In this document: one piece after another, positions 1 through 64,000 of the stretch | Numbering within the stretch: the first letter of the stretch is position 1 | Layout: each line of letters opens with the position of its first letter | Assembly (NCBI RefSeq): GCF_028621715.1 | Contig: NZ_CP117466.1 | Span: 3,050,501-3,114,500 of the forward strand | Direction of reading: 5' to 3' | Length of the DNA stretch: 64,000 nt | Source: Paracoccus marcusii | GTDB taxonomy: Bacteria > Pseudomonadota > Alphaproteobacteria > Rhodobacterales > Rhodobacteraceae | Position numbers and translations under genes: made by a program | The notes under the pieces: model-generated | Database searches by the model: none | What the model saw: the letters and a program-made list of their open reading frames with translations, nothing else | Told to the model about the DNA's origin: nothing

Positions 1-1325
1 TTCACGCGGGCGGCGGATGCCACGCCCATGCCGATCCACCATTCACCCTCGCGCCGCGCGCAGGGTGTGGCGTTGCGCTTGTCCCAGCCAAAAGCTGCAG
101 CGCCGGCGTCCAGCGCCTCGACCAGTCTGCGCGAGGAATAGGGCGTACCCTCGCCCGGCACCTCGTCGGGCAGGTTGCGCTTGCGCAATTCGACCGGGTC
201 GATGCCGGTGGCTTCGGCCAGTTCGTCCATTGCGACCTCAAGGGCCTGCATGCCGACGGCCTCGCCCGGCGCACGGACAGATCCGGCGGTCAGACGGGTG
301 ATGTCGGATTTACGCACTGCCAAAAGGCGGTTCTCGCCGGCGTACAGGAATTCGGACGCCTGCGTCACCGGTTCAGAGAAGCTTTCTCCGGGCAGGTTCG
401 ATACCAGTGCCTCATGGGCAAAGGCGGTCAGGCGACCGTCGGGGCCGCAGCCCAGACGGATGCGCTGTTCGGTTTCCGACCGGCGCATGATCGACTGGAA
501 CACCTGCTGGCGGCTCATGACCACACGGACCGGGCGGCCCAGTTCCTTGGCGGCAATCGCCGCGGCGACCGCCTCGTGCGAGATGCCCAGCTTGGATCCA
601 AACCCGCCGCCGACATAGGGCGACAGCAGATGCACGTGCTTGGGGTCGATCCCCAGGCTGTCGGCCAGCTCCGCGACGTTATAGGTTAGCATCTGCAGGC
701 TGCCCCACAGCGTCAGATCCTTGCCGTTCCATTCCGCGACCGCCGCATGCGGCTCCATTGCGGCACTGGCATGGCCGGGGGTTGTGAAGGTCAGATCGAC
801 GGAATGCGCGGCGTCGCGCATGGCCTTGTCCAGATCGCCCGCCTTGATCGGATCTGCGGCCGGTTCCGCATCTGCGGCATCCGGCAGGAACTGCGCGTCG
901 CCGGACTGATCCTCGTATTCGATGTCCAGCGCCTTTGCGGCATTGGTCGCCTGCTCGAACGTCTCGGCGACGACCAGGGCCACCGGCTGCATCGGAAAGT
1001 CGACCTTCGAGACGTCCTGCTCGGGGGCCTCGCCCGCGGTGCCCTGCGCCGCGCGGCGCAGCATCCGTTCCGAGGAATAGACGCCCAGAACGCCGGGCAT
1101 CGCCATCACGACGTCGCGGTTGATCTTCCTGACCCGACCGGTGCTGATCGTCGCGCCGACCAGCACGCCCTCGGCGCAGTTCTCGCGTGCATATTCGGCG
1201 GCATAGGTCGCGGTGCCCGCCACCTTCAGCCGGCCTTCCGGCCGGTCCAGCGGCTTGCCGATCACCCCCTGGCGGGTGCGGTCCAGCATGTCGCGGGTGT
1301 CGGGGGTGTCATAGGTATCGCTCAT
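1..1325 (-). CDS. Molybdopterin-binding subunit of a PaoC-like aldehyde oxidoreductase (3'-truncated by window edge)
   Basis: This is the large, molybdenum-cofactor-binding subunit of a xanthine dehydrogenase/aldehyde oxidase family enzyme. About 441 codons are present and the C-terminal part lies outside the window. Visible family marks are the GGGFGSK motif in the cofactor domain, a preceding block on the theme GHASAAMEPHAAVA, and RAPGEA further on. The ATG is one codon past the TGA of the FAD subunit gene, so the three subunit genes are translationally linked in the order 2Fe-2S, FAD, Moco, as in E. coli paoABC (yagTSR). The substrate cannot be read from the sequence; the family oxidises a wide range of aldehydes. 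The glutamate that acts as catalytic base lies in the missing part. Family assignment is confident, substrate is not. Confidence 0.9.
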   Translation of the reverse strand, partial: MSDTYDTPDTRDMLDRTRQGVIGKPLDRPEGRLKVAGTATYAAEYARENCAEGVLVGATISTGRVRKINRDVVMAMPGVLGVYSSERMLRRAAQGTAGEAPEQDVSKVDFPMQPVALVVAETFEQATNAAKALDIEYEDQSGDAQFLPDAADAEPAADPIKAGDLDKAMRDAAHSVDLTFTTPGHASAAMEPHAAVAEWNGKDLTLWGSLQMLTYNVAELADSLGIDPKHVHLLSPYVGGGFGSKLGISHEAVAAAIAAKELGRPVRVVMSRQQVFQSIMRRSETEQRIRLGCGPDGRLTAFAHEALVSNLPGESFSEPVTQASEFLYAGENRLLAVRKSDITRLTAGSVRAPGEAVGMQALEVAMDELAEATGIDPVELRKRNLPDEVPGEGTPYSSRRLVEALDAGAAAFGWDKRNATPCARREGEWWIGMGVASAARV

Positions 1326-1327
1326 CG

Positions 1328-2290
1328 TCATTCCCCCGTGGCTTCCGCCAGCACCGCCGCAAGGGCGCGGCGGACCAGCGTGATCTTGAAATCGTTGTGT
1401 CCCTGGCCGCGCGCATCCACCAGCAGAAGGTCGGCGGCCTTGTCGAACAGCGCGGGCGTCGGGCGTTCCCCGACCAGCAGCGTCTCGACGCGGTCGTCGG
1501 TCCACGGCTTGTGGGCAATGCTTCCGAACGCCAGTTGCGCGGCGTCGATGCGGCCATTGTCCATGCGAACCGCCGCCGCCACCGACACCAGCGCAAAGGC
1601 ATAGGATGCCCGGTCGCGCACCTTGCGATACAGCTGACGTCCCCCGAACGGTGCCGGCAGGCGGATGGCGGTGATGACCTCACCCGCCTTCAGCACGTTG
1701 TCGCACGACGGATCGTCCCCCGGCAGGCGGTGGAAATCGCGCATCGGAATTTCACGGGTGCCGTCAGGACCTTCGGTCTCGACCGTGGCGCGCAGGGCTG
1801 ACAGAGCCACGGCCATGTCGCCCGGATAGGTCGCGATGCAGGCATCGGACGCGCCCAGGATCGCATGGTTGCGGTTCACGCCCCCCTGCGCCGCGCAGCC
1901 TGTGCCCGGTTCGCGCTTGTTGCAAGGCGACCGCCCGTCCATGAAATAACCACAGCGCGTGCGCTGGCACAGGTTGCCGCCCATCGTCGCCTTGTTGCGC
2001 AACTGCGGGCTGGCACCGGCCAGAATGGCGCGCGACAGCAGCGGCCAGTCGGCACGGATGCGCGGATGCGCCGCGCAGTCCGAGTTGCTGACCAGCGCGC
2101 CGATGCGAAGACCGGCACCCTCGGGGGTGATTTCCTTAAGGCCGACGCGGGTGATGTCCAGCAGGGCATCGGGGGTCGCGACCTCCAGCTTCATCAGGTC
2201 CAGCAGGTTGGTGCCGCCGGCGATCAGCATGGCGGGGTTGCCGACGGCTTGCGCCAGATCACCCGCGCGTTCGTATTCGAATGCCTTCAT
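1328..2290 (-). CDS. FAD-binding subunit of PaoB-like aldehyde oxidoreductase
   Basis: This 320-residue medium subunit carries FAD between the iron-sulfur subunit and the electron acceptor. It begins [10 protein letters not shown] and has the FAD-binding stretch [14 protein letters not shown] (residues 23-36) and [16 protein letters not shown] (residues 105-120). The insert with C108, C113, C123 and C132 followed by C151 resembles the segment that binds an extra 4Fe-4S cluster in E. coli PaoB. The later stretch [17 protein letters not shown] also matches that protein closely. Its ATG overlaps the stop of the 2Fe-2S gene by four bases (ATGA). The similarity to PaoB/YagS is recalled, not computed. 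Presence of the extra cluster is inferred from the cysteine spacing. Confidence 0.9.
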
Positions 2291-2814
2291 TGCGCGGCCT
2301 CCGTCTGGGCCATGGCGTTGCGGATGGCGGCCAGGATGTTGTCATAGGCGCCGCAGCGGCACAGGTTGCCGCTCATCCGTTCGCGGATCTCGGCATCGGC
2401 GACGGCGGGCTTGTCGGCCGGATCGGCGGTGACGGCACTGGGCCAGCCCTGCCGGATCTCCTCGATCATCGCGGTCGCCGAACAGATCTGGCCGGGCGTG
2501 CAATAACCACACTGGAACCCGTCATGGGCCACGAAGGCCGCCTGCAGGGTCGACAGCGCATCGGGCGTGCCGATGCCTTCGATCGTGGTGATCTCATCTT
2601 CGTCATGCATGACGGCCAGCGTCAGGCAGGAGTTGATGCGGCGGCCGTTGACGATGACGGTGCAGGCGCCGCATTGACCGTGGTCGCAGCCCTTCTTTGT
2701 GCCGGTCAGGCCAAGGTCCAGACGCAGGACGTCAAGCAGGCTGCGGCGGGGGTCGCCGTGATATTCATGGGATTGGCCGTTGACGGACAACCTGGCGGCG
2801 GGGCGTTGTGCCAT
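2287..2814 (-). CDS. 2Fe-2S subunit of PaoA-like aldehyde oxidoreductase
   Basis: This is the small electron-transfer subunit with two 2Fe-2S clusters. The plant-type cluster motif is [16 protein letters not shown] with a further Cys in NSCLTL. The second cluster motifs are CGYCTPGQ and [10 protein letters not shown] chose the ATG giving [13 protein letters not shown] (175 residues) because AAGGAG lies seven bases upstream; an in-frame ATG 11 codons earlier lacks a comparable site. E. coli PaoA is exported through Tat, but here neither start gives a twin-arginine signal, so the enzyme should be cytoplasmic. It is the first gene of the three-subunit operon. No cofactor-insertion chaperone (XdhC/PaoD type) is visible in the window; it could lie beyond the truncated large subunit. 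Confidence 0.9.
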
Positions 2815-2890
2815 TGGGGGCTCCTTGGACCGCGGTGCTGGGTCCAAGGCAACGTGGGCCGGGCAACCCGGTTCCCATGTCTTTTCGCCC

Positions 2891-3871
2891 TTACGCCACC
2901 AGGGCCGTGGCGTTCCGCCGCGCCCGGTTCTGTGCGATCATCGCGCAGATCAGCAGCTGTGCCATGTGATAGACCAGGACGGGCAGGACGGTGGCCCCGA
3001 CGGTCTCGGCCGGGAACAGCGCGGTGGCGATGGGCAGGCCCGTCGCAAGGCTCTTGGTCGACCCGCAGAAGAACAGCACGATCCGGTCCTCCAGCGGCAG
3101 GCCGAAGGCGCGGCCCGCCCCGACCATCATCCCGAAGACGCAGGCCAGCAGCACCAGCATGACCGCGATCAGCGCGATCAGGGCAGTCGGCGGGATCGAC
3201 GCCCACAGGCCCGACACCGTGCCCGCACTGAAGGCCGAATAGACGATCAGCAGGATCGCACCCCGGTCCACGACCAAGGTCAGCGTCTTGCGGTTGCGCA
3301 CGAACGCGCCCACCCACGGGCGCAGGATCTGGCCCAGGACGAAGGGCAGCAGGATCTGCGTGCCGATGCGCAGCACGGCGTCCAGGCTGACGCCGCCCTC
3401 TCCGGTCTTCAACAGCACCGCGACCAGCGCCGGGGTCAGCGCCACGCCGACCAGGTTCGACAGCGACGCCGCGCAGATCGCCGCGGGGACGTTGCCCCCC
3501 GCCATCGACACGAAGGCGATCGAGCTTTGGATCGTCGAGGGCAGCACCGCCAGGAACACCAGCCCCAGCGTGACCTGCGGTCCCAGCAGATCGCCGAAGA
3601 TCAGCGCGAATGCCATGCCCAGCACCGGGATCATCAGATAGGTCGCGGCGAATGTCAGTCCCTGCAGGCGCCAGTTCAGCATGCCCGCCTTGACCGAAGC
3701 CGGATCCAGCTTGGCCCCGTACAGAAAGAACAGCAGCGCCACCGCCCAATAGGTCACCTGACCCAGGGCGTCGGCCGCCACGCCCCGCGCCGGCAGCACC
3801 AGGCCCACCATGACGGTGCCCAGCAGCATCAGCATGTAGCTGTCGATTCCGATGCGTTTCAGAAAGCCCAT
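2891..3871 (-). CDS. Bile acid:sodium symporter family (SBF-like) membrane carrier
   Basis: The 326-residue protein is almost wholly hydrophobic, with about nine or ten predicted membrane segments, starting with IDSYMLMLLGTVMVGLVLP. The blocks LFFLYGAKLDPASVKAGM and FLAVLPSTIQSSIAFVSMAGGN, and a late FFCGSTKSLATGLPIA, are typical of the YfeH/SBF-like branch of bile acid/Na+ symporters, which move organic anions into the cell with sodium. It starts 10 bases downstream of the gamma-glutamyltransferase-family gene, so the two are likely co-transcribed, and 76 bases separate its end from the oxidoreductase operon. The substrate is unknown. Co-location suggests it feeds a carboxylate or amino acid conjugate to the neighbouring enzymes, which is inference only. 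Confidence 0.88.
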   Translation of the reverse strand: MGFLKRIGIDSYMLMLLGTVMVGLVLPARGVAADALGQVTYWAVALLFFLYGAKLDPASVKAGMLNWRLQGLTFAATYLMIPVLGMAFALIFGDLLGPQVTLGLVFLAVLPSTIQSSIAFVSMAGGNVPAAICAASLSNLVGVALTPALVAVLLKTGEGGVSLDAVLRIGTQILLPFVLGQILRPWVGAFVRNRKTLTLVVDRGAILLIVYSAFSAGTVSGLWASIPPTALIALIAVMLVLLACVFGMMVGAGRAFGLPLEDRIVLFFCGSTKSLATGLPIATALFPAETVGATVLPVLVYHMAQLLICAMIAQNRARRNATALVA

Positions 3872-3881
3872 GTCCGTCTCC

Positions 3882-5459
3882 TTACAGGCCGATGGCCATG
3901 CCGTCCTTGCGGCTGTCCGACCCGCCTTCCAGCAGGCCGTCGCCGATGCGGATCGCCTGCGCCCCGCCCATCGGGCCGGTCAGGCGCTTGATGACATGGC
4001 CGCGCGCGGCCAGGTCGTCGCAGATGTCCTGCGGCAGGGTCGGTTCCACCTGCAGCACGCCGTCGGTGGCAAAGGTCCGCGGCTCGTCCATGGCCGCCTG
4101 CAGCGAGAGGCCGCGGTCGATCACCGCCGACAGGAAGGCCGCGTGGCCCGCCGCTTGGTACTGTCCGCCCATCACGCCAAAGGGCATGACCGTGCGGCCG
4201 CCCTGGGTCAGCATGCCGGGGATGATCGTGTGCATCGGGCGCTTGCGCGGGCCGATCGCGTTCGGATGGCCGGGGATCAGACGGAACGACGCACCGCGGC
4301 TTTGGAACAGCACGCCGGTCGCGGGGTCCAGCCGCCCGGACCCGAAGCCGTGGAAGATCGAATTGATGAAGGACACCGCATTCCCCGCGGCGTCCACGAC
4401 GCACAGATAGATGGTGTCCTTGTGCTCGGGCTCGTCCCACAGGGCCGGGGCTTGGGCGCGGGCCATGTCGATGCGGGCGCGCAGGGCCGCGATGGCGGCC
4501 TCCGACATCAGAGCCTTGGTCAGGCCGGCGCAATGATCGGGATCGCCCAGCAGTTCGTCGCGGTGATGATAGGCAAGCTTCGTCGCCTCGGCCTGGACAT
4601 GGATGCGGTCGGCCACGGACAGCGCGGCCATGTCGAACCCCTCGATGATCTTCAGGATCAACAGCGCGGCCAGCCCCTGCCCGTTCGGCGGGCATTCATG
4701 GACGTCGAACCCGCGATAGCGGGCGCTGATCGGGTCGACCCATTCGGCGCCGTCGGTGGCATCCGCGAAATCCTGCTGGGTGTGCAGCCCGCCCAAGGAT
4801 CGCAGATGCGCGACCATGCGTGCCGCGGTGTCGCCCTGATAGAAGGCGGCCGGACCATGGGCCGCGATCTCCTCCAAGCGGTCGGCCAGCAGGGGTTGGG
4901 CAAAGCGGGCGCCAGCATCCGGGACAGGCAGGAAATGCGCCGCCGCATGCGGATCGCCTGCGACGGTGGCCTGCCCTTCGGCCCAGTCCTGGGCGACGCG
5001 GGGGGTGACGGGAAACCCGTCGCGGCCATAGCCGATCGCGTCGCGGAACAGGCGCGACAGCGGCAGGCGGCCCAGATCGGCATGCAGGCGGCACCACGCG
5101 GAGATAGCGCCGGGCACGGTCACCGCATGCGCGCTGGTCTGAGGAATGGTGTCGGTCAGACCCGCGGCCTGCAGCGCCTCGACCGTCGCCGCGGCGGGGG
5201 CGCGGCCCGACCCGTTCAGTGCGCGCACCGGCCCGTTTGCCGGTGCATAAAGCGCAAAGCAGTCGCCGCCGATCCCGGTCATCAACGGGTCGACTACCGC
5301 CTGCACCGCGCTGGCGGCGATGGCGGCGTCGACCGCGTTCCCTCCCTCGGCCAGGATGGCCAGGCCCGATGCGCTGGCCAGCGGGTGCGAGGTGGCGACC
5401 ATCGCACGACCGGCAAGGGTGGACGGCCTGCGGCCCGACAGGAAATCGAATGCGGTCAT
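3882..5459 (-). CDS. Gamma-glutamyltransferase family protein (Ntn hydrolase)
   Basis: The 525-residue protein belongs to the gamma-glutamyltransferase/cephalosporin acylase family, made as a proenzyme that cleaves itself so that a threonine becomes the N-terminal nucleophile. The N-terminal half has EGGNAVDAAIAASAVQAVV and TGIGGDCFALY, typical of the large subunit. The expected cleavage threonine is in HKDTIYLCVVDAAGNAVSFI, near the middle of the protein. There is no signal peptide, unlike periplasmic Ggt, so this is probably one of the cytoplasmic members. The chosen ATG gives MTAFDFLSGR with GGAGAG about eight bases upstream; an ATG ten codons earlier has no such site. It is transcribed away from the GntR gene and upstream of the carrier gene. 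Confidence 0.88.
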   Translation of the reverse strand: MTAFDFLSGRRPSTLAGRAMVATSHPLASASGLAILAEGGNAVDAAIAASAVQAVVDPLMTGIGGDCFALYAPANGPVRALNGSGRAPAAATVEALQAAGLTDTIPQTSAHAVTVPGAISAWCRLHADLGRLPLSRLFRDAIGYGRDGFPVTPRVAQDWAEGQATVAGDPHAAAHFLPVPDAGARFAQPLLADRLEEIAAHGPAAFYQGDTAARMVAHLRSLGGLHTQQDFADATDGAEWVDPISARYRGFDVHECPPNGQGLAALLILKIIEGFDMAALSVADRIHVQAEATKLAYHHRDELLGDPDHCAGLTKALMSEAAIAALRARIDMARAQAPALWDEPEHKDTIYLCVVDAAGNAVSFINSIFHGFGSGRLDPATGVLFQSRGASFRLIPGHPNAIGPRKRPMHTIIPGMLTQGGRTVMPFGVMGGQYQAAGHAAFLSAVIDRGLSLQAAMDEPRTFATDGVLQVEPTLPQDICDDLAARGHVIKRLTGPMGGAQAIRIGDGLLEGGSDSRKDGMAIGL

Positions 5460-5505
5460 GGAACAGGCTCTCCGGCGAGGAATCACATGGTCAAGCGGCT
5501 GCGGT

Positions 5506-5515
5506 ATGTATACAT
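5506..5515. promoter_or_regulatory. Candidate GntR operator (perfect palindrome ATGTATACAT)
   Basis: A perfect ten-base palindrome sits in the 92-base gap between the divergent gamma-glutamyltransferase-family and GntR genes. FadR/VanR-type (FCD) GntR regulators often bind a core of the form NGTATACN, which this matches. Its position would allow control of both directions. Binding has not been shown. Confidence 0.55.
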
Positions 5516-5551
5516 GTTGCAGGCACAGGAATACAATTGACGGAATTCCCG

Positions 5552-6187
5552 ATGCCTCCCATCCGTTCGGCCGATCAGATCCACGATGCGCTTTCCGCGC
5601 AGATCATCGCGGGCACGCTGCGTCCCGGCGACCCGTTGGGAGAGACGACCCTTGCCGCGCGGTTCGGCTTGTCCCGGACCCCGGTGCGCGAGGCGTTGCA
5701 GCGGCTGGCCGCCGAAGGGCTGGTTGAACGCGGCCCCCGCCGGGCGTTCCTGGTGCGCCGCATGGGCAGCGACGCCCTGCGCCACCTGTTCGAGGCCCTG
5801 GCGGAACTGGAGGCACTGTGCGCCAGCCTGTCCGCGCTGCGGATGACCCCGACCGACCATGCGCTGCTGGCGGGCATCCTGGACCGCGACGACCTGCCCG
5901 GCGCGGATTACGCCCAGGCCAACATGCGCTTTCACGAGGCCTTGCGCCAAGGCGCGGGAAACGCCGTGCTGGCCGACCTGCTGGCCGACCTGAACCGGCG
6001 CAGCCTGCCGTGGCGCAACGCGCAGTTCCAGGTCCGCGCGGCGCGCATCGAAACCTCGCGGGCGGAACATCGCGCGATCCTGGGGGCGATCACGGCGCGC
6101 GACGCGGATCGCGCGGCTGACCTGATGCGGGCGCATATGGGCACCTCGCTTGGCGTCATCCTGGAGATGATCGCGGGGCGGGACTGA
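5552..6187 (+). CDS. GntR family transcriptional regulator, FCD subfamily
   Basis: The 211-residue protein has an N-terminal winged helix (residues about 5-70), with the recognition region TTLAARFGLSRTPVREALQRLA, and a C-terminal all-helical FCD ligand domain. In the latter, the metal-type residues are plausibly D and H in the stretch ADYAQANMRFHEALRQGAGN and the H of SRAEHRAILGAI. FCD regulators usually sense small organic acids and repress catabolic genes. It is divergent from the gamma-glutamyltransferase/carrier operon, with the GTATAC palindrome between them, so it probably controls that operon and itself. The chosen ATG gives MPPIRSADQIHD; a long upstream in-frame extension overlaps the divergent gene and is implausible. 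It ends three bases from the end of the convergent RND gene. Confidence 0.92.
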   Translation: MPPIRSADQIHDALSAQIIAGTLRPGDPLGETTLAARFGLSRTPVREALQRLAAEGLVERGPRRAFLVRRMGSDALRHLFEALAELEALCASLSALRMTPTDHALLAGILDRDDLPGADYAQANMRFHEALRQGAGNAVLADLLADLNRRSLPWRNAQFQVRAARIETSRAEHRAILGAITARDADRAADLMRAHMGTSLGVILEMIAGRD

Positions 6188-6190
6188 CCG

Positions 6191-9100
6191 CTATTCCGCG
6201 GGCTGAGGATCGGTCGCGGGCACGTCCCGGCGCCCGATCCGTTCGATCAGCACATAGATCACCGGCGTCAGCAGCAGCGTCAGCACGAAGGCCAGCGACA
6301 GCCCGCCCACGATGACCGCACCGATGGCGCGGCGGCTTTCCGCCCCCGCCCCCGTCGCGGTCGCCAGGGGCACGGCTCCCAGGATCGTGGCGATGGTCGT
6401 CATCAGCACGGGCCGCAGGCGCGTCACCGCCCCCTCGCGCGCGGCGGTGACCAGATCGCGGCCCTCCTCGCGCAGCTGGTTGGCGAACTCGACGATCAGG
6501 ATGCCGTTCTTGGCCATGATCCCGATCAGCAGGATCATCCCCACCTGTGAAAAGATGTTCACCGACGCCCCCGTCAGCAGCAGCGTCGCCACCGCCCCCG
6601 CAAGGCCCAGGGGCACCGTAAGCATGATCGTCAGCGGCGTGCGAAAGCTCTCGAACTGTGCCGCCAGCACCAGGAACACGATCAGCAGCGCCATTCCGAA
6701 GACCGTCGCGACGCCGCCCTGGTTTTCCTGGTAGTCCGCCGCCTGACCGCGCCAGACCAGCAGAGCGCCCGCCGGCAGCTCGGCCGCGGCCTGTTCGACA
6801 AGGGTGATGGCGCGGGCCAGGTCGGTCCCCTCGACCAGATCGGCCTCGGTGTTGACCGAAATCAGGCGGTCGTTCCGCGCGATCGACGGGACCGTGGCCC
6901 CGGTCGTGACGTCGGCAAAGGCCGACAGCGGGATCAGGTCGCCGCGCGTGTTGCGGATCAGCACGGACAGCATGTCCTGAACGCTGTCGCGGTCTTCGGG
7001 GGCCGCCTGCAGGATGACCGGGTACTGGCGGCCGTCGCTGGTGTATTCACCGACGGTGCGGGACGCGAACAGCACCTGCAGCGTCTGGGCCACGGTTTCG
7101 CTGTCCAGACCAAGGTCCTGGGCGCGGGTGCGGTCGATGTCGAGCGACGCGCCCGGCTGGTTGGCCGCGTAATCGACCTCGATCCCGGACAGGCCCGGCG
7201 CATCGGCCAGTCGGGCGGCCACGTCCTCGGCCCAAGCGGCGGCGCGGTCCAGGTCCGGCCCGCCGATGGACCAGCTGATGCTTCCGCTGCCGCCGCCAAG
7301 GCCCAGGCCACCCGACGGGCGGATCGAGGTCGACACCTCGGTCATCGCGGACAGTTGCGGGCGCAGGTCGGCCATGACCTCCTCCACGCTGACATCGCGG
7401 CCGTCCCACGGCGACAGGTTGACGAACAGCAGCGCCCGGCGCGCATTCGCGCCAAGCCCGACGATGGCGGTGACGTTTTCCACGATGCCCTGATCGCGCA
7501 GCGGCTGGATCATCGCCTCGACCTTCCGGGTCGCCGCGTCGGTATATTCCAGGTTCGACCCCTGGGGCGCGTTCAGAATGATGCGGAAGCTGCCGCGATC
7601 CTCGTCCGGGGTCAGCTGGCGCGGCAGCGCCTGATAGACGGACACCGCCCCCGCGACCAGGAAGGCCGTGCCCGCCAGAATTACCACGGGCCGCGCGATC
7701 AGCACCCGCAGGATGCGGTCATAGCCGCGTTCCAGCCAGACGATGGCCCGGTTCATTGTGCGGGTCAGCAGGTTCGGACGATCCTCTCGCGGCATCACCC
7801 GCGCGGCCAGCACCGGTGACAGGGTCAGCGCGACAAGGCCCGACACGGCCACCGCAATGGCCAGCACGATGCCGAATTCCGCGAACAGCTGGCCCAGTTC
7901 CCCGTCCATGAAACTGACCGGGACAAAGACCGCGATCAGCACGGCGGTGGTGGCGATGACGGCAAAGCTGACCTGCCCCGCGCCCTGCCGCGCGGCCTCT
8001 GCCCGCGACTTGCCCATGGCGCGGTGGCGCTGAATGTTCTCAAGCACGACGATGGCGTCGTCGACGACCAGGCCGATCGCCAGGATCAACGCAAACAGCG
8101 TCAGGATGTTGATCGTGAACCCCAGGGCCAGCATCCCCAATGCGGCGCCCAAGGCCGATACCGGGATGGTCACGATGGGCACCAGCGACAGCCGCAGCGA
8201 CCCCAGGAACAGGAAGATCACCGCCGTGACCAGGGCCACCGCTTCGAGGAACACCTTGAGGACCTGTTCGATCGAGCTTTCGATGAACACCGCCTCGTCC
8301 GTGGTGATGGTCAGCGCCATGCCGTCGGGCAGGGTGTCGCGGATGCGGTCCAGTTCCGCACGGACGGCGGTCGAGATGGCGACGGTGTTCGACTGCGCCT
8401 GCGGCTGGACGCCCAGGCCCAGGGCCACGGTGCCGTTGGCGCGATAGATGGTCGTGGTGTCCTCGGCCCCCTCCTCGATCCGCGCGACGTCGCCAAGGCG
8501 CAGGGGGCGCCCGCCCTCGTCGCGCAGCACGACCTGGCGGAACACGTCGGCCGAGGTAAAGCGCGTCTGCGCCAGCACCTGCAGCTGGCGGGCGCTCGTC
8601 TCGATCTGGCCCGCGGGCAGTTCGACGTTGTTGGCCTGCAGCGCGCCGATGATGTCGCTGGTGGTGATGCCATAGGCGGCCATGCGCGACTGATCCAGCC
8701 AGATGCGCATCGACGGCGCGCGCTCGCCAAAGATCTGCGCATTGGCCACGCCGGGCAGGCGCGCCAGGCGATCGGTGATGAAGCGGCTGGCGTAATCGGA
8801 CAGTTCCAGCGGCGTCATCGACGGGCTGGACAGGGCCAGCCGGATCACCGGGTCGCCCTCGTCGTCGTTCTTTTCCACGCGGGGCGTGTCCGCCCCGTCG
8901 GGTAGGTCGTTCAGCACCCGTTCGACGGCGGCGCGCACGTCGTTGGCGGCGCTGTCGATGTCGCGTCCCGGATCGAATGTCAGCACGCTGCGCATCCGTC
9001 CCCGGTCCGAGCTGGTGCGCATGGCGGTCACGCCGCTGACCCCGGCCAGCGCGCCCTCGATCACCGTGGCCAGCTGGTTGTCGACCACATCGGGCGCGGC

Positions 9101-9259
9101 GCCGGTATAGTTCACGCGGACGCTGACCTCGGCCGCCTCGACCGAGGGCAGCTCGCGGACCGGCAGGCGGGTGATGGCCACCGCCCCGATCAGCACGATC
9201 AGCAGGTTGATGACGGTTGCGAAGACCGGGCGGCGCAGGGCGAAATCAGGGACGCTCAT
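6191..9259 (-). CDS. RND efflux pump, inner-membrane permease (HAE1 type)
   Basis: The 1022-residue protein is the proton-driven inner-membrane component of a tripartite drug efflux pump. It has the usual layout: TM1 near residues 12-32, a large periplasmic loop, TM2-6, a central cytoplasmic break, then a second repeat ending in TM12. The TM4 aspartate pair used for proton transfer is in LVVDDAIVVLENIQRH. The start MSVPDFALRRPVFATVIN is typical. Its ATG overlaps the stop of the adaptor gene by four bases, so the two form a unit. No outer-membrane TolC-like gene is present nearby, so it must use one encoded elsewhere. The substrate is not predictable. Confidence 0.95.
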   Translation of the reverse strand: MSVPDFALRRPVFATVINLLIVLIGAVAITRLPVRELPSVEAAEVSVRVNYTGAAPDVVDNQLATVIEGALAGVSGVTAMRTSSDRGRMRSVLTFDPGRDIDSAANDVRAAVERVLNDLPDGADTPRVEKNDDEGDPVIRLALSSPSMTPLELSDYASRFITDRLARLPGVANAQIFGERAPSMRIWLDQSRMAAYGITTSDIIGALQANNVELPAGQIETSARQLQVLAQTRFTSADVFRQVVLRDEGGRPLRLGDVARIEEGAEDTTTIYRANGTVALGLGVQPQAQSNTVAISTAVRAELDRIRDTLPDGMALTITTDEAVFIESSIEQVLKVFLEAVALVTAVIFLFLGSLRLSLVPIVTIPVSALGAALGMLALGFTINILTLFALILAIGLVVDDAIVVLENIQRHRAMGKSRAEAARQGAGQVSFAVIATTAVLIAVFVPVSFMDGELGQLFAEFGIVLAIAVAVSGLVALTLSPVLAARVMPREDRPNLLTRTMNRAIVWLERGYDRILRVLIARPVVILAGTAFLVAGAVSVYQALPRQLTPDEDRGSFRIILNAPQGSNLEYTDAATRKVEAMIQPLRDQGIVENVTAIVGLGANARRALLFVNLSPWDGRDVSVEEVMADLRPQLSAMTEVSTSIRPSGGLGLGGGSGSISWSIGGPDLDRAAAWAEDVAARLADAPGLSGIEVDYAANQPGASLDIDRTRAQDLGLDSETVAQTLQVLFASRTVGEYTSDGRQYPVILQAAPEDRDSVQDMLSVLIRNTRGDLIPLSAFADVTTGATVPSIARNDRLISVNTEADLVEGTDLARAITLVEQAAAELPAGALLVWRGQAADYQENQGGVATVFGMALLIVFLVLAAQFESFRTPLTIMLTVPLGLAGAVATLLLTGASVNIFSQVGMILLIGIMAKNGILIVEFANQLREEGRDLVTAAREGAVTRLRPVLMTTIATILGAVPLATATGAGAESRRAIGAVIVGGLSLAFVLTLLLTPVIYVLIERIGRRDVPATDPQPAE

Positions 9260-10365
9260 CCGTCGGCTCCGACCAGGGGTTCGGCGGCGGCAGTCCGGTC
9301 AGGGCGCGGCGTGGCGGTGACGACGGTGCCGGCGTCGACGCGGTGCAGGTTCGACACGATGATCTGGGTGCCCAGGTCCAGACCCGCCAGGACCTCGACC
9401 AGTCCGTCGGACTGCTGGCCCACCTGGATGTCGGCCCAGGCCGCCTCGTTCCCCTGCACGATCAGTACGCGCTGGACATCGCCCTCGACGCTCAGCGCGG
9501 ATTCGGGGACCGCGGGGCGTTCGCGCTGATCCAGGACCAGCTCGACCTGCAGGAACATCCCGCCGGTCAGGGCGCGGTCGGGGTTCGGCATCTGCGCGCG
9601 CAGCGCGATCGACCGCGTGGCGGCATCGACCCGCGTGTCGATCAGGCTGATCGTCGCGTCGAAGACCCGGTCGGGCCAAGCCGAGGACCGCAGCTGGACC
9701 CCCTGCCCGACCGCCAGGCGCGGCAACAGCGTCTCGGGCACGCCGAAATCCACCTCGATCACCTCCAGGTCGTCCAGCGTGGCGATGGGGGTGCCGCTGT
9801 CCAGCATCTGCCCCTCGACCAGGTCCGTCAGGCCGATGACGCCGGAAAACGGGGCGCGCAGCAGACGGTCCTCCAGCAGGACCTGGGCGCGGTCGCGTTC
9901 GGCCCGGGCGCGCAGCTGGGCCGCGCGGGCGGTCTGAAAGGCGGCGTCCGACGACGATCCGCTGGCATTCAGCTGTTCCTGGCGGGCAAAGGCGGCGTCG
10001 GCCTCGGCCAGGGTCGCCTCGGCGGCGGCCAGATCGGCCTGTTCGGCACGGTCGTCCAGTTCCAGCAGGACATCGCCGCGTTCGACCTGTGCGCCGGGGC
10101 GAAAGGCGATGCGGGTGATGCGGCCGCTCGCCTCGGGCATCAGCTCGACCGCGCTGCGGGCACGTGCGGTGCCGACGGCGCGGACGCTGTCGACGAACCG
10201 CGCGGTCTGGACGGCCACGGTCTCGACCGGCACCGCCTCTCCGGCGCCGTCGGACGGGCGGCGGGCCTGTTCGGGTTCGCTCAGAAGACGGTCCGACAGC
10301 GTCATGCCCCCGGCGGCCGCGGCGATGATCACGATGGCGCCGATGGTTGCCTTGACGAAGCGCAT
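9256..10365 (-). CDS. RND pump periplasmic adaptor (membrane fusion protein)
   Basis: This 369-residue adaptor links the RND permease to an outer-membrane channel. It begins with a membrane anchor or uncleaved signal (MRFVKATIGAIVIIAAAAGG), then a barrel-sandwich (lipoyl-like) half with RITRIAFRPGAQVERGDVLL. A helical hairpin of about 70 residues (QADLAAAEATLAEADAAFARQ onward) follows, then the second half of the sandwich with LLRAPFSGVIGLTDLVEG and a beta-barrel. I chose the ATG before the hydrophobic segment, with GGGAGA about nine bases upstream. An in-frame extension of 32 codons further upstream has no signal and low plausibility. The gene is first in a two-gene operon with the permease. 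Confidence 0.93.
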   Translation of the reverse strand: MRFVKATIGAIVIIAAAAGGMTLSDRLLSEPEQARRPSDGAGEAVPVETVAVQTARFVDSVRAVGTARARSAVELMPEASGRITRIAFRPGAQVERGDVLLELDDRAEQADLAAAEATLAEADAAFARQEQLNASGSSSDAAFQTARAAQLRARAERDRAQVLLEDRLLRAPFSGVIGLTDLVEGQMLDSGTPIATLDDLEVIEVDFGVPETLLPRLAVGQGVQLRSSAWPDRVFDATISLIDTRVDAATRSIALRAQMPNPDRALTGGMFLQVELVLDQRERPAVPESALSVEGDVQRVLIVQGNEAAWADIQVGQQSDGLVEVLAGLDLGTQIIVSNLHRVDAGTVVTATPRPDRTAAAEPLVGADG

Positions 10366-10470
10366 GGTCTGTATTCTCCCGTGACGGGCCTGGGGTCGGT
10401 CGGCCTCCTGCCGCCCTTGTCGCCGGGCGGTGCTGCGCGCAGATTGCCCCTTGGTGCGCATCGTGCAACT

Positions 10471-10538
10471 GATAATCCCGTGTAGGGGGCACGATACGCC
10501 CCCGTTGCCTCCGCAGGGGGCATGCGGCCCGCCCCCTG
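10471..10538 (+). promoter_or_regulatory. Leader with GATAAT box and two GC-rich hairpins before the phosphatase gene
   Basis: GATAAT at 10471-10476 resembles a -10 box, though I see no good -35 at normal spacing. Downstream are two perfect hairpins: GGGGGC/GCCCCC (10485-10490 with 10498-10503) and CAGGGGGC/GCCCCCTG (10514-10521 with 10531-10538). The second ends directly before the AAAGGA ribosome-binding site of the next gene. Neither has a T-run, so they look more like leader structure than terminators. Confidence 0.4.
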
Positions 10539-10550
10539 AAAGGATCCCCG

Positions 10551-11333
10551 ATGGGTACCACCGACGACCTGACCCTGGCTATCGACGCCGCCCATGCAGC
10601 CGGTGCGCTGCTGCAGGCGCATTGGAACGACCGCGACCTGCTGACCATCGACGCCAAGCGTCAGGGCGACTTCGTGTCGCAGGCCGACCACCAGTCCGAG
10701 GCACTGCTGCGCGACCGCCTGCTGGGCGCCAACCCCGACGACGGCTGGCTGGGCGAGGAGACCGACGCCCGTCCCGGCCGGCGCCGTTGGATCGTGGACC
10801 CCCTGGACGGCACGACGAACTTTCTGCGCGGGATCGCGCATTGGGCGGTGTCCATCGCGCTGGAACAGGACGGGCAACTGGTGCTGGGCGTGGTCCACGA
10901 CCCGCTGAAGGCAGAAACGTTCAGCGCCATGACAGGGTCGGGGCTGCAGCTGAACGGGCGCCGCCTGGACCCTGCCGCGCCGCCGGGCTTTGACGTGGCG
11001 CTGTTTGGGACGGGCCTGCCGTTCGGCAACATGCCTTACATCGACGATCACGCGGCCGACCTGGCGCGGGTGCTGCCGGGCACGGCGGGGGTGCGCCGGA
11101 TGGGTGCCGCGGCGCTGGATCTGGCCTATGTGGCGGCCGGGCGGCTGGACGGGTTCTGGGAACGCCGCTTGCGTCCCTGGGACATCAGCGCCGGCCTGGT
11201 TCTGGTCCGCGAGGCGGGGATGCAGGTCGAAGGCTGGACCCCCGACGAACGCCCCGAGGAGACGGGGACCGTCATCACCGCCCCGGCGCCGATCTTCGAC
11301 CGGCTGGCCGCGACGCTGCGTGCGGACCGCTAG
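10551..11333 (+). CDS. Inositol monophosphatase family protein (SuhB/CysQ-like)
   Basis: The 260-residue magnesium-dependent, lithium-sensitive-type phosphatase shows the family's metal-binding motifs: GEE at residues 68-70, WIVDPLDGTTNF at about 80-91, and RPWDISAGL near residue 210. Members dephosphorylate inositol-1-phosphate, 3'-phosphoadenosine 5'-phosphate or related sugar phosphates; which one cannot be decided here. The ATG follows AAAGGA at good spacing. The gene stands alone on the plus strand, divergent from the efflux operon, and its stop overlaps the convergent FkbM methyltransferase by four bases. The upstream leader hairpins could influence its translation. Confidence 0.9.
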   Translation: MGTTDDLTLAIDAAHAAGALLQAHWNDRDLLTIDAKRQGDFVSQADHQSEALLRDRLLGANPDDGWLGEETDARPGRRRWIVDPLDGTTNFLRGIAHWAVSIALEQDGQLVLGVVHDPLKAETFSAMTGSGLQLNGRRLDPAAPPGFDVALFGTGLPFGNMPYIDDHAADLARVLPGTAGVRRMGAAALDLAYVAAGRLDGFWERRLRPWDISAGLVLVREAGMQVEGWTPDERPEETGTVITAPAPIFDRLAATLRADR

Positions 11334-12061
11334 GCCAGCCGCGCGTAAAGATCGCCCGACCCGCCCTGCGGGTCGAGGCCCTTCAGCCAGGCGCGCACGG
11401 CATCCGCGTCGCGCCAGTCGTCCCACAGGAATCCGCCCGCCTCGCCGGTCACCGGATTGAAGCGGTAAAGGCTTAGATCCTGCAGCCGGTCGATCACCGC
11501 CAGCGTCCGGTCGCGGAACGCAGGAAGGTATTCGACCGACAGCATCGGCAGCGGCTGGCCCAGCCCGGACAGCACGTCCAGCTCGAACCCCTCGACGTCG
11601 ATCTTGACGAAATCGGGCAGGCCATGCGCCGCGATCAGCGCGTCCATGGTGGTCATCCGCACCTCCTGGCTGCGGTCCCACCGGACATGCTCGAAGCCGG
11701 GGGCAGCGGCCGCCTCGGCCGCAAAGCTGGTGCTCAGCGACGATACCGTCGGATGCAGCGACGACACCGCCATGCGGGCCACCGTCTCCGTCGGGCCCAC
11801 GGCCTGCTGCACCAGCACGATGTCGCGCGGCAGGCTGCGGCGAAGAAAGCCCGCGAACGGCTCCTGCGGTTCGCAGGCCACGACCCTCGCCCCGGCGGCC
11901 CGCATGGCGCGCGCCCGGCTGCCCACATGCGCGCCGATGTCGAAGGCCAGGTCGCCCGGTTGCAGCAGCCCGCCATAGAACGCCCGCAGCTGCCTGCGCC
12001 GCAGCGGGTTGTAATAGATGGCAAGCGACCGGATCAGCCCCAGATAGGCACGCAGTTGCAT
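11330..12061 (-). CDS. FkbM family SAM-dependent methyltransferase
   Basis: The 243-residue protein has a class I methyltransferase fold. SAM-binding motif I is LAFDIGAHVGSRARAMRAAG near residues 38-57, an acidic residue after the second strand is in VVACEPQEPF, and the FkbM hallmark VKIDVEGFELDVLSGL occurs near residues 155-170. Family members mostly O-methylate sugars or polyketides; the substrate here is unknown. It is transcribed away from the GTP cyclohydrolase II gene, from a shared 195-base intergenic region. It may or may not belong with that cluster. Confidence 0.88.
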   Translation of the reverse strand: MQLRAYLGLIRSLAIYYNPLRRRQLRAFYGGLLQPGDLAFDIGAHVGSRARAMRAAGARVVACEPQEPFAGFLRRSLPRDIVLVQQAVGPTETVARMAVSSLHPTVSSLSTSFAAEAAAAPGFEHVRWDRSQEVRMTTMDALIAAHGLPDFVKIDVEGFELDVLSGLGQPLPMLSVEYLPAFRDRTLAVIDRLQDLSLYRFNPVTGEAGGFLWDDWRDADAVRAWLKGLDPQGGSGDLYARLA

Positions 12062-12152
12062 CGGGTATCCTCAGGTTTGAACGGTCGCAGCCTAGGGCCA
12101 TCGGCGGCCCGCGTCCAGAAAACCGGGGCGTGCCGAAACGCCGCGCGAAACT

Positions 12153-12222
12153 TTGCGACATTCTGCCACAACGCCGCAACCTTTGCGGAACTGCTACGTG
12201 TTTCAAGACGTTGCGACTTGCG
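12153..12222. promoter_or_regulatory. Cluster of TTGCG motifs in the region upstream of ribA
   Basis: Within 70 bases between the divergent methyltransferase and ribA genes there are TTGCG elements at 12153, 12183, 12211 and 12218 and an inverted copy CGCAA at 12175. Two form a perfect inverted repeat, CCGCAA-N3-TTGCGG (12174-12188). The first lies in a pseudo-palindrome of 19 bases (12153-12171) that recurs upstream of bioY. A role as a regulator binding region is inferred. I see no FMN riboswitch consensus here. Confidence 0.35.
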
Positions 12223-12256
12223 TGACACCTCAATTTGCAGGGACGAAGGTTGACCA

Positions 12257-13393
12257 ATGCACGTATTTCCCCCGACCACCCCCGCTGCGCTTTCGGTCAC
12301 CGCGACCGGTGATCCGCTGGCGCTGCGCACGGCCGAACGGGTTGCGCGCATGGTCTCCGATCTCAGGCTTGGCCTGCCCGTCGTGCTGCTGGGCGAGCCC
12401 GCTGCGGCGCTGATCCTGCCGGTCGAGACGCTGTCGCCGGAACGGTTCGCGGCCCTTGGTTCCGGGGGTGAACTGGTGCTGACGGCCCGTCGCGCGGACG
12501 CCCTGCGCCATCGTCCCCACGAGGGTGAGGTCGCCCTGATCCCGGTTCCCGCCGGCGCACGTCTGGACTGGATCCAGGCCTTGGCCGATCCGTCGCGCCA
12601 GATGCCCGCATCGGCCGCCGTGCCCCAGGCACCGCAGCACGCCCCCGCCCCGATGCACCGCGCCGCCATCCGTCTGGTCAAGGCGGCCGAACTGCTGCCC
12701 GCCGTTCTGGTCGTGACCGGCCCCGATGTCGTCGAGACCGCCCTGCGCAACGATCTGGGCATCCTGGCCGCCGATGATGTCCTGAATCAGATCCTGCTGC
12801 CCCGCGATCCCCGCCCCGTGTCGAACGCCCGCGTGCCGATGCTGGCGGCACGAAACGGACGGCTGCACGTGTTCCGCGCGCCCGACGGCGGCCCCGAGCA
12901 TTACGCGGTCGAGGTCGGCACACCCGATCGCAGCCAGCCCGTGCTGGTCCGCCTGCATTCCGCCTGCTTCACCGGCGACGTGCTGGGCAGCCTGAAATGC
13001 GATTGCGGCCCTCAACTGCAGGCCGCCCTGCGCGCGATGGAGGCAAACGGGACCGGCGTCCTGCTGTATCTGAACCAGGAAGGTCGTGGCATCGGCCTTG
13101 CCAACAAGATGCGCGCCTACAGCCTGCAGGATCAGGGACTGGATACGGTCGAGGCCAATCACCGCCTTGGGTTCGAGGATGACGAACGCGATTTCCGCAC
13201 GGGCGCGGCATTGCTGCGCCAGATGGGGATCGCTCGCGTGCGCCTGATGACCAACAATCCTGCCAAGATTGCCCGTCTGGACAGCGAGGGCATCGAGGTC
13301 GTGGACCGCGTCGCGCTCAAGGTCGGCCGCGGCCCCGAGAACACCCGCTATCTGGACACCAAGGCACGCAAGTCGGGACATCTGCTGGCATGA
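12257..13393 (+). CDS. ribA: GTP cyclohydrolase II with a degenerate RibB-like N-terminal domain
   Basis: The C-terminal half (residues about 185-378) is a full GTP cyclohydrolase II, which opens GTP to 2,5-diamino-6-ribosylamino-pyrimidinone 5'-phosphate, formate and pyrophosphate. The zinc cysteines are C237, C248 and C250 (SACFTGDVLGSLKCDCG). NQEGRGIGLANKMRAY carries the phosphate-handling residues and Y288, equivalent to E. coli Tyr105. The N-terminal 180 residues have the layout of DHBP synthase (DLRLGLPVVLLGE) but lack its acidic metal-binding motif, so that domain is probably inactive. The gene opens a cluster: its stop overlaps the next ATG (ATGA). Rhodobacterales often carry a separate bifunctional RibBA, so this copy may serve the cluster and not riboflavin. 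That is inference. Confidence 0.9.
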   Translation: MHVFPPTTPAALSVTATGDPLALRTAERVARMVSDLRLGLPVVLLGEPAAALILPVETLSPERFAALGSGGELVLTARRADALRHRPHEGEVALIPVPAGARLDWIQALADPSRQMPASAAVPQAPQHAPAPMHRAAIRLVKAAELLPAVLVVTGPDVVETALRNDLGILAADDVLNQILLPRDPRPVSNARVPMLAARNGRLHVFRAPDGGPEHYAVEVGTPDRSQPVLVRLHSACFTGDVLGSLKCDCGPQLQAALRAMEANGTGVLLYLNQEGRGIGLANKMRAYSLQDQGLDTVEANHRLGFEDDERDFRTGAALLRQMGIARVRLMTNNPAKIARLDSEGIEVVDRVALKVGRGPENTRYLDTKARKSGHLLA

Positions 13394-14334
13394 CGGCCCG
13401 CGCACTCTGGTGCACCACACCGGGCGAGGCGCAGTTGCGTCCCGCACAGGTCGGCGACGGCGTCCATGTCCGCAGCCTGTTTTCCGGCATCAGCCGGGGC
13501 ACGGAACGGTTGGTCCTGTCGGGAAAGGTGCCGTCCAGCGAACATGACCGCATGCGCGCGCCGTTCCAGGAAGGCCACTTTCCGTTTCCGGTCAAGTACG
13601 GCTATGCCAATGTCGGTCAGGCAACCGACGGGGCGCTTGCCGGTCGCATGGTCTTTTCGCTGTTCCCCCACCAGACCGAATTTCGTTTGCCGGAGGATGC
13701 GCTGATCCCGCTGCCCGACGAGCTGCCGCCGGAACGCGCGATTATGGCCGCGAACATGGAGACAGCGCTGAACATCCTGTGGGACAGCGGCGCGGGCGCG
13801 GGTGACCGCATCGCCGTGGTCGGTGGTGGGCTGGTGGGACTGCTGACGGCCTCTCTGGCGGCGCGACTGCCGGGGGCAGAGGTCACAGTGATCGACACCC
13901 TGCCCGAACGCGCCACCACCGCGCGCGACTTGGGCTGCGCCTTTGCAAACCCCGGTGATGCCCCCGGTGATCAGGACGTGGTGATCCATACCAGCGCATC
14001 CCAAGCCGGGCTGGTGCTGGCGCTGTCCTTGGCCGGGCCGCAGGCCACCATCGCCGAAGCCAGCTGGCACGGCGCCGAACAGGTGGCCCTGCCCTTGGGC
14101 GGCGCGTTCCACAGCCGCCGCCTGCGCATCGTCAGCACGCAGGTGGGCGGGATCCCGCCCGACCGTGCGCCGCGCTGGACCTATCGACGCCGCCTGACCA
14201 AGGCGCTGGACCTGCTTCGAGACGCGAGGCTGGACGCCCTGATTTCGGGGCAAACGGCCTTTGCCGACCTGCCCGACGCCTATCCCGGCATCCTGGCGGA
14301 CCCCGCCACGCTGTGCCACCGCATCATCTATTGA
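13390..14334 (+). CDS. Zinc-independent-looking MDR family dehydrogenase (BchC-like)
   Basis: The 314-residue protein is a medium-chain dehydrogenase/reductase. The Rossmann motif is VVGGGLVGLLTASLAA near residues 142-157. In the N-terminal catalytic domain the usual GHE zinc motif is replaced by VKYGYANVG, and the four-cysteine structural zinc lobe is missing. The stretch LFSGISRGTERLVLSGKVP resembles BchC-type and related short MDR enzymes. It therefore probably oxidises or reduces an alcohol/carbonyl without structural zinc. It is coupled to ribA by a four-base overlap and followed after 13 bases by the PTPS-like gene, so it should act in the same pathway. The substrate is unknown. Confidence 0.8.
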   Translation: MTARALWCTTPGEAQLRPAQVGDGVHVRSLFSGISRGTERLVLSGKVPSSEHDRMRAPFQEGHFPFPVKYGYANVGQATDGALAGRMVFSLFPHQTEFRLPEDALIPLPDELPPERAIMAANMETALNILWDSGAGAGDRIAVVGGGLVGLLTASLAARLPGAEVTVIDTLPERATTARDLGCAFANPGDAPGDQDVVIHTSASQAGLVLALSLAGPQATIAEASWHGAEQVALPLGGAFHSRRLRIVSTQVGGIPPDRAPRWTYRRRLTKALDLLRDARLDALISGQTAFADLPDAYPGILADPATLCHRIIY

Positions 14335-14347
14335 CCCTGGAGACACC

Positions 14348-14743
14348 ATGTTCGCCGTCGAAGTCCGAGACCACATCATGATCGCCCATTCCTTTCCCTC
14401 GCCGACCTTCGGTCCGGCACAAGGGGTGCATGGCGCGACCTTCACTGTAGACTGCGCCTTCTTCGCCGCCGAGATGGATGACGAAAGCCTAGTCGTCGAC
14501 ATCGGCCTTGCAACCGAAGCCCTGGCCGAGACGCTGGCTCCGCTGCGCTACAAGAACCTGGATGAAATTCCTGAATTCAAAGGGAAAATGACCACCACAG
14601 AATTCCTGTGCAAGCACATTTTCGACCAGATGGCTGGTACCGTGCGGGCCGGCGGGCTGAAGGATGGCGGCCGCGTCAAGAAGCTACGCGTCCTGCTGCA
14701 CGAAAGCCACATGGCCCGCGCCTGGTACGAAGGGGATATCTGA
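14348..14743 (+). CDS. 6-pyruvoyl-tetrahydropterin synthase/QueD-fold protein lacking canonical catalytic residues
   Basis: The 131-residue protein has the length and fold signature of PTPS/QueD: MIAHSFPSPTFGPAQGVHGA near the N-terminus, LVVDIGLATEAL in the middle, TTTEFLCKHIFDQMA, and HESHMARAWYEGD at the end. Two zinc histidines remain (H14, H28), but the third, in the usual HGH, is A30. The catalytic cysteine four residues before H28 is A24, and the usual LDH dyad reads LRY (66-68). E119 is kept. It is thus unlikely to be a normal pterin synthase. My recollection is that a VHGAT-type subfamily exists, often called 6-carboxytetrahydropterin synthase by automatic annotation. The ATG follows GGAGA with six bases spacing. 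Confidence 0.8.
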   Translation: MFAVEVRDHIMIAHSFPSPTFGPAQGVHGATFTVDCAFFAAEMDDESLVVDIGLATEALAETLAPLRYKNLDEIPEFKGKMTTTEFLCKHIFDQMAGTVRAGGLKDGGRVKKLRVLLHESHMARAWYEGDI

Positions 14744-14745
14744 GC

Positions 14746-15519
14746 ATGGGGTTCTCGGCGGAATGGCTGGGCCTGCGCGAACCCGCCGACATGGCCGCCC
14801 GCGACGCGACCCTGATGGCGCAGGCTGCGGTTTTGTCCGGGCCGAACCCGGTCGTGCTGGACCTGGGCTGTGGCACCGGATCGACCCTGCGCACGCTTGG
14901 CCCGCATCTGCCCGACAATGCCCGCTGGCACCTGGTCGACAATGATCCAGCCCTGCTGGAGCGCGCGGCGACCGAGGCGCCGGGCCGCGCCACCGTCCAC
15001 CAGCTGGACCTGCGCGACCTGGAGGGGCTGCCGCTGGACGGCGTGACGCTGGTCACGGCATCGGCCCTGCTGGACCTGATGCCCGCCGACTGGATCGCCG
15101 CGCTGGCCACGCGACTGGCTGATGCCGGCGTGCCGTTCTATGCGGCGCTGTCCTATGACGGCATCATGACGTGGGACCCGGCGCTGCCGCGCGATGCGGA
15201 TGTCACGCGGGCGTTCAACGACCATCAGCGCGGCGACAAGGGACTTGGCCCCGCGCTTGGGCCCGATGCGGCCGTGACCGCCACGCAGATCTTCCGTGAC
15301 GCGGGCTTCGACGTCCACACCGGCCAAAGCCCGTGGCGGATCGGCCCCGATCAGGCCCCTCTGCACCGCGCGCTGGTCCAGGGCATCGCCGAGGCCGCAT
15401 CCGAGACCGGCCTGTCCGTCGCCACCGATTGGGGCCGCAGCCGGATCGCCATGGCAGGCGACAGCCGTTGCCTGATCGGGCATCATGACATGCTGGCCCT
15501 GCCCCCCGGCACGGCCTGA
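14746..15519 (+). CDS. Class I SAM-dependent methyltransferase
   Basis: The 257-residue protein has SAM motif I as VVLDLGCGTGSTLRTL near residues 37-52, followed by WHLVDNDPALLERA (motif II, acidic residue binding the ribose). VTASALLDLMPADW occupies the place of motif III. The later part, with FNDHQRGDKGLGPALGP and FRDAGFDVHTGQSPW, is not diagnostic of a substrate. The start MGFSAEWLGLRE lies two bases past the TGA of the PTPS-like gene, so the genes are tightly coupled. It probably methylates the product of the surrounding pterin/flavin-like enzymes, though this rests on context alone. Confidence 0.85.
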   Translation: MGFSAEWLGLREPADMAARDATLMAQAAVLSGPNPVVLDLGCGTGSTLRTLGPHLPDNARWHLVDNDPALLERAATEAPGRATVHQLDLRDLEGLPLDGVTLVTASALLDLMPADWIAALATRLADAGVPFYAALSYDGIMTWDPALPRDADVTRAFNDHQRGDKGLGPALGPDAAVTATQIFRDAGFDVHTGQSPWRIGPDQAPLHRALVQGIAEAASETGLSVATDWGRSRIAMAGDSRCLIGHHDMLALPPGTA

Positions 15520-15539
15520 CACCCAGAGGAGGACCGCCC

Positions 15540-16370
15540 ATGCATGCCGTCGACGTCACCCCTCGGGTCTGGGACCGGCTTCTGTCGGTCCGCACCGGTC
15601 AGGCCTGCGCCTGCTGCGGTCGGTTCAGCGCCGGCGAACGCGCGGCGCTTGACCTCTATGCGCCGGTCGCACGACGCGATCTTGGTCCGGTCACGATCGC
15701 GCAGATCGGACAGTCGCTGGACGGGCGGGTCGCGACGGCCACCGGCGATGCGCGTGACGTGTCCGGCCCCGAAGGCCTAGCCCATCTGCACCGCCTGCGC
15801 GCGCTGGTCGACGGGGTGGTGATCGGGGTCAAGACCGCGCTGCACGATCAGCCGCGCCTGACTGTGCGGCTGTGCAGCGGCCACAACCCTGCGCGCATCG
15901 TCATCGACCCGCGCGGGCGGCTGCCCGACGATGCGCTGGTGCTGATGGCGGATGGTGCGCGGCGGATCATCGTCACTGGCGTAAACCGCCCCCGCGCCCC
16001 GGGGATCGAGGTCTTGCGCCTGCCCGCCCCAGACGGACGTATGGACCCCATACAGGTGCTTGATGGCTTGCGGAACATGGGCCTTGGATCGCTGCTGATC
16101 GAGGGTGGCGGCATCACCATCACCGGTTTCTTGGAGGCTGGCCTGCTGGACCGGCTGCAGGTGTCGATTGCACCGCTGATCATCGGATCGGGGCCGCAGG
16201 GGCTGACCAGTCTGTCCCCGGTGGACAAGCTGAAAGACGCGCTTCGCCCGGACACGCGCGTCTTCGGCATGGGCAGCGACATCGTCTTCGATTGCGCCTT
16301 CGGCGATCAGGCGGCGCGGGCGATCCTGCCGCTGCATGCGCCGCAGCCGCTGGTCACCGCCGCCAGCTGA
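15540..16370 (+). CDS. Stand-alone RibD C-terminal-type (DHFR-fold) reductase
   Basis: The 276-residue protein matches the reductase half of RibD, which in riboflavin synthesis reduces the ribosyl side chain of the diaminopyrimidinone with NADPH. Visible marks are IAQIGQSLDGRVATATGD, LHRLRALVDGVVIGVKTAL, QPRLTVR, RIVIDPRGRLP and LLIEGGGITITGFLEAGLLD. The deaminase half is absent. Instead there is a 45-residue N-terminal extension with ACACCGRF. An AGGAGG site sits eight bases before the ATG. It closes the cluster and overlaps the convergent CoA-transferase gene by 17 bases. Its substrate may be the RibA product or a derivative. Confidence 0.85.
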   Translation: MHAVDVTPRVWDRLLSVRTGQACACCGRFSAGERAALDLYAPVARRDLGPVTIAQIGQSLDGRVATATGDARDVSGPEGLAHLHRLRALVDGVVIGVKTALHDQPRLTVRLCSGHNPARIVIDPRGRLPDDALVLMADGARRIIVTGVNRPRAPGIEVLRLPAPDGRMDPIQVLDGLRNMGLGSLLIEGGGITITGFLEAGLLDRLQVSIAPLIIGSGPQGLTSLSPVDKLKDALRPDTRVFGMGSDIVFDCAFGDQAARAILPLHAPQPLVTAAS

Positions 16371-17499
16371 ACGAACCCTCGCCCAGGGCCGGGGCGGCAT
16401 CTTCTGCTACCGTCGGGCTGCGGGACAGGGTGATGGGCGTGCGCAACCCCGCGATGCCCTCGGGCGACACGACCATGCCCCGCGCCTGCGCCTGCGGGTC
16501 GGACAGCGCCTCGGACACGCGGTTTATCGGACCTGCGGGCACTCCGGCCGCGGTCAGCGCCGCGATCAGGTCGGCGCGGTCGCGCGATGTCATCGCCCGC
16601 GCCAGGGTCGCGCACAGCGCCTCGCGCCCCGCCACCCGCTGCGCATTCGTGGCAAGCGTCGGATCATCCGCCAGAGCGGACAGGTCCAGCGCCAGGCACA
16701 GCGACCGGAACTGACGGTCGTTCCCGCAGGCGACGATCAGATGGCCGTCCCGCGCCGGAAAGACCTGATAGGGCACGATGTTCGGATGGGCATTTCCCAG
16801 CCGCACGGGTTCGACCCCGCCCAGCAGATGGTTCGCCGCCTGATTGGCCAGCACCCCCAGCGCACAATCGAACAGCGCCAGATCGACCTGCTGCCCCCGC
16901 CCCGACCGCGCCCGCTCCGCCAGCGCCGCCTGGATGCCGATGACGCCATAGAGGCCGGTGAAGATGTCGATCCAGGCCACGCCGACCTTCTGCGGATCGC
17001 CTGCAGGATCGCCGGTCAGCTCCATGATGCCGCCCATGCCTTGGATCATGAAGTCGTATCCCGGCTGGCTGGCGCGCGGCCCGGTCTGCCCGAACCCCGT
17101 AACCGACGCATAAACCAAGCCCGGATTGCGCGCCGAGAGCATCGCGTAATCCAGCCCGAACCGCGCCAGGCCACCCGCCTTGAAATTCTCGACCACCACA
17201 TCGGCGCCGTCGATCAGCGCACGCAGACGCTCCACATCGCCCGCATCGTTGAAGTCGCACGTGACGCTGGTCTTGCCGCGGTTCGTGGCGTGGAAATAGG
17301 CGGCGACCGTCTCCACCGTGCCGTCGGCGCGAAGGCGGTCGATGAAGGGCGGACCCCAACGGCGCGTGTCGTCGCCTTCGGGGGCCTCGACCTTGATGAC
17401 CTCGGCGCCCAGATCGGCCAGGGTCTGGCCGATCCAGGGACCGGCCAGGATGCGCGCCAGCTCGACGACGCGCAGACCAGAGAGCGGGCCTTCAGGCAA
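16354..17499 (-). CDS. CaiB/BaiF family CoA-transferase, probable succinyl-CoA:glutarate CoA-transferase
   Basis: The 381-residue class III CoA-transferase begins [20 protein letters not shown] and has [16 protein letters not shown]. It also has the catalytic-aspartate region [18 protein letters not shown], where the Asp forms the acyl anhydride. Its start overlaps the end of the glutaryl-CoA dehydrogenase gene by eight bases. That pairing is the usual bacterial counterpart of the human SUGCT-GCDH step pair, so it probably activates glutarate to glutaryl-CoA using succinyl-CoA. The substrate assignment rests on the partner gene; other dicarboxylates remain possible. Confidence 0.85.
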
Positions 17500-18700
17500 A
17501 GGCCTGAAGCCCCGTCTGCGCGCGGCCCAGGATCAGGGCATGGACGTCATGCGTGCCCTCATAGGTGTTCACCGTCTCCAGGTTCTGGGCGTGGCGCATG
17601 ACGTGATATTCGGCCTGGATGCCGTTGCCGCCATGCATGTCCCGCGACAGCCGCGCGATATCCAGCGCCTTGCCGCAATTGTTGCGCTTGATGATCGAGA
17701 TCATCTCGGGCGCAAAGCGGCCCTGATCCATCAGGCGACCGACGCGCAAGGACGCCTGCAGGCCCAGGGCGATCTCGGTCTGCATGTCGGCCAGCTTCTT
17801 CTGGAACAGCTGCGTCGCGGCCAGGGGACGGTTGAACTGCTTGCGGTCCATGCCATAGCGATGCGCGCGGAACCAGCAATCCTCGGCCGCCCCCATCACG
17901 CCCCAGCTGATGCCGTAACGCGCGCGGTTCAGACAGCCGAAGGGACCGGACATGCCGCTGACATTGGGCAGCAGCGCGTCCTCGGACACCTCCACGTTCT
18001 CCATGACGATCTCGCCGGTGATGGATGCGCGCAAGCTCAGCTTGCCGCCGATCTTGGGCGCGCTGAGCCCCTTCATGCCCTTCTCCAGGACAAAGCCGCG
18101 GATCTTGCCGCCATGCGCCTCGGACTTGGCCCAGACCACGAAGACATCCGCGATCGGGCTGTTCGAGATCCACATCTTGGCCCCGTTCAGCACATAGCCG
18201 CCCTCGGTCTTGGTCGCGCGGGTCTTCATGCAGGCGGGGTCGGAGCCTGCATCCGGTTCGGTCAGGCCGAAGCAGCCGATCCAATCGCCCGATGCCAGCT
18301 TGGGCAGATATTTCATCCGCTGCTCCTCGGACCCATAGGCATGGATCGGGAACATCACCAGGCTCGACTGCACCGACATCATCGACCGGTAACCGCTGTC
18401 GATCCGCTCGACCTCGCGCGCGACCAGGCCGTAGGCGACGTAGCCCGCGCCGACCCCGCCATATTCCTCGGGGATGGTCACGCCCAGAAGGCCGCTGGCC
18501 CCCATCTCGCGAAAGATCTCGGGGTCGGTCTGTTCGTTCAGATAGGCGTCGGTGACGCGCGGAGCCAGCTTGTCGGCGGCGAAGGAGGCGGCGGTGTCGC
18601 GGATCATCCGTTCATCCTCCTCCAGCTGGTCGTCCAGCAGGAAGGGGTCCTCCCAGGCAAAAGCCGTGCCCTTATGATCGACGGTTGTCTTGTCCAGCAT
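17492..18700 (-). CDS. gcdH: Glutaryl-CoA dehydrogenase
   Basis: The 402-residue flavoprotein converts glutaryl-CoA to crotonyl-CoA plus CO2, passing electrons to ETF, in lysine/tryptophan/glutarate breakdown. It shows the acyl-CoA dehydrogenase FAD-binding block [16 protein letters not shown] and the stretch [18 protein letters not shown]. Near the C-terminus is [20 protein letters not shown], where the catalytic glutamate (about residue 381) lies in the GcdH-specific YEGTHD context. The start [14 protein letters not shown] is typical. It is the first gene of a two-gene operon with the CoA-transferase and is divergent from a LysR regulator, as gcdH/gcdR often are. Confidence 0.93.
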
Positions 18701-18785
18701 GGCGATGGGTCCTGCATGTGATGACTGTTGGACACAGGGTAACCCGGCAAGCGTCGCATGAAAAACGCTATTTCCTCATGCGTTC

Positions 18786-19697
18786 ATGCATTCTATGAAT
18801 GATCCCATGCGCCAACGCCGGTTCCTGCCCAGCCTGTCCCAACTAATCGCCTTCGAGGCGGTGATGCGCCACGGGTCCGTCACAGCCGCCGCGGACGAGC
18901 TGCACCTGACGCAAAGCACCGTCAGCCGGCTGGTCGCGTCACTGGAACGGCAGCTGGGCAAACCCCTGTTCACCCGCGACCGCAAGCGCCTGACCCCCAC
19001 CCCCGAGGCCGTGACCTATGCCGCGTCCGTCACCCAGGGGCTGGACGTGATCCAGCGGGCCAGCATGGGGCTGATCGCCAATCCGGGCGGGGGGGTGCTG
19101 TCGCTGTCGGTGCTGCCGACCTTTGCCACGCGCTGGCTGGCGCCGCGGATCGGACAGTTCCTGTCGGACAATCCCGGCATCTCGATCAACCTGTCGACCA
19201 AGATCCAGCGTTTCAGCTTTGCCAGCGAAGCCTTTGACGCGGTGATCTTCTTCGGCCAACCCGATTGGCCCGACGCGCATCACCTGCGGCTGTTCGACGA
19301 ACGCCTGACGGCCTGCGCCTCGCCGCAGATGCTGGCGCATCATCCGGTGGCGCATCCCTCGGACATGGCGGGCCTGCCCCTGCTGCAGCTGGAGACGCGG
19401 CCTTCGGGCTGGTCCGCATGGTTCGCGGCCCAGGGCGGCACGCCGCCGGCTGTGTCGGGCATGGTGATGGACCAGTTCTCGATGATGATCCAGGCGGCGA
19501 TCGCGGGGCTTGGCGTGGCGCTGCTGCCCAGCTATCTGGCCCAGCCCGAGATCGACGAGGGCCGCCTGCAGCCGATCCTGCGCGCGGGCGTTCCCGGCGA
19601 GGGCGCCTATTGGTTGGCATGGCCCGACCGCCGTCAGGGTGACCCGGCCTTTGCCCGGTTTCGCACCTGGATCGCGGATCAGGTCACGGCGGGGTAA
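18786..19697 (+). CDS. LysR family regulator, probable regulator of glutarate catabolism (GcdR-like)
   Basis: The 303-residue protein has an N-terminal winged helix (QLIAFEAVMRHGSVTAAADE, then QSTVSRLVASLERQLG) and a periplasmic-binding-like effector domain with LPTFATRWLAPRI near residue 111. That last motif is typical of the GcvA-like group. It is divergent from gcdH, so it probably activates that operon in response to glutarate or glutaryl-CoA. Three in-frame ATGs lie within the first eight codons (18786, 18795, 18807) and none has a clear ribosome-binding site, so the exact start is open. Its 3' end overlaps the convergent RidA-family gene by 14 bases. Confidence 0.9.
   Translation: MHSMNDPMRQRRFLPSLSQLIAFEAVMRHGSVTAAADELHLTQSTVSRLVASLERQLGKPLFTRDRKRLTPTPEAVTYAASVTQGLDVIQRASMGLIANPGGGVLSLSVLPTFATRWLAPRIGQFLSDNPGISINLSTKIQRFSFASEAFDAVIFFGQPDWPDAHHLRLFDERLTACASPQMLAHHPVAHPSDMAGLPLLQLETRPSGWSAWFAAQGGTPPAVSGMVMDQFSMMIQAAIAGLGVALLPSYLAQPEIDEGRLQPILRAGVPGEGAYWLAWPDRRQGDPAFARFRTWIADQVTAG
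18789..18801. promoter_or_regulatory. Inverted repeat CATTC-N3-GAATG at the LysR start
   Basis: A perfect five-base inverted repeat overlaps the candidate start codons of the LysR gene in the gcdH intergenic region. LysR proteins commonly repress their own gene from such sites. If it is an operator, translation more likely starts at the third ATG (18807). The repeat is short, so chance occurrence is possible. Confidence 0.3.
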
Positions 19698-20154
19698 GCT
19701 CGACGATCGCCTCGACCTCGACCAGCGCATTGGCGGGCAGCGAGGCCACGTTGACCGCGGTGCGGGCATGGCGTCCCGCATCGCCCCACAGGTCGATGAA
19801 CAGCTGCGACGCACCATTCACGACCGCCGGTCCATCGCCATAGCCCGGCGGCGCGGCGACGAACCCGCCCAGCCGGATCACCTGCGACACCCGTGACAAC
19901 GAGCCAGCCACCGCGCGGATCGAGAACAGCAGGTTCAGCGCGCACATCCGCGCCGCCGCCTGCCCGTCCGCCATATCAAAGCCGGGACCGATGGGGCCGA
20001 AATACTGCGGCACCCCCTCCCATTCGCAGATCTGGCCCGACAGGAACAGCAGGTTGCCGCTGACCTTGCCGGGCAGAAACAGCGCCCGCGACGGGGCGGA
20101 TGGCGGCAGCGCGTGGCCCAGGTCGGCCAGGCGCGTCTCTATGGGACAGGTCAT
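19684..20154 (-). CDS. RidA/YjgF family protein
   Basis: The 156-residue protein belongs to the RidA family, whose classic members hydrolyse reactive enamine/imine intermediates such as those from amino acid dehydratases. Visible features are GNLLFLSGQICEWEG near the N-terminus and the late LPANALVEVEAIVELTPP. In between is the stretch AVNVASLPANAL, where archetypal RidA has its substrate-binding arginine; here an R lies just upstream in HARTAVNVASLP. The ATG overlaps the amidase stop (ATGA), so it is the last gene of the amidase/ABC transporter operon. Co-location implies that this pathway produces an imine or a carbamate-like intermediate, which is inference. Confidence 0.85.
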   Translation of the reverse strand: MTCPIETRLADLGHALPPSAPSRALFLPGKVSGNLLFLSGQICEWEGVPQYFGPIGPGFDMADGQAAARMCALNLLFSIRAVAGSLSRVSQVIRLGGFVAAPPGYGDGPAVVNGASQLFIDLWGDAGRHARTAVNVASLPANALVEVEAIVELTPP

Positions 20155-21320
20155 GCGGCCTCCTGCGGTTGGCGGGACAGTTGGCAGGCCAGCGCGATCA
20201 GCGACAGGTCGGACCCGCGCGGCCCTATCAGCGACAGGCCGAACGGCGCACCGTCGACGGTTCCGGCGGGAAACACGACCTGCGGCAGCCGCGCCATGCC
20301 AGCCACGCACAGCAACCGCTGCGCATCGTGACGAAAGCCGTCGAACACCGCTTGGGGCGCGTCCAGGCGGAACGGCGCGTCATGCACGACCGGGGCCAGC
20401 AGGACGCCATTCGCGCCCAGCAGGGCGTCCATGTGCCGCGCGAACGCCTCGCGCGCGCCGCGACCCTGGGCGATCTGGTCGGGGGTCAGCGCGTCGGCCG
20501 CGTCGGCGCGCCTGTCGATGCCGCGCACCAGCGGCATGCGCGAGGCCCGGATGAAGGGCAGGATCGTTTCCTTGGCATCCGCCATGACCGCGGTCAGGAA
20601 CGTCGCATAGGCCGCATCCACCCTGTCGGGATAGACACTCACCCCGCGCGCAGGCAGATGTCCGAACCCGTCCTGCCACACCGCGCTCGCCTCTGGCCCC
20701 AGCAGGGCCAGCATGTCGGTGGGCACCATCAGGTCCGGCGCGGTCACGGGGGCTGCATCCGCGACCAGCACGGCGGCGGCACGGGCCAGCACCGTCCCGT
20801 CGCGCGCGAACAGCCCGCAGGCGTCGAAGCTGGGCGCCAGCGCCATCGCGCCCGCCATCGGGATCAGGCCGTGGGTCGGCCGCCACCCCCATGTCCCGCA
20901 AAAGCTGGCCGGTGCGCGGACCGAGCCGCCGGTATCCGACCCGATGGCGATGTCGGCCAGCCCGCCCGCCACCGCGACCGCCGACCCCGACGACGACCCG
21001 CCGGGAATGCGATCCGGGGCGGCCGGGTTCACGGGCGTGCCGAAATGGGCATTCATGCCGTACATGGACCACGCCAGTTCGTCCGTGTGGACCTTGCCCA
21101 CAAAGTGGGCTCCGGCGTCCAGCAGGCGCTGGACGCAGGGGGCGGTGTCCGCGTGGACCGGGCTTTCCGCCAGATACAGCGGACACCCCGCCCCGGTGCG
21201 GTATCCGGCGACATGATAGATGTCCTTGACCGCAAGGGTCAGGCCCGACAGCGGGCCCTGGTCCGCATGGGGAACCGGGACGGGCGGATAGGGCAGAAAG
21301 GCGTGCCAGGGGTCGGTCAT
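20151..21320 (-). CDS. Amidase signature family hydrolase
   Basis: The 389-residue protein has the Ser-cisSer-Lys triad of the amidase signature family. Lys is K32 (LAVKDIYHVAGY), the cis-serine lies in IPGGSSSGSAVAVAGG (near residue 109), and the nucleophile is S133 in IGSDTGGSVRAPASF. It is at the short end for the family and lacks the extra C-terminal domain of GatA or allophanate hydrolase. It probably splits a small amide imported by the adjacent ABC transporter; no signal peptide is seen, so it acts in the cytoplasm. It overlaps the RidA gene and is three bases from the preceding ATPase gene. The substrate is unknown. Confidence 0.9.
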   Translation of the reverse strand: MTDPWHAFLPYPPVPVPHADQGPLSGLTLAVKDIYHVAGYRTGAGCPLYLAESPVHADTAPCVQRLLDAGAHFVGKVHTDELAWSMYGMNAHFGTPVNPAAPDRIPGGSSSGSAVAVAGGLADIAIGSDTGGSVRAPASFCGTWGWRPTHGLIPMAGAMALAPSFDACGLFARDGTVLARAAAVLVADAAPVTAPDLMVPTDMLALLGPEASAVWQDGFGHLPARGVSVYPDRVDAAYATFLTAVMADAKETILPFIRASRMPLVRGIDRRADAADALTPDQIAQGRGAREAFARHMDALLGANGVLLAPVVHDAPFRLDAPQAVFDGFRHDAQRLLCVAGMARLPQVVFPAGTVDGAPFGLSLIGPRGSDLSLIALACQLSRQPQEAA

Positions 21321-21323
21321 GAT

Positions 21324-22301
21324 CTACTCTGCGGCAAGGGTTTCGCCTGCGCGCAGGCAGGCCACGCGGCGGCGGGGGCCGGGCGTCAGGACGGGCGGCA
21401 ACGCCTGTCGGCAGGCCGGCAGCGCCATCGGACAGCGGGGCGCAAAGGAACAGCTGTCCGGCCGCACCTCCAGCGACGGAGGGGCGCCGGGGATCGCGTC
21501 CAGCCGCGCGCCACGCGCCACGTCATGCAGGTTCGCGGCCAGCAGCCCCTGGGTATAGGGGTGGCGCGGGTTGCGGATGACGTCGCGCGTGGTGCCTTCC
21601 TCGACGATCTGGCCGGCATACATGACCGCGATACGTTCCGAGACCTCGACCGCCACGCCGATGTCGTGGGTGACGAAGATCACCCCCATGCCGAATTCGC
21701 GCTGCAGTTCGCGCAGCAGCAGCAGGATCTGGATCTGCACCGTCGCGTCCAGCGCGGTCGTCGGCTCGTCCGCCAGCAGCAGGCGCGGACGGCAGGCCAG
21801 CGCCAGCGCGATCATCACCCGCTGCCGCATGCCGCCCGACAGCTCGTGCGGATAATTGGCCAGCCGCCGTTTCGGCGACGGGATGCGCACGCGGTGCAGC
21901 ATGTCCAGTGCCACGTCCATCGCGTTCTCCCGGGACAGGCCCTTGTGGCGCATCACCGTCTCGGCGATCTGCTGGCCCACGGTATAGACCGGGTCCAGCG
22001 CCAGGCCGGGGTCCTGGAACACCATCGACACGTCGCCCCCGCGATAGGACCGCAACGCCCGCCCCGACAGGGTCATGATGTCGGTCCCGTCAAAGCGGAT
22101 GTCGCCCGACAGGTCGGTGCGTTTCTCGGGCAGCAGGCGCAGCAGGGTCTTCAGCGTGACGCTCTTGCCCGACCCGCTCTCGCCCAGCAGGGCCAAGGTT
22201 TCGCCCGGCATCAGGGTCAGGGACAGGTCGTTGATGGCATGGACCGTGCGCCCGCCCTTGAAACGAACGTCCAGATTGTCGATCTGCAACAGCGGCGTCA
22301 T
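21324..22301 (-). CDS. Oligopeptide/dipeptide ABC transporter ATP-binding protein (DppD/OppD-like)
   Basis: The 325-residue ATPase has Walker [16 protein letters not shown]-loop [12 protein letters not shown], signature [15 protein letters not shown], Walker [14 protein letters not shown] and switch His in [14 protein letters not shown]. The C-terminal extension with [17 protein letters not shown] is the oligopeptide-transporter ATPase tail; its cysteines bind an iron-sulfur cluster in some members. I chose [12 protein letters not shown], whose ATG overlaps the DppF stop by four bases. Together with the other ATPase it powers the importer. Confidence 0.93.
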
Positions 22302-23311
22302 GCGGGCACCCCCTGTCCGGCGCGCGGATGGCCGGATGCCGGGTCGTGCAGGTGGCAGGCGACCCAATGCGGCGACCCGGCGACCATCGGCCCCAGGGCG
22401 GGGTGACGGGTCTTGCAGATGTCGGCCGCAAAGGCGCAGCGGGTGTGGAACCGGCAGCCCGGCGGCGGGTCGATGGGGTTCGGCGGATCGCCGGTCAGCG
22501 GCGGCTTCTGCGTGCGGTTGTCCGGGTCCATCGACGGCATCGCGGAAAACAGCGACCGGGTATAGGGATGCGCCTGTTCGGCCCAGATCATGTCGACCGG
22601 GGCCAGTTCCACGACCTCGCCCAGATACATGACCAGGATGCGGTCCGAGATGTAGCGCACCACGTTCAGGTCATGGCTGATGAAGATATAGGTCAGCCCG
22701 AATTCCGCGCGCAGGTCGGACAGCAGGTTCAGCACCTGCGCCTCGACCGATTTGTCCAGCGCGCTGACGGCCTCGTCCAGGACCACGACCTTGGGCGACA
22801 TGACCAGGGCGCGGGCGATGTTGATGCGCTGGCGCTGCCCGCCCGACAGTTCGTGCGGATAGCGGCCCGCAAAGCGGTCGGGATCCAGCCCGACCCGCGC
22901 CATCAGGCGGCGCGCCCGGCCCGCCGGATCGTCCAGGCCCTGCACGCGCGCGCCGAACGCGATGCTGTCCAGGATGGTCATGCGCGGGTTCAGCGAGGCA
23001 TAGCTGTCCTGGAACACCATCTGGATGTCGCGGCGCAGCGCGCGCAGGCTGATGTCGCGGCCAAGGGACTTGCCGCCCAGGTCGATGTCGCCCTCGTCGC
23101 GGTCCACCAGGCCGATCAGCAGTTTCGCCGTGGTGGACTTTCCGCAGCCGGATTCGCCGACGATGCCCAGGGTTTCCCCCGCGCGGACGTCGAAGCTGAC
23201 GCCGTCCACGGCCTGGACCATGGCCTGGGTGCGGCCAAGGATGCCGCCCTTGATGGGAAAATGCTTCTTCAAGTCGCGGACGCTCAGCAGTGGTTTGTCA
23301 GTCGCGGACAT
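22298..23311 (-). CDS. Oligopeptide/dipeptide ABC transporter ATP-binding protein (DppF/OppF-like)
   Basis: The 337-residue second ATPase shows Walker A GESGCGKSTTAKLLIGL, signature HELSGGQRQRINIARALV, Walker B KVVVLDEAVSALD and switch His FISHDLNVVRYI. The C-terminal tail has PPGCRFHTRCAFAADICK. Its start overlaps the end of the DppC gene by 14 bases and its end overlaps the DppD start, so the transporter genes read as one operon B-C-F-D. The beginning LLSVRDLKKHFPIKGGILGR is typical of OppF-like ATPases. Confidence 0.93.
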   Translation of the reverse strand: MSATDKPLLSVRDLKKHFPIKGGILGRTQAMVQAVDGVSFDVRAGETLGIVGESGCGKSTTAKLLIGLVDRDEGDIDLGGKSLGRDISLRALRRDIQMVFQDSYASLNPRMTILDSIAFGARVQGLDDPAGRARRLMARVGLDPDRFAGRYPHELSGGQRQRINIARALVMSPKVVVLDEAVSALDKSVEAQVLNLLSDLRAEFGLTYIFISHDLNVVRYISDRILVMYLGEVVELAPVDMIWAEQAHPYTRSLFSAMPSMDPDNRTQKPPLTGDPPNPIDPPPGCRFHTRCAFAADICKTRHPALGPMVAGSPHWVACHLHDPASGHPRAGQGVPA

Positions 23312-24179
23312 TCATCGCACTCCTCAGACCGTCGCTGAGCAGATTGAGGCACAGCGAGGTGGCAAAGATCATCACCCCCGGCAACGCAGCCAGCCACGGG
23401 TTCACATAGATGGCCGACCGCAGCGTGTTCAGCATCAGCCCCCATTCCGGTTCGGGCGGGCGCACGCCGATGCCCAGAAACGACAGCCCCGCCGCCAGGA
23501 TCATGCAGACGGACGTCAACGAGGTCGCATAGACGAAGATCGGCGAGAGCACGTTGCCGATCACATGCACCCGGACCACCGTCAGCGCATTCGCCCCCGA
23601 CGCCCGCGCCGCGTCGATGTAATCGAGGCTGCGCACGCCCGATGTCACCGCCTCGGCCACCCGCGTCACCGGCGGGATGAACACGATGGTCAGCGACACC
23701 AGGCTGTTCAGCACCCCCGCCCCCAAGGCGCCCGAGATGGCGATGGCCAGCAGGACCGACGGAAAGGCAAAGAACACGTCCACGACCCGCATGATGATCG
23801 TGTTGGTGATGCCGCCGACATAGCCCGCGATGATCCCCAACGTGCCGCCGATGAAGAAGGCCAGCACCACCGGCATCAGCCCGATGAACAGCGTCAGCCG
23901 CCCGCCATGGATCAGCCGGGACAGCATGTCGCGGCCCTGCTCGTCCGTGCCCAGCAGGTGGCCGGGCGTGCCGGGGGCGGCCAGGCGGTTGATCATGCTG
24001 CCCTGATAGGGGTCGGCCAGGCCCAGCCAGGGCGCGAAGACCGCCGACAGGACCAGCAGCGCCAGCACGGCCGCGCAGATCATCGACACCGGGTCGTGCC
24101 GCAGCCGCGCCAGCACGCCCGACCAGTAGCCGCGCTGCGCGGGCGGGACGGCGGGGATGGTTGTGGTCACCTGAACCAT
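23298..24179 (-). CDS. Peptide-type ABC transporter permease (DppC-like)
   Basis: The 293-residue inner-membrane permease has an N-terminal membrane segment (MICAAVLALLVLSAVFAPWLG) and five further segments. The ATPase-contact loop is EAVTSGVRSLDYIDAARASGANA, the EAA motif with conserved G. LLGTDEQGRDMLSRLIHGGRL is a strong DppC/OppC mark. It partners the DppB gene that ends four bases before its ATG. Substrate specificity lies with the binding protein. Confidence 0.93.
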   Translation of the reverse strand: MVQVTTTIPAVPPAQRGYWSGVLARLRHDPVSMICAAVLALLVLSAVFAPWLGLADPYQGSMINRLAAPGTPGHLLGTDEQGRDMLSRLIHGGRLTLFIGLMPVVLAFFIGGTLGIIAGYVGGITNTIIMRVVDVFFAFPSVLLAIAISGALGAGVLNSLVSLTIVFIPPVTRVAEAVTSGVRSLDYIDAARASGANALTVVRVHVIGNVLSPIFVYATSLTSVCMILAAGLSFLGIGVRPPEPEWGLMLNTLRSAIYVNPWLAALPGVMIFATSLCLNLLSDGLRSAMNVRD

Positions 24180-24183
24180 GCGC

Positions 24184-25137
24184 TCAGCTCCTTTTCACGC
24201 GGGGGTCGATGGCGGCCTGGGCCACATCGACGATCAGGTTCATGCCGACGAAGAACATGGCCAGCACCAGGATCGTCCCCTGGAGCAGCGGCAGGTCGCG
24301 CTGAAAGATCGCGTTGGACAGCAGGAACCCCGATCCGGGCCAGTTGAACACCGTCTCGATCAGGATCGACCCGCCCAGCAGGTATCCCAGCTGCAACCCC
24401 ATCACCGACAGCGCAGTGGCGGCGGCGTTGCGGGCCACGTGGCGCAGCACGTCACCGCGGCTGAGACCCTTGGCGTAAAGCGCCGTCACGAAATCCATGG
24501 ACAGGATGTCGCCCGCCAGCGCCCGGACGGTGCGTGCGACGATGCCGATGGGCACCACCGCCAGCGTCACCGCAGGCAGGACCAGGTGGCGCATATGCGC
24601 CCAGTCCCATTGCCAGTCCTGCGACCCGCCCGGCCCCGCGCCCATCGACGGCAGCCAGCCCAGATTGACCGAAAAGATGATGACCAGCACGATGCCCAGC
24701 CAATAGTTCGGCACCGACACCCCGGTGATCGAAAGCGCCGTCACCGCCCGGTCAAGCGCCGTGTCGCGGAAATAGCCCGCCAGGAACCCCAGGAAGATGC
24801 CGATCGGAAAGGCGATCACCGCCGCCGCCGCCGCCAGCAGCAGCGAATTGCCGACCGCGCCGAAGACTTCGGCCGCGACGGGGCGGCCCGACGCGATTGA
24901 GCGGCCCATCTCTCCCTGCAGCAGGTTGCCGACCCAGATCAGGTATTGCACCGGCACCGGCTTGTCCAAGCCGTATGCCGCGCGCATCGCGGCCTGCTGT
25001 TCGGCGGTGGCATCGACCGGCATGATGGCCGTCAGCGGGTCGCCCGGCGCGATCTGTACCAGCGCAAAGCAGACGACCGACACCCCGAAGGCCACCGGCA
25101 GCACCAGGATCAGGCGTCGAAGGAAATAGCTGAGCAC
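24184..25137 (-). CDS. Peptide-type ABC transporter permease (DppB-like)
   Basis: The 317-residue permease starts MLSYFLRRLILVLPVAFGVS, a near-universal DppB opening, followed by FALVQIAPGDPLTAIMP. It contains six predicted membrane segments and the EAA loop, in the block VRALAGDILSMDFVTALYAKG. It forms the membrane pore with DppC. The gene is 52 bases downstream of the binding-protein gene and begins the permease/ATPase block. Confidence 0.93.
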   Translation of the reverse strand: MLSYFLRRLILVLPVAFGVSVVCFALVQIAPGDPLTAIMPVDATAEQQAAMRAAYGLDKPVPVQYLIWVGNLLQGEMGRSIASGRPVAAEVFGAVGNSLLLAAAAAVIAFPIGIFLGFLAGYFRDTALDRAVTALSITGVSVPNYWLGIVLVIIFSVNLGWLPSMGAGPGGSQDWQWDWAHMRHLVLPAVTLAVVPIGIVARTVRALAGDILSMDFVTALYAKGLSRGDVLRHVARNAAATALSVMGLQLGYLLGGSILIETVFNWPGSGFLLSNAIFQRDLPLLQGTILVLAMFFVGMNLIVDVAQAAIDPRVKRS

Positions 25138-25189
25138 GTCATGTGTCCCTGGCTGGGCCGCACCCGCAACGGGCGCGGCCGGTTGCGGG

Positions 25190-26794
25190 TCACTCGGCCA
25201 TCGTTATGGACGAGAAGTTCAGGTACCAGTTCTGCGGTTGCACGAAGCCCTGTACCTTGGGCGACATGGCGCGGGGCGCCACGTCATGCGTGACCATCAG
25301 GAACAGCGCATCATCGACGAACTTCTCATGCGTGCGGCGCAGGACCGCGTCCTGTTCGGCGGGGTCGAAGGTCGTCTTGATCTCCTCGAACAGGCCCTGC
25401 ATGTCCTCGTCGCAGTAATGGCCCCAGTTGGTGCCGTTAGGTGCCATCAGGTCGCAATCCAGGTGCCGGATGAAGCCGGTGAACGGGTCCTGGATGAAGT
25501 AGGTGAAGTTGATCGACTGCGATCCCTCGACCGACGGATCGGCGGCGCCTGCGCGCCACAGGTTGATCATCTGGTTCCACTCGACGACCATGAACTCGAC
25601 GTCGATCCAGGCTTGGGCCAGCGACTGCTGGATGTATTCGTTCATCGGCAGCGGCAGCATCTGGCCCGACCCGGAGGGAGAGATCAGCGCCTTGACCTTC
25701 AGCCGGTTGTCGGGGCCGAACCCGGCCTCGGTCATCAAGGCCTGCGCGGCCTCCAGGTCATAGGTGACGTCGAAATCCGGCTCTCCGAACCATTGCGATT
25801 CGGGCGGCACGAACCCCTTGGCCGGGATCATCAGCCCGCCCAGCAGCGCGCCCATCGCCTCGCGGTCGATGGCCAGGTTCGCGGCCTTGCGCACGCGGAT
25901 GTCGTTCCAGGGCGACCCCTCGACCCGGCTCAGGTGCCAGGTCCAGTTATGCGGCAGCGCATTCTGGGTGATGGCAAAGCCGTTGCCCTGCATCGCGGGG
26001 ATGGTGTCGGGGGCCGGCGCCTCGATCCAGTCGACCTGCCCCGACATCAGCGCGGCCGAGCGTGCATTCGATTCCGGCAACGGGATCAGCACCAGCCGGT
26101 CCAGCTTGGGAATGCGCGTCTCGTCCCAGTAATCGGCAAAGGGCACCAGCTCGGCCCGTTCGCGCGGGACAAAGGATTCCATCATCCACGGCCCCGTCCC
26201 CGACGGCTTGGCCGCGACCTGCTCCCAGTCCTTGCCCAGAGCCTCCCAGTTGGCCTTGGACGACATCATCACCCAGGCCAGCTGATAGGGCAGCGTGGCG
26301 TCCGGCTCATGCGTGATGATCTCGACCGTCAGATCGTCCACGGCGCGATAGCTGGCGATGGCGGGAATGCGCGACTTGCCCTGCGCCGATTGGCGCGGAT
26401 CATACTGTTCGGCGCTTTCGTCCAGCAGCTTGTCCAGGTTCCAGACCACGTTCTCGGCGTTGAACGGGCTGCCGTCGTGGAAGGTCACCCCCTCGCGCAG
26501 CGTGAAGGTCCAGCGGGTGCGGTCGGCCTCGTCGGCCTCCCATGCGGTGGCCAGGCCCGGCACCAGGCCGGACGGCCCGTCGCCCTGCGTCAGATCCCAG
26601 TTGATCAGCGCGTCATAGACCGTATAGCCGATAAAGCGCAGCCCCTCGCCGCCCTGATCGGGCTGGCCGGTGGTCAGCGGGATGTCGGCGGCGGTCATGC
26701 CGATGCGCAGCGTGCCTTGGGCCATGGCCGCAGGTCCGGCCAGCACCGCCACCGAAAGCGCCAATGCGGCGATGCCTTTTCTCAGATCAAGCAC
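25190..26794 (-). CDS. Family 5 solute-binding protein of the peptide-type ABC importer
   Basis: The 534-residue periplasmic receptor starts at a GTG, read from GGGAGA six or seven bases upstream. This start places a clean signal peptide at the N-terminus (LRKGIAALALSVAVLAGPAAMAQ). An ATG-initiated version would add some 90 residues without sense. Typical SBP_5 blocks are GLATAWEADEADRTRWTFTL, REGVTFHDGSPFNAENVVW and GTGPWMMESFVPRERAELV. It is the first gene of the operon SBP-B-C-F-D-amidase-RidA. The ligand could be a peptide, opine or small amide. The downstream amidase favours an amide-bearing compound. Confidence 0.92.
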   Translation of the reverse strand: MLDLRKGIAALALSVAVLAGPAAMAQGTLRIGMTAADIPLTTGQPDQGGEGLRFIGYTVYDALINWDLTQGDGPSGLVPGLATAWEADEADRTRWTFTLREGVTFHDGSPFNAENVVWNLDKLLDESAEQYDPRQSAQGKSRIPAIASYRAVDDLTVEIITHEPDATLPYQLAWVMMSSKANWEALGKDWEQVAAKPSGTGPWMMESFVPRERAELVPFADYWDETRIPKLDRLVLIPLPESNARSAALMSGQVDWIEAPAPDTIPAMQGNGFAITQNALPHNWTWHLSRVEGSPWNDIRVRKAANLAIDREAMGALLGGLMIPAKGFVPPESQWFGEPDFDVTYDLEAAQALMTEAGFGPDNRLKVKALISPSGSGQMLPLPMNEYIQQSLAQAWIDVEFMVVEWNQMINLWRAGAADPSVEGSQSINFTYFIQDPFTGFIRHLDCDLMAPNGTNWGHYCDEDMQGLFEEIKTTFDPAEQDAVLRRTHEKFVDDALFLMVTHDVAPRAMSPKVQGFVQPQNWYLNFSSITMAE

Positions 26795-26851
26795 GGTCGT
26801 TCTCCCTGTTGGCCGGGGTCGTTGCTGCCCCGAATTGGGATCACCTTGGAC

Positions 26852-26927
26852 CGCCGCTGCAGGGCTGCGCAGCGGCGGGCGGGCATCGCGCGGGGGTCGG
26901 TTCGCAAAAAACCTGCGTGCTGCACGC
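26852..26927. promoter_or_regulatory. Inverted repeats in the divergent promoter region (hairpin and GCGTGC-T-GCACGC)
   Basis: The 235-base gap between the binding-protein gene and the divergent racemase-family gene holds two clear symmetric elements. One is a nine-base hairpin CGCCGCTGC/GCAGCGGCG (26852-26860 with 26869-26877). The other is the perfect palindrome GCGTGC-T-GCACGC (26915-26927), with another GCACGC half at 26955-26960. The latter is a good candidate operator controlling one or both directions. No regulator gene is present in this locus. Confidence 0.4.
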
Positions 26928-27029
26928 CGGGCGGTCAGATTGCTGACAATTCCTGCACGCAATGTTTTCGCCATCGCGGCCGGTCTTTCGGGATGGACAG
27001 CGCATCGATAAGCGGGCCACAGGCGCGGG

Positions 27030-27644
27030 ATGATCCTGCTGGCCAATCCCAATGCGAACCCGGTCACGACCGCGGCGATGTGCGCGATCGCGGCGCCGTG
27101 GCTGGCGGACCTTCAGGGGTGGACGGCGCCCACAGGGCCGCAGGTGATCGTCACCCCGGACCAGTTGGACCGTGCGGCCGACGGCATCGCGGCGCTGCAC
27201 CCGCCCGCGGCGTGTCGCGGCGTGATCGTCGCCGCCTTCGGCGATCCGGGCGCGGATCGGCTGGCAGCCCGCCTTGCGGTGCCGGTGATCGGCATCGGGG
27301 CCGCAGCCGCGCGGGCGGCGGCGCAGGGGGGGCGCGCCTTTGCGGTCGCGACCACCACCCCTGCCCTGCGGGACCGGATCGACGCGCTGATGCGGGGGCA
27401 GCCCGGCCGCTATCTGGGGTGTCACCTGACCGACAGCCCAGATGTGATGGGCGATCCCGACGCGCTGGATCACGCCCTGCTGGAGGCGGTGATGCGGGCC
27501 GCGGCAGCCGGTGCCGAGGCGGTGATCATCGGCGGCGGCCCATTGGCGCAGGCGGCGGTCCGGCTGGCGCCCCTGTCCCCCGTACCGCTGATCCAGCCCG
27601 TCCCCGAGGCCGCGCGCGCGATGGCGCAGCTGCTGGCCCGCTGA
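27030..27644 (+). CDS. Asp/Glu/hydantoin racemase family protein without catalytic cysteines
   Basis: The 204-residue protein matches hydantoin/allantoin racemases in length and blocks: NPNANPVTTAAM at the start, VIVAAFGDPGADRLAARL near residue 66, and AVIIGGGPLAQAAVRL near residue 165. In active family members a cysteine precedes the first FGDPG and another sits in the later GCG; here these are A and G. With both acid/base cysteines gone, normal racemisation is unlikely. It could be a lyase/isomerase of another kind, a binding protein, or inactive. It is divergent from the ABC importer operon and shares its promoter region. Confidence 0.78.
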   Translation: MILLANPNANPVTTAAMCAIAAPWLADLQGWTAPTGPQVIVTPDQLDRAADGIAALHPPAACRGVIVAAFGDPGADRLAARLAVPVIGIGAAAARAAAQGGRAFAVATTTPALRDRIDALMRGQPGRYLGCHLTDSPDVMGDPDALDHALLEAVMRAAAAGAEAVIIGGGPLAQAAVRLAPLSPVPLIQPVPEAARAMAQLLAR

Positions 27645-27646
27645 GG

Positions 27647-30277
27647 TTACAGGTCCTCGATCCGGACATGGGCGCGGGTGCCGCCCAGGGACTGGAACGC
27701 CCGCTGGCGGCAGGTCAGGACCAGCACCTGCTGATCGGTGGCGACGCGGTGCAGCGCGGTGAACATCGCCTCGATCCGGTCGTCATCGGTGTGGACCAGC
27801 GCATCGTCCAGGATCACCGGGACCGGCCGCCCGGCCTGCGCGAACAGGCGCGCAAAGGCCAGCCGCGTCAGGATCGCCACCTGTTCGCGCGTGCCGCCCG
27901 ACAGGATGTCCAGCGGTTCGGCCTGTCCGTCACGGGTCAGCGCATGCGGCAGCAGGGTCTGGTCGTCGATCTGCAGCGCCGCGCCGGGATGAAGGATCGA
28001 CAACAGCGGCTGCAGCTCGCGCACCACCGGCTTGAAATAGGCATCGCGCTGGCGCGTGCGCGCCTGCTCCAGCGTGTCGCGCAGGCGCGTCAGGGCGGCC
28101 ATCTCGGCGGCATAGCGGTCAGCGCGGGCGTGGGCCTCGGCGCACTGCCCGGACAGTTCGTCCAGCGTTTCCTCGATCCCCTCCTCGGCCAACAGCGCGA
28201 TGCGGGTGTTCAGCGCGGCAAGGTCGCGCTCCATCGTCTCCGCGTCGCGCCGGGCCTGTTCGGCAGCACTGGTGGCACGCGACAGCGCGGCCTGGGCGGT
28301 GGTCAGGTCGGGGGCCGCATCCGACAGGGTGGCGCACAGCCGGGCGGCCTCGGCGCTGCGGGCCGACAGGTCGGGCAGCGTGGCGGCCAGCGCATCCAGA
28401 CGCGCCGCCAGATCGTCCAGCGATCCGGCCTCGGCCAGCACATCCGCCAGCGCGCGTTCGGCGGAACGGCGCTCTCCCTCGGCATCGGCACGCGCCTCCC
28501 CGGCGGCGGTCGCGGCCTCATGGGCGCTGCGGGATTGGGACTGCGCCTGCGCCTCGGCGGTATCGGCGGCGGTCAGCAGAGGTTCCAGCACTGCCGCGTC
28601 CTCGGCATCCGCAGGGGCATCGGCAGCCTCGGCCGTGGCCAGGGCCAGTGCTTCGCGCAACGCATCCAGGCCCAGCGGCGCCAGATCGTCCAGCGCCTGC
28701 GCCCCCTGGCGCAGCGCATCGTCCAGCCGCGTCGCGCGGTTCAGCCGGTCACGCGCATCGGCCAGATCGGCCGCCCCACAATCCTGCAGCGCGCTTGCCA
28801 CGTCCCGCTGCGCCTGCCCCAGATCTGCGGCAAGCTGCGCCCCCCGCCCCGATCCCGGATCGACGCTGATCGCGCCAAAGCCCGGCAGCGTGACGTGCGT
28901 CCGCCCCGGCACCGCCCATGCACCCTCGACGGGGGTTCCGTCCGCCAGCGTCGCCAGAGGCCCGTCCGCGTGAAATTCGATGGTCACCGCCTGTGCCTCG
29001 GCCCGCGCGTCCAGGCGGTCCAGCACCGTCTGTGCCTGATCCAGCCGTGCCATCGCCTTGGGTGTGATGGTCAGCCGCGCCCGCTGTGCCCGATCCGCGT
29101 GCAGCTGCGCCTGCAGCGCCTGCGCCCGGTCCAGCCGATGGGTCAGATCGACCACCCGAGACCGCGCCGCAAGCGCCAGCCGCGCCTGCTGTGCCCGCGA
29201 CAGGCGTCCGCGCAGATCGCGCGCGACCTCGCCAGCCTGGCGGTGCGCCTCGGCAGCCTGCGAATCGCGCAGGGCCAGCACCTCGGCGCGATCGCGGGCG
29301 GCCACCGCGCGCGCTTCGGCCAGGCGCAGCGTCTCGCGGGCCTGGGTCACGCGGTCGGACAGCTGTCGGGTCTGGTCGATCTGCTGGCGCGCGGTCGTCT
29401 CGGCCATCCGGGCCAGCGTCAGGTCGCGTTCCGCCTGCGCCAGGCGGTCTGCATGCTTGCGGGCGGCCTGATGCGCCTCCTCGGCCTGCGTCAGGGCAGC
29501 CTGGCGGGCCCGTGCTGCCTCCGGGTCTGTCACGCGGGCCAGCATACGCGTCACCTCGGAGCGGCGGGCCAAGTCGCCGGACAGACGCGCGGCCTTGTCG
29601 CGAGCCTCGGTTTCGGCACGGGACAGTCGCTCGGCCTCCTCGATCGCACGCTGCCATTCTCCCCCGGCCCTGGGGCGGCCGGTGGCGGTGGCCAGCCGTG
29701 CCATCTCCTGCCCGACGCGGTCCAGGACCGCGTCCATGCGCCGCCCCCCGGTCATCATGTCGATCTCTCCGGTGACGGAAGACAGCAGGTCGCGCCGCGT
29801 CCCAAGGTTGCGATCGCGGTCCTGCCGGTCCGCGGCGCTGTTGCCTTCCGGCTCCAGCCCCAACAGGCCCTGGCGGACCCACAACAGACCCGACGGTCCG
29901 GCCAGCCCCCCATCCAGCAGGCGGTCGATCCAGGCCTCGGCCTCGTCCTCCTGGGCGATCAGGCGGCCTTGCGCGTCCGTGATCCGCGCGTGCGCGCGCG
30001 ACAGGAACCGCTTGTGGATGCGGAACCGCCCTTGGGCCGATTCGATCTCGACCGCCACCTCAGGCGCGCCGCCGGCATGGGGTTGCAGCGCCTTGACCGG
30101 TGCGCGGCTGCTGCGGTGGCGTTCAAAGAACAGCGCGTGCAGCGCATCGAAAAAGGTGGATTTGCCGAACTCGTTCGGTTCGGACAGAACCGTGATGCCG
30201 TCGCCCAGGTCGGACAGCACCGCCCGGCGCCCGGCAAAGCGGCGAAGGTTGGTCAGCTCGATCGCGCGCAGCTTCAT
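27647..30277 (-). CDS. SbcC/Rad50-like ATPase of the YhaN type
   Basis: The 876-residue protein has an N-terminal ATPase half with an unusual Walker A (SEPNEFGKSTFFDAL, residues about 32-46). A very long alanine-rich coiled coil follows, from about residue 190 to 750. The C-terminal half has signature LSGGTREQVAILTRL (from about 792) and Walker B VPVILDDALVHTDDDR (from about 819). No CXXC zinc hook is seen in the middle of the coil, unlike SbcC/Rad50, so it resembles the YhaN branch. Its ATG overlaps the stop of the partner nuclease gene (ATGA). The pair probably handles DNA ends or hairpins, though YhaN-type pairs are poorly characterised. Confidence 0.85.
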   Translation of the reverse strand: MKLRAIELTNLRRFAGRRAVLSDLGDGITVLSEPNEFGKSTFFDALHALFFERHRSSRAPVKALQPHAGGAPEVAVEIESAQGRFRIHKRFLSRAHARITDAQGRLIAQEDEAEAWIDRLLDGGLAGPSGLLWVRQGLLGLEPEGNSAADRQDRDRNLGTRRDLLSSVTGEIDMMTGGRRMDAVLDRVGQEMARLATATGRPRAGGEWQRAIEEAERLSRAETEARDKAARLSGDLARRSEVTRMLARVTDPEAARARQAALTQAEEAHQAARKHADRLAQAERDLTLARMAETTARQQIDQTRQLSDRVTQARETLRLAEARAVAARDRAEVLALRDSQAAEAHRQAGEVARDLRGRLSRAQQARLALAARSRVVDLTHRLDRAQALQAQLHADRAQRARLTITPKAMARLDQAQTVLDRLDARAEAQAVTIEFHADGPLATLADGTPVEGAWAVPGRTHVTLPGFGAISVDPGSGRGAQLAADLGQAQRDVASALQDCGAADLADARDRLNRATRLDDALRQGAQALDDLAPLGLDALREALALATAEAADAPADAEDAAVLEPLLTAADTAEAQAQSQSRSAHEAATAAGEARADAEGERRSAERALADVLAEAGSLDDLAARLDALAATLPDLSARSAEAARLCATLSDAAPDLTTAQAALSRATSAAEQARRDAETMERDLAALNTRIALLAEEGIEETLDELSGQCAEAHARADRYAAEMAALTRLRDTLEQARTRQRDAYFKPVVRELQPLLSILHPGAALQIDDQTLLPHALTRDGQAEPLDILSGGTREQVAILTRLAFARLFAQAGRPVPVILDDALVHTDDDRIEAMFTALHRVATDQQVLVLTCRQRAFQSLGGTRAHVRIEDL

Positions 30278-31386
30278 GCCTGCACCTCCTGCGCAAAGCT
30301 GTACAGGCGCGACAGCGCCGCGGCCGAGATGTCGCGGTCGGCCTGCGACCGCTGCGGGTCGGTCGTATCCGCCAGCAGCGCGTCGGCGGCGTGGCGCAGC
30401 GCGCCCGCGCGGTCGATCAGGTCCAGATCGTCGGGCCGGGCCTCGACCTGCAGGGCGGACAAGTCGGCGGCGAACCAGCCGTAATCGGGCGCAGCCGCCT
30501 GCAGGGCCGCGTCCAGCGCCGCACGGTCCGACAGGGCCAGCCTGCCGCCTGCCGTCACGCTGACCAGATGATCGCGTGCCCGTTCCGTCGGCAGGGCGCG
30601 CGTCAGCGCCGCCCGCACATCCGCGCCGGGCAGCAGGTCCAGGTGCGAGCGGGTCCAGCGGAACTGCCCCACGGGCACCGCCTGCACCGTCACCTGGGCG
30701 CCCAGTTCGACCAGCAGCGCACCCGCCGGGCCGTCATGCTTGAAGCTGTCGGCCTCTGGCGCGCCCGAATACCAGGTCGCGGGGCCGATCTGGCGCTGTC
30801 CGTGCCAATCGCCAAGTGCCAGGTAATCCAGCCCCGACCGCGCCGCACGGTCGGGCGGAATGATGCCCGTTCGCCCGTCGCTCTCGTCGAAATCCGTCAC
30901 CGGGCCGTGGCCCAAGCCGATCCGCCGCGCGCCTTGCGGCGTGGCCGCGTCCATCGCCTGCGTCAGGTCGCGCCCGGCGCGACGCTGCGTGCAAGGCGCG
31001 GGCAGCAGCCAGACGTCGTCGGCCAAGGTCACCGGGCCGTCATCCAGCAGGGGTTTCAGGTTCGCCGGGCCATCGGTCGCGATGTGCCGCCACAGCTCGG
31101 TCGCCGCCAGGCTGTCATGGTTGCCGGGCAGCATGATCCAGCGGATGTCTGCCTCCTCCGCCATCGCGCGAAGCGCCTGGCGCAGGGTGTCGGGGGCCGG
31201 GGTTTCCGCGTCGAAACTGTCGCCCGCCAGCAGCACGACCTGTGCACCGCCCTGCCGGGCGGCCTGGGCCAGGCGCCCGATGGCGGCATGACGCGCCTCG
31301 CGCAGGCGGTTGCGGATACCCTCGGGATAGCCGCCGAAGGGCTTGCCCAAATGCAGATCCGATGCGTGCAGAAAGCGGAATGTCAT
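30274..31386 (-). CDS. SbcD/YhaO-like metallophosphoesterase (DNA repair exonuclease)
   Basis: The 370-residue calcineurin-like nuclease shows all the metal-binding blocks: FLHASDLHLGKPFGGY near the N-terminus, LLAGDSFDAETPAPDT, IMLPGNHDSLAATE, LGHGPVTDF and LALGDWHGQRQ. It pairs with the downstream SbcC-like ATPase gene, overlapping by four bases, as yhaO-yhaN do. The complex would be an ATP-gated nuclease acting on double-strand ends. The C-terminal 130 residues form the partner-binding and capping region by analogy with SbcD. Confidence 0.9.
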   Translation of the reverse strand: MTFRFLHASDLHLGKPFGGYPEGIRNRLREARHAAIGRLAQAARQGGAQVVLLAGDSFDAETPAPDTLRQALRAMAEEADIRWIMLPGNHDSLAATELWRHIATDGPANLKPLLDDGPVTLADDVWLLPAPCTQRRAGRDLTQAMDAATPQGARRIGLGHGPVTDFDESDGRTGIIPPDRAARSGLDYLALGDWHGQRQIGPATWYSGAPEADSFKHDGPAGALLVELGAQVTVQAVPVGQFRWTRSHLDLLPGADVRAALTRALPTERARDHLVSVTAGGRLALSDRAALDAALQAAAPDYGWFAADLSALQVEARPDDLDLIDRAGALRHAADALLADTTDPQRSQADRDISAAALSRLYSFAQEVQA

Positions 31387-31419
31387 GCGTGAAAATCCTT
31401 GTCGGTCAACGGGTCACAG

Positions 31420-31851
31420 TCACGGATCAAGGTCGATCCGCAATTGCAGCGGGTCGGTGCCCATGTCGAACGCGGCCTCGTCAAAACGCGGCGCGCGCAA
31501 GCGCGGTGCAGGCCCGACAGAAATGCCCCAGCGTTCCTGCGGCATTCCCAGCACGTTGGTGTCCAGCCGCCCGTTGGCATTCGCATCATGCAGCACCGCC
31601 ACCGCATAGCGTCCCGGCATCACGCCCTCGAACGTGCAGACAGCCTGGCCACCGCGCGGCGGGGACGCGTCATGGACCGCGCCCGCCCCGTCGGGAAACC
31701 CCGCGGGATCGGCATGCAGGCTGCAGGCCAGCACGCCGCGGTCATCGGGGATGCCGGTCACCGTCACCTGGATGGTGCCCGCGATCGCGGGCGCGGCCAG
31801 CGTGGTTGCGGCGACCAAGGCCGCGATCCCGATCCTGCGACGATGCTGCAT
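31420..31851 (-). CDS. DUF2141 family exported protein
   Basis: The 143-residue protein has a signal peptide (MQHRRRIGIAALVAATTLAA, then PAIAG) and a compact beta-rich domain. Its blocks GRYAVAVLHDANANGRLDTN and MPQERWGISVGP are typical of DUF2141 proteins. The two cysteines in LACSLHADP and QAVCTFEG could form a disulfide in the periplasm. The function of the family is unknown. The ATG was chosen because it starts the signal peptide directly. It is a single gene between the nuclease and the ferredoxin gene. Confidence 0.85.
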   Translation of the reverse strand: MQHRRRIGIAALVAATTLAAPAIAGTIQVTVTGIPDDRGVLACSLHADPAGFPDGAGAVHDASPPRGGQAVCTFEGVMPGRYAVAVLHDANANGRLDTNVLGMPQERWGISVGPAPRLRAPRFDEAAFDMGTDPLQLRIDLDP

Positions 31852-31937
31852 CCGTTCCCCCGTGACGGTCGTGACATGACGTGGCAGGTCACCACGAAAC
31901 GCGGTGCCGGACAACCGCCGCCAGGGCCTGATACGCA

Positions 31938-31967
31938 GATGGCCGCGCCTGTGCGGGCGCGGCCATC
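31938..31967 (-). terminator. Strong hairpin downstream of the ferredoxin gene
   Basis: A perfect 12-base stem, GATGGCCGCGCC with its complement, and a six-base loop lies 23 bases past the ferredoxin stop. There is no T-run on the minus strand, so it is either a weak intrinsic terminator or an mRNA 3' end stabiliser. Confidence 0.5.
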
Positions 31968-31989
31968 GACACGTCACCGTGAGGGACGA

Positions 31990-34009
<2,020 letters not shown>

Positions 34010-34092
34010 GCGGGATGTCCTCATCTCTCGACGGCAGCGATCAGGGGCGGGTGCCCGGACTGCCTGTTGGATATGACGCCAATGTAAGGTGC

Positions 34093-34110
34093 CGTGGCAA
34101 ATAAACCACG
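34093..34110. promoter_or_regulatory. Inverted repeat CGTGG-N8-CCACG upstream of the Do-like protease
   Basis: Perfect five-base arms flank an A/T-rich centre in the 176-base gap between hflC and the protease gene. It lies about 85 bases upstream of the protease start and could be a stress-regulator site. I do not recognise the regulator. Confidence 0.25.
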
Positions 34111-34147
34111 CTCTCGACTTGTGAACAGATCGTGATTTTCATTGCAG

Positions 34148-34174
34148 AAACGGGCGAAGGTTTCCCTCCGCCCG
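34148..34174 (-). terminator. Intrinsic terminator after hflC
   Basis: On the minus strand, CGGGCGGAGG-GAAA-CCTTCGCCCG forms a ten-base stem (one G-U pair) with a stable GAAA tetraloop, followed by TTTC. It lies 12 bases past the hflC stop. Confidence 0.75.
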
Positions 34175-34185
34175 CCTCGGGTTCG

Positions 34186-35397
34186 TCAGTTGGCGGGCGC
34201 GGGTTCCGCCGCCGTATCCTCGGCCGGGGCCTCGGGGGCCGGGGCTTCCTCGACCGGCGCATCCTCGCTCTGGGCAGCGCCCTCAGCCGGGGCGTCCGGC
34301 GACAGGATCTCGGACGGCTCCTGCGGGGGCGTGGCCAGATTCTCGGGCACCGGGGTCAGCTCGATCCCGGCGGATTCGCCCAGACGATTGCCGTCGCGGT
34401 CGACCACCTCGGGAACGACCAGCTCCTCGCCTTCGGGCGTTTCGGCGGGACCGTTCAGACCCAGCCGCTCGGCCGAATTGCCCGGCGGTACCGGCGTCGA
34501 TGCGGGGTTGGCGTTCGCAGCCCCGTCGCTGGACAGATAGCTGAAGAACTCGCTGTCCGGCTGCATCACCAGCGAGCTGTTGCTGCCCTGAAGCGCGCGC
34601 TGATACGAGGTCAGCGAGCGGGTGAAGGCAAAGAACTCGGGGTCGCGGCCATAGGCGTCGGCATAGATCGCGTTGCGCTGCGCGTCGGCCTCGCCTCGGA
34701 CGATCTCGGACCGGCGGCCGGCCTCGGAGGTCAGCTCGACCACGGTCCGGTCGGCGGCGGCGCGGACGCGCTGCGCAGCCTCGTTGCCGCGTGCAACCTC
34801 GTCGGCGGCCTCGCGGGCACGCTCGGCCCGCATCCGGGCATAGGTCGCGTTCAGGTTCTGCTCGGGCAGGTCGGTGCGGGTCAGGCGGACGTCGATGATC
34901 TCGATCCCCAGGCCGCCCGAATTCGACCGCGCCTCGTCGCGGATCTGGTTCATCAAGCTGGTCCGATCATCCGACAGGACCGAGGTCGAGGGCACCGTAC
35001 CCAGAACGCCGCGAATGGCGTCGATCACGATCGGCTCCAGGCGCATTTCGGCGGCCTGGATGCCCTGCACGCCGACCGCCTGGCGGAACCGCACCGGATC
35101 GGTGATGCGCCAGCGGGCGAATGCGTCGACCACCAGGCGGCGGTCGTCCAGCGGGGTGACCTCCAGCGGGCTGGTCGGCAGACCCAGGATGCGCCCGTCG
35201 TACTTCACCACGTTGTCGATGAAGGGCAGCTTGAAGTTCAGGCCCGGCGTCTCCTGCACGTCGACGACCCGGCCAAGACGCAGCACCAGCGCCTTTTCCC
35301 GCTCGTCCACGATGAACAGGGCCGATCCGGCCAGGACGGCGACGACGACCACGGCCGGCAGGGCCAGGGCGGTCAGCAGGTTCTTGCGCGCAGCCAT
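34186..35397 (-). CDS. hflC: HflC, FtsH-modulating SPFH-domain protein with long acidic C-terminal tail
   Basis: HflC and HflK form a large periplasmic-facing cage around the FtsH protease and modulate its activity. The 403-residue protein has one N-terminal membrane segment (LLTALALPAVVVVAVLAGSALFI), then the SPFH domain with VDEREKALVLRLGRVVDVQE and WRITDPVRFRQAVG, then a helical stretch rich in A, E and R. Beyond the usual end (about residue 300) it carries an extra tail of some 100 residues rich in P, E and A, ending in EAPAPEAPAEDTAAEPAPAN. The start overlaps the hflK stop by one base (TGATG). E. coli HflC is about 334 residues, so the tail is lineage-specific. Confidence 0.93.
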   Translation of the reverse strand: MAARKNLLTALALPAVVVVAVLAGSALFIVDEREKALVLRLGRVVDVQETPGLNFKLPFIDNVVKYDGRILGLPTSPLEVTPLDDRRLVVDAFARWRITDPVRFRQAVGVQGIQAAEMRLEPIVIDAIRGVLGTVPSTSVLSDDRTSLMNQIRDEARSNSGGLGIEIIDVRLTRTDLPEQNLNATYARMRAERAREAADEVARGNEAAQRVRAAADRTVVELTSEAGRRSEIVRGEADAQRNAIYADAYGRDPEFFAFTRSLTSYQRALQGSNSSLVMQPDSEFFSYLSSDGAANANPASTPVPPGNSAERLGLNGPAETPEGEELVVPEVVDRDGNRLGESAGIELTPVPENLATPPQEPSEILSPDAPAEGAAQSEDAPVEEAPAPEAPAEDTAAEPAPAN

Positions 35398-36695
35398 CAG
35401 TTCGTCCCTCCGCTGGTCGTGGTGGTGCCGGGCTGGGTGCCCGCCTGCGTGCCGGTGGTCTGGCCCGCGCCTTGGCCGGCGGTCGGCGCCGGGGGCGTGG
35501 CGCCGCCCTGCCCCGTGCCGCGCAGCTGGTCCAGCGGCAGATAGGGCACGATGCCCGAGCCACCCTCGCCACCGCCGATGCCCTCACCGATGATGATCTT
35601 GTTCACGCCGCCCAGAACCTGCTCCATCGTCTCTAGATACATCCGGCGACGGGTCACGTCGGGCGCGTTCACGTATTCCTCGTAGATCGAGTTGAAGCGC
35701 GCGGCCTCACCCGCGGCGGTGTTGACCGCCTCGGCGCGATAGGCTTCGGCCTGTTCCAGGATCTGGGCCGCCTGACCCCGGGCTGCGGCCAGTTCGCGGT
35801 TGGCATAGGCGTCGGCCTCGTTCTGCAGACGGTCACGCTCCTGCTGGGCTGCCTGCACCTCGCGGAAGGCGTCGATGACCTCCTCGGGCGGGTCGGCGCG
35901 GTCCAGGTTGACGCGGATCACGTTGATCCCCGACTGATAGCTGTCCAGCGTGCTTTGCACGGCGGCGCGCAGGTCGCTGGCGATCACGCCGCGGTCGCGG
36001 TTCAGGATCGGGGCCAGTTCGCTGCGCGCGATGATGTCGCGCATCGCCGCCTCGGACACGGCGCGGATCGTGTCTGCTGGGTCGGCCAGGTTGAACAGGT
36101 ACATCTGCGGATCGCGGATGTTCCAGACCACCTGGTATTCCATGTTCACGATGTTCTGGTCGCTGGTCAGCATCAGGCCGCTGTCCATCGGGCCGGCCTG
36201 GCCGGTGCCGATCTCGGTCACGCGTTCGTTCGTGACGGGCACGACCTCGGCGGTGACGACGGGCCAGGGGGCAAAGTTCAGACCCTCGGTCCCCACGGCG
36301 ATGGCGCGGCCGAACAGGAACTCGACCGACTGTTCGTTGGTCTGGACACGATAGAAGCTGGCAAAGGCCCACAGACCGACCGCAGCCAGGCCCGCCACGA
36401 CCAAGGTCGAGCGGTTCAGGCCAAAGTTCGGACCCATCGGGCTGCGACCGCCGCCGCCACCCCCGCCCGTGCCGCCGCCGGTGCCGCGACCGCCCATCAG
36501 CACGCGCAGGCGTTCCTGGCCCTTCTTCATGAGGTCCTCGATCTCGGGGCGCTGCGGATCGTTGTTCGGACGGCGCGGCCCGCCGGGGGGCGGCTGTTCG
36601 CCCCAGGGACGGCCGGCAGGCTTCTTGTCACGATCCCCGTCATCCCGGCCGCCGTTGCCGCCGCCGCCTCCGCCCCAGGGGCCCTGATTTGCCAT
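35397..36695 (-). CDS. hflK: HflK, FtsH-modulating SPFH-domain protein
   Basis: The 432-residue partner of HflC has a cytoplasmic N-terminus very rich in glycine, proline and charged residues (repeated GGGG runs). A single membrane segment follows (STLVVAGLAAVGLWAFASFY), then the SPFH domain with VQTNEQSVEFLFGRAIAVGT and VVWNIRDPQMYLFNLADP, and a helical region with AQILEQAEAYRAEAVNTAAG. The C-terminus ends in a low-complexity G/T/Q tail. It is the first gene of hflK-hflC, 115 bases from gor. Confidence 0.94.
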   Translation of the reverse strand: MANQGPWGGGGGGNGGRDDGDRDKKPAGRPWGEQPPPGGPRRPNNDPQRPEIEDLMKKGQERLRVLMGGRGTGGGTGGGGGGGRSPMGPNFGLNRSTLVVAGLAAVGLWAFASFYRVQTNEQSVEFLFGRAIAVGTEGLNFAPWPVVTAEVVPVTNERVTEIGTGQAGPMDSGLMLTSDQNIVNMEYQVVWNIRDPQMYLFNLADPADTIRAVSEAAMRDIIARSELAPILNRDRGVIASDLRAAVQSTLDSYQSGINVIRVNLDRADPPEEVIDAFREVQAAQQERDRLQNEADAYANRELAAARGQAAQILEQAEAYRAEAVNTAAGEAARFNSIYEEYVNAPDVTRRRMYLETMEQVLGGVNKIIIGEGIGGGEGGSGIVPYLPLDQLRGTGQGGATPPAPTAGQGAGQTTGTQAGTQPGTTTTSGGTN

Positions 36696-36755
36696 CCGAT
36701 AGACCTTCTTTCGTAGAAATTTCCGTTAGTTGAAAACTGGGGCGCGCGGCCGAAA

Positions 36756-36761
36756 TGTCAA
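36756..36761 (-). promoter_or_regulatory. Consensus -35 box TTGACA upstream of hflK
   Basis: TTGACA is read on the minus strand about 60 bases before the hflK ATG, in the gap between gor and hflK. The -10 region at normal spacing (AGTTTT) is poor, so this is only a partial promoter match. Confidence 0.35.
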
Positions 36762-36810
36762 CCCTGACACCCGCCCCTGGCCGCGACCCAAGGCCGCGCC
36801 CACGGGATTG

Positions 36811-38190
36811 TCAGCCCGCCACGCCCTGATGCCGGCGCGTGGGCTGGCGCATCGTCACCAACTCCTCGGCCGCGGTCGGGTGGACGGCCACGGTCGCGTC
36901 GAACTGCGCCTTGGTCGCGCCCATGGTGATGGCGATGGCGGCCAGCTGGATCATCTCCCCGGCCTCGGGGCCGAAGATGTGACAGCCCAGCACGCGGTCG
37001 TCCGCCGGATCGACCAGCAGCTTCATCATCACCTTGGCGTCGCTGCCCGCGAACATAGACCGCATCGGCCGGAAGGTCGTCGCGAAGACGTCGACCGGAC
37101 CGCGCGCCTTGGCCTCCTCCTCGGTCAGGCCGAGGCTGGCCAGCTCGTGCGGGCGCAGATAGACGGCGCTGGCGACCAACCCGTGATCGACCGTCCGGGG
37201 CCGTGCGCCGAACACCGTGTCGGCAAACGCATGCCCTTCGCGGATCGCGACCGGGGTCAGGTTGACGCGGTCGGTCACGTCGCCCACCGCAAAGATCGAC
37301 GGCACGCAGGTCTGTGACCATTCGTCGACCTCGATCGCGCCGTTGGGTTTCGTACGGACCTCGGTCGTCTCAAGGCCCAGACCCCGGGTATAGGGGTCGC
37401 GCCCGGTCGCCATCAGCACGGCGTCGAAACGATCGTCCGATCCGTCGTCGAAGCGCACGCGGATGCCGTCGTCGTCGCGTTCCAGCGCCGCGGGCGTCAG
37501 GCCCAGGCGCAGGTCCACGCCCACCGCGCTCAGCTGCAGCGTCGCCAGGTCGCGCGCCTCGCGGTCGAAACCGCGCAGCACCGCGTCACCGCGATAGGCC
37601 TGCACCGTGTCCACCCCCAGCCCCGCCAGGATCGTCGCGAATTCGCAGGCGATGAAGCCGCCGCCGACCAGCAGGATGCGCCCCGGCAGCCTGTCCATCA
37701 GGAACAGGTCGTCCGAGATCATCGCCAGCTCCTCTCCGGGAATGCCGATGGGCGCGGGACGGCCGCCGGCCGCGATCAGGATGTGGCGGGCCGTCTTCGT
37801 CGTACCGTCGGCCAGCCGGACCCGGTGATGGCCGTCCAGCGTGGCACGCTGGTCGTGGATCTCGACCCCCGCGCGGGTCAGGCCGGCGCGATAGATCACT
37901 TCCAGGCGCGACAGTTCGGCGTCCAGCTTCTCGCGGAACACCTCCCAGTCGAATGCCCCGGCCTGCGCGTCGCACCAGCCATAGCCGCGCATCTCCTCGG
38001 CCATCAGCCCGGCCTGAGAGGCAAAGATCATCAGCTTTTTCGGGACGCAGCCGCGGATGACGCAGGTGCCGCCCATGCGGCTCTCCTCGGCCAGGCCGAC
38101 CTTGGCGCCGTGCTCGCCCGCCGCGATCCGCGCCGCGCGCACCCCGCCCGAGCCGCCGCCGATGACAAACAGGTCATAGTCGAAGGTCAC
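36811..38190 (-). CDS. gor: Glutathione-disulfide reductase
   Basis: The 459-residue NADPH-dependent flavoenzyme reduces GSSG. It starts with the FAD-binding motif FVIGGGSGGVRAARIAA, followed by the redox disulfide GGTCVIRGCVPKKLMIFA, the NADPH-binding region ILLVGGGFIACEFATILAGL and the C-terminal catalytic motif HPTAAEELVTMR. The start is GTG, one base after the rpiA stop, with GAAGGGG in front; no ATG is available at a sensible position. It is the last gene of the apparent gmk-CA-phoR-rpiA-gor run. Confidence 0.94.
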   Translation of the reverse strand: MTFDYDLFVIGGGSGGVRAARIAAGEHGAKVGLAEESRMGGTCVIRGCVPKKLMIFASQAGLMAEEMRGYGWCDAQAGAFDWEVFREKLDAELSRLEVIYRAGLTRAGVEIHDQRATLDGHHRVRLADGTTKTARHILIAAGGRPAPIGIPGEELAMISDDLFLMDRLPGRILLVGGGFIACEFATILAGLGVDTVQAYRGDAVLRGFDREARDLATLQLSAVGVDLRLGLTPAALERDDDGIRVRFDDGSDDRFDAVLMATGRDPYTRGLGLETTEVRTKPNGAIEVDEWSQTCVPSIFAVGDVTDRVNLTPVAIREGHAFADTVFGARPRTVDHGLVASAVYLRPHELASLGLTEEEAKARGPVDVFATTFRPMRSMFAGSDAKVMMKLLVDPADDRVLGCHIFGPEAGEMIQLAAIAITMGATKAQFDATVAVHPTAAEELVTMRQPTRRHQGVAG

Positions 38191-38191
38191 G

Positions 38192-38944
38192 TCATTCCCC
38201 TTCCTGCGCCAGCATGTCGGCGTCGATGTCGTTGCGCGCCAGTTCGATCACGCTGCCGTCCTCGCGGCCGATGATGGCCAGATCGCACATCCCCAGGAAC
38301 AGCCCGTGTTCGACGACGCCGGGAATGCAGGACAGCGCCCGCGCCAGGGCGGACGGATCGGGGATCACCTCCAGGTGCAGGTCCAGGATCAGGTTGCCCT
38401 CGTCCGTGACGACCGGGTCGCTGCCCTTCAGGCGTTGAAGGATGTCGTGATCGCCCAGCTCCAGCCCCTCCAGCGCGCGGCGGATCAGCTTGCGCGTGGT
38501 CTCGAACCCGAATTCCAGCACCTCGACCGGCAGGGGAAAGGCGCCCAGCGTCTCGACCACCTTGCCGGGATCGGCGATGACCACCATGCGGTCGCTGGCG
38601 GCGGCCACGATCTTCTCGCGCAGATGCGCCGCGCCGCCGCCCTTGATCAGGTGCAGGTCGGGATCGACCTCGTCCGCGCCGTCGATGGTCATGTCCAGCC
38701 AGCCGATGTCGTCCAGGCTCTCGATGCGCAGGCCCAGGCTCTCGGCCAGCTCGGCCGTGGCGCGCGACGTCGCGGCGCAGCGCAGGGACAGACCCTCGGC
38801 CTGCACGCGGGCGGCCAGTTCGCGCACCATGACGCTGGCGGTCGAGCCGGTGCCAAGCCCCAGCCTCATCCCGTCCTCGACCAGCGCGACCGCCGCCTTG
38901 GCGGCGGCCAGCTTGGCGGGATCGACCTGCGGTGATTGCGACAT
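38192..38944 (-). CDS. rpiA: Ribose-5-phosphate isomerase A
   Basis: The 250-residue enzyme interconverts ribose-5-phosphate and ribulose-5-phosphate. Hallmarks are RLGLGTGSTASVMVREL (phosphate binding), DIGWLDMTIDGADEVDPDLH (catalytic Asp pair), IKGGGAAHLREKIVA (catalytic Lys) and VTDEGNLILDLHL. The ATG giving MSQSPQVDPAKL, with GGGGA about eight bases upstream, was preferred to an earlier in-frame start. It is followed immediately by gor. Confidence 0.95.
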   Translation of the reverse strand: MSQSPQVDPAKLAAAKAAVALVEDGMRLGLGTGSTASVMVRELAARVQAEGLSLRCAATSRATAELAESLGLRIESLDDIGWLDMTIDGADEVDPDLHLIKGGGAAHLREKIVAAASDRMVVIADPGKVVETLGAFPLPVEVLEFGFETTRKLIRRALEGLELGDHDILQRLKGSDPVVTDEGNLILDLHLEVIPDPSALARALSCIPGVVEHGLFLGMCDLAIIGREDGSVIELARNDIDADMLAQEGE

Positions 38945-39018
38945 GACGACATCCCCTGAAAAATCCGTTCGCCCGCTTATAGGCCAAGCCACCGCCAAGG
39001 GCGAGAGGCCGCGACCCG

Positions 39019-40125
39019 TCAGCCGCGCGCCAGTCCCTCGGGCAGGATCACGGTAAAGCGGCTGCCCTGCCCCACCCGGCTCTCGATCCGCAGCCGGCCG
39101 CGGTGGCGGTTCACGATGTGCTTGACGATGGCCAGGCCCAGCCCGGTACCGCCCTGTTCGCGCGACCGGTGGGTGTCCACGCGATAGAACCGCTCGGTCA
39201 GGCGCGGCAGGTGCTGCTCCTCGATGCCGTCGCCGCAGTCCTCGATGGCCACGGCCCAGGCCGGCCCGCGCAGCAGCGGTTCGTGCGCGATGCGCGACAG
39301 CGTGACGCGCAGCACGCCGCCCGATCCCCCGTACTTCACCGCGTTCTCGATCAGGTTCTGGAACACCTGGGTCAGCTGGTCGCCGTCGCCGGGCAGGCGC
39401 AGGTCGATGTCCAGCCCCTCGGTCGCGACGCTCACCCCGGCGGTCTGGATGCGCGGCGCCAGCATGGCCAGCGTTCCACGCAGCAGCCCCGGCAGATCGA
39501 CCCGGCCCGAGGGGCGCGACCGCTCCTCGGCCTGCACCCGGCTCAGCGACAGCAGCTCGCTGATCAGGCGGTTCATGCGCGCGGCCTCACGCTCCATGAT
39601 GTCCAGGAACCGGTCGCGGGCGCGGGCGTCGTCACGCGCCGGACCGCGCAGCGTCTCGATGAAGCCGGTCATGGCGGTCAGCGGGGTCTTCAGCTCGTGG
39701 CTGACATTGGCCACGAAATCGCGGCGCATCTGCTCGGCCTCCTCGGCCACGCTGCGGTCCAGGACGGCGACCGTCGCGCCACGCCCCAGGGGGCTTGGCA
39801 GGGGCGCCACCGTCACCTCGGCCAGGATCTCGCGGCCGTCGGCGACACAGGTCGCGCGCAGGGTGGCGACCCCGTCGGGCGCCGTGGGCAGCGTCTGATC
39901 GGGCGTAGGCGCAGGCATCCCCTCCGGGTCCAAGACCCAGTCCACGGCCTGCACGATGGCAGGATGGCGCAGCACGGTCACGAACGGTCGCCCGACCAGG
40001 CCCGGGCCGAACAGCGCCAGCGCCAGCGGATTGGCGGCGATCACCCGCGCCTCGCGGTCGACGGCCAGCATGGGCAGCGGGATGCCGTCCAGGAACCCTT
40101 CGACCCGGCGCGGCCCGGCCGCCAT
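39019..40125 (-). CDS. PhoR-like sensor histidine kinase without membrane segments
   Basis: The 368-residue kinase has an N-terminal PAS domain (residues about 10-120, IPLPMLAVDREARVIAANPL) and a HisKA domain with the phospho-accepting His in FVANVSHELKTPLTAMTGF. The HATPase domain shows NLIENAVKYGG and GGTGLGLAIVKHIVNRHRG. It resembles PhoR, which controls the phosphate-starvation response through PhoB, but no membrane segment is visible and neither phoB, phoU nor pst genes are adjacent. The gene lies five bases after the carbonic anhydrase gene. Assignment as PhoR is by resemblance; another soluble kinase is possible. Confidence 0.75.
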   Translation of the reverse strand: MAAGPRRVEGFLDGIPLPMLAVDREARVIAANPLALALFGPGLVGRPFVTVLRHPAIVQAVDWVLDPEGMPAPTPDQTLPTAPDGVATLRATCVADGREILAEVTVAPLPSPLGRGATVAVLDRSVAEEAEQMRRDFVANVSHELKTPLTAMTGFIETLRGPARDDARARDRFLDIMEREAARMNRLISELLSLSRVQAEERSRPSGRVDLPGLLRGTLAMLAPRIQTAGVSVATEGLDIDLRLPGDGDQLTQVFQNLIENAVKYGGSGGVLRVTLSRIAHEPLLRGPAWAVAIEDCGDGIEEQHLPRLTERFYRVDTHRSREQGGTGLGLAIVKHIVNRHRGRLRIESRVGQGSRFTVILPEGLARG

Positions 40126-40129
40126 CGCG

Positions 40130-40654
40130 TCAGTCCCCCGCCGGCGACAGCCCGGCCCGGAACCGCGCCGCGTTGTCCCGGTACCGCGCCGCGGATGCCC
40201 GCAGCCCCGCCTGCGCCTCGGCGTCCAGCATCCGGACGACGCGGCCCGGGGCGCCCATGACCAGCGCGCCGTCGGGGATCACCTTGCCCTCGGGGATCAG
40301 CGCCCCTGCCCCGATCAGCGCACCCGCGCCGATGACCGCCCCGTTCAGCACCGTCGCTCCCATGCCGATCAGCGCACCGTCGCCGATCCGGCACCCGTGC
40401 AGGATCGCACGGTGCCCGATCGTGCAGTCGGCCCCGATCACCAGCGGGTGGCCCGGATCGGTGTGCAGCACGCACAGGTCCTGGACATTGCTGCCCTGCC
40501 CCACCTCGATCACCTCGGTATCACCGCGCAGAACCGCCCCGAACCAGACCGAGGCGCCCGGCGCCAGCACGATCCGCCCCATCACCTGCGCGTCCGGCGC
40601 GACCCAGGCCTGCGGGTCGATCTGCGGCGTGATCCCGTCCAGCGACCAGATCAT
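40130..40654 (-). CDS. Gamma-carbonic anhydrase family (left-handed beta-helix) protein
   Basis: The 174-residue protein is built of hexapeptide repeats. The putative zinc histidines lie in [20 protein letters not shown] and [20 protein letters not shown], the usual pattern in YrdA/PaaY-like gamma-carbonic anhydrases. It probably forms a trimer and may hydrate CO2, though many members show little activity. Its ATG overlaps the gmk stop (ATGA), so the two are co-translated. Confidence 0.9.
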
Positions 40655-41286
40655 GCGACACCTTCGGACATCAGGTCGCGGACAAAGGCGCCCAGCCCCG
40701 CCTGCCGGTCGCGGCGCAGGCGTTCCGCCGTCAGGATGGCACGCATCCGCGCCTCGGTCTGGTCCAGGTCGTCGTTGACCAGGACGTAATCGTATTCGGC
40801 CCAGTGGCTGATCTCGGATCGGCTTTTCTGCATGCGCCCGGCGATGACCGCGTCGCTGTCCTGGCCGCGGCCGCGCAGGCGGCGTTCCAGTTCGGGCAGC
40901 GACGGCGGCAGCACGAAGATCGACACGACATGCGCCCCAAGGGCCGATGCCCGGATCTGCTGGCCGCCCTGCCAGTCCACGTCGAACAGCGTGTCGCGCC
41001 CGGCCAGCATCGCCTGTTCGACCGGCCCGCGCGGGCTGCCGTAAAGGTTTCCGAAGACCTCGGCATGTTCCAGCATCTGCCCCTCGGCGACCATCCGCAG
41101 AAAGCCGTCGCGGGTGGTGAAATGGTAGTGCTCTCCGTCGATCTCTCCGGGCCGCGGCGCCCGCGTGGTGGCCGAGACCGAGAAGCGCAGCCCCGCGTCC
41201 CAGTCCATCAACCGCCGCGCCAGCGTGGATTTCCCCGCCCCGGAGGGCGATGACAGGATGACCATCAGGCCGGTGCGTTCGATCAT
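40651..41286 (-). CDS. gmk: Guanylate kinase
   Basis: The 211-residue enzyme phosphorylates GMP to GDP. The P-loop is [17 protein letters not shown] at residues about 10-26. GMP-binding residues occur in [22 protein letters not shown] and [14 protein letters not shown], and the lid and nucleotide motif [14 protein letters not shown] is present. It leads the minus-strand run gmk-carbonic anhydrase-phoR-like-rpiA-gor and is divergent from the PAS protein gene. Confidence 0.96.
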
Positions 41287-41374
41287 GGCGGCATGTTCCC
41301 TGGCGGTTGGTCGCGATGCGTCCGGGGATGCCCCGTCGCGCCGCAGGGGTCAAGACCCGCAACCGGAAGGCATC

Positions 41375-41393
41375 TTAACCATTCGTTCATTAA
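41375..41393. promoter_or_regulatory. Possible CtrA-type site TTAA-N7-TTCA followed by TTAA
   Basis: In the divergent region between gmk and the PAS gene, TTAACC (41375) is followed after seven bases by TTCATTAA. The CtrA consensus in alphaproteobacteria is TTAA-N7-TTAA, so this has one mismatch in the second half. It is the only A/T-rich stretch in the gap. Confidence 0.35.
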
Positions 41394-41450
41394 ATGACTC
41401 GGCGAGCGGGCGGGGAACGCGCTATTGTCAGGGGTGAGCAGTGACCGGCC

Positions 41451-42251
41451 GTGGCCGGAGAGAGTAAAGGGTTGACCGTGCCGGACCGGGAAGACGGACC
41501 AGACACCAAGCCGGGAATGCCGCCCCAGGACGCCATGGGACGGATCGTGCGCCTGCAGGACTATGAGACCTGCACGCCGGACCGCGTTCTGCGCGAGATG
41601 CGCGAATACTGGGACGGCATCCGCAAGGGCCGGGCGATCCCGGCGCGGTCGGATGTCGATCCGCGGGGCATCGCGCGCACGTTGGATTACGCGTTCATCC
41701 TGGAACGCATCGCGCCGGGCGCCGGGCGCCTGCGTCTGGCGGGACGGCACCTGATCGACCTGATGGGCATGGAGGTGCGCGGCATGCCCGTCTGCGCCTT
41801 CCTGAACACCTCATCGCGGGGGCGGTTCTCGGACGTGCTGGAAAGCGTGTTCAAGGCGCCCCAGATGGCGCGGCTGACGCTGCAGGGCAAGCCCGACTAT
41901 GGCCGCCCGCAGCTGAACGCCCAGATGCTGCTGCTGCCGCTGCGTTCGGATCTGGGCGACGTCACCCGCGCCCTGGGCTGCCTGGTGGCGGAGGGCGACA
42001 CCGGCATCGCGCCCCGCCGCTTCGACATCCTGGCGGATGAGGTCATGCCGATCATCGAAGGCGGAACGACGGTCAAGCCCTCGCCCTCGGCCATCGGCTT
42101 TGCCGAAGGACGCGCCGATTTCAAGCCGCGCGGGGCCGTGCCGGACAAACCCGCAGCGGAAAAGCCCCTGCGCGGTTTCCCCCAGGCCGAAACCCCCGAG
42201 GAACGGCGCGCCCTGTTCCGGGTCATCCAGCCCCGGCAACCCGACGCCTAG
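41451..42251 (+). CDS. Single PAS-domain protein (PAS_5-like) with disordered C-terminus
   Basis: The protein of up to 266 residues has one PAS-like domain from about residue 40 to 175. Blocks are MREYWDGIRKGRAIPARSDV, ARTLDYAFILERIAPGAGRL and RLAGRHLIDLMGMEVRGMPV, resembling the alphaproteobacterial PAS_5 group. The C-terminal 90 residues are charged and low-complexity. It has no output domain, so it probably acts by binding a partner. The start is uncertain: GTG at 41451, GTG at 41478 (with AAAGGG six bases upstream) or ATG at 41517 are all in frame. It overlaps the end of the convergent GNAT gene by four bases. Confidence 0.75.
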   Translation: MAGESKGLTVPDREDGPDTKPGMPPQDAMGRIVRLQDYETCTPDRVLREMREYWDGIRKGRAIPARSDVDPRGIARTLDYAFILERIAPGAGRLRLAGRHLIDLMGMEVRGMPVCAFLNTSSRGRFSDVLESVFKAPQMARLTLQGKPDYGRPQLNAQMLLLPLRSDLGDVTRALGCLVAEGDTGIAPRRFDILADEVMPIIEGGTTVKPSPSAIGFAEGRADFKPRGAVPDKPAAEKPLRGFPQAETPEERRALFRVIQPRQPDA

Positions 42252-43231
42252 CCCAGCAACCCCGGCCGCCAGCGATACAGCGCGGCCGGCGCCGGCGACG
42301 CACGCCCAAGGCTCTGCAGCTCCAGATCCTCGCCCCGCCGGAAACCAAGGTTCTTCAGGATCTTGCGCGACGCATCATTGTCGACGAAGGCGCCTGCCAG
42401 AACCTCGGGGGGGTCGAACCGCGCCACCAGTTCGGCAAAGACCGCGGCGACCATCTCCTGCCCCAGGCCCTGCCCGGCATGGGCGGGGTCCAGGAAATAG
42501 TTCAGGCGCGGCGGTGGGCCTTCGGACAGGCCGACGATGCCGACGACCTGCCCCCTGTATCGGACCGCCAGCCGCAACGGCGGAAGCAGCGCGCCCTGCA
42601 GCAACAGCGGCTGGACATCGTCCAGCGTCATGGCAGGGTCATAGCGCAGCAGCATCCGTGCCACGTCGGGCTTGGTCACGATGCGGTGCAGCGCGGGCAG
42701 GTCGTCCGGGGTCACCGCGTCGATGCGCAGGCGCGGCGTCGTCAACGCGATCGCGTGGCGCTGCTGGAACGTGTCGCGGTCCAGATGCAGCATCTCGGCC
42801 GGAACCTCGGCCCGCAGCGGGCGCGACCGAAGCACCGTCCGGCCACAGGACCGAAACCCCAGCCAAGCCAGAAGGCGCGCTGAACGGTCGTTGCCGATCA
42901 GACAATGGGCATGCACCTCGGTCGCGCCGGAGAGGAACAGGCGCGACAGGGCCAGCACGCCCGCGCGCCGGCCGATCCCCTGCCCCTGCCGGTCCGGTGC
43001 GATCCAGATGCCAAAGATGCGGCCCGCCTGGACCATGCCGACCAGCCGTCCATCCAGACGGATCGCATGTTCGTCCAACCCCGCGGCCGCGATGAAATCG
43101 CGCGCGTCAGCCGTGCCATAGGGCCAGGGCAGCCTGGTCAGCCAGCGCACGACGTCCCAATCGGCCAGGGCTGCCGCGATGTCGTCGGCATCCTCGGGCC
43201 AGGGGCGCGTCAGGGCGACCGGCGGGTGCAT
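42248..43231 (-). CDS. Protein with two tandem GNAT acetyltransferase domains
   Basis: The 327-residue protein contains two GNAT folds in a row. In the first, the acetyl-CoA loop is IWIAPDRQGQGIGRRAGVLA with LIGNDRSARLLAWLGFRSCG. In the second it is YFLDPAHAGQGLGQEMVAAV with VDNDASRKILKNLGFRRGED, typical of RimJ/RimL-like N-acetyltransferases. The substrate is unknown. The second half resembles ribosomal-protein acetyltransferase relatives; the first may be regulatory or act separately. It lies three bases from the rnd gene end. Confidence 0.85.
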   Translation of the reverse strand: MHPPVALTRPWPEDADDIAAALADWDVVRWLTRLPWPYGTADARDFIAAAGLDEHAIRLDGRLVGMVQAGRIFGIWIAPDRQGQGIGRRAGVLALSRLFLSGATEVHAHCLIGNDRSARLLAWLGFRSCGRTVLRSRPLRAEVPAEMLHLDRDTFQQRHAIALTTPRLRIDAVTPDDLPALHRIVTKPDVARMLLRYDPAMTLDDVQPLLLQGALLPPLRLAVRYRGQVVGIVGLSEGPPPRLNYFLDPAHAGQGLGQEMVAAVFAELVARFDPPEVLAGAFVDNDASRKILKNLGFRRGEDLELQSLGRASPAPAALYRWRPGLLG

Positions 43232-43234
43232 CGC

Positions 43235-44416
43235 CTATCCGACCGGCACGACCCGGACCGCGCCGCCCTTGGCCGACAGCGCGATCTCCCCGGCGGCCAG
43301 GCGCAAAGCGTCGCGGCCAAAGACCTCGGCCCGCCAGCCCTGCAATGCCGGCAGGTCACGGCTGCCGGTGGCCAGCGCGTCCAGTTCGGACGACGACGCG
43401 ATCAGCTTTGGCGCGACGCCCGCCGCATCGGCCTTGGCCTTCAGCAGCACGCGCAGCAGATCCGACAGGGCGGCATTGCCGGGCTTGCCGGGCTCCTCGC
43501 CCTTGGGCTGCGGCAGGTCCTTGGATTCGATCCCGGCCTTGACCGCGGCCAGGATGCCGTTGGCGATGTCGCCCTTGCGCGCCTCGCGTAGCAGCAGGCG
43601 GGACTTGCCCAGATCGGCCTCGGTCAGCGGCTTGGTCGAGGCCAGCTCGATCATCGCGTCATCCTTGTAGACGCGGCTGCGGGGGATGTCGCGGGCCTGG
43701 GCATAGCTTTCGCGGAACCGCGCCAATTCGCGCAGGATCGCCAGAAAGCGGGGCGAGTTGGTGCGGGTGCGCACCTTGAGCCAAGCCTCTTCGGGGCGGG
43801 TGATATACGTCTCGGGGTCCTCCAGGACCGCGATCTCCTCGGCCAGCCATGCCTCGCGGCCGGTCTTCTTCAGCTCGGCCGACAGGTATTCATAGATCAC
43901 CCGCAGGTGGGTCACGTCGGCCAGCGCATAGGCGGCCTGCGCATCCGACAGCGGACGGCGCGACCAGTCGGTAAAACGCGATGACTTGTCCAGGTCGGCC
44001 CGGGCGATCTTGCGGACCAGCGTCTCGTAGCCGACCTGTTCGCCAAAACCGCAGACCATGGCCGCGACCTGGGTGTCGAACAGCGGCACAGGGAACAGCT
44101 GCGCGTCGTGATAGAAGATCTCCAGATCCTGGCGGGCGGCATGGAACACCTTGACCGTCGCCTCGTGGCGGAACAGGTCATAAAGCGGCTCCAGCGACAG
44201 CTCCTCGGACAGGGGATCGACCAGGACGGCGTCGCCCCCGCCGGTCTTGGCCGTCGATGCCGGCGGGATCGCCAGCTGGATCAGGCACAACTTGGACCAA
44301 TAGGTCCGCTCGCGCAGGAACTCCGTGTCGACGGTCACATAGGGGGCAAGCTTTGCGGCCTCGCAGAAACGGGCGAGGTCTTCGGTGCGGGTGATGGTGG
44401 GGATGTCCTGGCTCAT
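43235..44416 (-). CDS. rnd: Ribonuclease D
   Basis: The 393-residue 3'-5' exoribonuclease trims tRNA and other stable RNA precursors. The DEDD residues are visible in YVTVDTEFLRERTYW (Exo I), VKVFHAARQDLEIFY (Exo II) and AQAAYALADVTHLRVIYEYL (Exo III with Tyr). HRDC domains follow, with FLAILRELARFRESYAQARD. I chose the ATG giving MSQDIPTITRTE; an in-frame TTG 11 codons earlier has no clear site. Confidence 0.94.
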   Translation of the reverse strand: MSQDIPTITRTEDLARFCEAAKLAPYVTVDTEFLRERTYWSKLCLIQLAIPPASTAKTGGGDAVLVDPLSEELSLEPLYDLFRHEATVKVFHAARQDLEIFYHDAQLFPVPLFDTQVAAMVCGFGEQVGYETLVRKIARADLDKSSRFTDWSRRPLSDAQAAYALADVTHLRVIYEYLSAELKKTGREAWLAEEIAVLEDPETYITRPEEAWLKVRTRTNSPRFLAILRELARFRESYAQARDIPRSRVYKDDAMIELASTKPLTEADLGKSRLLLREARKGDIANGILAAVKAGIESKDLPQPKGEEPGKPGNAALSDLLRVLLKAKADAAGVAPKLIASSSELDALATGSRDLPALQGWRAEVFGRDALRLAAGEIALSAKGGAVRVVPVG

Positions 44417-44515
44417 GCGCTCTTTCAGATCGGGCGGTTCGTCCGCCAATTGGACAGCTTTACGCCCACGGCAGCGCGTTGAAAAGCCCCGTCGCCCGCC
44501 GCCGGGGCACAGGTC

Positions 44516-44875
44516 CTAGTCCGGTGCCTGCTCGCCCGGACGGGCGCGCAGCGCGTCGGCGACGCCGTCCTCGCAGACGGTCCGGTCGACCATCGGCACG
44601 CCCGTGCGAAAGGCCGCACGGCCGATCAGATGGGCCGCGACCGGCGCGGTCATCAGCAAGAACAGGATCGCCGCCACCGCCCGCGCGATGACCGTCCCTT
44701 CGGCGAACTGCACGGCCACGGCCACCAGGATCAGGCCCGAACCCAGCGTTCCCGCCTTGGTCGAGGCATGCATCCGCGTCAGCAGGTCGGGCAGCCGCAG
44801 CACCCCCATCCCCGCCGCGAAACAGAAGATGCCGCCGGACAGCACCAAGATCGCCACGATGATGTCATGCATCAT
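44516..44875 (-). CDS. mnhG: Mrp/Mnh Na+/H+ antiporter subunit G
   Basis: The 119-residue membrane protein has three hydrophobic segments (ILVLSGGIFCFAAGMGVLRL, LGSGLILVAVAVQF, AVAAILFLLMTAPVAAHLIG) and the block RLPDLLTRMHASTKAGTLG, the signature of MrpG. Its ATG overlaps the subunit F stop and follows GGAGG by six bases. It is the last gene of the seven-gene mrp operon, whose products form one large complex exchanging Na+ for H+ at the inner membrane. Confidence 0.94.
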   Translation of the reverse strand: MMHDIIVAILVLSGGIFCFAAGMGVLRLPDLLTRMHASTKAGTLGSGLILVAVAVQFAEGTVIARAVAAILFLLMTAPVAAHLIGRAAFRTGVPMVDRTVCEDGVADALRARPGEQAPD

Positions 44876-45162
44876 GTCAGTTCCTCCGCCTTGAGCAGGA
44901 TGCGACGCTCCAGATAGCGCGCTAGGCACACGGTCGCCAGAAAGCCGACCAGTGCCAGCACGACGGCCACGTCCAGAAAGCCCGCGCTGCCCGACAGCAG
45001 CGCCGTCAGGCCGCCGAACGAGACCAGCTGCACCGTCATCAGGTCCAGCGCCACGATCCGGTCCGCCAGGCTTGGCCCCCGTACCAGCCGGATCGCGGCC
45101 AGCACGACGCCCAGGATCACCAAGGCAAAGCCGAACAGGATTACAAATTCCAGCAGGGTCAT
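44872..45162 (-). CDS. mnhF: Mrp/Mnh Na+/H+ antiporter subunit F
   Basis: The 96-residue protein has three membrane segments and the MrpF block AIRLVRGPSLADRIVALDLM. I chose the ATG giving MTLLEFVILFGF, with GGAG eight bases upstream. A GTG three codons earlier overlaps the subunit E stop (GTGA) and is also plausible. Confidence 0.93.
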   Translation of the reverse strand: MTLLEFVILFGFALVILGVVLAAIRLVRGPSLADRIVALDLMTVQLVSFGGLTALLSGSAGFLDVAVVLALVGFLATVCLARYLERRILLKAEELT

Positions 45163-45167
45163 GTCGT

Positions 45168-45644
45168 TCACTCCGTCGCCTCGCGGACCCAGACCTCGAA
45201 CCGGTCGCGGATCTGCGCGCGGATCGCGTCCGGGTCGTCGCCGAACATTGCGTGGATATACAGCGTGCTGCGGTCCTCAGACACGTCGAGGCTGAGCGTG
45301 CCCGGGGTCAGCGAGATGAAGTTGGCCAGCAGCGTGATCTGCAGGTCGGTCGTCACCGTGATGGGCACCGCGATCAGCGCGGGCTGAGACGACTGTCCCG
45401 GCGTCAGCACGTCGCGCACGACCGGGATCGAGCTGACCACCAGTTCATAGACAAACATCACGATCAGGCGCGTCCAGTAGTAGAGGCGCCGGAAATAGAC
45501 CCCGGTTTCGGGAAACAGCGGACGGACCAGCCACATCGCGGCCATGCCGACCAGATAGCCGGTCGTCAGTCCCCCCAGGGTCAGCCCGCCGGTCAACGCG
45601 ACCCAGGCAAAGGCCAGCACCATGTTGATGGCGAACAGGTTCAT
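45168..45644 (-). CDS. mnhE: Mrp/Mnh Na+/H+ antiporter subunit E
   Basis: The 158-residue protein starts MNLFAINMVLAFAWVALTGG, with membrane segments in the first half and a cytoplasmic C-terminal domain. Typical MrpE stretches are VYFRRLYYWTRLIVMFVYEL and ANFISLTPGTLSLDVSEDRS. It overlaps the subunit D stop by four bases. Confidence 0.94.
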   Translation of the reverse strand: MNLFAINMVLAFAWVALTGGLTLGGLTTGYLVGMAAMWLVRPLFPETGVYFRRLYYWTRLIVMFVYELVVSSIPVVRDVLTPGQSSQPALIAVPITVTTDLQITLLANFISLTPGTLSLDVSEDRSTLYIHAMFGDDPDAIRAQIRDRFEVWVREATE

Positions 45645-47140
45645 GGCTGCACCCCCAGGACGGTCGTGACATAGTCGGTCGGATCAAGCAGCTGCGCGGC
45701 CGCCCGTTCGGCGAACAGCACGAAGGATTCCGGGAACAGGCCGATGATGCAGGTCAGCGCGGCCAGCGCGACGATCGGCAGCATCAGCGCCATCCGGTCG
45801 CCCATCGGCAGGTCCGACAGGCGCGGCTTGACCCCGTCGGGATGCGCGGGCCAGAAGGCCGAGCCCCAGATCTTGGTCATCGAGAAGATGGTCAGCAGAC
45901 CGACCGCCAGCGACACCCCGGCCACGAACCACATTTCCAGGTCCAGCGCGGCCTTGACGACCACGTATTTCGCCCAGAAGCCCGACAGCGGCGGAAAGCC
46001 CGCCAGCGAGAATGCCGGGATCAGGAACAGGAAGGCCAGCACCGGGGCATGGGCGTAAAGGCCGCCGATGCGTGCCAGATCGGTCGATCCGGCAATGCGC
46101 TTGGCCACGCCCGCGACGAAGAACAGGTTCGCCTTCACGATGATATGGTGGACCAGGTAGAACACCGCTCCCATCAGGCCAAGCGGCGTGTATAGCGCCA
46201 AGCCCAGGACCATGTAGCCGATCTGGCTGATGATGTGGAACGACAGGATGCGACGGAAGTCGTTCATCGCCGCCGCGCCCAGAACGCCCGTGACCATCGT
46301 CACCACCGACGCCCACAGCAGGATCGTGTGCGTGAACCCGACATCCTGGTCGAAGACCAGCGTGAACATCCGGATCAGGGCATAGACGCCCACCTTGGTC
46401 AGCAGGCCCGCGAAGATCGCCGACACCGCCACCGGGGGCGTGTGATAGGAGGCGGGCAGCCAGAAGAACAGCGGGAACAGCGCGGCCTTGACGCCGAAGG
46501 CCACCATGAACATCACCGCGACGGTGGTCAGCAGGCCGGTATTCTCGACCTCGCGGACGGCCAGGTGCAGGTCGGCCATGTTCAGCGTACCGGTCAGGCC
46601 GTACAGCAGACCGGTTCCCGCCAGGAACATGATCGTCGAGACCAGGTTCAGCAGCACGTACTTGATGCCGCCGTCCAGCTGTTCGCGGCTGGCCCCCAGC
46701 ACCAGCAGGCCGAAGCTGGAGATCAGCATGACCTCGAACCAGACATACAGGTTGAACAGGTCGCCCGTGACGAAGGCCCCGCAGACGCCCATCAGCAGCG
46801 TCTGCAGCAGGGCGTGAAAACCAAGCCGTTCCAGCCGTTCGGGGATTTCGGACAGGGTATAGATCACGGTCGCGAGGCCGGTGATGGCGGTGATGACGAC
46901 CATGACCGCACCCAGCAGGTCGGCCACCAGCGTGATGCCGAAGGGCGCCTGCCAGTTCGACATCTGGGCGGCGACGACGCCCTCCTCCAGCACCTCGGCC
47001 ATCAGGACGACGCTGGCCAGCAAGAGCGCGACCGTCCCCGCGACAGAGATCCAGCGCCCGGCCGGCGATTTGCGGAACAGATAGGACAGGACCGCCGTCA
47101 GCAGCGGGATCAGGATCGGATAGACCAGAAGCCAGCTCAT
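45641..47140 (-). CDS. mnhD: Mrp/Mnh Na+/H+ antiporter subunit D
   Basis: The 499-residue protein is homologous to the proton-pumping subunits NuoM/NuoN of complex I, with about 14 membrane segments. The core stretch VKAALFPLFFWLPASYHTPP carries the conserved lysine, and VWFEVMLISSFGLLVLG has the conserved glutamate in TM5. HIISQIGYMVLGLALYTPLG is also typical. It overlaps subunit C upstream and subunit E downstream by four bases each. Confidence 0.95.
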   Translation of the reverse strand: MSWLLVYPILIPLLTAVLSYLFRKSPAGRWISVAGTVALLLASVVLMAEVLEEGVVAAQMSNWQAPFGITLVADLLGAVMVVITAITGLATVIYTLSEIPERLERLGFHALLQTLLMGVCGAFVTGDLFNLYVWFEVMLISSFGLLVLGASREQLDGGIKYVLLNLVSTIMFLAGTGLLYGLTGTLNMADLHLAVREVENTGLLTTVAVMFMVAFGVKAALFPLFFWLPASYHTPPVAVSAIFAGLLTKVGVYALIRMFTLVFDQDVGFTHTILLWASVVTMVTGVLGAAAMNDFRRILSFHIISQIGYMVLGLALYTPLGLMGAVFYLVHHIIVKANLFFVAGVAKRIAGSTDLARIGGLYAHAPVLAFLFLIPAFSLAGFPPLSGFWAKYVVVKAALDLEMWFVAGVSLAVGLLTIFSMTKIWGSAFWPAHPDGVKPRLSDLPMGDRMALMLPIVALAALTCIIGLFPESFVLFAERAAAQLLDPTDYVTTVLGVQP

Positions 47141-47511
47141 TTCCCGGCCTCCTTGCCCGCATCGACGGGCTCGGCCACGCGCATCTCGTCGCTGTTGACG
47201 GTGCCCAGGGTCATGAACGTGCGATAGACCAGCGCCAGGGTGAAGGCCAGCAGGCCGAACCCGATCACGATCGCGGTCAGCACCAGTGCCTGCGGCAGGG
47301 CGTTCGCGACGACGCCGGTGGGGGCATATTCGCCCGCATCGATCAGCGGAGGCGCGCCTGGGGTCAGACGGCCGCTGGCAAAGATCAACAGGTTGACCGC
47401 GTTCGACAGCAGCGCCAGCCCGAACAGGAAGCGCAGGATGTTGCGGTCCAGCATCAGATAGACCGACGCGGCGACAAGGACGCCGACGGACAGGGCAAGC
47501 AGCATTTCCAA
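47137..47511 (-). CDS. mnhC: Mrp/Mnh Na+/H+ antiporter subunit C
   Basis: The 124-residue protein is a NuoK-like subunit with three membrane segments, LALSVGVLVAASVYLMLDRN first, and LRFLFGLALLSNAVNLLIFA in the second. I chose the TTG at 47511, with AGGAG seven bases upstream; it gives MEMLLALSVG, the expected family N-terminus. The ATG two codons later has poor spacing. This makes it one of several non-ATG starts in the window. Confidence 0.92.
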   Translation of the reverse strand: MEMLLALSVGVLVAASVYLMLDRNILRFLFGLALLSNAVNLLIFASGRLTPGAPPLIDAGEYAPTGVVANALPQALVLTAIVIGFGLLAFTLALVYRTFMTLGTVNSDEMRVAEPVDAGKEAGK

Positions 47512-47512
47512 A

Positions 47513-47929
47513 TCAGATCTCCTGTTCCAGGGCAAAGACCAGGGTCAGGATTCCGCCGAAGACGGCCATGTAGACTCCGATGTCGAAGACAAGGACGGTG
47601 GACAGCGGCACATAGCTGTCGCCGTCGCGAAACAGGAACAGCCACTGTCCGGTGAAGAAGGGCTGACCCGCGAAGGCCGCGCCGATGCCCCCCAGGGCCG
47701 CGACGCCCAGGCCCGCCATCGCCAGGTTCGACGGATCGATGCGCAGCGCGGCCTGCGCCTCCTCGACCGAGGTGGCGATGGTATAGAGAATGAACGCCGT
47801 GGCCCCGATCAGCCCGCCGATGAAGCCGCCGCCGGGCAGGTTGTGCCCGCGCAGCAGCGCATAGACCGAGAACATCAGCAGCAGGGCCGCCAGCAGGCGC
47901 GTGGTGGTGGTCAGGATCAGCGACTGCAT
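47513..47929 (-). CDS. mnhB: Mrp/Mnh Na+/H+ antiporter subunit B
   Basis: The 138-residue protein has four membrane segments and the signature SVYALLRGHNLPGGGFIGGL, then FDIGVYMAVFGGILTLVFAL, both standard for MrpB. The ATG gives MQSLILTTTTRLLAALLL. It ends one base before the start chosen for subunit C and starts just after subunit A ends. Confidence 0.94.
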   Translation of the reverse strand: MQSLILTTTTRLLAALLLMFSVYALLRGHNLPGGGFIGGLIGATAFILYTIATSVEEAQAALRIDPSNLAMAGLGVAALGGIGAAFAGQPFFTGQWLFLFRDGDSYVPLSTVLVFDIGVYMAVFGGILTLVFALEQEI

Positions 47930-47930
47930 C

Positions 47931-50216
47931 TCAGCTCTCCTCCTCGGGCTTGCGGCGGGTGGCACCGCGCAGCAGGGCGAACGCGGCGATGGCGGCGATG
48001 GCCACGACGGTGATCTCTCCGAACGTATCCAGGGCGCGGAAGTCGACCAGGATGACGTTGACGATGTTGCGGCCATGCGCCTCGGGATAGGACGCGGCCT
48101 CGAAGAAGAACGTCAGGCGGCGGTCGAAATCGGTCGCCATCACGGACATCAGCAGGAAGGTCGTGACAAGGCCCGCGCCCCCCGCGATGACCGCGTGTCC
48201 GGTGCGGAACCGGGTCTTGGACCGGCGCGGCAGATAGGGCAGGCGCAGCATGACGACGCTGACCAGCACGACGACCAGCACCTCGACCAGCAGCTGGGTG
48301 ATGGCCACGTCGGGGGCGCTGAACATGATGAAGATCAGCGACACGCCGATGCCCGACGCGCCCATCCCGGCGATGGCCGTCATGCGGCTGTGTGTCCAGA
48401 CGGTCAGGATCGCGCCCGCCACGATCAGGCCCAGCACCGTCCATTGGATCGGGTGCACGCCCTCGGCCGACAGGCCCGGCACGCCCTGGAACGCGCCCTT
48501 GATCAGATACGAGCCGCCGACCATCACGACGAAGGTCGCGAACATCACGGCCATATAGCGCTGCAGGCTGCCGGTCTGGATCAGGTTGGTCTGCCAGGCG
48601 GCGAAGGCCTTGAACCCGTCCAGCAGACGGTCCCAGCCCGCGTCGAAGTCGATCGGGCTGCGCGCCTCGAACGCGGCCAGGCGGTCGCGGATCGCCTGAT
48701 GGCGGCGATAGACCAGCCAGCCCGCCAGGAAGGTCAGCAGCGACAGGATCAGCGCCATGTTGATGCCGCCCCACAGGTACAGGTGGACCTCGCGGACCTC
48801 TCCGAAGACGGCATGGGTGGCAGGGCCGACCAGATAGTGGCCCAGCACGCCCGGCAGCAGGCCGAAGATCAGCGACAGTGCGCCAAGGACCAGCGGACCC
48901 GCCAGCATCGCCCACGGCCCCTCATGTGGAGTGGTGGGGGTCGGGCGCAGATCGCCGCGGAACGGCTTGAGCGCGACGATGCCGCCGACGGCAAACATCA
49001 GGACCGATGCCGCGAAGGCCATCGCGGTCACCCAGAACGCGCCGAACCCGTCCAGCCCCAGGCCGGCCTTGTACATGAATTCCTTGCCGATAAAGCCGAT
49101 CATCGGCGGAATGCCCGCCATGCTAATCGCGGCCAGCGCGGCGGCAAGCCCGGTCAGCGGCATCGCCTTGGACAGGCCGCCCAGGACGCCCGCATCGCGC
49201 GTGCCGGTGGCATGATCGACGATGCCGATCATCAGGAACAGCGCCGCCTTGTAGAGCGAGTGCACCACCAGGAACAGCATTGCCGCGACGATGGCGTAAT
49301 GCGTGCCCGCGCCGATGAACATGGTCAGCGTGCCCAGCGCCATCAGCGTCGTATAGGCCAGCACCTGCTTGATGTCGGTCTGGCGCAGCGCCATGACCGA
49401 GGCGAAGACCGCCGTGACCCCGCCGAACAGCGTCAGGATCCAGAACCACGCATCCGTCCCGCCCAGCGCGGGGTTCATGCGCGCCATCAGGAAAACGCCC
49501 GCCTTCACCATCGTGGCCGAATGCAGATAGGCCGATACGGGCGTAGGGGCCGCCATCGCGTTGGGCAGCCAGAAGTGGAACGGCACCTGCGCCGATTTCG
49601 TGAACGCGCCCGCCAGGAACAGCAGCAGGATGCCCAGGTACCAGGGATGCGCGCGGATCATGTCGCCCATCGTCACGATCTGCGACAGCTGCGACGTGCC
49701 CGCGACCGTGCCCAGCACGATCAGGCCGGCCAGCAGGATCAGGCCCCCCGTCCCCGTCACCAGCAGCGCCTGCAGCGCGGACCTGCGCGACGCCGCGCTG
49801 TCGGCGTTGAAGCCGATCAGCAGATAGGACGCGATGGTCGTGATCTCCCAGAACACGAACAGCATGATCAGGTTGTCGGCCAGGACCAGGCCCAGCATGC
49901 CGACCATGAACATCAGCAGATAGCTGACGAAACGCGGATAATCCGGGTGATCGCCCAGATAGCGCGCCGAATACAGCGTGACCGCCGCGCCGATCCCGGT
50001 GATCAGCAGGGCGAATGTCATCGACAGCCCGTCCAGAAGGACCGACAGCTGCACCCCCAGCGAGGGCACCCAGTCAAAGCCATAGACCTGCGGGCCTTGT
50101 GCGATTTCCGGCAGCAGTCCCAGGAAGTACAGGAACAGGATCGTCGGGAACGCGATCGAGATCCAGCCCGCAGGCCCTCCCATGACGCGGTCCACCGATG
50201 GATAGTCGTCAGCCAT
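47931..50216 (-). CDS. mnhA: Mrp/Mnh Na+/H+ antiporter subunit A
   Basis: The 761-residue largest subunit is related to NuoL, with about 20 membrane segments. Typical marks are NLIMLFVFWEITTIASYLLI, QVPFHFWLPNAMAAPTPVSA and HSATMVKAGVFLMARMNP. A C-terminal segment after about residue 600 holds the MbhD/MbhE-like part. It drives cation/proton exchange with subunit D. The ATG giving MADDYPSVDRVMGG, with AAGGG about eight bases upstream, starts the operon A-B-C-D-E-F-G. All seven subunits are present and intact. Confidence 0.95.
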   Translation of the reverse strand: MADDYPSVDRVMGGPAGWISIAFPTILFLYFLGLLPEIAQGPQVYGFDWVPSLGVQLSVLLDGLSMTFALLITGIGAAVTLYSARYLGDHPDYPRFVSYLLMFMVGMLGLVLADNLIMLFVFWEITTIASYLLIGFNADSAASRRSALQALLVTGTGGLILLAGLIVLGTVAGTSQLSQIVTMGDMIRAHPWYLGILLLFLAGAFTKSAQVPFHFWLPNAMAAPTPVSAYLHSATMVKAGVFLMARMNPALGGTDAWFWILTLFGGVTAVFASVMALRQTDIKQVLAYTTLMALGTLTMFIGAGTHYAIVAAMLFLVVHSLYKAALFLMIGIVDHATGTRDAGVLGGLSKAMPLTGLAAALAAISMAGIPPMIGFIGKEFMYKAGLGLDGFGAFWVTAMAFAASVLMFAVGGIVALKPFRGDLRPTPTTPHEGPWAMLAGPLVLGALSLIFGLLPGVLGHYLVGPATHAVFGEVREVHLYLWGGINMALILSLLTFLAGWLVYRRHQAIRDRLAAFEARSPIDFDAGWDRLLDGFKAFAAWQTNLIQTGSLQRYMAVMFATFVVMVGGSYLIKGAFQGVPGLSAEGVHPIQWTVLGLIVAGAILTVWTHSRMTAIAGMGASGIGVSLIFIMFSAPDVAITQLLVEVLVVVLVSVVMLRLPYLPRRSKTRFRTGHAVIAGGAGLVTTFLLMSVMATDFDRRLTFFFEAASYPEAHGRNIVNVILVDFRALDTFGEITVVAIAAIAAFALLRGATRRKPEEES

Positions 50217-50608
50217 GTCTCGAACCCTTGTCGCGGCATGCAATTGGCGGATGGCTTAGCACCCTTGGTCGGCGGAAAACAGTCGCTTGGGGCGGCTAAA
50301 TCGGCGCTGACGACCGAAAATTGCGCATCGGGGCACGGTGGCCGCCCTTACGTGCGCGCGCGCCCTGTAAATAGGTATCGGGTTTCCGGCCGCATCCGTC
50401 CGGTGACCCCTGCGGTCGCCGGATTGCGACATTTTGGCGCAGCGTTTCAAGCATCGAAAATGCCGCGCCGACAGGGCCTTGCGGCCGCATGTCCGGCGCC
50501 TGTCATCTGAAGGCTTGTGCGCGCCCCCCCGTTTGGGGTCTGATGCGCGGCAACCGGGGCGCAGCAGGCTGCCCTCGATTCGCGACATCTCGATGAAAGG
50601 GACATCCC
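50217..50608. other. 392-base intergenic region between mnhA and bioY; no gene seen
   Basis: No convincing coding sequence or RNA gene is visible. The open frames here have no ribosome-binding site and look like chance. The one notable element is the pseudo-palindrome listed separately. I looked for an alphaproteobacterial BioR-type box (TTATnnATAA) before bioY and did not find one. It must contain the divergent promoters for the mrp operon and bioY. Confidence 0.6.
50424..50442. promoter_or_regulatory. Pseudo-palindrome TTGCGAC-N5-GGCGCAG upstream of bioY
   Basis: This 19-base element has the form TTGCGNC-ATTYT-GNCNCA and shares the core TTGCGACATTYTG with the region upstream of ribA (12153). 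The repeat of a 13-base core at two vitamin-related genes in one window suggests a common regulator, but I do not recognise it. Confidence 0.35.
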
Positions 50609-51151
50609 ATGCTGCTCGCACGCGACCGCATCGCCGAACAAAGCCTTGGCGCCAAGATCGGACTGACCCTGGCCGCCGCCGCGCTGATCGCGCTTGGCGC
50701 CAAGGTGCAGGTGCCGTTCTGGCCGGTGCCGATGACGCTGCAGACGCTGGCTGTGCTGGTCATCGCCGCCGGTCTGGGGCCGCGCCTCGGCCTGGCCGCG
50801 ATGGGGGCCTACATGGCGGCGGGACTGGCGGGGCTGCCGGTCTTTGCCGGTTCGCCGGAACGCGGGCTGGGCCTGGCCTATCTTGCGGGCCCGACCACCG
50901 GCTTTCTGATCGGCATGGCCCTGTCCATGATCGTGACCGGCGCGCTGGCGCAGGGCCGCGGCCTGGGCATGCGGGCGGTAGCGATGCTGGCCGGGACCGT
51001 GGCGATCTATGTGCCCGGCCTGATCTGGCTGTCGGCCTTCGTGCCGGCCGACCGGCTGCTGGCCGTGGGCGTCGCACCCTTCATCCTGGGCGACATGGTC
51101 AAGATCGCCCTGGGCGCGCTGGCCCTGCAGGCGGTCACCCGCCGCGGTTGA
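50609..51151 (+). CDS. bioY: Biotin transporter substrate-binding membrane subunit BioY
   Basis: The 180-residue S component of an energy-coupling-factor transporter binds biotin in the membrane. Signature stretches are KVQVPFWPVPMTLQTLAVLV, GAYMAAGLAGLPVFAG and AYLAGPTTGFLIGMALSM, and a late APFILGDMVKIALGALAL. It has six membrane segments. No bioM or bioN gene is next to it, so it either works alone or uses a shared module. The ATG follows AAAGGG at good spacing. Confidence 0.95.
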   Translation: MLLARDRIAEQSLGAKIGLTLAAAALIALGAKVQVPFWPVPMTLQTLAVLVIAAGLGPRLGLAAMGAYMAAGLAGLPVFAGSPERGLGLAYLAGPTTGFLIGMALSMIVTGALAQGRGLGMRAVAMLAGTVAIYVPGLIWLSAFVPADRLLAVGVAPFILGDMVKIALGALALQAVTRRG

Positions 51152-51173
51152 ACCAGACCGCCGAATGACCGCG

Positions 51174-51196
51174 ACGGGGCCCCATGCGGGCCCCGT
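51174..51196 (+). terminator. Intrinsic terminator-like hairpin after bioY
   Basis: ACGGGGCCC and its complement form a perfect nine-base stem with loop CATGC, followed by only TTCG. It lies 23 bases past the bioY stop. Confidence 0.6.
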
Positions 51197-51291
51197 TTCG
51201 CATGGTGACCCCGCGTCCGCCCCGCCATCGGGGCTTTTCCCCTGCCCCGCCCGCGCCCAGACTGCGCCCAAGCCAGCAGGAGGAGCAGCGC

Positions 51292-51753
51292 TTGACCCCC
51301 ACCACCCTGACACCCGACACCATCGCCCGCATCGAGGACAGCTTTCGCGACCAGGGCCTGATGCGCCATCTTGGTGCCGAGATCGCCGCCATTCGCCCTG
51401 CCGAGGTCACGCTGCGCCTTCCCTTCCGGCCGGAACTGACCCAGCAGATGGGATATTTTCATGCCGGTGCGACCACGGCCTTGGCCGACAGCGCCGGGGG
51501 CTATGCCGCGCTGACGCTGTTCGCCCAGGGCGACGACGTGCTGACCACCGAATTCAAGCTGAACCTGCTGAACCCCGCGCAGGGCGACTGGCTGGAGGCC
51601 ATCGGCCGGGTCGTCAAGGCGGGCCGGACGCTGACCGTGTGCCAGCTGGACGTCCATGCGGTCCACGGATCCGCGCGGACCCATGTCGCGACCGGGCTGC
51701 AGACGCTGATCTGCGTCCGGGGCCGCGCCCCCGTGACACCGCCCGGCCGTTAG
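51292..51753 (+). CDS. PaaI family hotdog-fold thioesterase
   Basis: The 153-residue protein has the hotdog block QMGYFHAGATTALADSAGGY, where the catalytic acidic residue lies in the central helix after HAG. TEFKLNLLNPAQGDWLEAIG and ARTHVATGLQTLICVRG follow. Such enzymes hydrolyse acyl-CoA thioesters. I chose a TTG start, directly served by AGGAGG eight bases upstream, giving MTPTTLTPDTIARIEDSF; earlier in-frame ATGs lie in the terminator region. It precedes gnd by 37 bases. Confidence 0.88.
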   Translation: MTPTTLTPDTIARIEDSFRDQGLMRHLGAEIAAIRPAEVTLRLPFRPELTQQMGYFHAGATTALADSAGGYAALTLFAQGDDVLTTEFKLNLLNPAQGDWLEAIGRVVKAGRTLTVCQLDVHAVHGSARTHVATGLQTLICVRGRAPVTPPGR

Positions 51754-51790
51754 CGTAAACCGCGATCAAACTATCCGCAGGAGGACGGCG

Positions 51791-53191
51791 ATGGCGCAGG
51801 CAGAAATCGGGCTGATCGGGCTTGGGACGATGGGGGCCGCCTTGGCCCTGAACATCGCCGAGAAGGGCTTTCCCATCGCCGTGTGGAACCGCACGACCGA
51901 GGTCACGCACCGCTTTGCTGCCCAGGCCGGCGATCTGGCCCCCCGCGTGATCCCCACGGATTCCCTGCGGGCGCTGGTCCAGGCCATCACGCCGCCGCGC
52001 GCGATCATCCTGATGGTCCCGGCGGGACAGGCGGTCGACGATCAGCTGCAGGCGCTGGCGCCGCTGCTTGACGCCGACGATCTGGTGATCGACGCGGGCA
52101 ATGCGGATTTTCACGACACCAACCGCCGCGCCGCGGCCGGCCTGCCCTTCCGGTTCCTGGGCATGGGCGTGTCCGGCGGAGAGGAGGGCGCACGCCACGG
52201 CCCCGCGATCATGGGCGGCGGCGACGCCGCGGACTGGGACCGCGTGGCGCATGTGATGACCGCCATTTCCGCCAAGGCCGATGACGGCACCCCCTGTGCC
52301 GCACGGATGGGCGACGCGGGCGCGGGGCATTTCGTCAAGATGGTCCACAACGGCATCGAATATGCCGACATGCAGATGATCGCCGAGGCCTATGGCCTGA
52401 TGCGCGACGGGCTGACGCTAGAGGCCCCGGCGATCTCCGACATCTTCGCCGACTGGAACCGCGGCACGCTGTCCAGCTATCTGATCGAGATCTCGGCCAA
52501 GGTCACCGCGGCGCGGGACCCGCATACCGGGGCCGCGATGCCCGACGTGATCCTGGACCGCGCCGGCCAGAAGGGCACCGGCCGTTGGACCGCCATCGAG
52601 GCGCAGCACCTGTCCGCGCCCATCCCGGTGATCGAGGCTGCGGTGATGGCCCGCAACGTCAGCGCACGCCTGGACGAACGGCAGGCGGGCCAGGCCCGCT
52701 TCGGGGCCGCCCCCGGCGCGGTCGACCTGACGCCCGACGATCTGGAACAGGCGCTGATCGCGGGCAAGATCCTGTGCTACGCCCAAGGCTTCACGATGAT
52801 CGCAGGCGCCTCGGAACGGTTCGGCTGGACGCTGGACCTGCCGGAGATCGCACGTGTCTGGCGGGCGGGGTGCATCATCCGGTCGACCATGCTGAATGAC
52901 ATGGCCGACGCGCTGGCGGACGATCCGGCCCGCAACCTGATCATGGCGCCGTTCTTCGCCGACCTGATCGAAGGCGCCCTGCCGGGTCTGCGCCGGGTGG
53001 TGTCGCAGGGGATCGCCGCGGGCCACGCCCTGCCCGCCCTGGCATCCGGGCTGATGTGGTTTGACATGATGCGCACCGCGCGCGGCACAGCGAACATGAT
53101 CCAGGCGCAGCGCGACTTCTTCGGTGCCCACGGGTTCCAGCGGTTGGACGGGATCGACGATCCGCACGGCCCCTGGGGCAGCGCGACCTGA
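51791..53191 (+). CDS. gnd: 6-phosphogluconate dehydrogenase (decarboxylating)
   Basis: The 466-residue pentose-phosphate enzyme makes ribulose-5-phosphate and CO2 from 6-phosphogluconate using NADP+. Hallmarks are the Rossmann start IGLIGLGTMGAALALNIAE with NRT after the second strand, GMGVSGGEEGARHGPAIMGG, and the catalytic Lys/His region GAGHFVKMVHNGIEYADMQM. Also typical is DRAGQKGTGRWTAIEA. The ATG follows AGGAGG closely. It ends back to back with the convergent ectR-like gene (TGATCA). Together with rpiA at 38 kb it serves the same pathway but is not co-transcribed with it. Confidence 0.95.
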   Translation: MAQAEIGLIGLGTMGAALALNIAEKGFPIAVWNRTTEVTHRFAAQAGDLAPRVIPTDSLRALVQAITPPRAIILMVPAGQAVDDQLQALAPLLDADDLVIDAGNADFHDTNRRAAAGLPFRFLGMGVSGGEEGARHGPAIMGGGDAADWDRVAHVMTAISAKADDGTPCAARMGDAGAGHFVKMVHNGIEYADMQMIAEAYGLMRDGLTLEAPAISDIFADWNRGTLSSYLIEISAKVTAARDPHTGAAMPDVILDRAGQKGTGRWTAIEAQHLSAPIPVIEAAVMARNVSARLDERQAGQARFGAAPGAVDLTPDDLEQALIAGKILCYAQGFTMIAGASERFGWTLDLPEIARVWRAGCIIRSTMLNDMADALADDPARNLIMAPFFADLIEGALPGLRRVVSQGIAAGHALPALASGLMWFDMMRTARGTANMIQAQRDFFGAHGFQRLDGIDDPHGPWGSAT

Positions 53192-53695
53192 TCAGCCGCG
53201 CGGGCGGCTGATGTCGCCCAGGGTCAGCAGCGGCGATGCATCGATGCCTTGCGCGTTCAGCATCGCCGCGACGCGTTCCAGCGATGCGACCAGCATCGCC
53301 TGTTCCCAATCCTGCAGGGCCTGGAAACCGGTCACGAAATGCTGCTGCAGCGCGTCTGGCGCATTGCGCAGCGCGTCCAGCCCGGCATCCGTCAGGATCA
53401 CGTGCAGCTGTCTGCGGTCGGTGCTGGAGCGCTGACGCTGCGTCAGGCCCAGCTTGTTCAGCTGATCGACCAGCGCCGTCACGGTCGCCTGGCTGACGCC
53501 CATCTGGGTCGACAGCTGGGTCGGCATGGCGGACCGCGTCTCGGTTCCGGCAAGGATCTGCAGGACGCGCAGCTTGGCAGGGGTCAGCTTGGCGGCCTGG
53601 GCAAGGTCGCGTTCATAATGTTCGGTGGCGCGCAGGATCCGCCGCAGCGCGATCAGCGCGGCGTCGGTACGCGGAATTGCGGGCGGCTGGCTCAT
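53192..53695 (-). CDS. ectR: MarR family regulator, probable EctR
   Basis: The 167-residue protein has a winged helix with LTPAKLRVLQILAG, MPTQLSTQMGVSQATVTALV and the wing QRQRSSTDRRQLHVILTDAG, all standard for MarR. It is divergent from ectABC-ask, the usual place of EctR, which represses or tunes ectoine genes in response to osmotic conditions. The ATG giving MSQPPAIPRTD has AGGAGG very close (about three bases), so the spacing is short. The effector is unknown. The name rests on location plus family. Confidence 0.85.
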   Translation of the reverse strand: MSQPPAIPRTDAALIALRRILRATEHYERDLAQAAKLTPAKLRVLQILAGTETRSAMPTQLSTQMGVSQATVTALVDQLNKLGLTQRQRSSTDRRQLHVILTDAGLDALRNAPDALQQHFVTGFQALQDWEQAMLVASLERVAAMLNAQGIDASPLLTLGDISRPRG

Positions 53696-53752
53696 GCCCT
53701 CCTGTATGCCATCAGCGCGCGGAACAGGGCAATATGGCATGCTTTCGGAACC

Positions 53753-53803
53753 TGATATTTCGGCAGGCGAACCTAGCGGTCACGCGGCCGTGTCCAAATA
53801 TCA
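53753..53803. promoter_or_regulatory. Long-range inverted repeat TGATATTT ... AAATATCA in the ect promoter region
   Basis: Two perfect eight-base inverted arms (53753-53760 and 53796-53803) lie 35 bases apart in the gap between ectR and ectA. Their flanks also partly match (CNTGATATTTNG). A separate perfect palindrome, GGTTGCAACC, is at 53851-53860. Either could bind EctR; the A/T arms could also be -10 elements of the divergent promoters. Confidence 0.4.
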
Positions 53804-53913
53804 CGCCAGCGTAAGGTCTTAGACGAAATCCCGCGTATTTTCCACGCCAAGGTTGCAACCAAGACGCATTTTGACTAGTTAGAGGGACGAAGCAATTGAG
53901 GATCCGCCGCCCC

Positions 53914-54450
53914 ATGCCCAAAGACGTGCAAGAACTCGAACGCCCCCGCCAACTGACGCTGCGCAAGCCCGACCCGACCGACGGCGCCGCCATCTGGGAG
54001 CTGGTCCGGGCCTGCAAGCCGCTGGACGAGAATTCGATGTATTGCAATCTGGTGCAGGCCGAGCATTTCCGCGACACCTGTGTCGTGGCCCTGCTGGACG
54101 ACCAGATCGTGGGCTGGATCTCGGGGCACATGATCCCGAACGAGGACGCGCTTTTCGTGTGGCAGGTAGCTGTCGGACCGGATGCGCGCGGTCTGGGATT
54201 GGCCCGCAAGATGCTGACGCATCTGGTGGAACGCGACGAATGCGCCGATGCGCAGCGGCTGAACACGACGATCACCCGCGACAACGACGCGTCATGGGCG
54301 CTGTTCCGCAGCTTTGCCCGCCAGCAGGGCGGGCGGCTGACCGACGATCCTCACTATACCCGCCACGATCATTTCGACGGACGGCACGCGACCGAGCATA
54401 TGGTCACGATCACCCTGCCCCGTCACGCCGATCAGGCCCGCGCCGCCTGA
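53914..54450 (+). CDS. ectA: L-2,4-diaminobutyrate acetyltransferase
   Basis: The 178-residue GNAT enzyme acetylates L-2,4-diaminobutyrate, the second step of ectoine synthesis. Typical stretches are LRKPDPTDGAAIWELVRACK, PLDENSMYCNLVQAEHF, the acetyl-CoA loop VAVGPDARGLGLARKML and TITRDNDASWALFRSFARQ. I chose the ATG giving MPKDVQELERPRQ; an in-frame TTG six codons earlier with AGAGGG upstream is an alternative. It opens the operon ectA-ectB-ectC-ask. Confidence 0.96.
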   Translation: MPKDVQELERPRQLTLRKPDPTDGAAIWELVRACKPLDENSMYCNLVQAEHFRDTCVVALLDDQIVGWISGHMIPNEDALFVWQVAVGPDARGLGLARKMLTHLVERDECADAQRLNTTITRDNDASWALFRSFARQQGGRLTDDPHYTRHDHFDGRHATEHMVTITLPRHADQARAA

Positions 54451-54505
54451 TCCCTTTGCCCGTCGAAGCATTCAGACTGACGCACATGATGCGAAAGGAC
54501 TTCCC

Positions 54506-55801
54506 ATGCCCAAAGACATGACCGCCACCATGCCCGGAACCGCCATCTTCGAACGCCGCGAAAGCGCGGCCCGATCCTATTGCCGTGGGATTCCCACCGT
54601 CTTCACCAAGGCCAGCGGCTCGGTGATGACCGGGGCGGACGGACGCGACTACATCGACTTTCTGGCCGGTTGCTCGTCGTTGAACTATGGCCACAATGAT
54701 CCGGACATGAAGTCCGCGCTGATCGACCACATCGCGGGTGACGGGATCGCCCATGGCCTGGATCTGCACACCACGACCAAGGCTGCGTTCCTTGACGCCT
54801 TCGAACGTCACATCCTGACGCCGCGCGGCATGGATCATCGCGTGATGTTCACCGGCCCCACCGGTGCCAACGCGGTCGAGGCGGCGATGAAGATCGCCCG
54901 CAAGTCGACCGGCCGTACCAATGTCGTGGCATTCACCAACGGCTTTCATGGCGTGACGATGGGCGCGCTTGCCGCGACCGGCAACGGATACCACCGCGGC
55001 GGCGCCGGGATGGAGACGCAGGGCGTGACCCGCGTGCCGTTCGACGGCTATGCCGACGGGCTGGACAGCGCGGCCTTGCTGGACCAGATGCTGTCGGACA
55101 ATTCGGGCGGCATCGACGCCCCTGCCGCCATCATGCTGGAGGCCGTGCAGGGCGAAGGCGGCCTGAACGCCGCGTCCGCCGAATTCGTACGCACCATCGC
55201 GGACATTGCAAAGCGCCACGGCGCGCTGCTGATCATGGACGACATCCAGGCCGGCTGTGGCCGCACCGGCAAGTTCTTCTCGTTCGAGGAGATGGGCGTG
55301 ATGCCCGACCTGGTGCCGCTGGCAAAATCGATCTCGGGCTTTGGCCTGCCGCTGGCGATGGTGCTGGTGCGCCCGGAACATGACGTCTTCGGTCCGGCCG
55401 AACACAACGGCACGTTCCGCGGCAACACCCATGCCTTCGTGACCGCCCGCGTGGCGATCGAGAAGTTCTGGTCCGACGACGCGTTCGAGGCCGACCTGGC
55501 GCGGCGCGCCGACCTGATCCAGACCCGGCTGACCGAACTGGCCGAACTGGTGCCCGGCGCCTATCTGAAGGGTCGCGGCCTGATGCGCGGCGTCGACGTC
55601 GGATCGGGCGATCTGGCGGCCGCCATCTGCAAGCGCGCCTTCGACGGCGGGCTGATCATCGAGACATCGGGCAACGAGGATCAGGTCGTCAAGGTCCTGG
55701 CCCCGCTGACCACCCCCGACACGCTGCTGTCGCGCGGCTTCGACATCCTGCTGGATGCCGCCCGCGACGTCCTTGCCACCACCAAGATTGCTGCGGAGTA
55801 A
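54506..55801 (+). CDS. ectB: Diaminobutyrate-2-oxoglutarate transaminase
   Basis: The 431-residue PLP enzyme converts aspartate semialdehyde and glutamate to L-2,4-diaminobutyrate. It shows DYIDFLAGCSSLNYGHNDP, FTGPTGANAVEAAMKIARK, EAVQGEGGLNAASAEFVR and LLIMDDIQAGCGRTGKFF. The PLP lysine is in LVPLAKSISGFGLPLAMVL. The ATG follows AAAGGA at seven bases. It is flanked directly by ectA and ectC. Confidence 0.97.
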   Translation: MPKDMTATMPGTAIFERRESAARSYCRGIPTVFTKASGSVMTGADGRDYIDFLAGCSSLNYGHNDPDMKSALIDHIAGDGIAHGLDLHTTTKAAFLDAFERHILTPRGMDHRVMFTGPTGANAVEAAMKIARKSTGRTNVVAFTNGFHGVTMGALAATGNGYHRGGAGMETQGVTRVPFDGYADGLDSAALLDQMLSDNSGGIDAPAAIMLEAVQGEGGLNAASAEFVRTIADIAKRHGALLIMDDIQAGCGRTGKFFSFEEMGVMPDLVPLAKSISGFGLPLAMVLVRPEHDVFGPAEHNGTFRGNTHAFVTARVAIEKFWSDDAFEADLARRADLIQTRLTELAELVPGAYLKGRGLMRGVDVGSGDLAAAICKRAFDGGLIIETSGNEDQVVKVLAPLTTPDTLLSRGFDILLDAARDVLATTKIAAE

Positions 55802-55806
55802 TTCAC

Positions 55807-56196
55807 ATGATCGTACGTGATTTCAACAAACTGAAGGACACCGACCGTTCGGTGTCAGACGCGCAATGGAATTCGGTCCGAATGCTGCTGGCCGATGACG
55901 GGATGGGCTTTTCATTCCACATCACCACGCTGCAGGCCGGGTCGGAGCACCAGTTCCACTACAAGCACCATTTCGAAAGCGTGTTCTGCATGCAGGGCAA
56001 GGGCTCGATCACCGATCTGGGCACCGGAGAGACGCATGAGATCACGCCGGGCGTGATGTATGCGCTGAACCTGCATGACAAGCACATCCTGCGGGCCGAG
56101 GAGACGCTGGTCATGGCCTGCTGCTTCAACCCGCCCGTCACCGGGACCGAGGTGCATCAGGAGGACGGCAGCTACGCCCCTGCCGAGACCGCGTGA
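55807..56196 (+). CDS. ectC: Ectoine synthase
   Basis: The 129-residue cupin enzyme closes N-acetyl-diaminobutyrate to ectoine. It starts MIVRDFNKLKDTDRSV and has the family blocks GMGFSFHITTLQAGSEHQFH, YKHHFESVFCMQGKGSI and HEITPGVMYALNLHDKHILR. The iron-binding Glu, Tyr and His are expected in these blocks. No ectD hydroxylase gene follows, so the locus makes ectoine and not hydroxyectoine, unless ectD is elsewhere. Confidence 0.97.
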   Translation: MIVRDFNKLKDTDRSVSDAQWNSVRMLLADDGMGFSFHITTLQAGSEHQFHYKHHFESVFCMQGKGSITDLGTGETHEITPGVMYALNLHDKHILRAEETLVMACCFNPPVTGTEVHQEDGSYAPAETA

Positions 56197-57614
56197 TGGG
56201 TCATACGGTCGAGAAGATCGGCGGCACCTCGATGTCGCGCGTGCACGAGCTGCGCGACACGGTGCTGATCGCCGACCGCGACGCGCCCTATGGCCGGATC
56301 TTCGTGGTGTCGGCCTTTGGCGGCATCACGAACCTGCTTCTGGAACACAAGAAGTCTGGAGAGTCGGGCGTCTACGCAGCCTTCGCGTCGGGCGACGGCG
56401 ATCACGGCTGGCTGGCCGCGCTGGACCGTGCCAGCGACGCGATGATCGAGGCGCATCGGGCGGTTCTGGATCATCCCGGTGATCTGGAACGTGCCGATGC
56501 CTTTGTCCGCGACCGGCTGGTCGGGGCGCGCAACTGCCTGATCGACCTGCAGCGCCTGTGCTCCTATGGCCATTTCCGGCTGGAGGAACACATGCTGCAC
56601 ACGCGTGAACTGCTGTCGGGACTGGGAGAGGCGCATTCCGCCTTCGTCACCACCCTGATGCTGCAGCGCGTGGGCATCCAGGCACGGTTCGTCGACCTGT
56701 CGGGATGGCGCGACACGGAACAGGTCACGCTGGAGGAACGCATCACCGGCGCGATGGCCGGCGTCGATCCCACGACCGAAATGCCCATCGTCACCGGCTA
56801 TGCCCAGTGCACCGAGGGGCTGATGCGCGAATTCGACCGCGGCTATTCCGAGGTGACGTTTTCAAGGCTGGCGGCACTAACCGGCGCGCGAGAGGCGATC
56901 ATCCACAAGGAGTTCCACCTGTCCTCGGCCGACCCGAACCTGGTCGGGGCGGATGCGGTGCGCAAGCTGGGCCGCACGAACTATGACGTGGCCGACCAGC
57001 TGTCGAACCTGGGGATGGAGGCGATCCACCCCAAGGCCGCCAAGACCCTGCGCCAGTCCGGCGTCCCGCTGCGCGTGACCAACGCGTTCGAGCCGCACGA
57101 TCCCGGCACGCTGATCGACGACCAGCCCGCCCCCACCCCGGCGGTGGAGATCGTGACAGGCCTGAACGTCTTTGCGCTTGAACTGTTCGAACAGGACATG
57201 GTCGGCGCCAAGGGCTATGATGCGTTCATCCTGGAGGTGCTGACCCGCCACCGCGTGCGCATCGTCAGCAAGGTGTCCAACGCCAACACGATCACGCATT
57301 ACGTCGACAGCAGCCTCAAGGTGCTGCGCCGCGTGGAGAAGGACCTGGTCGAACGCTATCCCTCGGCACAGGTGTCGTCACGGGCGGTGGCCATGGCCTC
57401 GGCCGTGGGCCGCGACCTGGAGGGCCTGGCAGTGCTCAGCCGCGGTCTGAACGCGCTGGCGGCCGCGGGGCTGGAGGCGATCGGGGCGACGCAGGGACCG
57501 CGGCCGGTGGACGTGCAGTTCATCCTGGAACGCACGGCGCTGGCGCCCGGCATCAAGGCCCTGCATGGCGCGCTGATCGAACAGACTGCGCAACCCTTGG
57601 CCAAGGTGGCCTGA
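56196..57614 (+). CDS. ask: Ectoine-operon aspartate kinase (Ask_Ect type)
   Basis: The 472-residue aspartate kinase supplies aspartyl phosphate for ectoine synthesis. It starts MGHTVEKIGGTSMSR with the kinase KIGGTSM motif, then GRIFVVSAFGGITNLLL. The domain has VTGYAQCTEGLMREFDRGYS and, near the C-terminus, two ACT domains. The specialised Ask_Ect copies are known to be less feedback-inhibited. The ATG overlaps the ectC stop by one base (TGATG); a GTG one codon earlier is also in frame. It ends the operon, just before a strong terminator. Confidence 0.94.
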   Translation: MGHTVEKIGGTSMSRVHELRDTVLIADRDAPYGRIFVVSAFGGITNLLLEHKKSGESGVYAAFASGDGDHGWLAALDRASDAMIEAHRAVLDHPGDLERADAFVRDRLVGARNCLIDLQRLCSYGHFRLEEHMLHTRELLSGLGEAHSAFVTTLMLQRVGIQARFVDLSGWRDTEQVTLEERITGAMAGVDPTTEMPIVTGYAQCTEGLMREFDRGYSEVTFSRLAALTGAREAIIHKEFHLSSADPNLVGADAVRKLGRTNYDVADQLSNLGMEAIHPKAAKTLRQSGVPLRVTNAFEPHDPGTLIDDQPAPTPAVEIVTGLNVFALELFEQDMVGAKGYDAFILEVLTRHRVRIVSKVSNANTITHYVDSSLKVLRRVEKDLVERYPSAQVSSRAVAMASAVGRDLEGLAVLSRGLNALAAAGLEAIGATQGPRPVDVQFILERTALAPGIKALHGALIEQTAQPLAKVA

Positions 57615-57626
57615 GGCACAAAACGA

Positions 57627-57653
57627 AACGGGCGGCCGCAAGGGCCGCCCGTT
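57627..57653. terminator. Bidirectional terminator between ask and the PepSY gene
   Basis: AACGGGCGGCC and its complement form a perfect 11-base stem with loop GCAAG, between convergent genes. A-rich sequence on the left and TTC on the right would let it act in both directions. Confidence 0.75.
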
Positions 57654-57672
57654 CGCATTCTGGATGGCGCAA

Positions 57673-57945
57673 TCAGCGCGCCATCGCTTCGCCGGTCGTC
57701 GGATCGACACGCATCTCGACCTCGCGGTTGTCCTGGGTGCGGTATTCGACCTCGTAATAGCCGTCGTCGTCCCACTGAATATCCTCGATATAGCCCAGCT
57801 CTGCGGACAGGTCCGTCTCCATCTTGGCGACGATCTCGGACAGGGCCATCGCATCGGCCGGCGGGGCACCGCGCATGGCCTCCTGCGCCATCAGCGCGGT
57901 GGGCGACAGGATCAGGGCGGCGGCGGTCAGGGTGCGGAAGGTCAT
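57673..57945 (-). CDS. Small exported PepSY-domain protein
   Basis: The 90-residue protein has a signal peptide (MTFRTLTAAALILSPTALMAQ) and one PepSY-like domain: MALSEIVAKMETDLSAELGY, IQWDDDGYYEVEYRTQDN and VEMRVDPTTGEAMAR. PepSY proteins are thought to inhibit or bind proteases or metals in the envelope; the role here is unknown. The ATG has GGAGAG upstream at about six bases. It lies between the ect terminator and the divergent tmRNA gene. Confidence 0.88.
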   Translation of the reverse strand: MTFRTLTAAALILSPTALMAQEAMRGAPPADAMALSEIVAKMETDLSAELGYIEDIQWDDDGYYEVEYRTQDNREVEMRVDPTTGEAMAR

Positions 57946-58006
57946 CGTTCTCTCCGGTTGTGGGTCTGCGGTCAAACCCGCACCCAAGGCCCGTGGTTCC
58001 GACCCC

Positions 58007-58035
58007 TTGCCGCATCCGTGCCGATGACCTATATC
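58007..58035 (+). promoter_or_regulatory. Sigma-70-type promoter of the tmRNA gene
   Basis: TTGCCG (58007-58012) and TATATC (58030-58035) are spaced by 17 bases. They would start transcription near 58042, exactly at the first hairpin of the tmRNA precursor. Confidence 0.65.
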
Positions 58036-58041
58036 GGTGCT

Positions 58042-58379
58042 GTCGGAAGCAATTCCGACTATGGACATAAACGCGCTCGTAATAAGCGGATCGGACCCGG
58101 GGGCGGTACCCGGCGGCTCCACCAAACAACCCTTCATTGGGGGCGAATGGGGCCGAAACAGGATCGACGAACGTCTAAAGGGGTTATGCTTTGTCTCGGT
58201 GAGCTACTACCGTTATCGGTGCAAAACGTACAGTTGCCAATGACAACCGTGCTCCGGTCGCGCTGGCTGCGTAAGCAGTCCGCAAGATCGAAACCTAAGC
58301 CCTTGCGCCTAGCAGCGTAAGGCGGGGCCCGCAGGAGCCTGGCAACAGAATCCTGCACCTTATACCCCCTGATATTTTT
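58042..58379 (+). ncRNA. ssrA: tmRNA, circularly permuted alphaproteobacterial type
   Basis: tmRNA rescues stalled ribosomes and tags the nascent protein for degradation. In this permuted gene the acceptor piece comes first: a hairpin (GTCGGAA/TTCCGAC), a T-arm CCGGG-GGCGGTA-CCCGG (58097-58113), then GGCTCC and ACCA ending at 58124. A 14-base intervening segment follows, then the coding piece from GGGGGCG at 58139. The tag frame is 58236-58274 and reads ANDNRAPVALAA-stop; it is close to the Rhodobacterales tags I recall. The third acceptor pair is G141-U118 (numbers minus 58000), the alanine identity element. Pair five is a G-G mismatch (58143 with 58116). Later stems include CGCCT/AGGCG and GCAGG/CCTGC. 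The 5' and 3' limits are approximate, the latter set at the T5 run. Confidence 0.92.
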
Positions 58380-58467
58380 GAACCGTCTTGTCCGGCATTC
58401 AGCGTTCCTTAACGCGCGAGGTCTATTGTTGCGCTTGTCCGCCTTTGCCATGCGAAAGGATCAAGCG

Positions 58468-59934
58468 GTGACACACCCCGATTCCCACGACACGATCCAC
58501 CTGCAGGACAGGCTGGACTTTTTGGGCCTGGACGCCCCGGCGCAGGCCCGGCTCAAGGCCCTGGCCCCCCGGATCGCGGCCAGCGTCGGCCCTGCCCTGT
58601 CCGAATTTTACACCAAGATCGCGTCGACCCCCGTCCTGCGCCGATATTTTACCGACAATGCCCATACCGAGCGCGCCAAAAGCAGCCAAGCCCAGCACTG
58701 GGCCCGTATCGCATCTGGAGAGTTTGGCGCCGACTATGCGCTGTCGGTCCGCCGCATCGGCGCGGTGCACGCACGGATCGGGCTGGAGCCGCGCTGGTAC
58801 ATCGGCGGCTATGGCCTTGTTCTGGACTATGTGATCCGCGACATGCTGGGCGAACGCCGCACCTGGACCGCCGCCAGCCGCAAGCGCCTGGCCGATGACA
58901 TCTCGGTCCTGATGCGGGCGTCCCTGCTGGACATCGACCTGTCGATCTCGACCTATCTGGACCAGATCGACGGTCGCCGCAAAGAGGTCGAGGATGCCCA
59001 GCAACGTGCCTTCGAGGCCCTGTCGGGCGCCCTTGGCCGTCTGGCCGAAGGCGATCTGACCACCCGGCTGGACCCGGAACTGTCGGCCCGCACCCGCTTC
59101 AACGAAACGGTCGAACAGCTGGCCAGCATCATCGGATCGGTGCGCCATTCCGCCGGCCAGATCGGCAACGGCACCGGAGAGATCGCGGCGGCCTCCGACG
59201 ATCTTGCGCGCCGTACCGAACAGCAGGCGGCCAGCCTGGAGGAAACCGCCGCCGCGCTGAACGAGATGACCGAGGCCGTGCGCGATTCCGCCACCCGCAG
59301 CCGCCAGGCGGAGGAGATGGCCGCCCGCGCCCGCCAGGTCGCCGCGCATGGCAGCCAGATCATGGACCAGACGCGCACCGCGATGGACGACGTCTCCTCC
59401 AGCGCCGGAGAGATGGGCCAGATCATCGGCGTGATCAGCGAGATCGCCTTCCAGACCAACCTGCTGGCCCTGAACGCCGGCGTCGAGGCCGCCCGCGCCG
59501 GTGAGGCCGGCCGCGGCTTTGCCGTCGTCGCCGCCGAGGTCCGCGCCCTGGCCCAACGATCGGCCGAGGCCGTGCGCACCATCCAGACACTGATCGACCG
59601 CAGCGTCCAGCAGACGACACATGGCGTGTCGCTGGTCGGCGCGACGCACCAGGCGCTGTCCGACATCATCCTGGTCTTCAACGAGATCGAAGGGATCGTG
59701 ACCGAGATGTCCTCCACCGCCCAACGCCAGTCGCTGAGCATCTCCGAGATCAACAGCGCGGTCCGGTACCTGGACGACGTGACCCAGCAGAACGCCGCGA
59801 TGGTCGAGGAAGCCAACGCCACCAGCACCCTGCTGAACGCAGAGGTCAAGGACCTGACCCGCATCGTCAGCAGCTTCACGATGGCGGCCCCCCGCCCGCA
59901 GCTGCATCAGCAGACCTACCGCCAGGCCGTCTAA
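58468..59934 (+). CDS. Globin-coupled chemoreceptor (HemAT-like), soluble
   Basis: The 488-residue protein has an N-terminal protoglobin domain (about residues 10-180). The proximal heme histidine is expected at H101 in [21 protein letters not shown] linker follows, then a methyl-accepting signalling domain whose tip is [20 protein letters not shown]. There is no membrane segment, so it is a cytoplasmic oxygen sensor for aerotaxis. I chose GTG at 58468, with AAAGGA seven bases upstream; an ATG six codons earlier lacks a site. No CheR-docking pentapeptide is seen at the C-terminus. It stands between the tmRNA gene and a convergent gene. Confidence 0.92.
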
Positions 59935-59942
59935 CCTTGCGC

Positions 59943-59968
59943 CGCGCGCCCCAACAGGGCGTGCGTTT
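59943..59968 (+). terminator. Intrinsic terminator after the HemAT-like gene
   Basis: A stem of about nine bases (one G-U pair) around loop CAACA is followed by TTTC. It ends at the stop of the convergent gene. Confidence 0.65.
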
Positions 59969-60648
59969 CAGTCGTCCCGCCGCACGCCGATCCAGATCAC
60001 GTGCCGCGATCCGCGCCCCGACCCGCCGGCGCGCACCCCGTGCGTGCTGACGGCAAAGCCGCACCCGGCCAGGCGCCGTTCGAACGCGGCGTCCGGCTCT
60101 GCCGACCAGACGGCCAGCACACCGCCGGGCGACAGCGCGCGCCGCGCCGCCTGCAGACCGGCCGTCCCGTACAGCGCATCGTTCCCGGTCCGCGTCAGCC
60201 CGTCGGGACCGTTGTCGACATCCAGCAGGATCGCGTCGAACGCCGTCGTGGCCTGACGGATCTGCGCGCCGACATCGCCGATCCGCACCTGAACCCGCGG
60301 GTCGGACAGGCAGCCTGCAAAGACCGCCGCCATGTGCTGCGTCGCCCATCCGACCAGTTCGGGCACGATCTCGGCCACGATCAGCCGGGCCTGGGGGCTG
60401 GCCACGGCCTGGGCCGCGCGCAGGGTGAACCCCATGCCCAGCCCGCCGATCAGCACCCGCGGCGCGGACCGGTCGGCCAGCCGGTCCAGCGCAAGCGTCG
60501 CCAGAGCCTCCTCGGACCCACCCAAGCGGCTGTTCATCAGCTCGTTTCCGCCCTGCAGCCTGATTGAGAATTCGTCGCCCCGCCGCATCAGCCGCAGCGT
60601 GTCGCCATCCGGCGCGGTCGCGCTGGCCAGTTGCACCCAAGGCAGCAT
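59968..60648 (-). CDS. Spermidine synthase-like Rossmann protein
   Basis: The 226-residue protein has a spermidine synthase/SAM-methyltransferase fold: RVLIGGLGMGFTLRAAQAVA (nucleotide-binding loop), ARLIVAEIVPELVGWA (acidic residue after strand 2) and FDAILLDVDNGPDGLT. The early segment RRGDEFSIRLQGGNELMNSR resembles the substrate-gate region of spermidine synthases. It lacks the usual DGG of true SpeE in this read, so it may use another substrate. The start MLPWVQLASATAPDG was preferred to an in-frame TTG upstream. It is convergent with the HemAT-like gene. Confidence 0.75.
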   Translation of the reverse strand: MLPWVQLASATAPDGDTLRLMRRGDEFSIRLQGGNELMNSRLGGSEEALATLALDRLADRSAPRVLIGGLGMGFTLRAAQAVASPQARLIVAEIVPELVGWATQHMAAVFAGCLSDPRVQVRIGDVGAQIRQATTAFDAILLDVDNGPDGLTRTGNDALYGTAGLQAARRALSPGGVLAVWSAEPDAAFERRLAGCGFAVSTHGVRAGGSGRGSRHVIWIGVRRDD

Positions 60649-60732
60649 GCCGATGTCCCATTCTGCGTAACCCGGTCCTGATCTAGCCGATCGGTTCCGT
60701 GCCGGAAAGGCGCTTGGGCATGGCTGCAATGC

Positions 60733-60762
60733 GAAACCCGCGCCGACAGGATCGGCGCGGGT
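60733..60762 (-). terminator. Intrinsic terminator after the chemoreceptor gene
   Basis: ACCCGCGCCGA and its complement form a perfect 11-base stem (60736-60746 with 60752-60762) with a five-base loop. On the minus strand it is followed by TTCGC, about 25 bases past the stop of the chemoreceptor gene. Confidence 0.7.
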
Positions 60763-60786
60763 CGGACATGGTGCAGGTCGCTTCGG

Positions 60787-62985
60787 TCAGAACTCGAACA
60801 TCTGGCCTTCGCCGCGACCACCCACGACACGCAGGGGGACCGGTTCGACCACGGGAAGCGGCGCGGATGCACGTGTGCGGACCACCTCGGGCCGGCTGGT
60901 GCGGCTGCCGATCCGGAACCCGGCGATCTCGCGGATCAGATCCTCGGACCGCTGCTGCAGCGATGCGGCGGCGGCGTTGGCCTGTTCGGCCACGGCGGCG
61001 TTCTGCTGGGTCACCTGATCCAGCTGGTTCACGCCCGTGTTCACCTCGGCCAAGCCGATCGCTTGTTCGTTGGCCGCAAGCGAGATCGCGGTGATCTGTT
61101 CCGACACCTCATGCGCCTTGGACAGGATCTGGCCGAGGCTGTCGCCCGTCCGCCCCACAAGGGCGGACCCCGCCTTGACCTGCGATGCGGACTGCGAAAT
61201 CAGCGACTTGATCTCCCGCGCGGAATCCGAGGCGCGCTGTGCCAGGCCCCGCACCTCGGAGGCCACGACCGCAAAGCCGCGGCCGGCCTCTCCGGCACGG
61301 GCGGCTTCGACGCCCGCGTTCAGGGCCAACAGATTGGTCTGGAACGCGATGTCATCGATGACACCGATGATGCGGGTGATCTGGTCGGACGACGCCTCGA
61401 TCCCGCGCATGGCGGTCACGGCGTCGCGCACGACCTCGGCGCTGGTTTCGGCGATGTCGCGGTTCTGACGGCTGGCCTGCTCGGCATTGCGCGCGCGTTC
61501 GGCGGTCGAGGTGACGCTGGCGTTCATCTGGTTCAGGGCCGCGGCGGACTGCTCCAGCGTGGCGGCCTGCGTCTCGGCTCGGGAGGCCAGGTCCTGCGCG
61601 GCCGAGGTGATCTCGCTTGCGCCACCCCGGACCTGATCGGCGACGTCGGTGATGCGGTTGATGGTGCCGGTCAGGTTCGACACGACGCTGTTGAACGCCT
61701 CTCTCAGCCCGTCATAGCCGGCCGGGAACGGGTCCGACGGCGGGTTCGGGATCTGCTGTGTCAGGTCCCCCTGCGCCAGCCTGTCCAGCCCGGCACCGAT
61801 GTCGCGCACGACCCGGGCCTGCTGGCGGGCCTCGATGTCGCGGGCGGCGGCAGCCTCGTTCTCAAGGCGGCGGGCCTCGTCGGCCATGGTGCGCGCCTCG
61901 ACCGCGTTCTGGCGAAAGATTGCCAGGGCCTGGGCCAGCTGTGCCAGCTCGTTGCGACCCTCGGTTCCGCGAATCTCGACGTCCAGATCGCCCCGCGCCA
62001 ACCGGTTGGTCTGGTCGACCGTCACCGCCAGGCGGCGCCCTAGATCACGCGAGATCCATGCGGCAATGACTGCGCCGATCACGATCGTGGCCGCGACCCC
62101 TGCCAGCAGTGACATCACCGTGGCATCCATCACCGCCGCTGCCTCCTCCTCCAGCCGGGCAAGGCTGGACATGGCGTCGTCGCGGATCCGTTCGACGGCG
62201 GCCAGGACCTCGATCTCGGTCAGCGACAGCGTCGCCAGATGGTCGCGCACGACCAGCTCCAGCGTCCGGCTCTGCTGCGCCATCGACCAGTATTCGTCGA
62301 TACCGGACAGCGTGGTTGCCAGCAGGGTACGCGCGTCATCGCCCATCACACGGGGCTGCAGATCGGACAAGGCCTGCCGTGACCTTTGGAAGGGCGCGGC
62401 CGCGTCGTCGAAATCCTTCACGGCGCTGCCTTCCAGAAAGCGGTCGATGCGCACACGCGCGACCAGGAATTCGTTGGCGGCCTGCAGGGCGGCATAAGCC
62501 GCATCGCGATCACCACGCTGCTGGTACAGGGTCTGCAGCTGTTCCATGTTGCGACGGTGGGTGATGCCCAGCTCGCGCATCTGTGCCGTCAGCGCAGACA
62601 GCGGCTGGAAGCTGTCGAACAGCTGGTCGGCCTCGGTCACATGCCGCTCCTTCAGCGCGACCAAGGCCCCGGCATGCGGGCTGCCCAGGGCCTGCGCCTT
62701 TTCCGCCAGCACCATGACCGAGGTCATGCCGTCCTGCACCCGCTGACGATCCGCATCCGAGGCCGAAACCATGAAATCGTCCAGCGCCAGCCCGGCCTGG
62801 GCCACGCCGAAATTGATGTCCGCCGCCGCCAGCGCAAGCACCTCGGCATCATGGGCCTGGGCGTCGATGGCCTGCAACCGGTCCATCCGGTTCCAGGTAA
62901 AGCCGGCAAGCACCGCCAGCATCAGCAGGATCAGGCCAAAGCCTGCCGCGATGCGCGTCGCGATGCGGGTATTCTTCATCATCAT
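60787..62985 (-). CDS. Transmembrane methyl-accepting chemotaxis protein with large helical sensor
   Basis: The 732-residue receptor begins with three Met codons, the first served by GGAG six bases upstream. TM1 is at about residues 11-31. An all-helical periplasmic domain of some 250 residues follows, perhaps of the helical bimodular type. TM2 ([20 protein letters not shown]) lies near residues 290-310, then HAMP, a second HAMP-like segment, and the signalling domain with tip [20 protein letters not shown]. Two methylation-type helices flank the tip. The C-terminus ends GEGQMFEF, with no clear CheR pentapeptide. It is downstream of cheB-cheD and likely in their operon. The ligand is unknown. 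Confidence 0.93.
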
Positions 62986-63075
62986 GTCTTTCTCCGGAAC
63001 GGGGATGGCGAGGCGCCACGAGGGCGCATTGCGGGTCGATGTGTCAGTTGGGCCGCGGCTGTCGGCGGATGTTGG

Positions 63076-63597
63076 TCAGAAAAGTTCGACGTCGCCGCCA
63101 CGCTGCGGCATCGGCTGTTCGCGCACGGGTGCGCGGGCCTCGCCCAGCAGGTGCAGCTGCACCCGACCGATGACGGGCCAGAACCGGATGCGCCGCGCCT
63201 GCGTGCCGCAGAGGTCGCTGGCGATCAGCGGAATGCCCTCGTCCTGCAGGAAGCGGCGGGCGGCATCGGCATTGCGCTGGCCGATGTCGGGCAGGCCGGC
63301 CATCATCCGTGCGCCGCCGAACAGCTTGGCGCGCAGGCGGCTGCGCACGGCGCCGCGGCGCATCAGCCCGTTCACCAGAACTTCCATTGCGGCGGCGGCA
63401 TAGCGGATGTCGGGGCCGCCCGGCCCCGCATCGGGCAGCAGAAAGTGATTCAGCCCGCCGATTTCCCGGTCCGCATCCATGATGCAGGCCGACACGCAGG
63501 ACCCCAGGACGGTGGTCAGGATCGCGTCAGGATCGTCGCTGATGGCATGTTCGCCCTGAACGACATGGATGACGCGCGTCGCGGCATCGCGGATCAT
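63076..63597 (-). CDS. cheD: Chemoreceptor glutamine deamidase CheD
   Basis: The 173-residue enzyme deamidates receptor glutamines and tunes adaptation. The catalytic Cys is in ILTTVLGSCVSACIMD and the catalytic His in IGGLNHFLLPDAG, matching the CheD pattern. RLRAKLFGGARMMAGLPDIG and NADAARRFLQDEGIPL are further marks. The ATG giving MIRDAATRVIHVVQGEH overlaps the cheB stop by four bases. The chemoreceptor gene follows after 90 bases. Confidence 0.95.
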   Translation of the reverse strand: MIRDAATRVIHVVQGEHAISDDPDAILTTVLGSCVSACIMDADREIGGLNHFLLPDAGPGGPDIRYAAAAMEVLVNGLMRRGAVRSRLRAKLFGGARMMAGLPDIGQRNADAARRFLQDEGIPLIASDLCGTQARRIRFWPVIGRVQLHLLGEARAPVREQPMPQRGGDVELF

Positions 63598-64000
63598 GAC
63601 AGCCTCCTCAGGCGGGCGGGTTCCCGCGTCAAAAGCGTCTGGCCGATGCGCGTGAGGGGCAGCACGTCGACCGCACCGCCCAGCTCCACCGCGACACGCG
63701 GCATGCCCCAGACGACGGATGTGGCACGGTCCTGAGCTATCGTGTGCGCCCCTGCCCGACGCAGCGCGCACAGCCCCTGCGCGCCGTCGGCCCCCATCCC
63801 TGTCAGCAGCGCGGCACGGATGTCCAGACGATCGGCAATCGCCGCACCGTCGGAGAACAGCACGTCCACGGACGGACGGTGCCCGGATACGGGTGGGGTC
63901 GCGGACAGACGCGCGCGGGGTCCGCCCCGCAGGGTCACGCCCAGATGCCTGTCAGGCGCGGCGGCCAGATAGACGACGCCCCGCCGCAGGGGCATGTTGT
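63594..64000 (-). CDS. cheB: Chemotaxis methylesterase CheB, C-terminal part (5'-truncated by window edge)
   Basis: The last 135 or so codons of a CheB-type methylesterase domain are present: GVVYLAAAPDRHLGVTLRG, then HRPSVDVLFSDGAAIADRL and the catalytic-aspartate motif LLTGMGADGAQGLCALRRAG, then QDRATSVVWGMPRVAVELGG. CheB removes methyl groups from chemoreceptors. The N-terminal receiver domain, if any, lies outside the window. It overlaps cheD by four bases. Confidence 0.92.
   Translation of the reverse strand, partial: NMPLRRGVVYLAAAPDRHLGVTLRGGPRARLSATPPVSGHRPSVDVLFSDGAAIADRLDIRAALLTGMGADGAQGLCALRRAGAHTIAQDRATSVVWGMPRVAVELGGAVDVLPLTRIGQTLLTREPARLRRLS

Follow-up and report, generated by a model that had tools for sequence, protein, structure and literature searches.

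A recurrent gene cluster in Paracoccus marcusii suggests an undescribed, possibly membrane-anchored compound derived from GTP

Which compound is made when a GTP cyclohydrolase II and a RibD-type reductase are encoded together with a PTPS-fold protein, a dehydrogenase and a methyltransferase? The question is raised by a five-gene block on the plus strand (12257–16370) of the 64,000-nucleotide stretch of Paracoccus marcusii DNA analyzed here (the window). Open reading frames, DNA and Pfam matches confirm that the block is real, with the gene order RibA, MDR, PTPS fold, methyltransferase and RibD_C. We conclude that a conserved biosynthetic pathway, rather than riboflavin or queuosine supply, is the best explanation of the cluster. 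No assigned product for such a cluster was found in the open-access journal papers searched.

Table 1. The cluster genes and their immediate surroundings (positions in the window).
Feature	Position	Strand	Remarks
IMPase, inositol-monophosphatase-family phosphatase	10551–11333	+	PF00459, 182 bits
FkbM-family methyltransferase	11330–12061	-	PF05050, 63.2 bits; conserved cluster neighbour
Divergent intergenic region FkbM/RibA	12062–12256		195 bases; candidate regulatory region
RibA, stand-alone GTP cyclohydrolase II	12257–13393	+	N-terminal extension of ~200 aa
MDR, short zinc-type alcohol-dehydrogenase relative	13390–14334	+	weakly BchC-like; 4-base overlap with RibA
PTPS-fold protein, SCO6650 family	14348–14743	+	13-base gap after MDR
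Class I SAM-dependent methyltransferase	14746–15519	+	Methyltransf_25 (PF13649), 41.8 bits; 2-base gap after PTPS
RED, RibD_C reductase without deaminase domain	15540–16370	+	20-base gap after methyltransferase

RibA matches GTP_cyclohydro2 (PF00925) with 200.5 bits over residues 199–352. Its zinc ligands (Cys54, Cys65 and Cys67), Tyr105 and nine further checked positions are all kept (E. coli numbering). For the MDR, a general NAD-binding family is the sole Pfam family above its cut-off; ADH_zinc_N scores 23.3 bits, under its cut-off of 31.8, and the BchC model TIGR01202 reaches 38 bits (cut-off 291). Relatives of the MDR and the methyltransferase in the PDB are weak only.

The base composition of the cluster is unremarkable (GC 0.66–0.72). 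The region between the FkbM and RibA genes is likely regulatory, and no sigma-70-like promoter was detected within 10000–17500. Riboswitch control was considered and rejected, as Rfam gave no match at the gathering threshold near the cluster, this intergenic region included, or in seven module loci. The first-pass annotation left out two recurrent neighbours, the IMPase and FkbM genes. Among 166 loci that encode the PTPS family, FkbM is present in 59 and IMPase in 50, the latter never farther than 6 kb from the PTPS gene and in loci of the Rhodobacterales type; none of 35 loci from a draw across the class contains IMPase.

The same genome encodes RibD, RibE, RibBA and RibH within ~8 kb, a second stand-alone RibA carrying every active-site position checked, and a separate QueD. 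The cluster is therefore not the vitamin source of its host, and the non-riboflavin role proposed in the first-pass annotation gains support. On the basis of these genes and of the residues described below, duplication of riboflavin or queuosine synthesis was rejected. A spare riboflavin supply, for instance for secreted flavins, might be read from the RibA and RibD_C domains of the cluster, and such a role is proposed for the RibBA of Sinorhizobium in a published study (PMC9478397). However, the deaminase, RibE, RibH and DHBP synthase are absent from the five genes and present elsewhere in the genome. Furthermore, GT4 (a glycosyltransferase, see below), MDR, PTPS and methyltransferase all lie outside the riboflavin pathway. 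We regard a spare supply as extremely improbable.

The PTPS-fold protein scores 72.8 bits with Pfam PTPS, and its sole PDB match is SCO6650 of Streptomyces coelicolor (3d7j, 54% identity), in which, as in the window protein, alanine replaces the catalytic cysteine and one histidine. Both replacements are found in all 166 aligned family members: Cys25 of QueD is Ala, and of the three zinc histidines only H14 and H28 are kept, His31 being Ala. D51, D72, E85 and E119 are likewise present in 166 of 166, and we take E85 and E119 to be the pterin-anchoring glutamates of PTPS/QueD. Genes of this family are often named 6-carboxytetrahydropterin synthase in databases, and the 3d7j entry is still titled uncharacterized protein. 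The fold, the invariant Glu positions and this common name would fit the known PTPS/QueD reaction, with tetrahydropterins or pterins of the queuosine type as products. The lost cysteine and histidine argue against it, as do the D-H pair of QueD, which is not kept, the score with the QueD model (30.9 against a cut-off of 89), the separate QueD and the substrate, since RibA does not make neopterin triphosphate. This reaction is thus very unlikely here, and the PTPS-like protein is, by sequence, a family distinct from QueD.

RED is not a bifunctional RibD, as Pfam detects only a RibD_C domain (128.9 bits) and not the N-terminal cytidine-deaminase-type domain of such enzymes; the RibD encoded elsewhere in the genome has both. 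It scores higher with rib_reduct_arch (102 bits) than with eubact_ribD (88), and its best PDB matches are 2azn and 6p8c. The residue four before the SLDG motif, presumably a determinant of substrate choice in these reductases, is Gln in RED, Lys in the RibD of the same genome and Asn in 2azn and 6p8c. Among the 134 RED homologues with the motif (four of 138 lack it) it is Gln in 117, His in 16 and Leu in one. With a RibD_C domain and no lysine at this position, RED most closely resembles archaeal-type (2-amino) reductases in sequence.

The archaeal-type riboflavin branch, in which RibA, a deformylase and a reductase act before the deaminase, shares with the cluster a deaminase-less reductase and, in 13 of the 166 loci, a creatininase-family gene. 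In contrast, the cluster has no deaminase or lumazine step and is associated instead with PTPS, MDR, methyltransferase and GT4. Creatininase is also the family of the putative deformylases linked to the cluster and of the formamidase BrbF of Sinorhizobium and Brucella, which deformylates the RibA intermediate and serves riboflavin (PMC9478397). Two Streptomyces plasmid clusters combine the same PTPS family with a creatininase and a RibA in which Met replaces Tyr105. In the window, Tyr105 of RibA is retained and the cluster has no creatininase gene next to it, as the first-pass annotation had noted for its surroundings. SCO6655, a GTP cyclohydrolase II of S. coelicolor, reportedly does not proceed beyond the formylated intermediate. 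The idea that creatininase strictly accompanies a RibA lacking Tyr105 held only in part: both Met cases fit, but the gene also occurs in seven Tyr loci (four of 73 RibA ORFs, fragments or of RibBA type, were set aside in these residue counts).

A search for conserved neighbourhoods, suggested by the first-pass annotation, found the cluster in Actinomycetota as well as in Alphaproteobacteria and other Pseudomonadota, in part on plasmids, and both companions named in that annotation, glycosyltransferase and creatininase, were recovered in relatives. Of the 289 alphaproteobacterial genomes in the class draw, 36 have the PTPS family, which also occurs in other Pseudomonadota and Streptomyces; weak matches in 54 of 81 phylum-draw genomes (E of 3.9e-12 or weaker) and in two of 18 family-draw genomes were excluded as ordinary QueD types. 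The 166 loci (the window and 165 fetched ones, many cut by contig ends and many from close relatives) contain MDR in 159, the methyltransferase in 147, RED in 138, GT4 in 133 and RibA in 71, so the grouping is no accident; the locus of Streptomyces fungicidicus yielded no RED. A cytochrome b561 gene is present in 51 of them. Two genomes of 1.4–1.6 Mb keep a compact seven-gene core. Such a patchy, partly plasmid-borne distribution could also be that of a toxoflavin-like azapteridine or another small GTP-derived antimicrobial, and toxoflavin gene sets likewise pair a GTP cyclohydrolase II with a methyltransferase and a RibD-like enzyme. To our knowledge, however, PTPS, MDR, GT4 and the phosphatidyltransferase discussed next do not belong to the toxoflavin pathway, and retention in such small genomes would be unusual for an antibiotic. 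The probability of an antimicrobial of this kind appears very low.

Four partner genes were overlooked in the first reading. They encode the GT4 glycosyltransferase, a CDP-alcohol phosphatidyltransferase (CDP-AP), a flippase of the LPG-synthase type and a transferase of the LtaS/EptA fold, and are grouped ~145 kb from the cluster in this genome, where cytochrome b561 adjoins them as well. The reported absence of a glycosyltransferase thus holds for the surroundings of the cluster and fails genome-wide. CDP-AP resembles PgsA, PIP synthase and PssA in an intact motif, D..DG..AR(8-9)G...D...D, invariant in seven aligned relatives, and in its PF01066 match (66.5 bits; 44.6 bits for the protein of this genome). 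However, its best NCBIfam score is only 41.9 bits (pgsA; cut-off 109), and it forms a separate family. The LtaS-like partner has membrane helices and an alkaline-phosphatase-superfamily domain, as seen in a relative of the gene in this genome. It shares 12–15% identity with the phospho-alcohol transferases LtaS, GacH and EptC; its family profile has no match among PDB sequences, and Foldseek matches are read as evidence of fold, not function.

The company of CDP-AP, flippase and LtaS/EptA-fold genes suggests that the product is linked to the membrane, an idea absent from the first reading. Alternatively, the same GTP-derived core may yield a soluble glycosylated and methylated pterin or pyrimidine (a cofactor, pigment or signal), with the CDP-AP, flippase and LtaS-like genes serving a separate envelope lipid that tends to travel along. 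Pterin glycosides are known natural products. Moreover, the seven-gene cores of the two small genomes lack CDP-AP, which is absent (at E <= 1e-20) from 16 of the 36 PTPS genomes; a lipid step can therefore not be common to all of them. Linkage of the flippase and LtaS-like genes to the cluster is restricted to certain lineages, being found in none and five of the 35 class-draw loci, compared to 40 and 43 of 80 named loci picked as nearest relatives. Of 24 Rhodobacteraceae genomes with the LtaS-like gene, 17 lack PTPS, and of 16 with PTPS, nine lack the LtaS-like gene. On the other side, 20 of the 21 CDP-AP-positive genomes in the class draw are among the 36 with PTPS, eight of them with the genes unlinked (hypergeometric and Fisher values ignore shared descent). 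CDP-AP genes in trans adjoin RibA or RED, except for one locus without any associated gene, and the two gene sets are interleaved on plasmids of Actinomycetota and in Pseudomonadota outside the Alphaproteobacteria. A soluble product is a credible minority reading, to which we give roughly a third of the weight.

We consider it about an even call, if anything slightly short of one, that the pathway turns GTP into a reduced, methylated and glycosylated pyrimidine or pterin and, in many lineages, passes it on to an assembly line of the phospholipid type; our confidence in this reading was lowered slightly because the flippase and LtaS-like linkage proved thin on recount. RibA would convert GTP to 2,5-diamino-6-ribosylamino-4-pyrimidinone 5'-phosphate, possibly assisted by a creatininase-family deformylase in some lineages, and RED would reduce the sugar before the 2-amino group is lost. 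A phosphatase, for which IMPase is the candidate here, may remove the 5'-phosphate. The 2-amino-4-oxo ring could be bound by the PTPS-fold protein, which together with MDR and the methyltransferase would give a methylated pyrimidine or pterin, and GT4 would add a sugar to this product. In many lineages (20 of the 36 class-draw genomes with PTPS), the dedicated CDP-AP would next link the alcohol to a phosphatidyl group. In some, including this genome, the flippase may move the lipid across the membrane and the LtaS/EptA-fold transferase may decorate it outside. The direct basis of this scheme is gene content, residues, folds, conservation and co-occurrence; from these we infer all reactions after RibA, their order and the lipid linkage. 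The modified diaminopyrimidine or pterin guessed at first is still the best class for the core product, and the first interpretation stands in its non-riboflavin role while needing extension by GT4 and CDP-AP in trans and, in some lineages, by the flippase and the LtaS/EptA-fold transferase.

Among PTPS-negative Rhodobacteraceae with the LtaS-like gene, a pyrimidine-type importer adjoins that gene in 12 of the 15 genomes counted (of 17); its ATPase is nearest to sulfonate, nitrate and taurine types. A more speculative proposal, which we think improbable though worth stating, is that bacteria from two or more phyla produce a phospholipid of the membrane with a GTP-derived pterin or aminopyrimidine head group. 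This lipid would be redox-active or light-absorbing, would be moved to the outer face by the flippase and might be served by cytochrome b561; certain relatives that lack the biosynthetic genes would take up the ring instead.

The recurrent set and its lipid-building genes suggest an undescribed GTP-derived compound, possibly membrane-anchored. Its core is widespread and kept even by two very small genomes, all without an assigned product that we could find, and the tie to phospholipid-type enzymes and a pyrimidine-type importer provides a definite starting point in the search for that product. If the proposal is true, membrane chemistry would gain a GTP-derived head group.

The host genome belongs to Paracoccus, with P. 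marcusii the closest (PTPS 98% identical at L071), and is a single contig (C1) of 3,175,811 bases, with the window at C1:3050501-3114500. The five cluster genes are closely packed, as the first-pass annotation had described, with one 4-base overlap followed by gaps of 13, 2 and 20 bases. The RibD_C reductase (RED) lacks a deaminase domain. The inositol-monophosphatase-family (IMPase) and FkbM methyltransferase genes upstream both recur as cluster companions, the former chiefly in Rhodobacterales-type loci. The sole RNA gene found in the window by a Rfam gathering scan and ARAGORN is an alphaproteobacterial tmRNA.

Coordinates of features in the window and of the module elsewhere in the host genome
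Feature	Position	Strand	Remark
IMPase	window 10551-11333	+	upstream of cluster
FkbM methyltransferase	window 11330-12061	-	upstream of cluster
RibA, short MDR dehydrogenase, PTPS-fold protein, class I methyltransferase (MT), RED	window 12257-16370	+	five-gene block
tmRNA	window 58003-58359	+	
CDP-alcohol phosphatidyltransferase (CDP-AP)	C1:2913413-2914129		module
LtaS/EptA-fold transferase (LtaS-like)	C1:2914138-2915700		module
LPG-synthase-type flippase	C1:2915709-2916614		module
Glycosyltransferase GT4	C1:2916656-2917687		module

RibD, RibE, RibBA and RibH are encoded elsewhere in the host genome (locus L070), as are a second stand-alone RibA with all active-site positions checked present (L069) and a separate QueD (C1:1528656), which rules out vitamin or queuosine supply as the role of the cluster. 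Since the RibA half of RibBA (L070:8856-10037, near C1:1863855) has lost its zinc cysteines (C54D, C65E, C67A), the second stand-alone RibA, about 1.1 Mb away, is probably the housekeeping enzyme serving riboflavin. These genes, together with the recurring neighbourhood, bear out the non-riboflavin role proposed earlier. No such cluster was found described in the open-access literature, the scope of our search.

RibA enzymes with the zinc Cys triad and Tyr105 take GTP to the deformylated 2,5-diamino intermediate; the cluster RibA keeps these residues and, by analogy, should thus do the same. A creatininase-family gene is present in 13 of 166 cluster loci; in Sinorhizobium and Brucella, a member of this family removes the formyl group from the RibA intermediate (PMC9478397).

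The single PDB relative of the PTPS-fold protein by sequence (E ≤ 0.001) is SCO6650 (3d7j). In contrast to QueD, all 166 family members aligned to the host QueD have Ala in place of both the catalytic Cys and one zinc His; H14, H28, D51, D72, E85 and E119 are invariant. This pattern suggests a ring-binding site with new chemistry. The nearest relatives of RED are archaeal-type reductases. The residue four before the SLDG motif, at a position that discriminates 2-amino from deaminated substrates, is Gln in 117, His in 16 and Leu in one of 134 RED sequences (four of 138 lack the motif), whereas it is Lys in the host RibD and Asn in archaeal-type chains.

The 166 loci (the window plus 165 fetched) are non-independent, 80 having been picked as nearest relatives. 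They contain MDR (159), MT (147), RED (138), GT4 (133), RibA (71), CDP-AP (78, all at ≥ 234 bits), FkbM and flippase (59 each), LtaS-like (58), cytochrome b561 (51), IMPase (50), YceI (28) and EEP (15) genes. CDP-AP and LtaS-like genes occur in 12 and 5 of the 35 loci from the draw of 289 alphaproteobacterial genomes, flippase and IMPase in none; the 11 loci from other classes have CDP-AP (11), flippase (10) and LtaS-like (3). The order is CDP-AP-MDR-PTPS-GT4-MT-flippase-RED on a Microbacterium plasmid and MDR-PTPS-GT4-MT-b561-RED-CDP-AP in Thiodictyon. Two alphaproteobacterial genomes of 1.4-1.6 Mb have creatininase, MDR, PTPS, GT4, MT, RED and RibA without CDP-AP, a set we take as the pathway core. 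An MdoH-type glucan glucosyltransferase lies near the cluster in 48 of the 166 loci, frequently without CDP-AP (e.g. L100:12781-14403, L159:7079-8881). Plasmid cluster L203 is flanked by ribokinase (upstream) and MtnA-type isomerase (downstream) genes.

The PTPS family occurs in 36 of the 289 alphaproteobacterial genomes (24 family codes) and, as strong hits, in 27 of 398 Pseudomonadota (11 outside Alphaproteobacteria) and 16 of 198 Rhodobacteraceae. It is also found on 20 plasmid records, including Streptomyces, Microbacterium, Arthrobacter, Agrobacterium, Methylosinus and Thiodictyon. In two of four Streptomyces plasmid loci examined (L156, L157), the PTPS-family gene stands apart from any cluster gene, with genes for MEKHLA-domain, cupin and MBL-fold proteins nearby. 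A Rhodobacterales-like cluster (PTPS 73% and 68% identical) is also present in two MAG records that bear the actinobacterial name Aquiluna (L113, L117), through either wrong binning or transfer.

Neither GT4 nor CDP-AP lies beside the host cluster. The reported absence of a glycosyltransferase holds for the adjoining genes but not for the genome, where each cluster-type family used as a query had a single match that stood out, all of them contiguous (E 4.9e-71 to 1.2e-144; runners-up 3.0e-6 for CDP-AP and 6.2e-25 for GT4). This module, adjoined by a b561 gene, is ~145 kb from the cluster RibA.

CDP-AP (E ≤ 1e-20) occurs in 21 of the 289 genomes, 20 of which have PTPS, against 2.6 expected if shared descent is ignored. 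The one genome without PTPS (G127), which is 74% complete, has a cluster-type RED adjoining its CDP-AP. CDP-AP is within 10 kb of PTPS in 12 of the 20 and farther away or on another contig in eight, seven of which have another associated gene at the CDP-AP place: RibA (G175, G271), RED and FkbM (G028), FkbM and YceI (G015), YceI alone (G184), LtaS-like (G233) or, in the host, the entire module. None of the associated genes is at that place in G205. Sixteen of the 36 PTPS genomes lack CDP-AP, which counts against a simple story; the main rival reading is a soluble glycoside, with the lipid module independent.

An LtaS-like gene is present in 24 of 198 Rhodobacteraceae genomes, seven with PTPS versus 1.9 expected (hypergeometric 9e-4, shared descent ignored). 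Genes for an ABC importer whose binding protein is of the NMT1/THI5 type share a 20-kb stretch with the LtaS-like gene at 12 of 15 PTPS-negative loci fetched (17 exist) and at only one of the seven PTPS-positive ones; such a binding protein is in none of the 166 cluster loci. One possible reading is that PTPS-negative relatives take up the ring instead of making it. PDB relatives of the binding protein are limited to an N-formyl-aminopyrimidine-binding protein and a second solute-binding protein. For the importer's ATPase, sulfonate/nitrate/taurine types come closest. This NMT1/THI5-type importer, which has a double-length permease, shares a stretch with CDP-AP, LtaS-like and flippase genes in Rhodobacteraceae (L221, L224-L234, L237).

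We tentatively favor a lipid-linked product; gene presence, residues, folds and linkage are established, whereas the reactions after RibA and the tie to a lipid are inferred. RibA, in some cases with a deformylase, would convert GTP to a diaminopyrimidine, the side chain of which RED would reduce. Phosphate would be removed, in this genome by IMPase, the ring remodelled and methylated by the PTPS-fold protein, MDR and MT, and a sugar added by GT4. Phosphatidylation would then follow in many lineages, with flipping and decoration in some.
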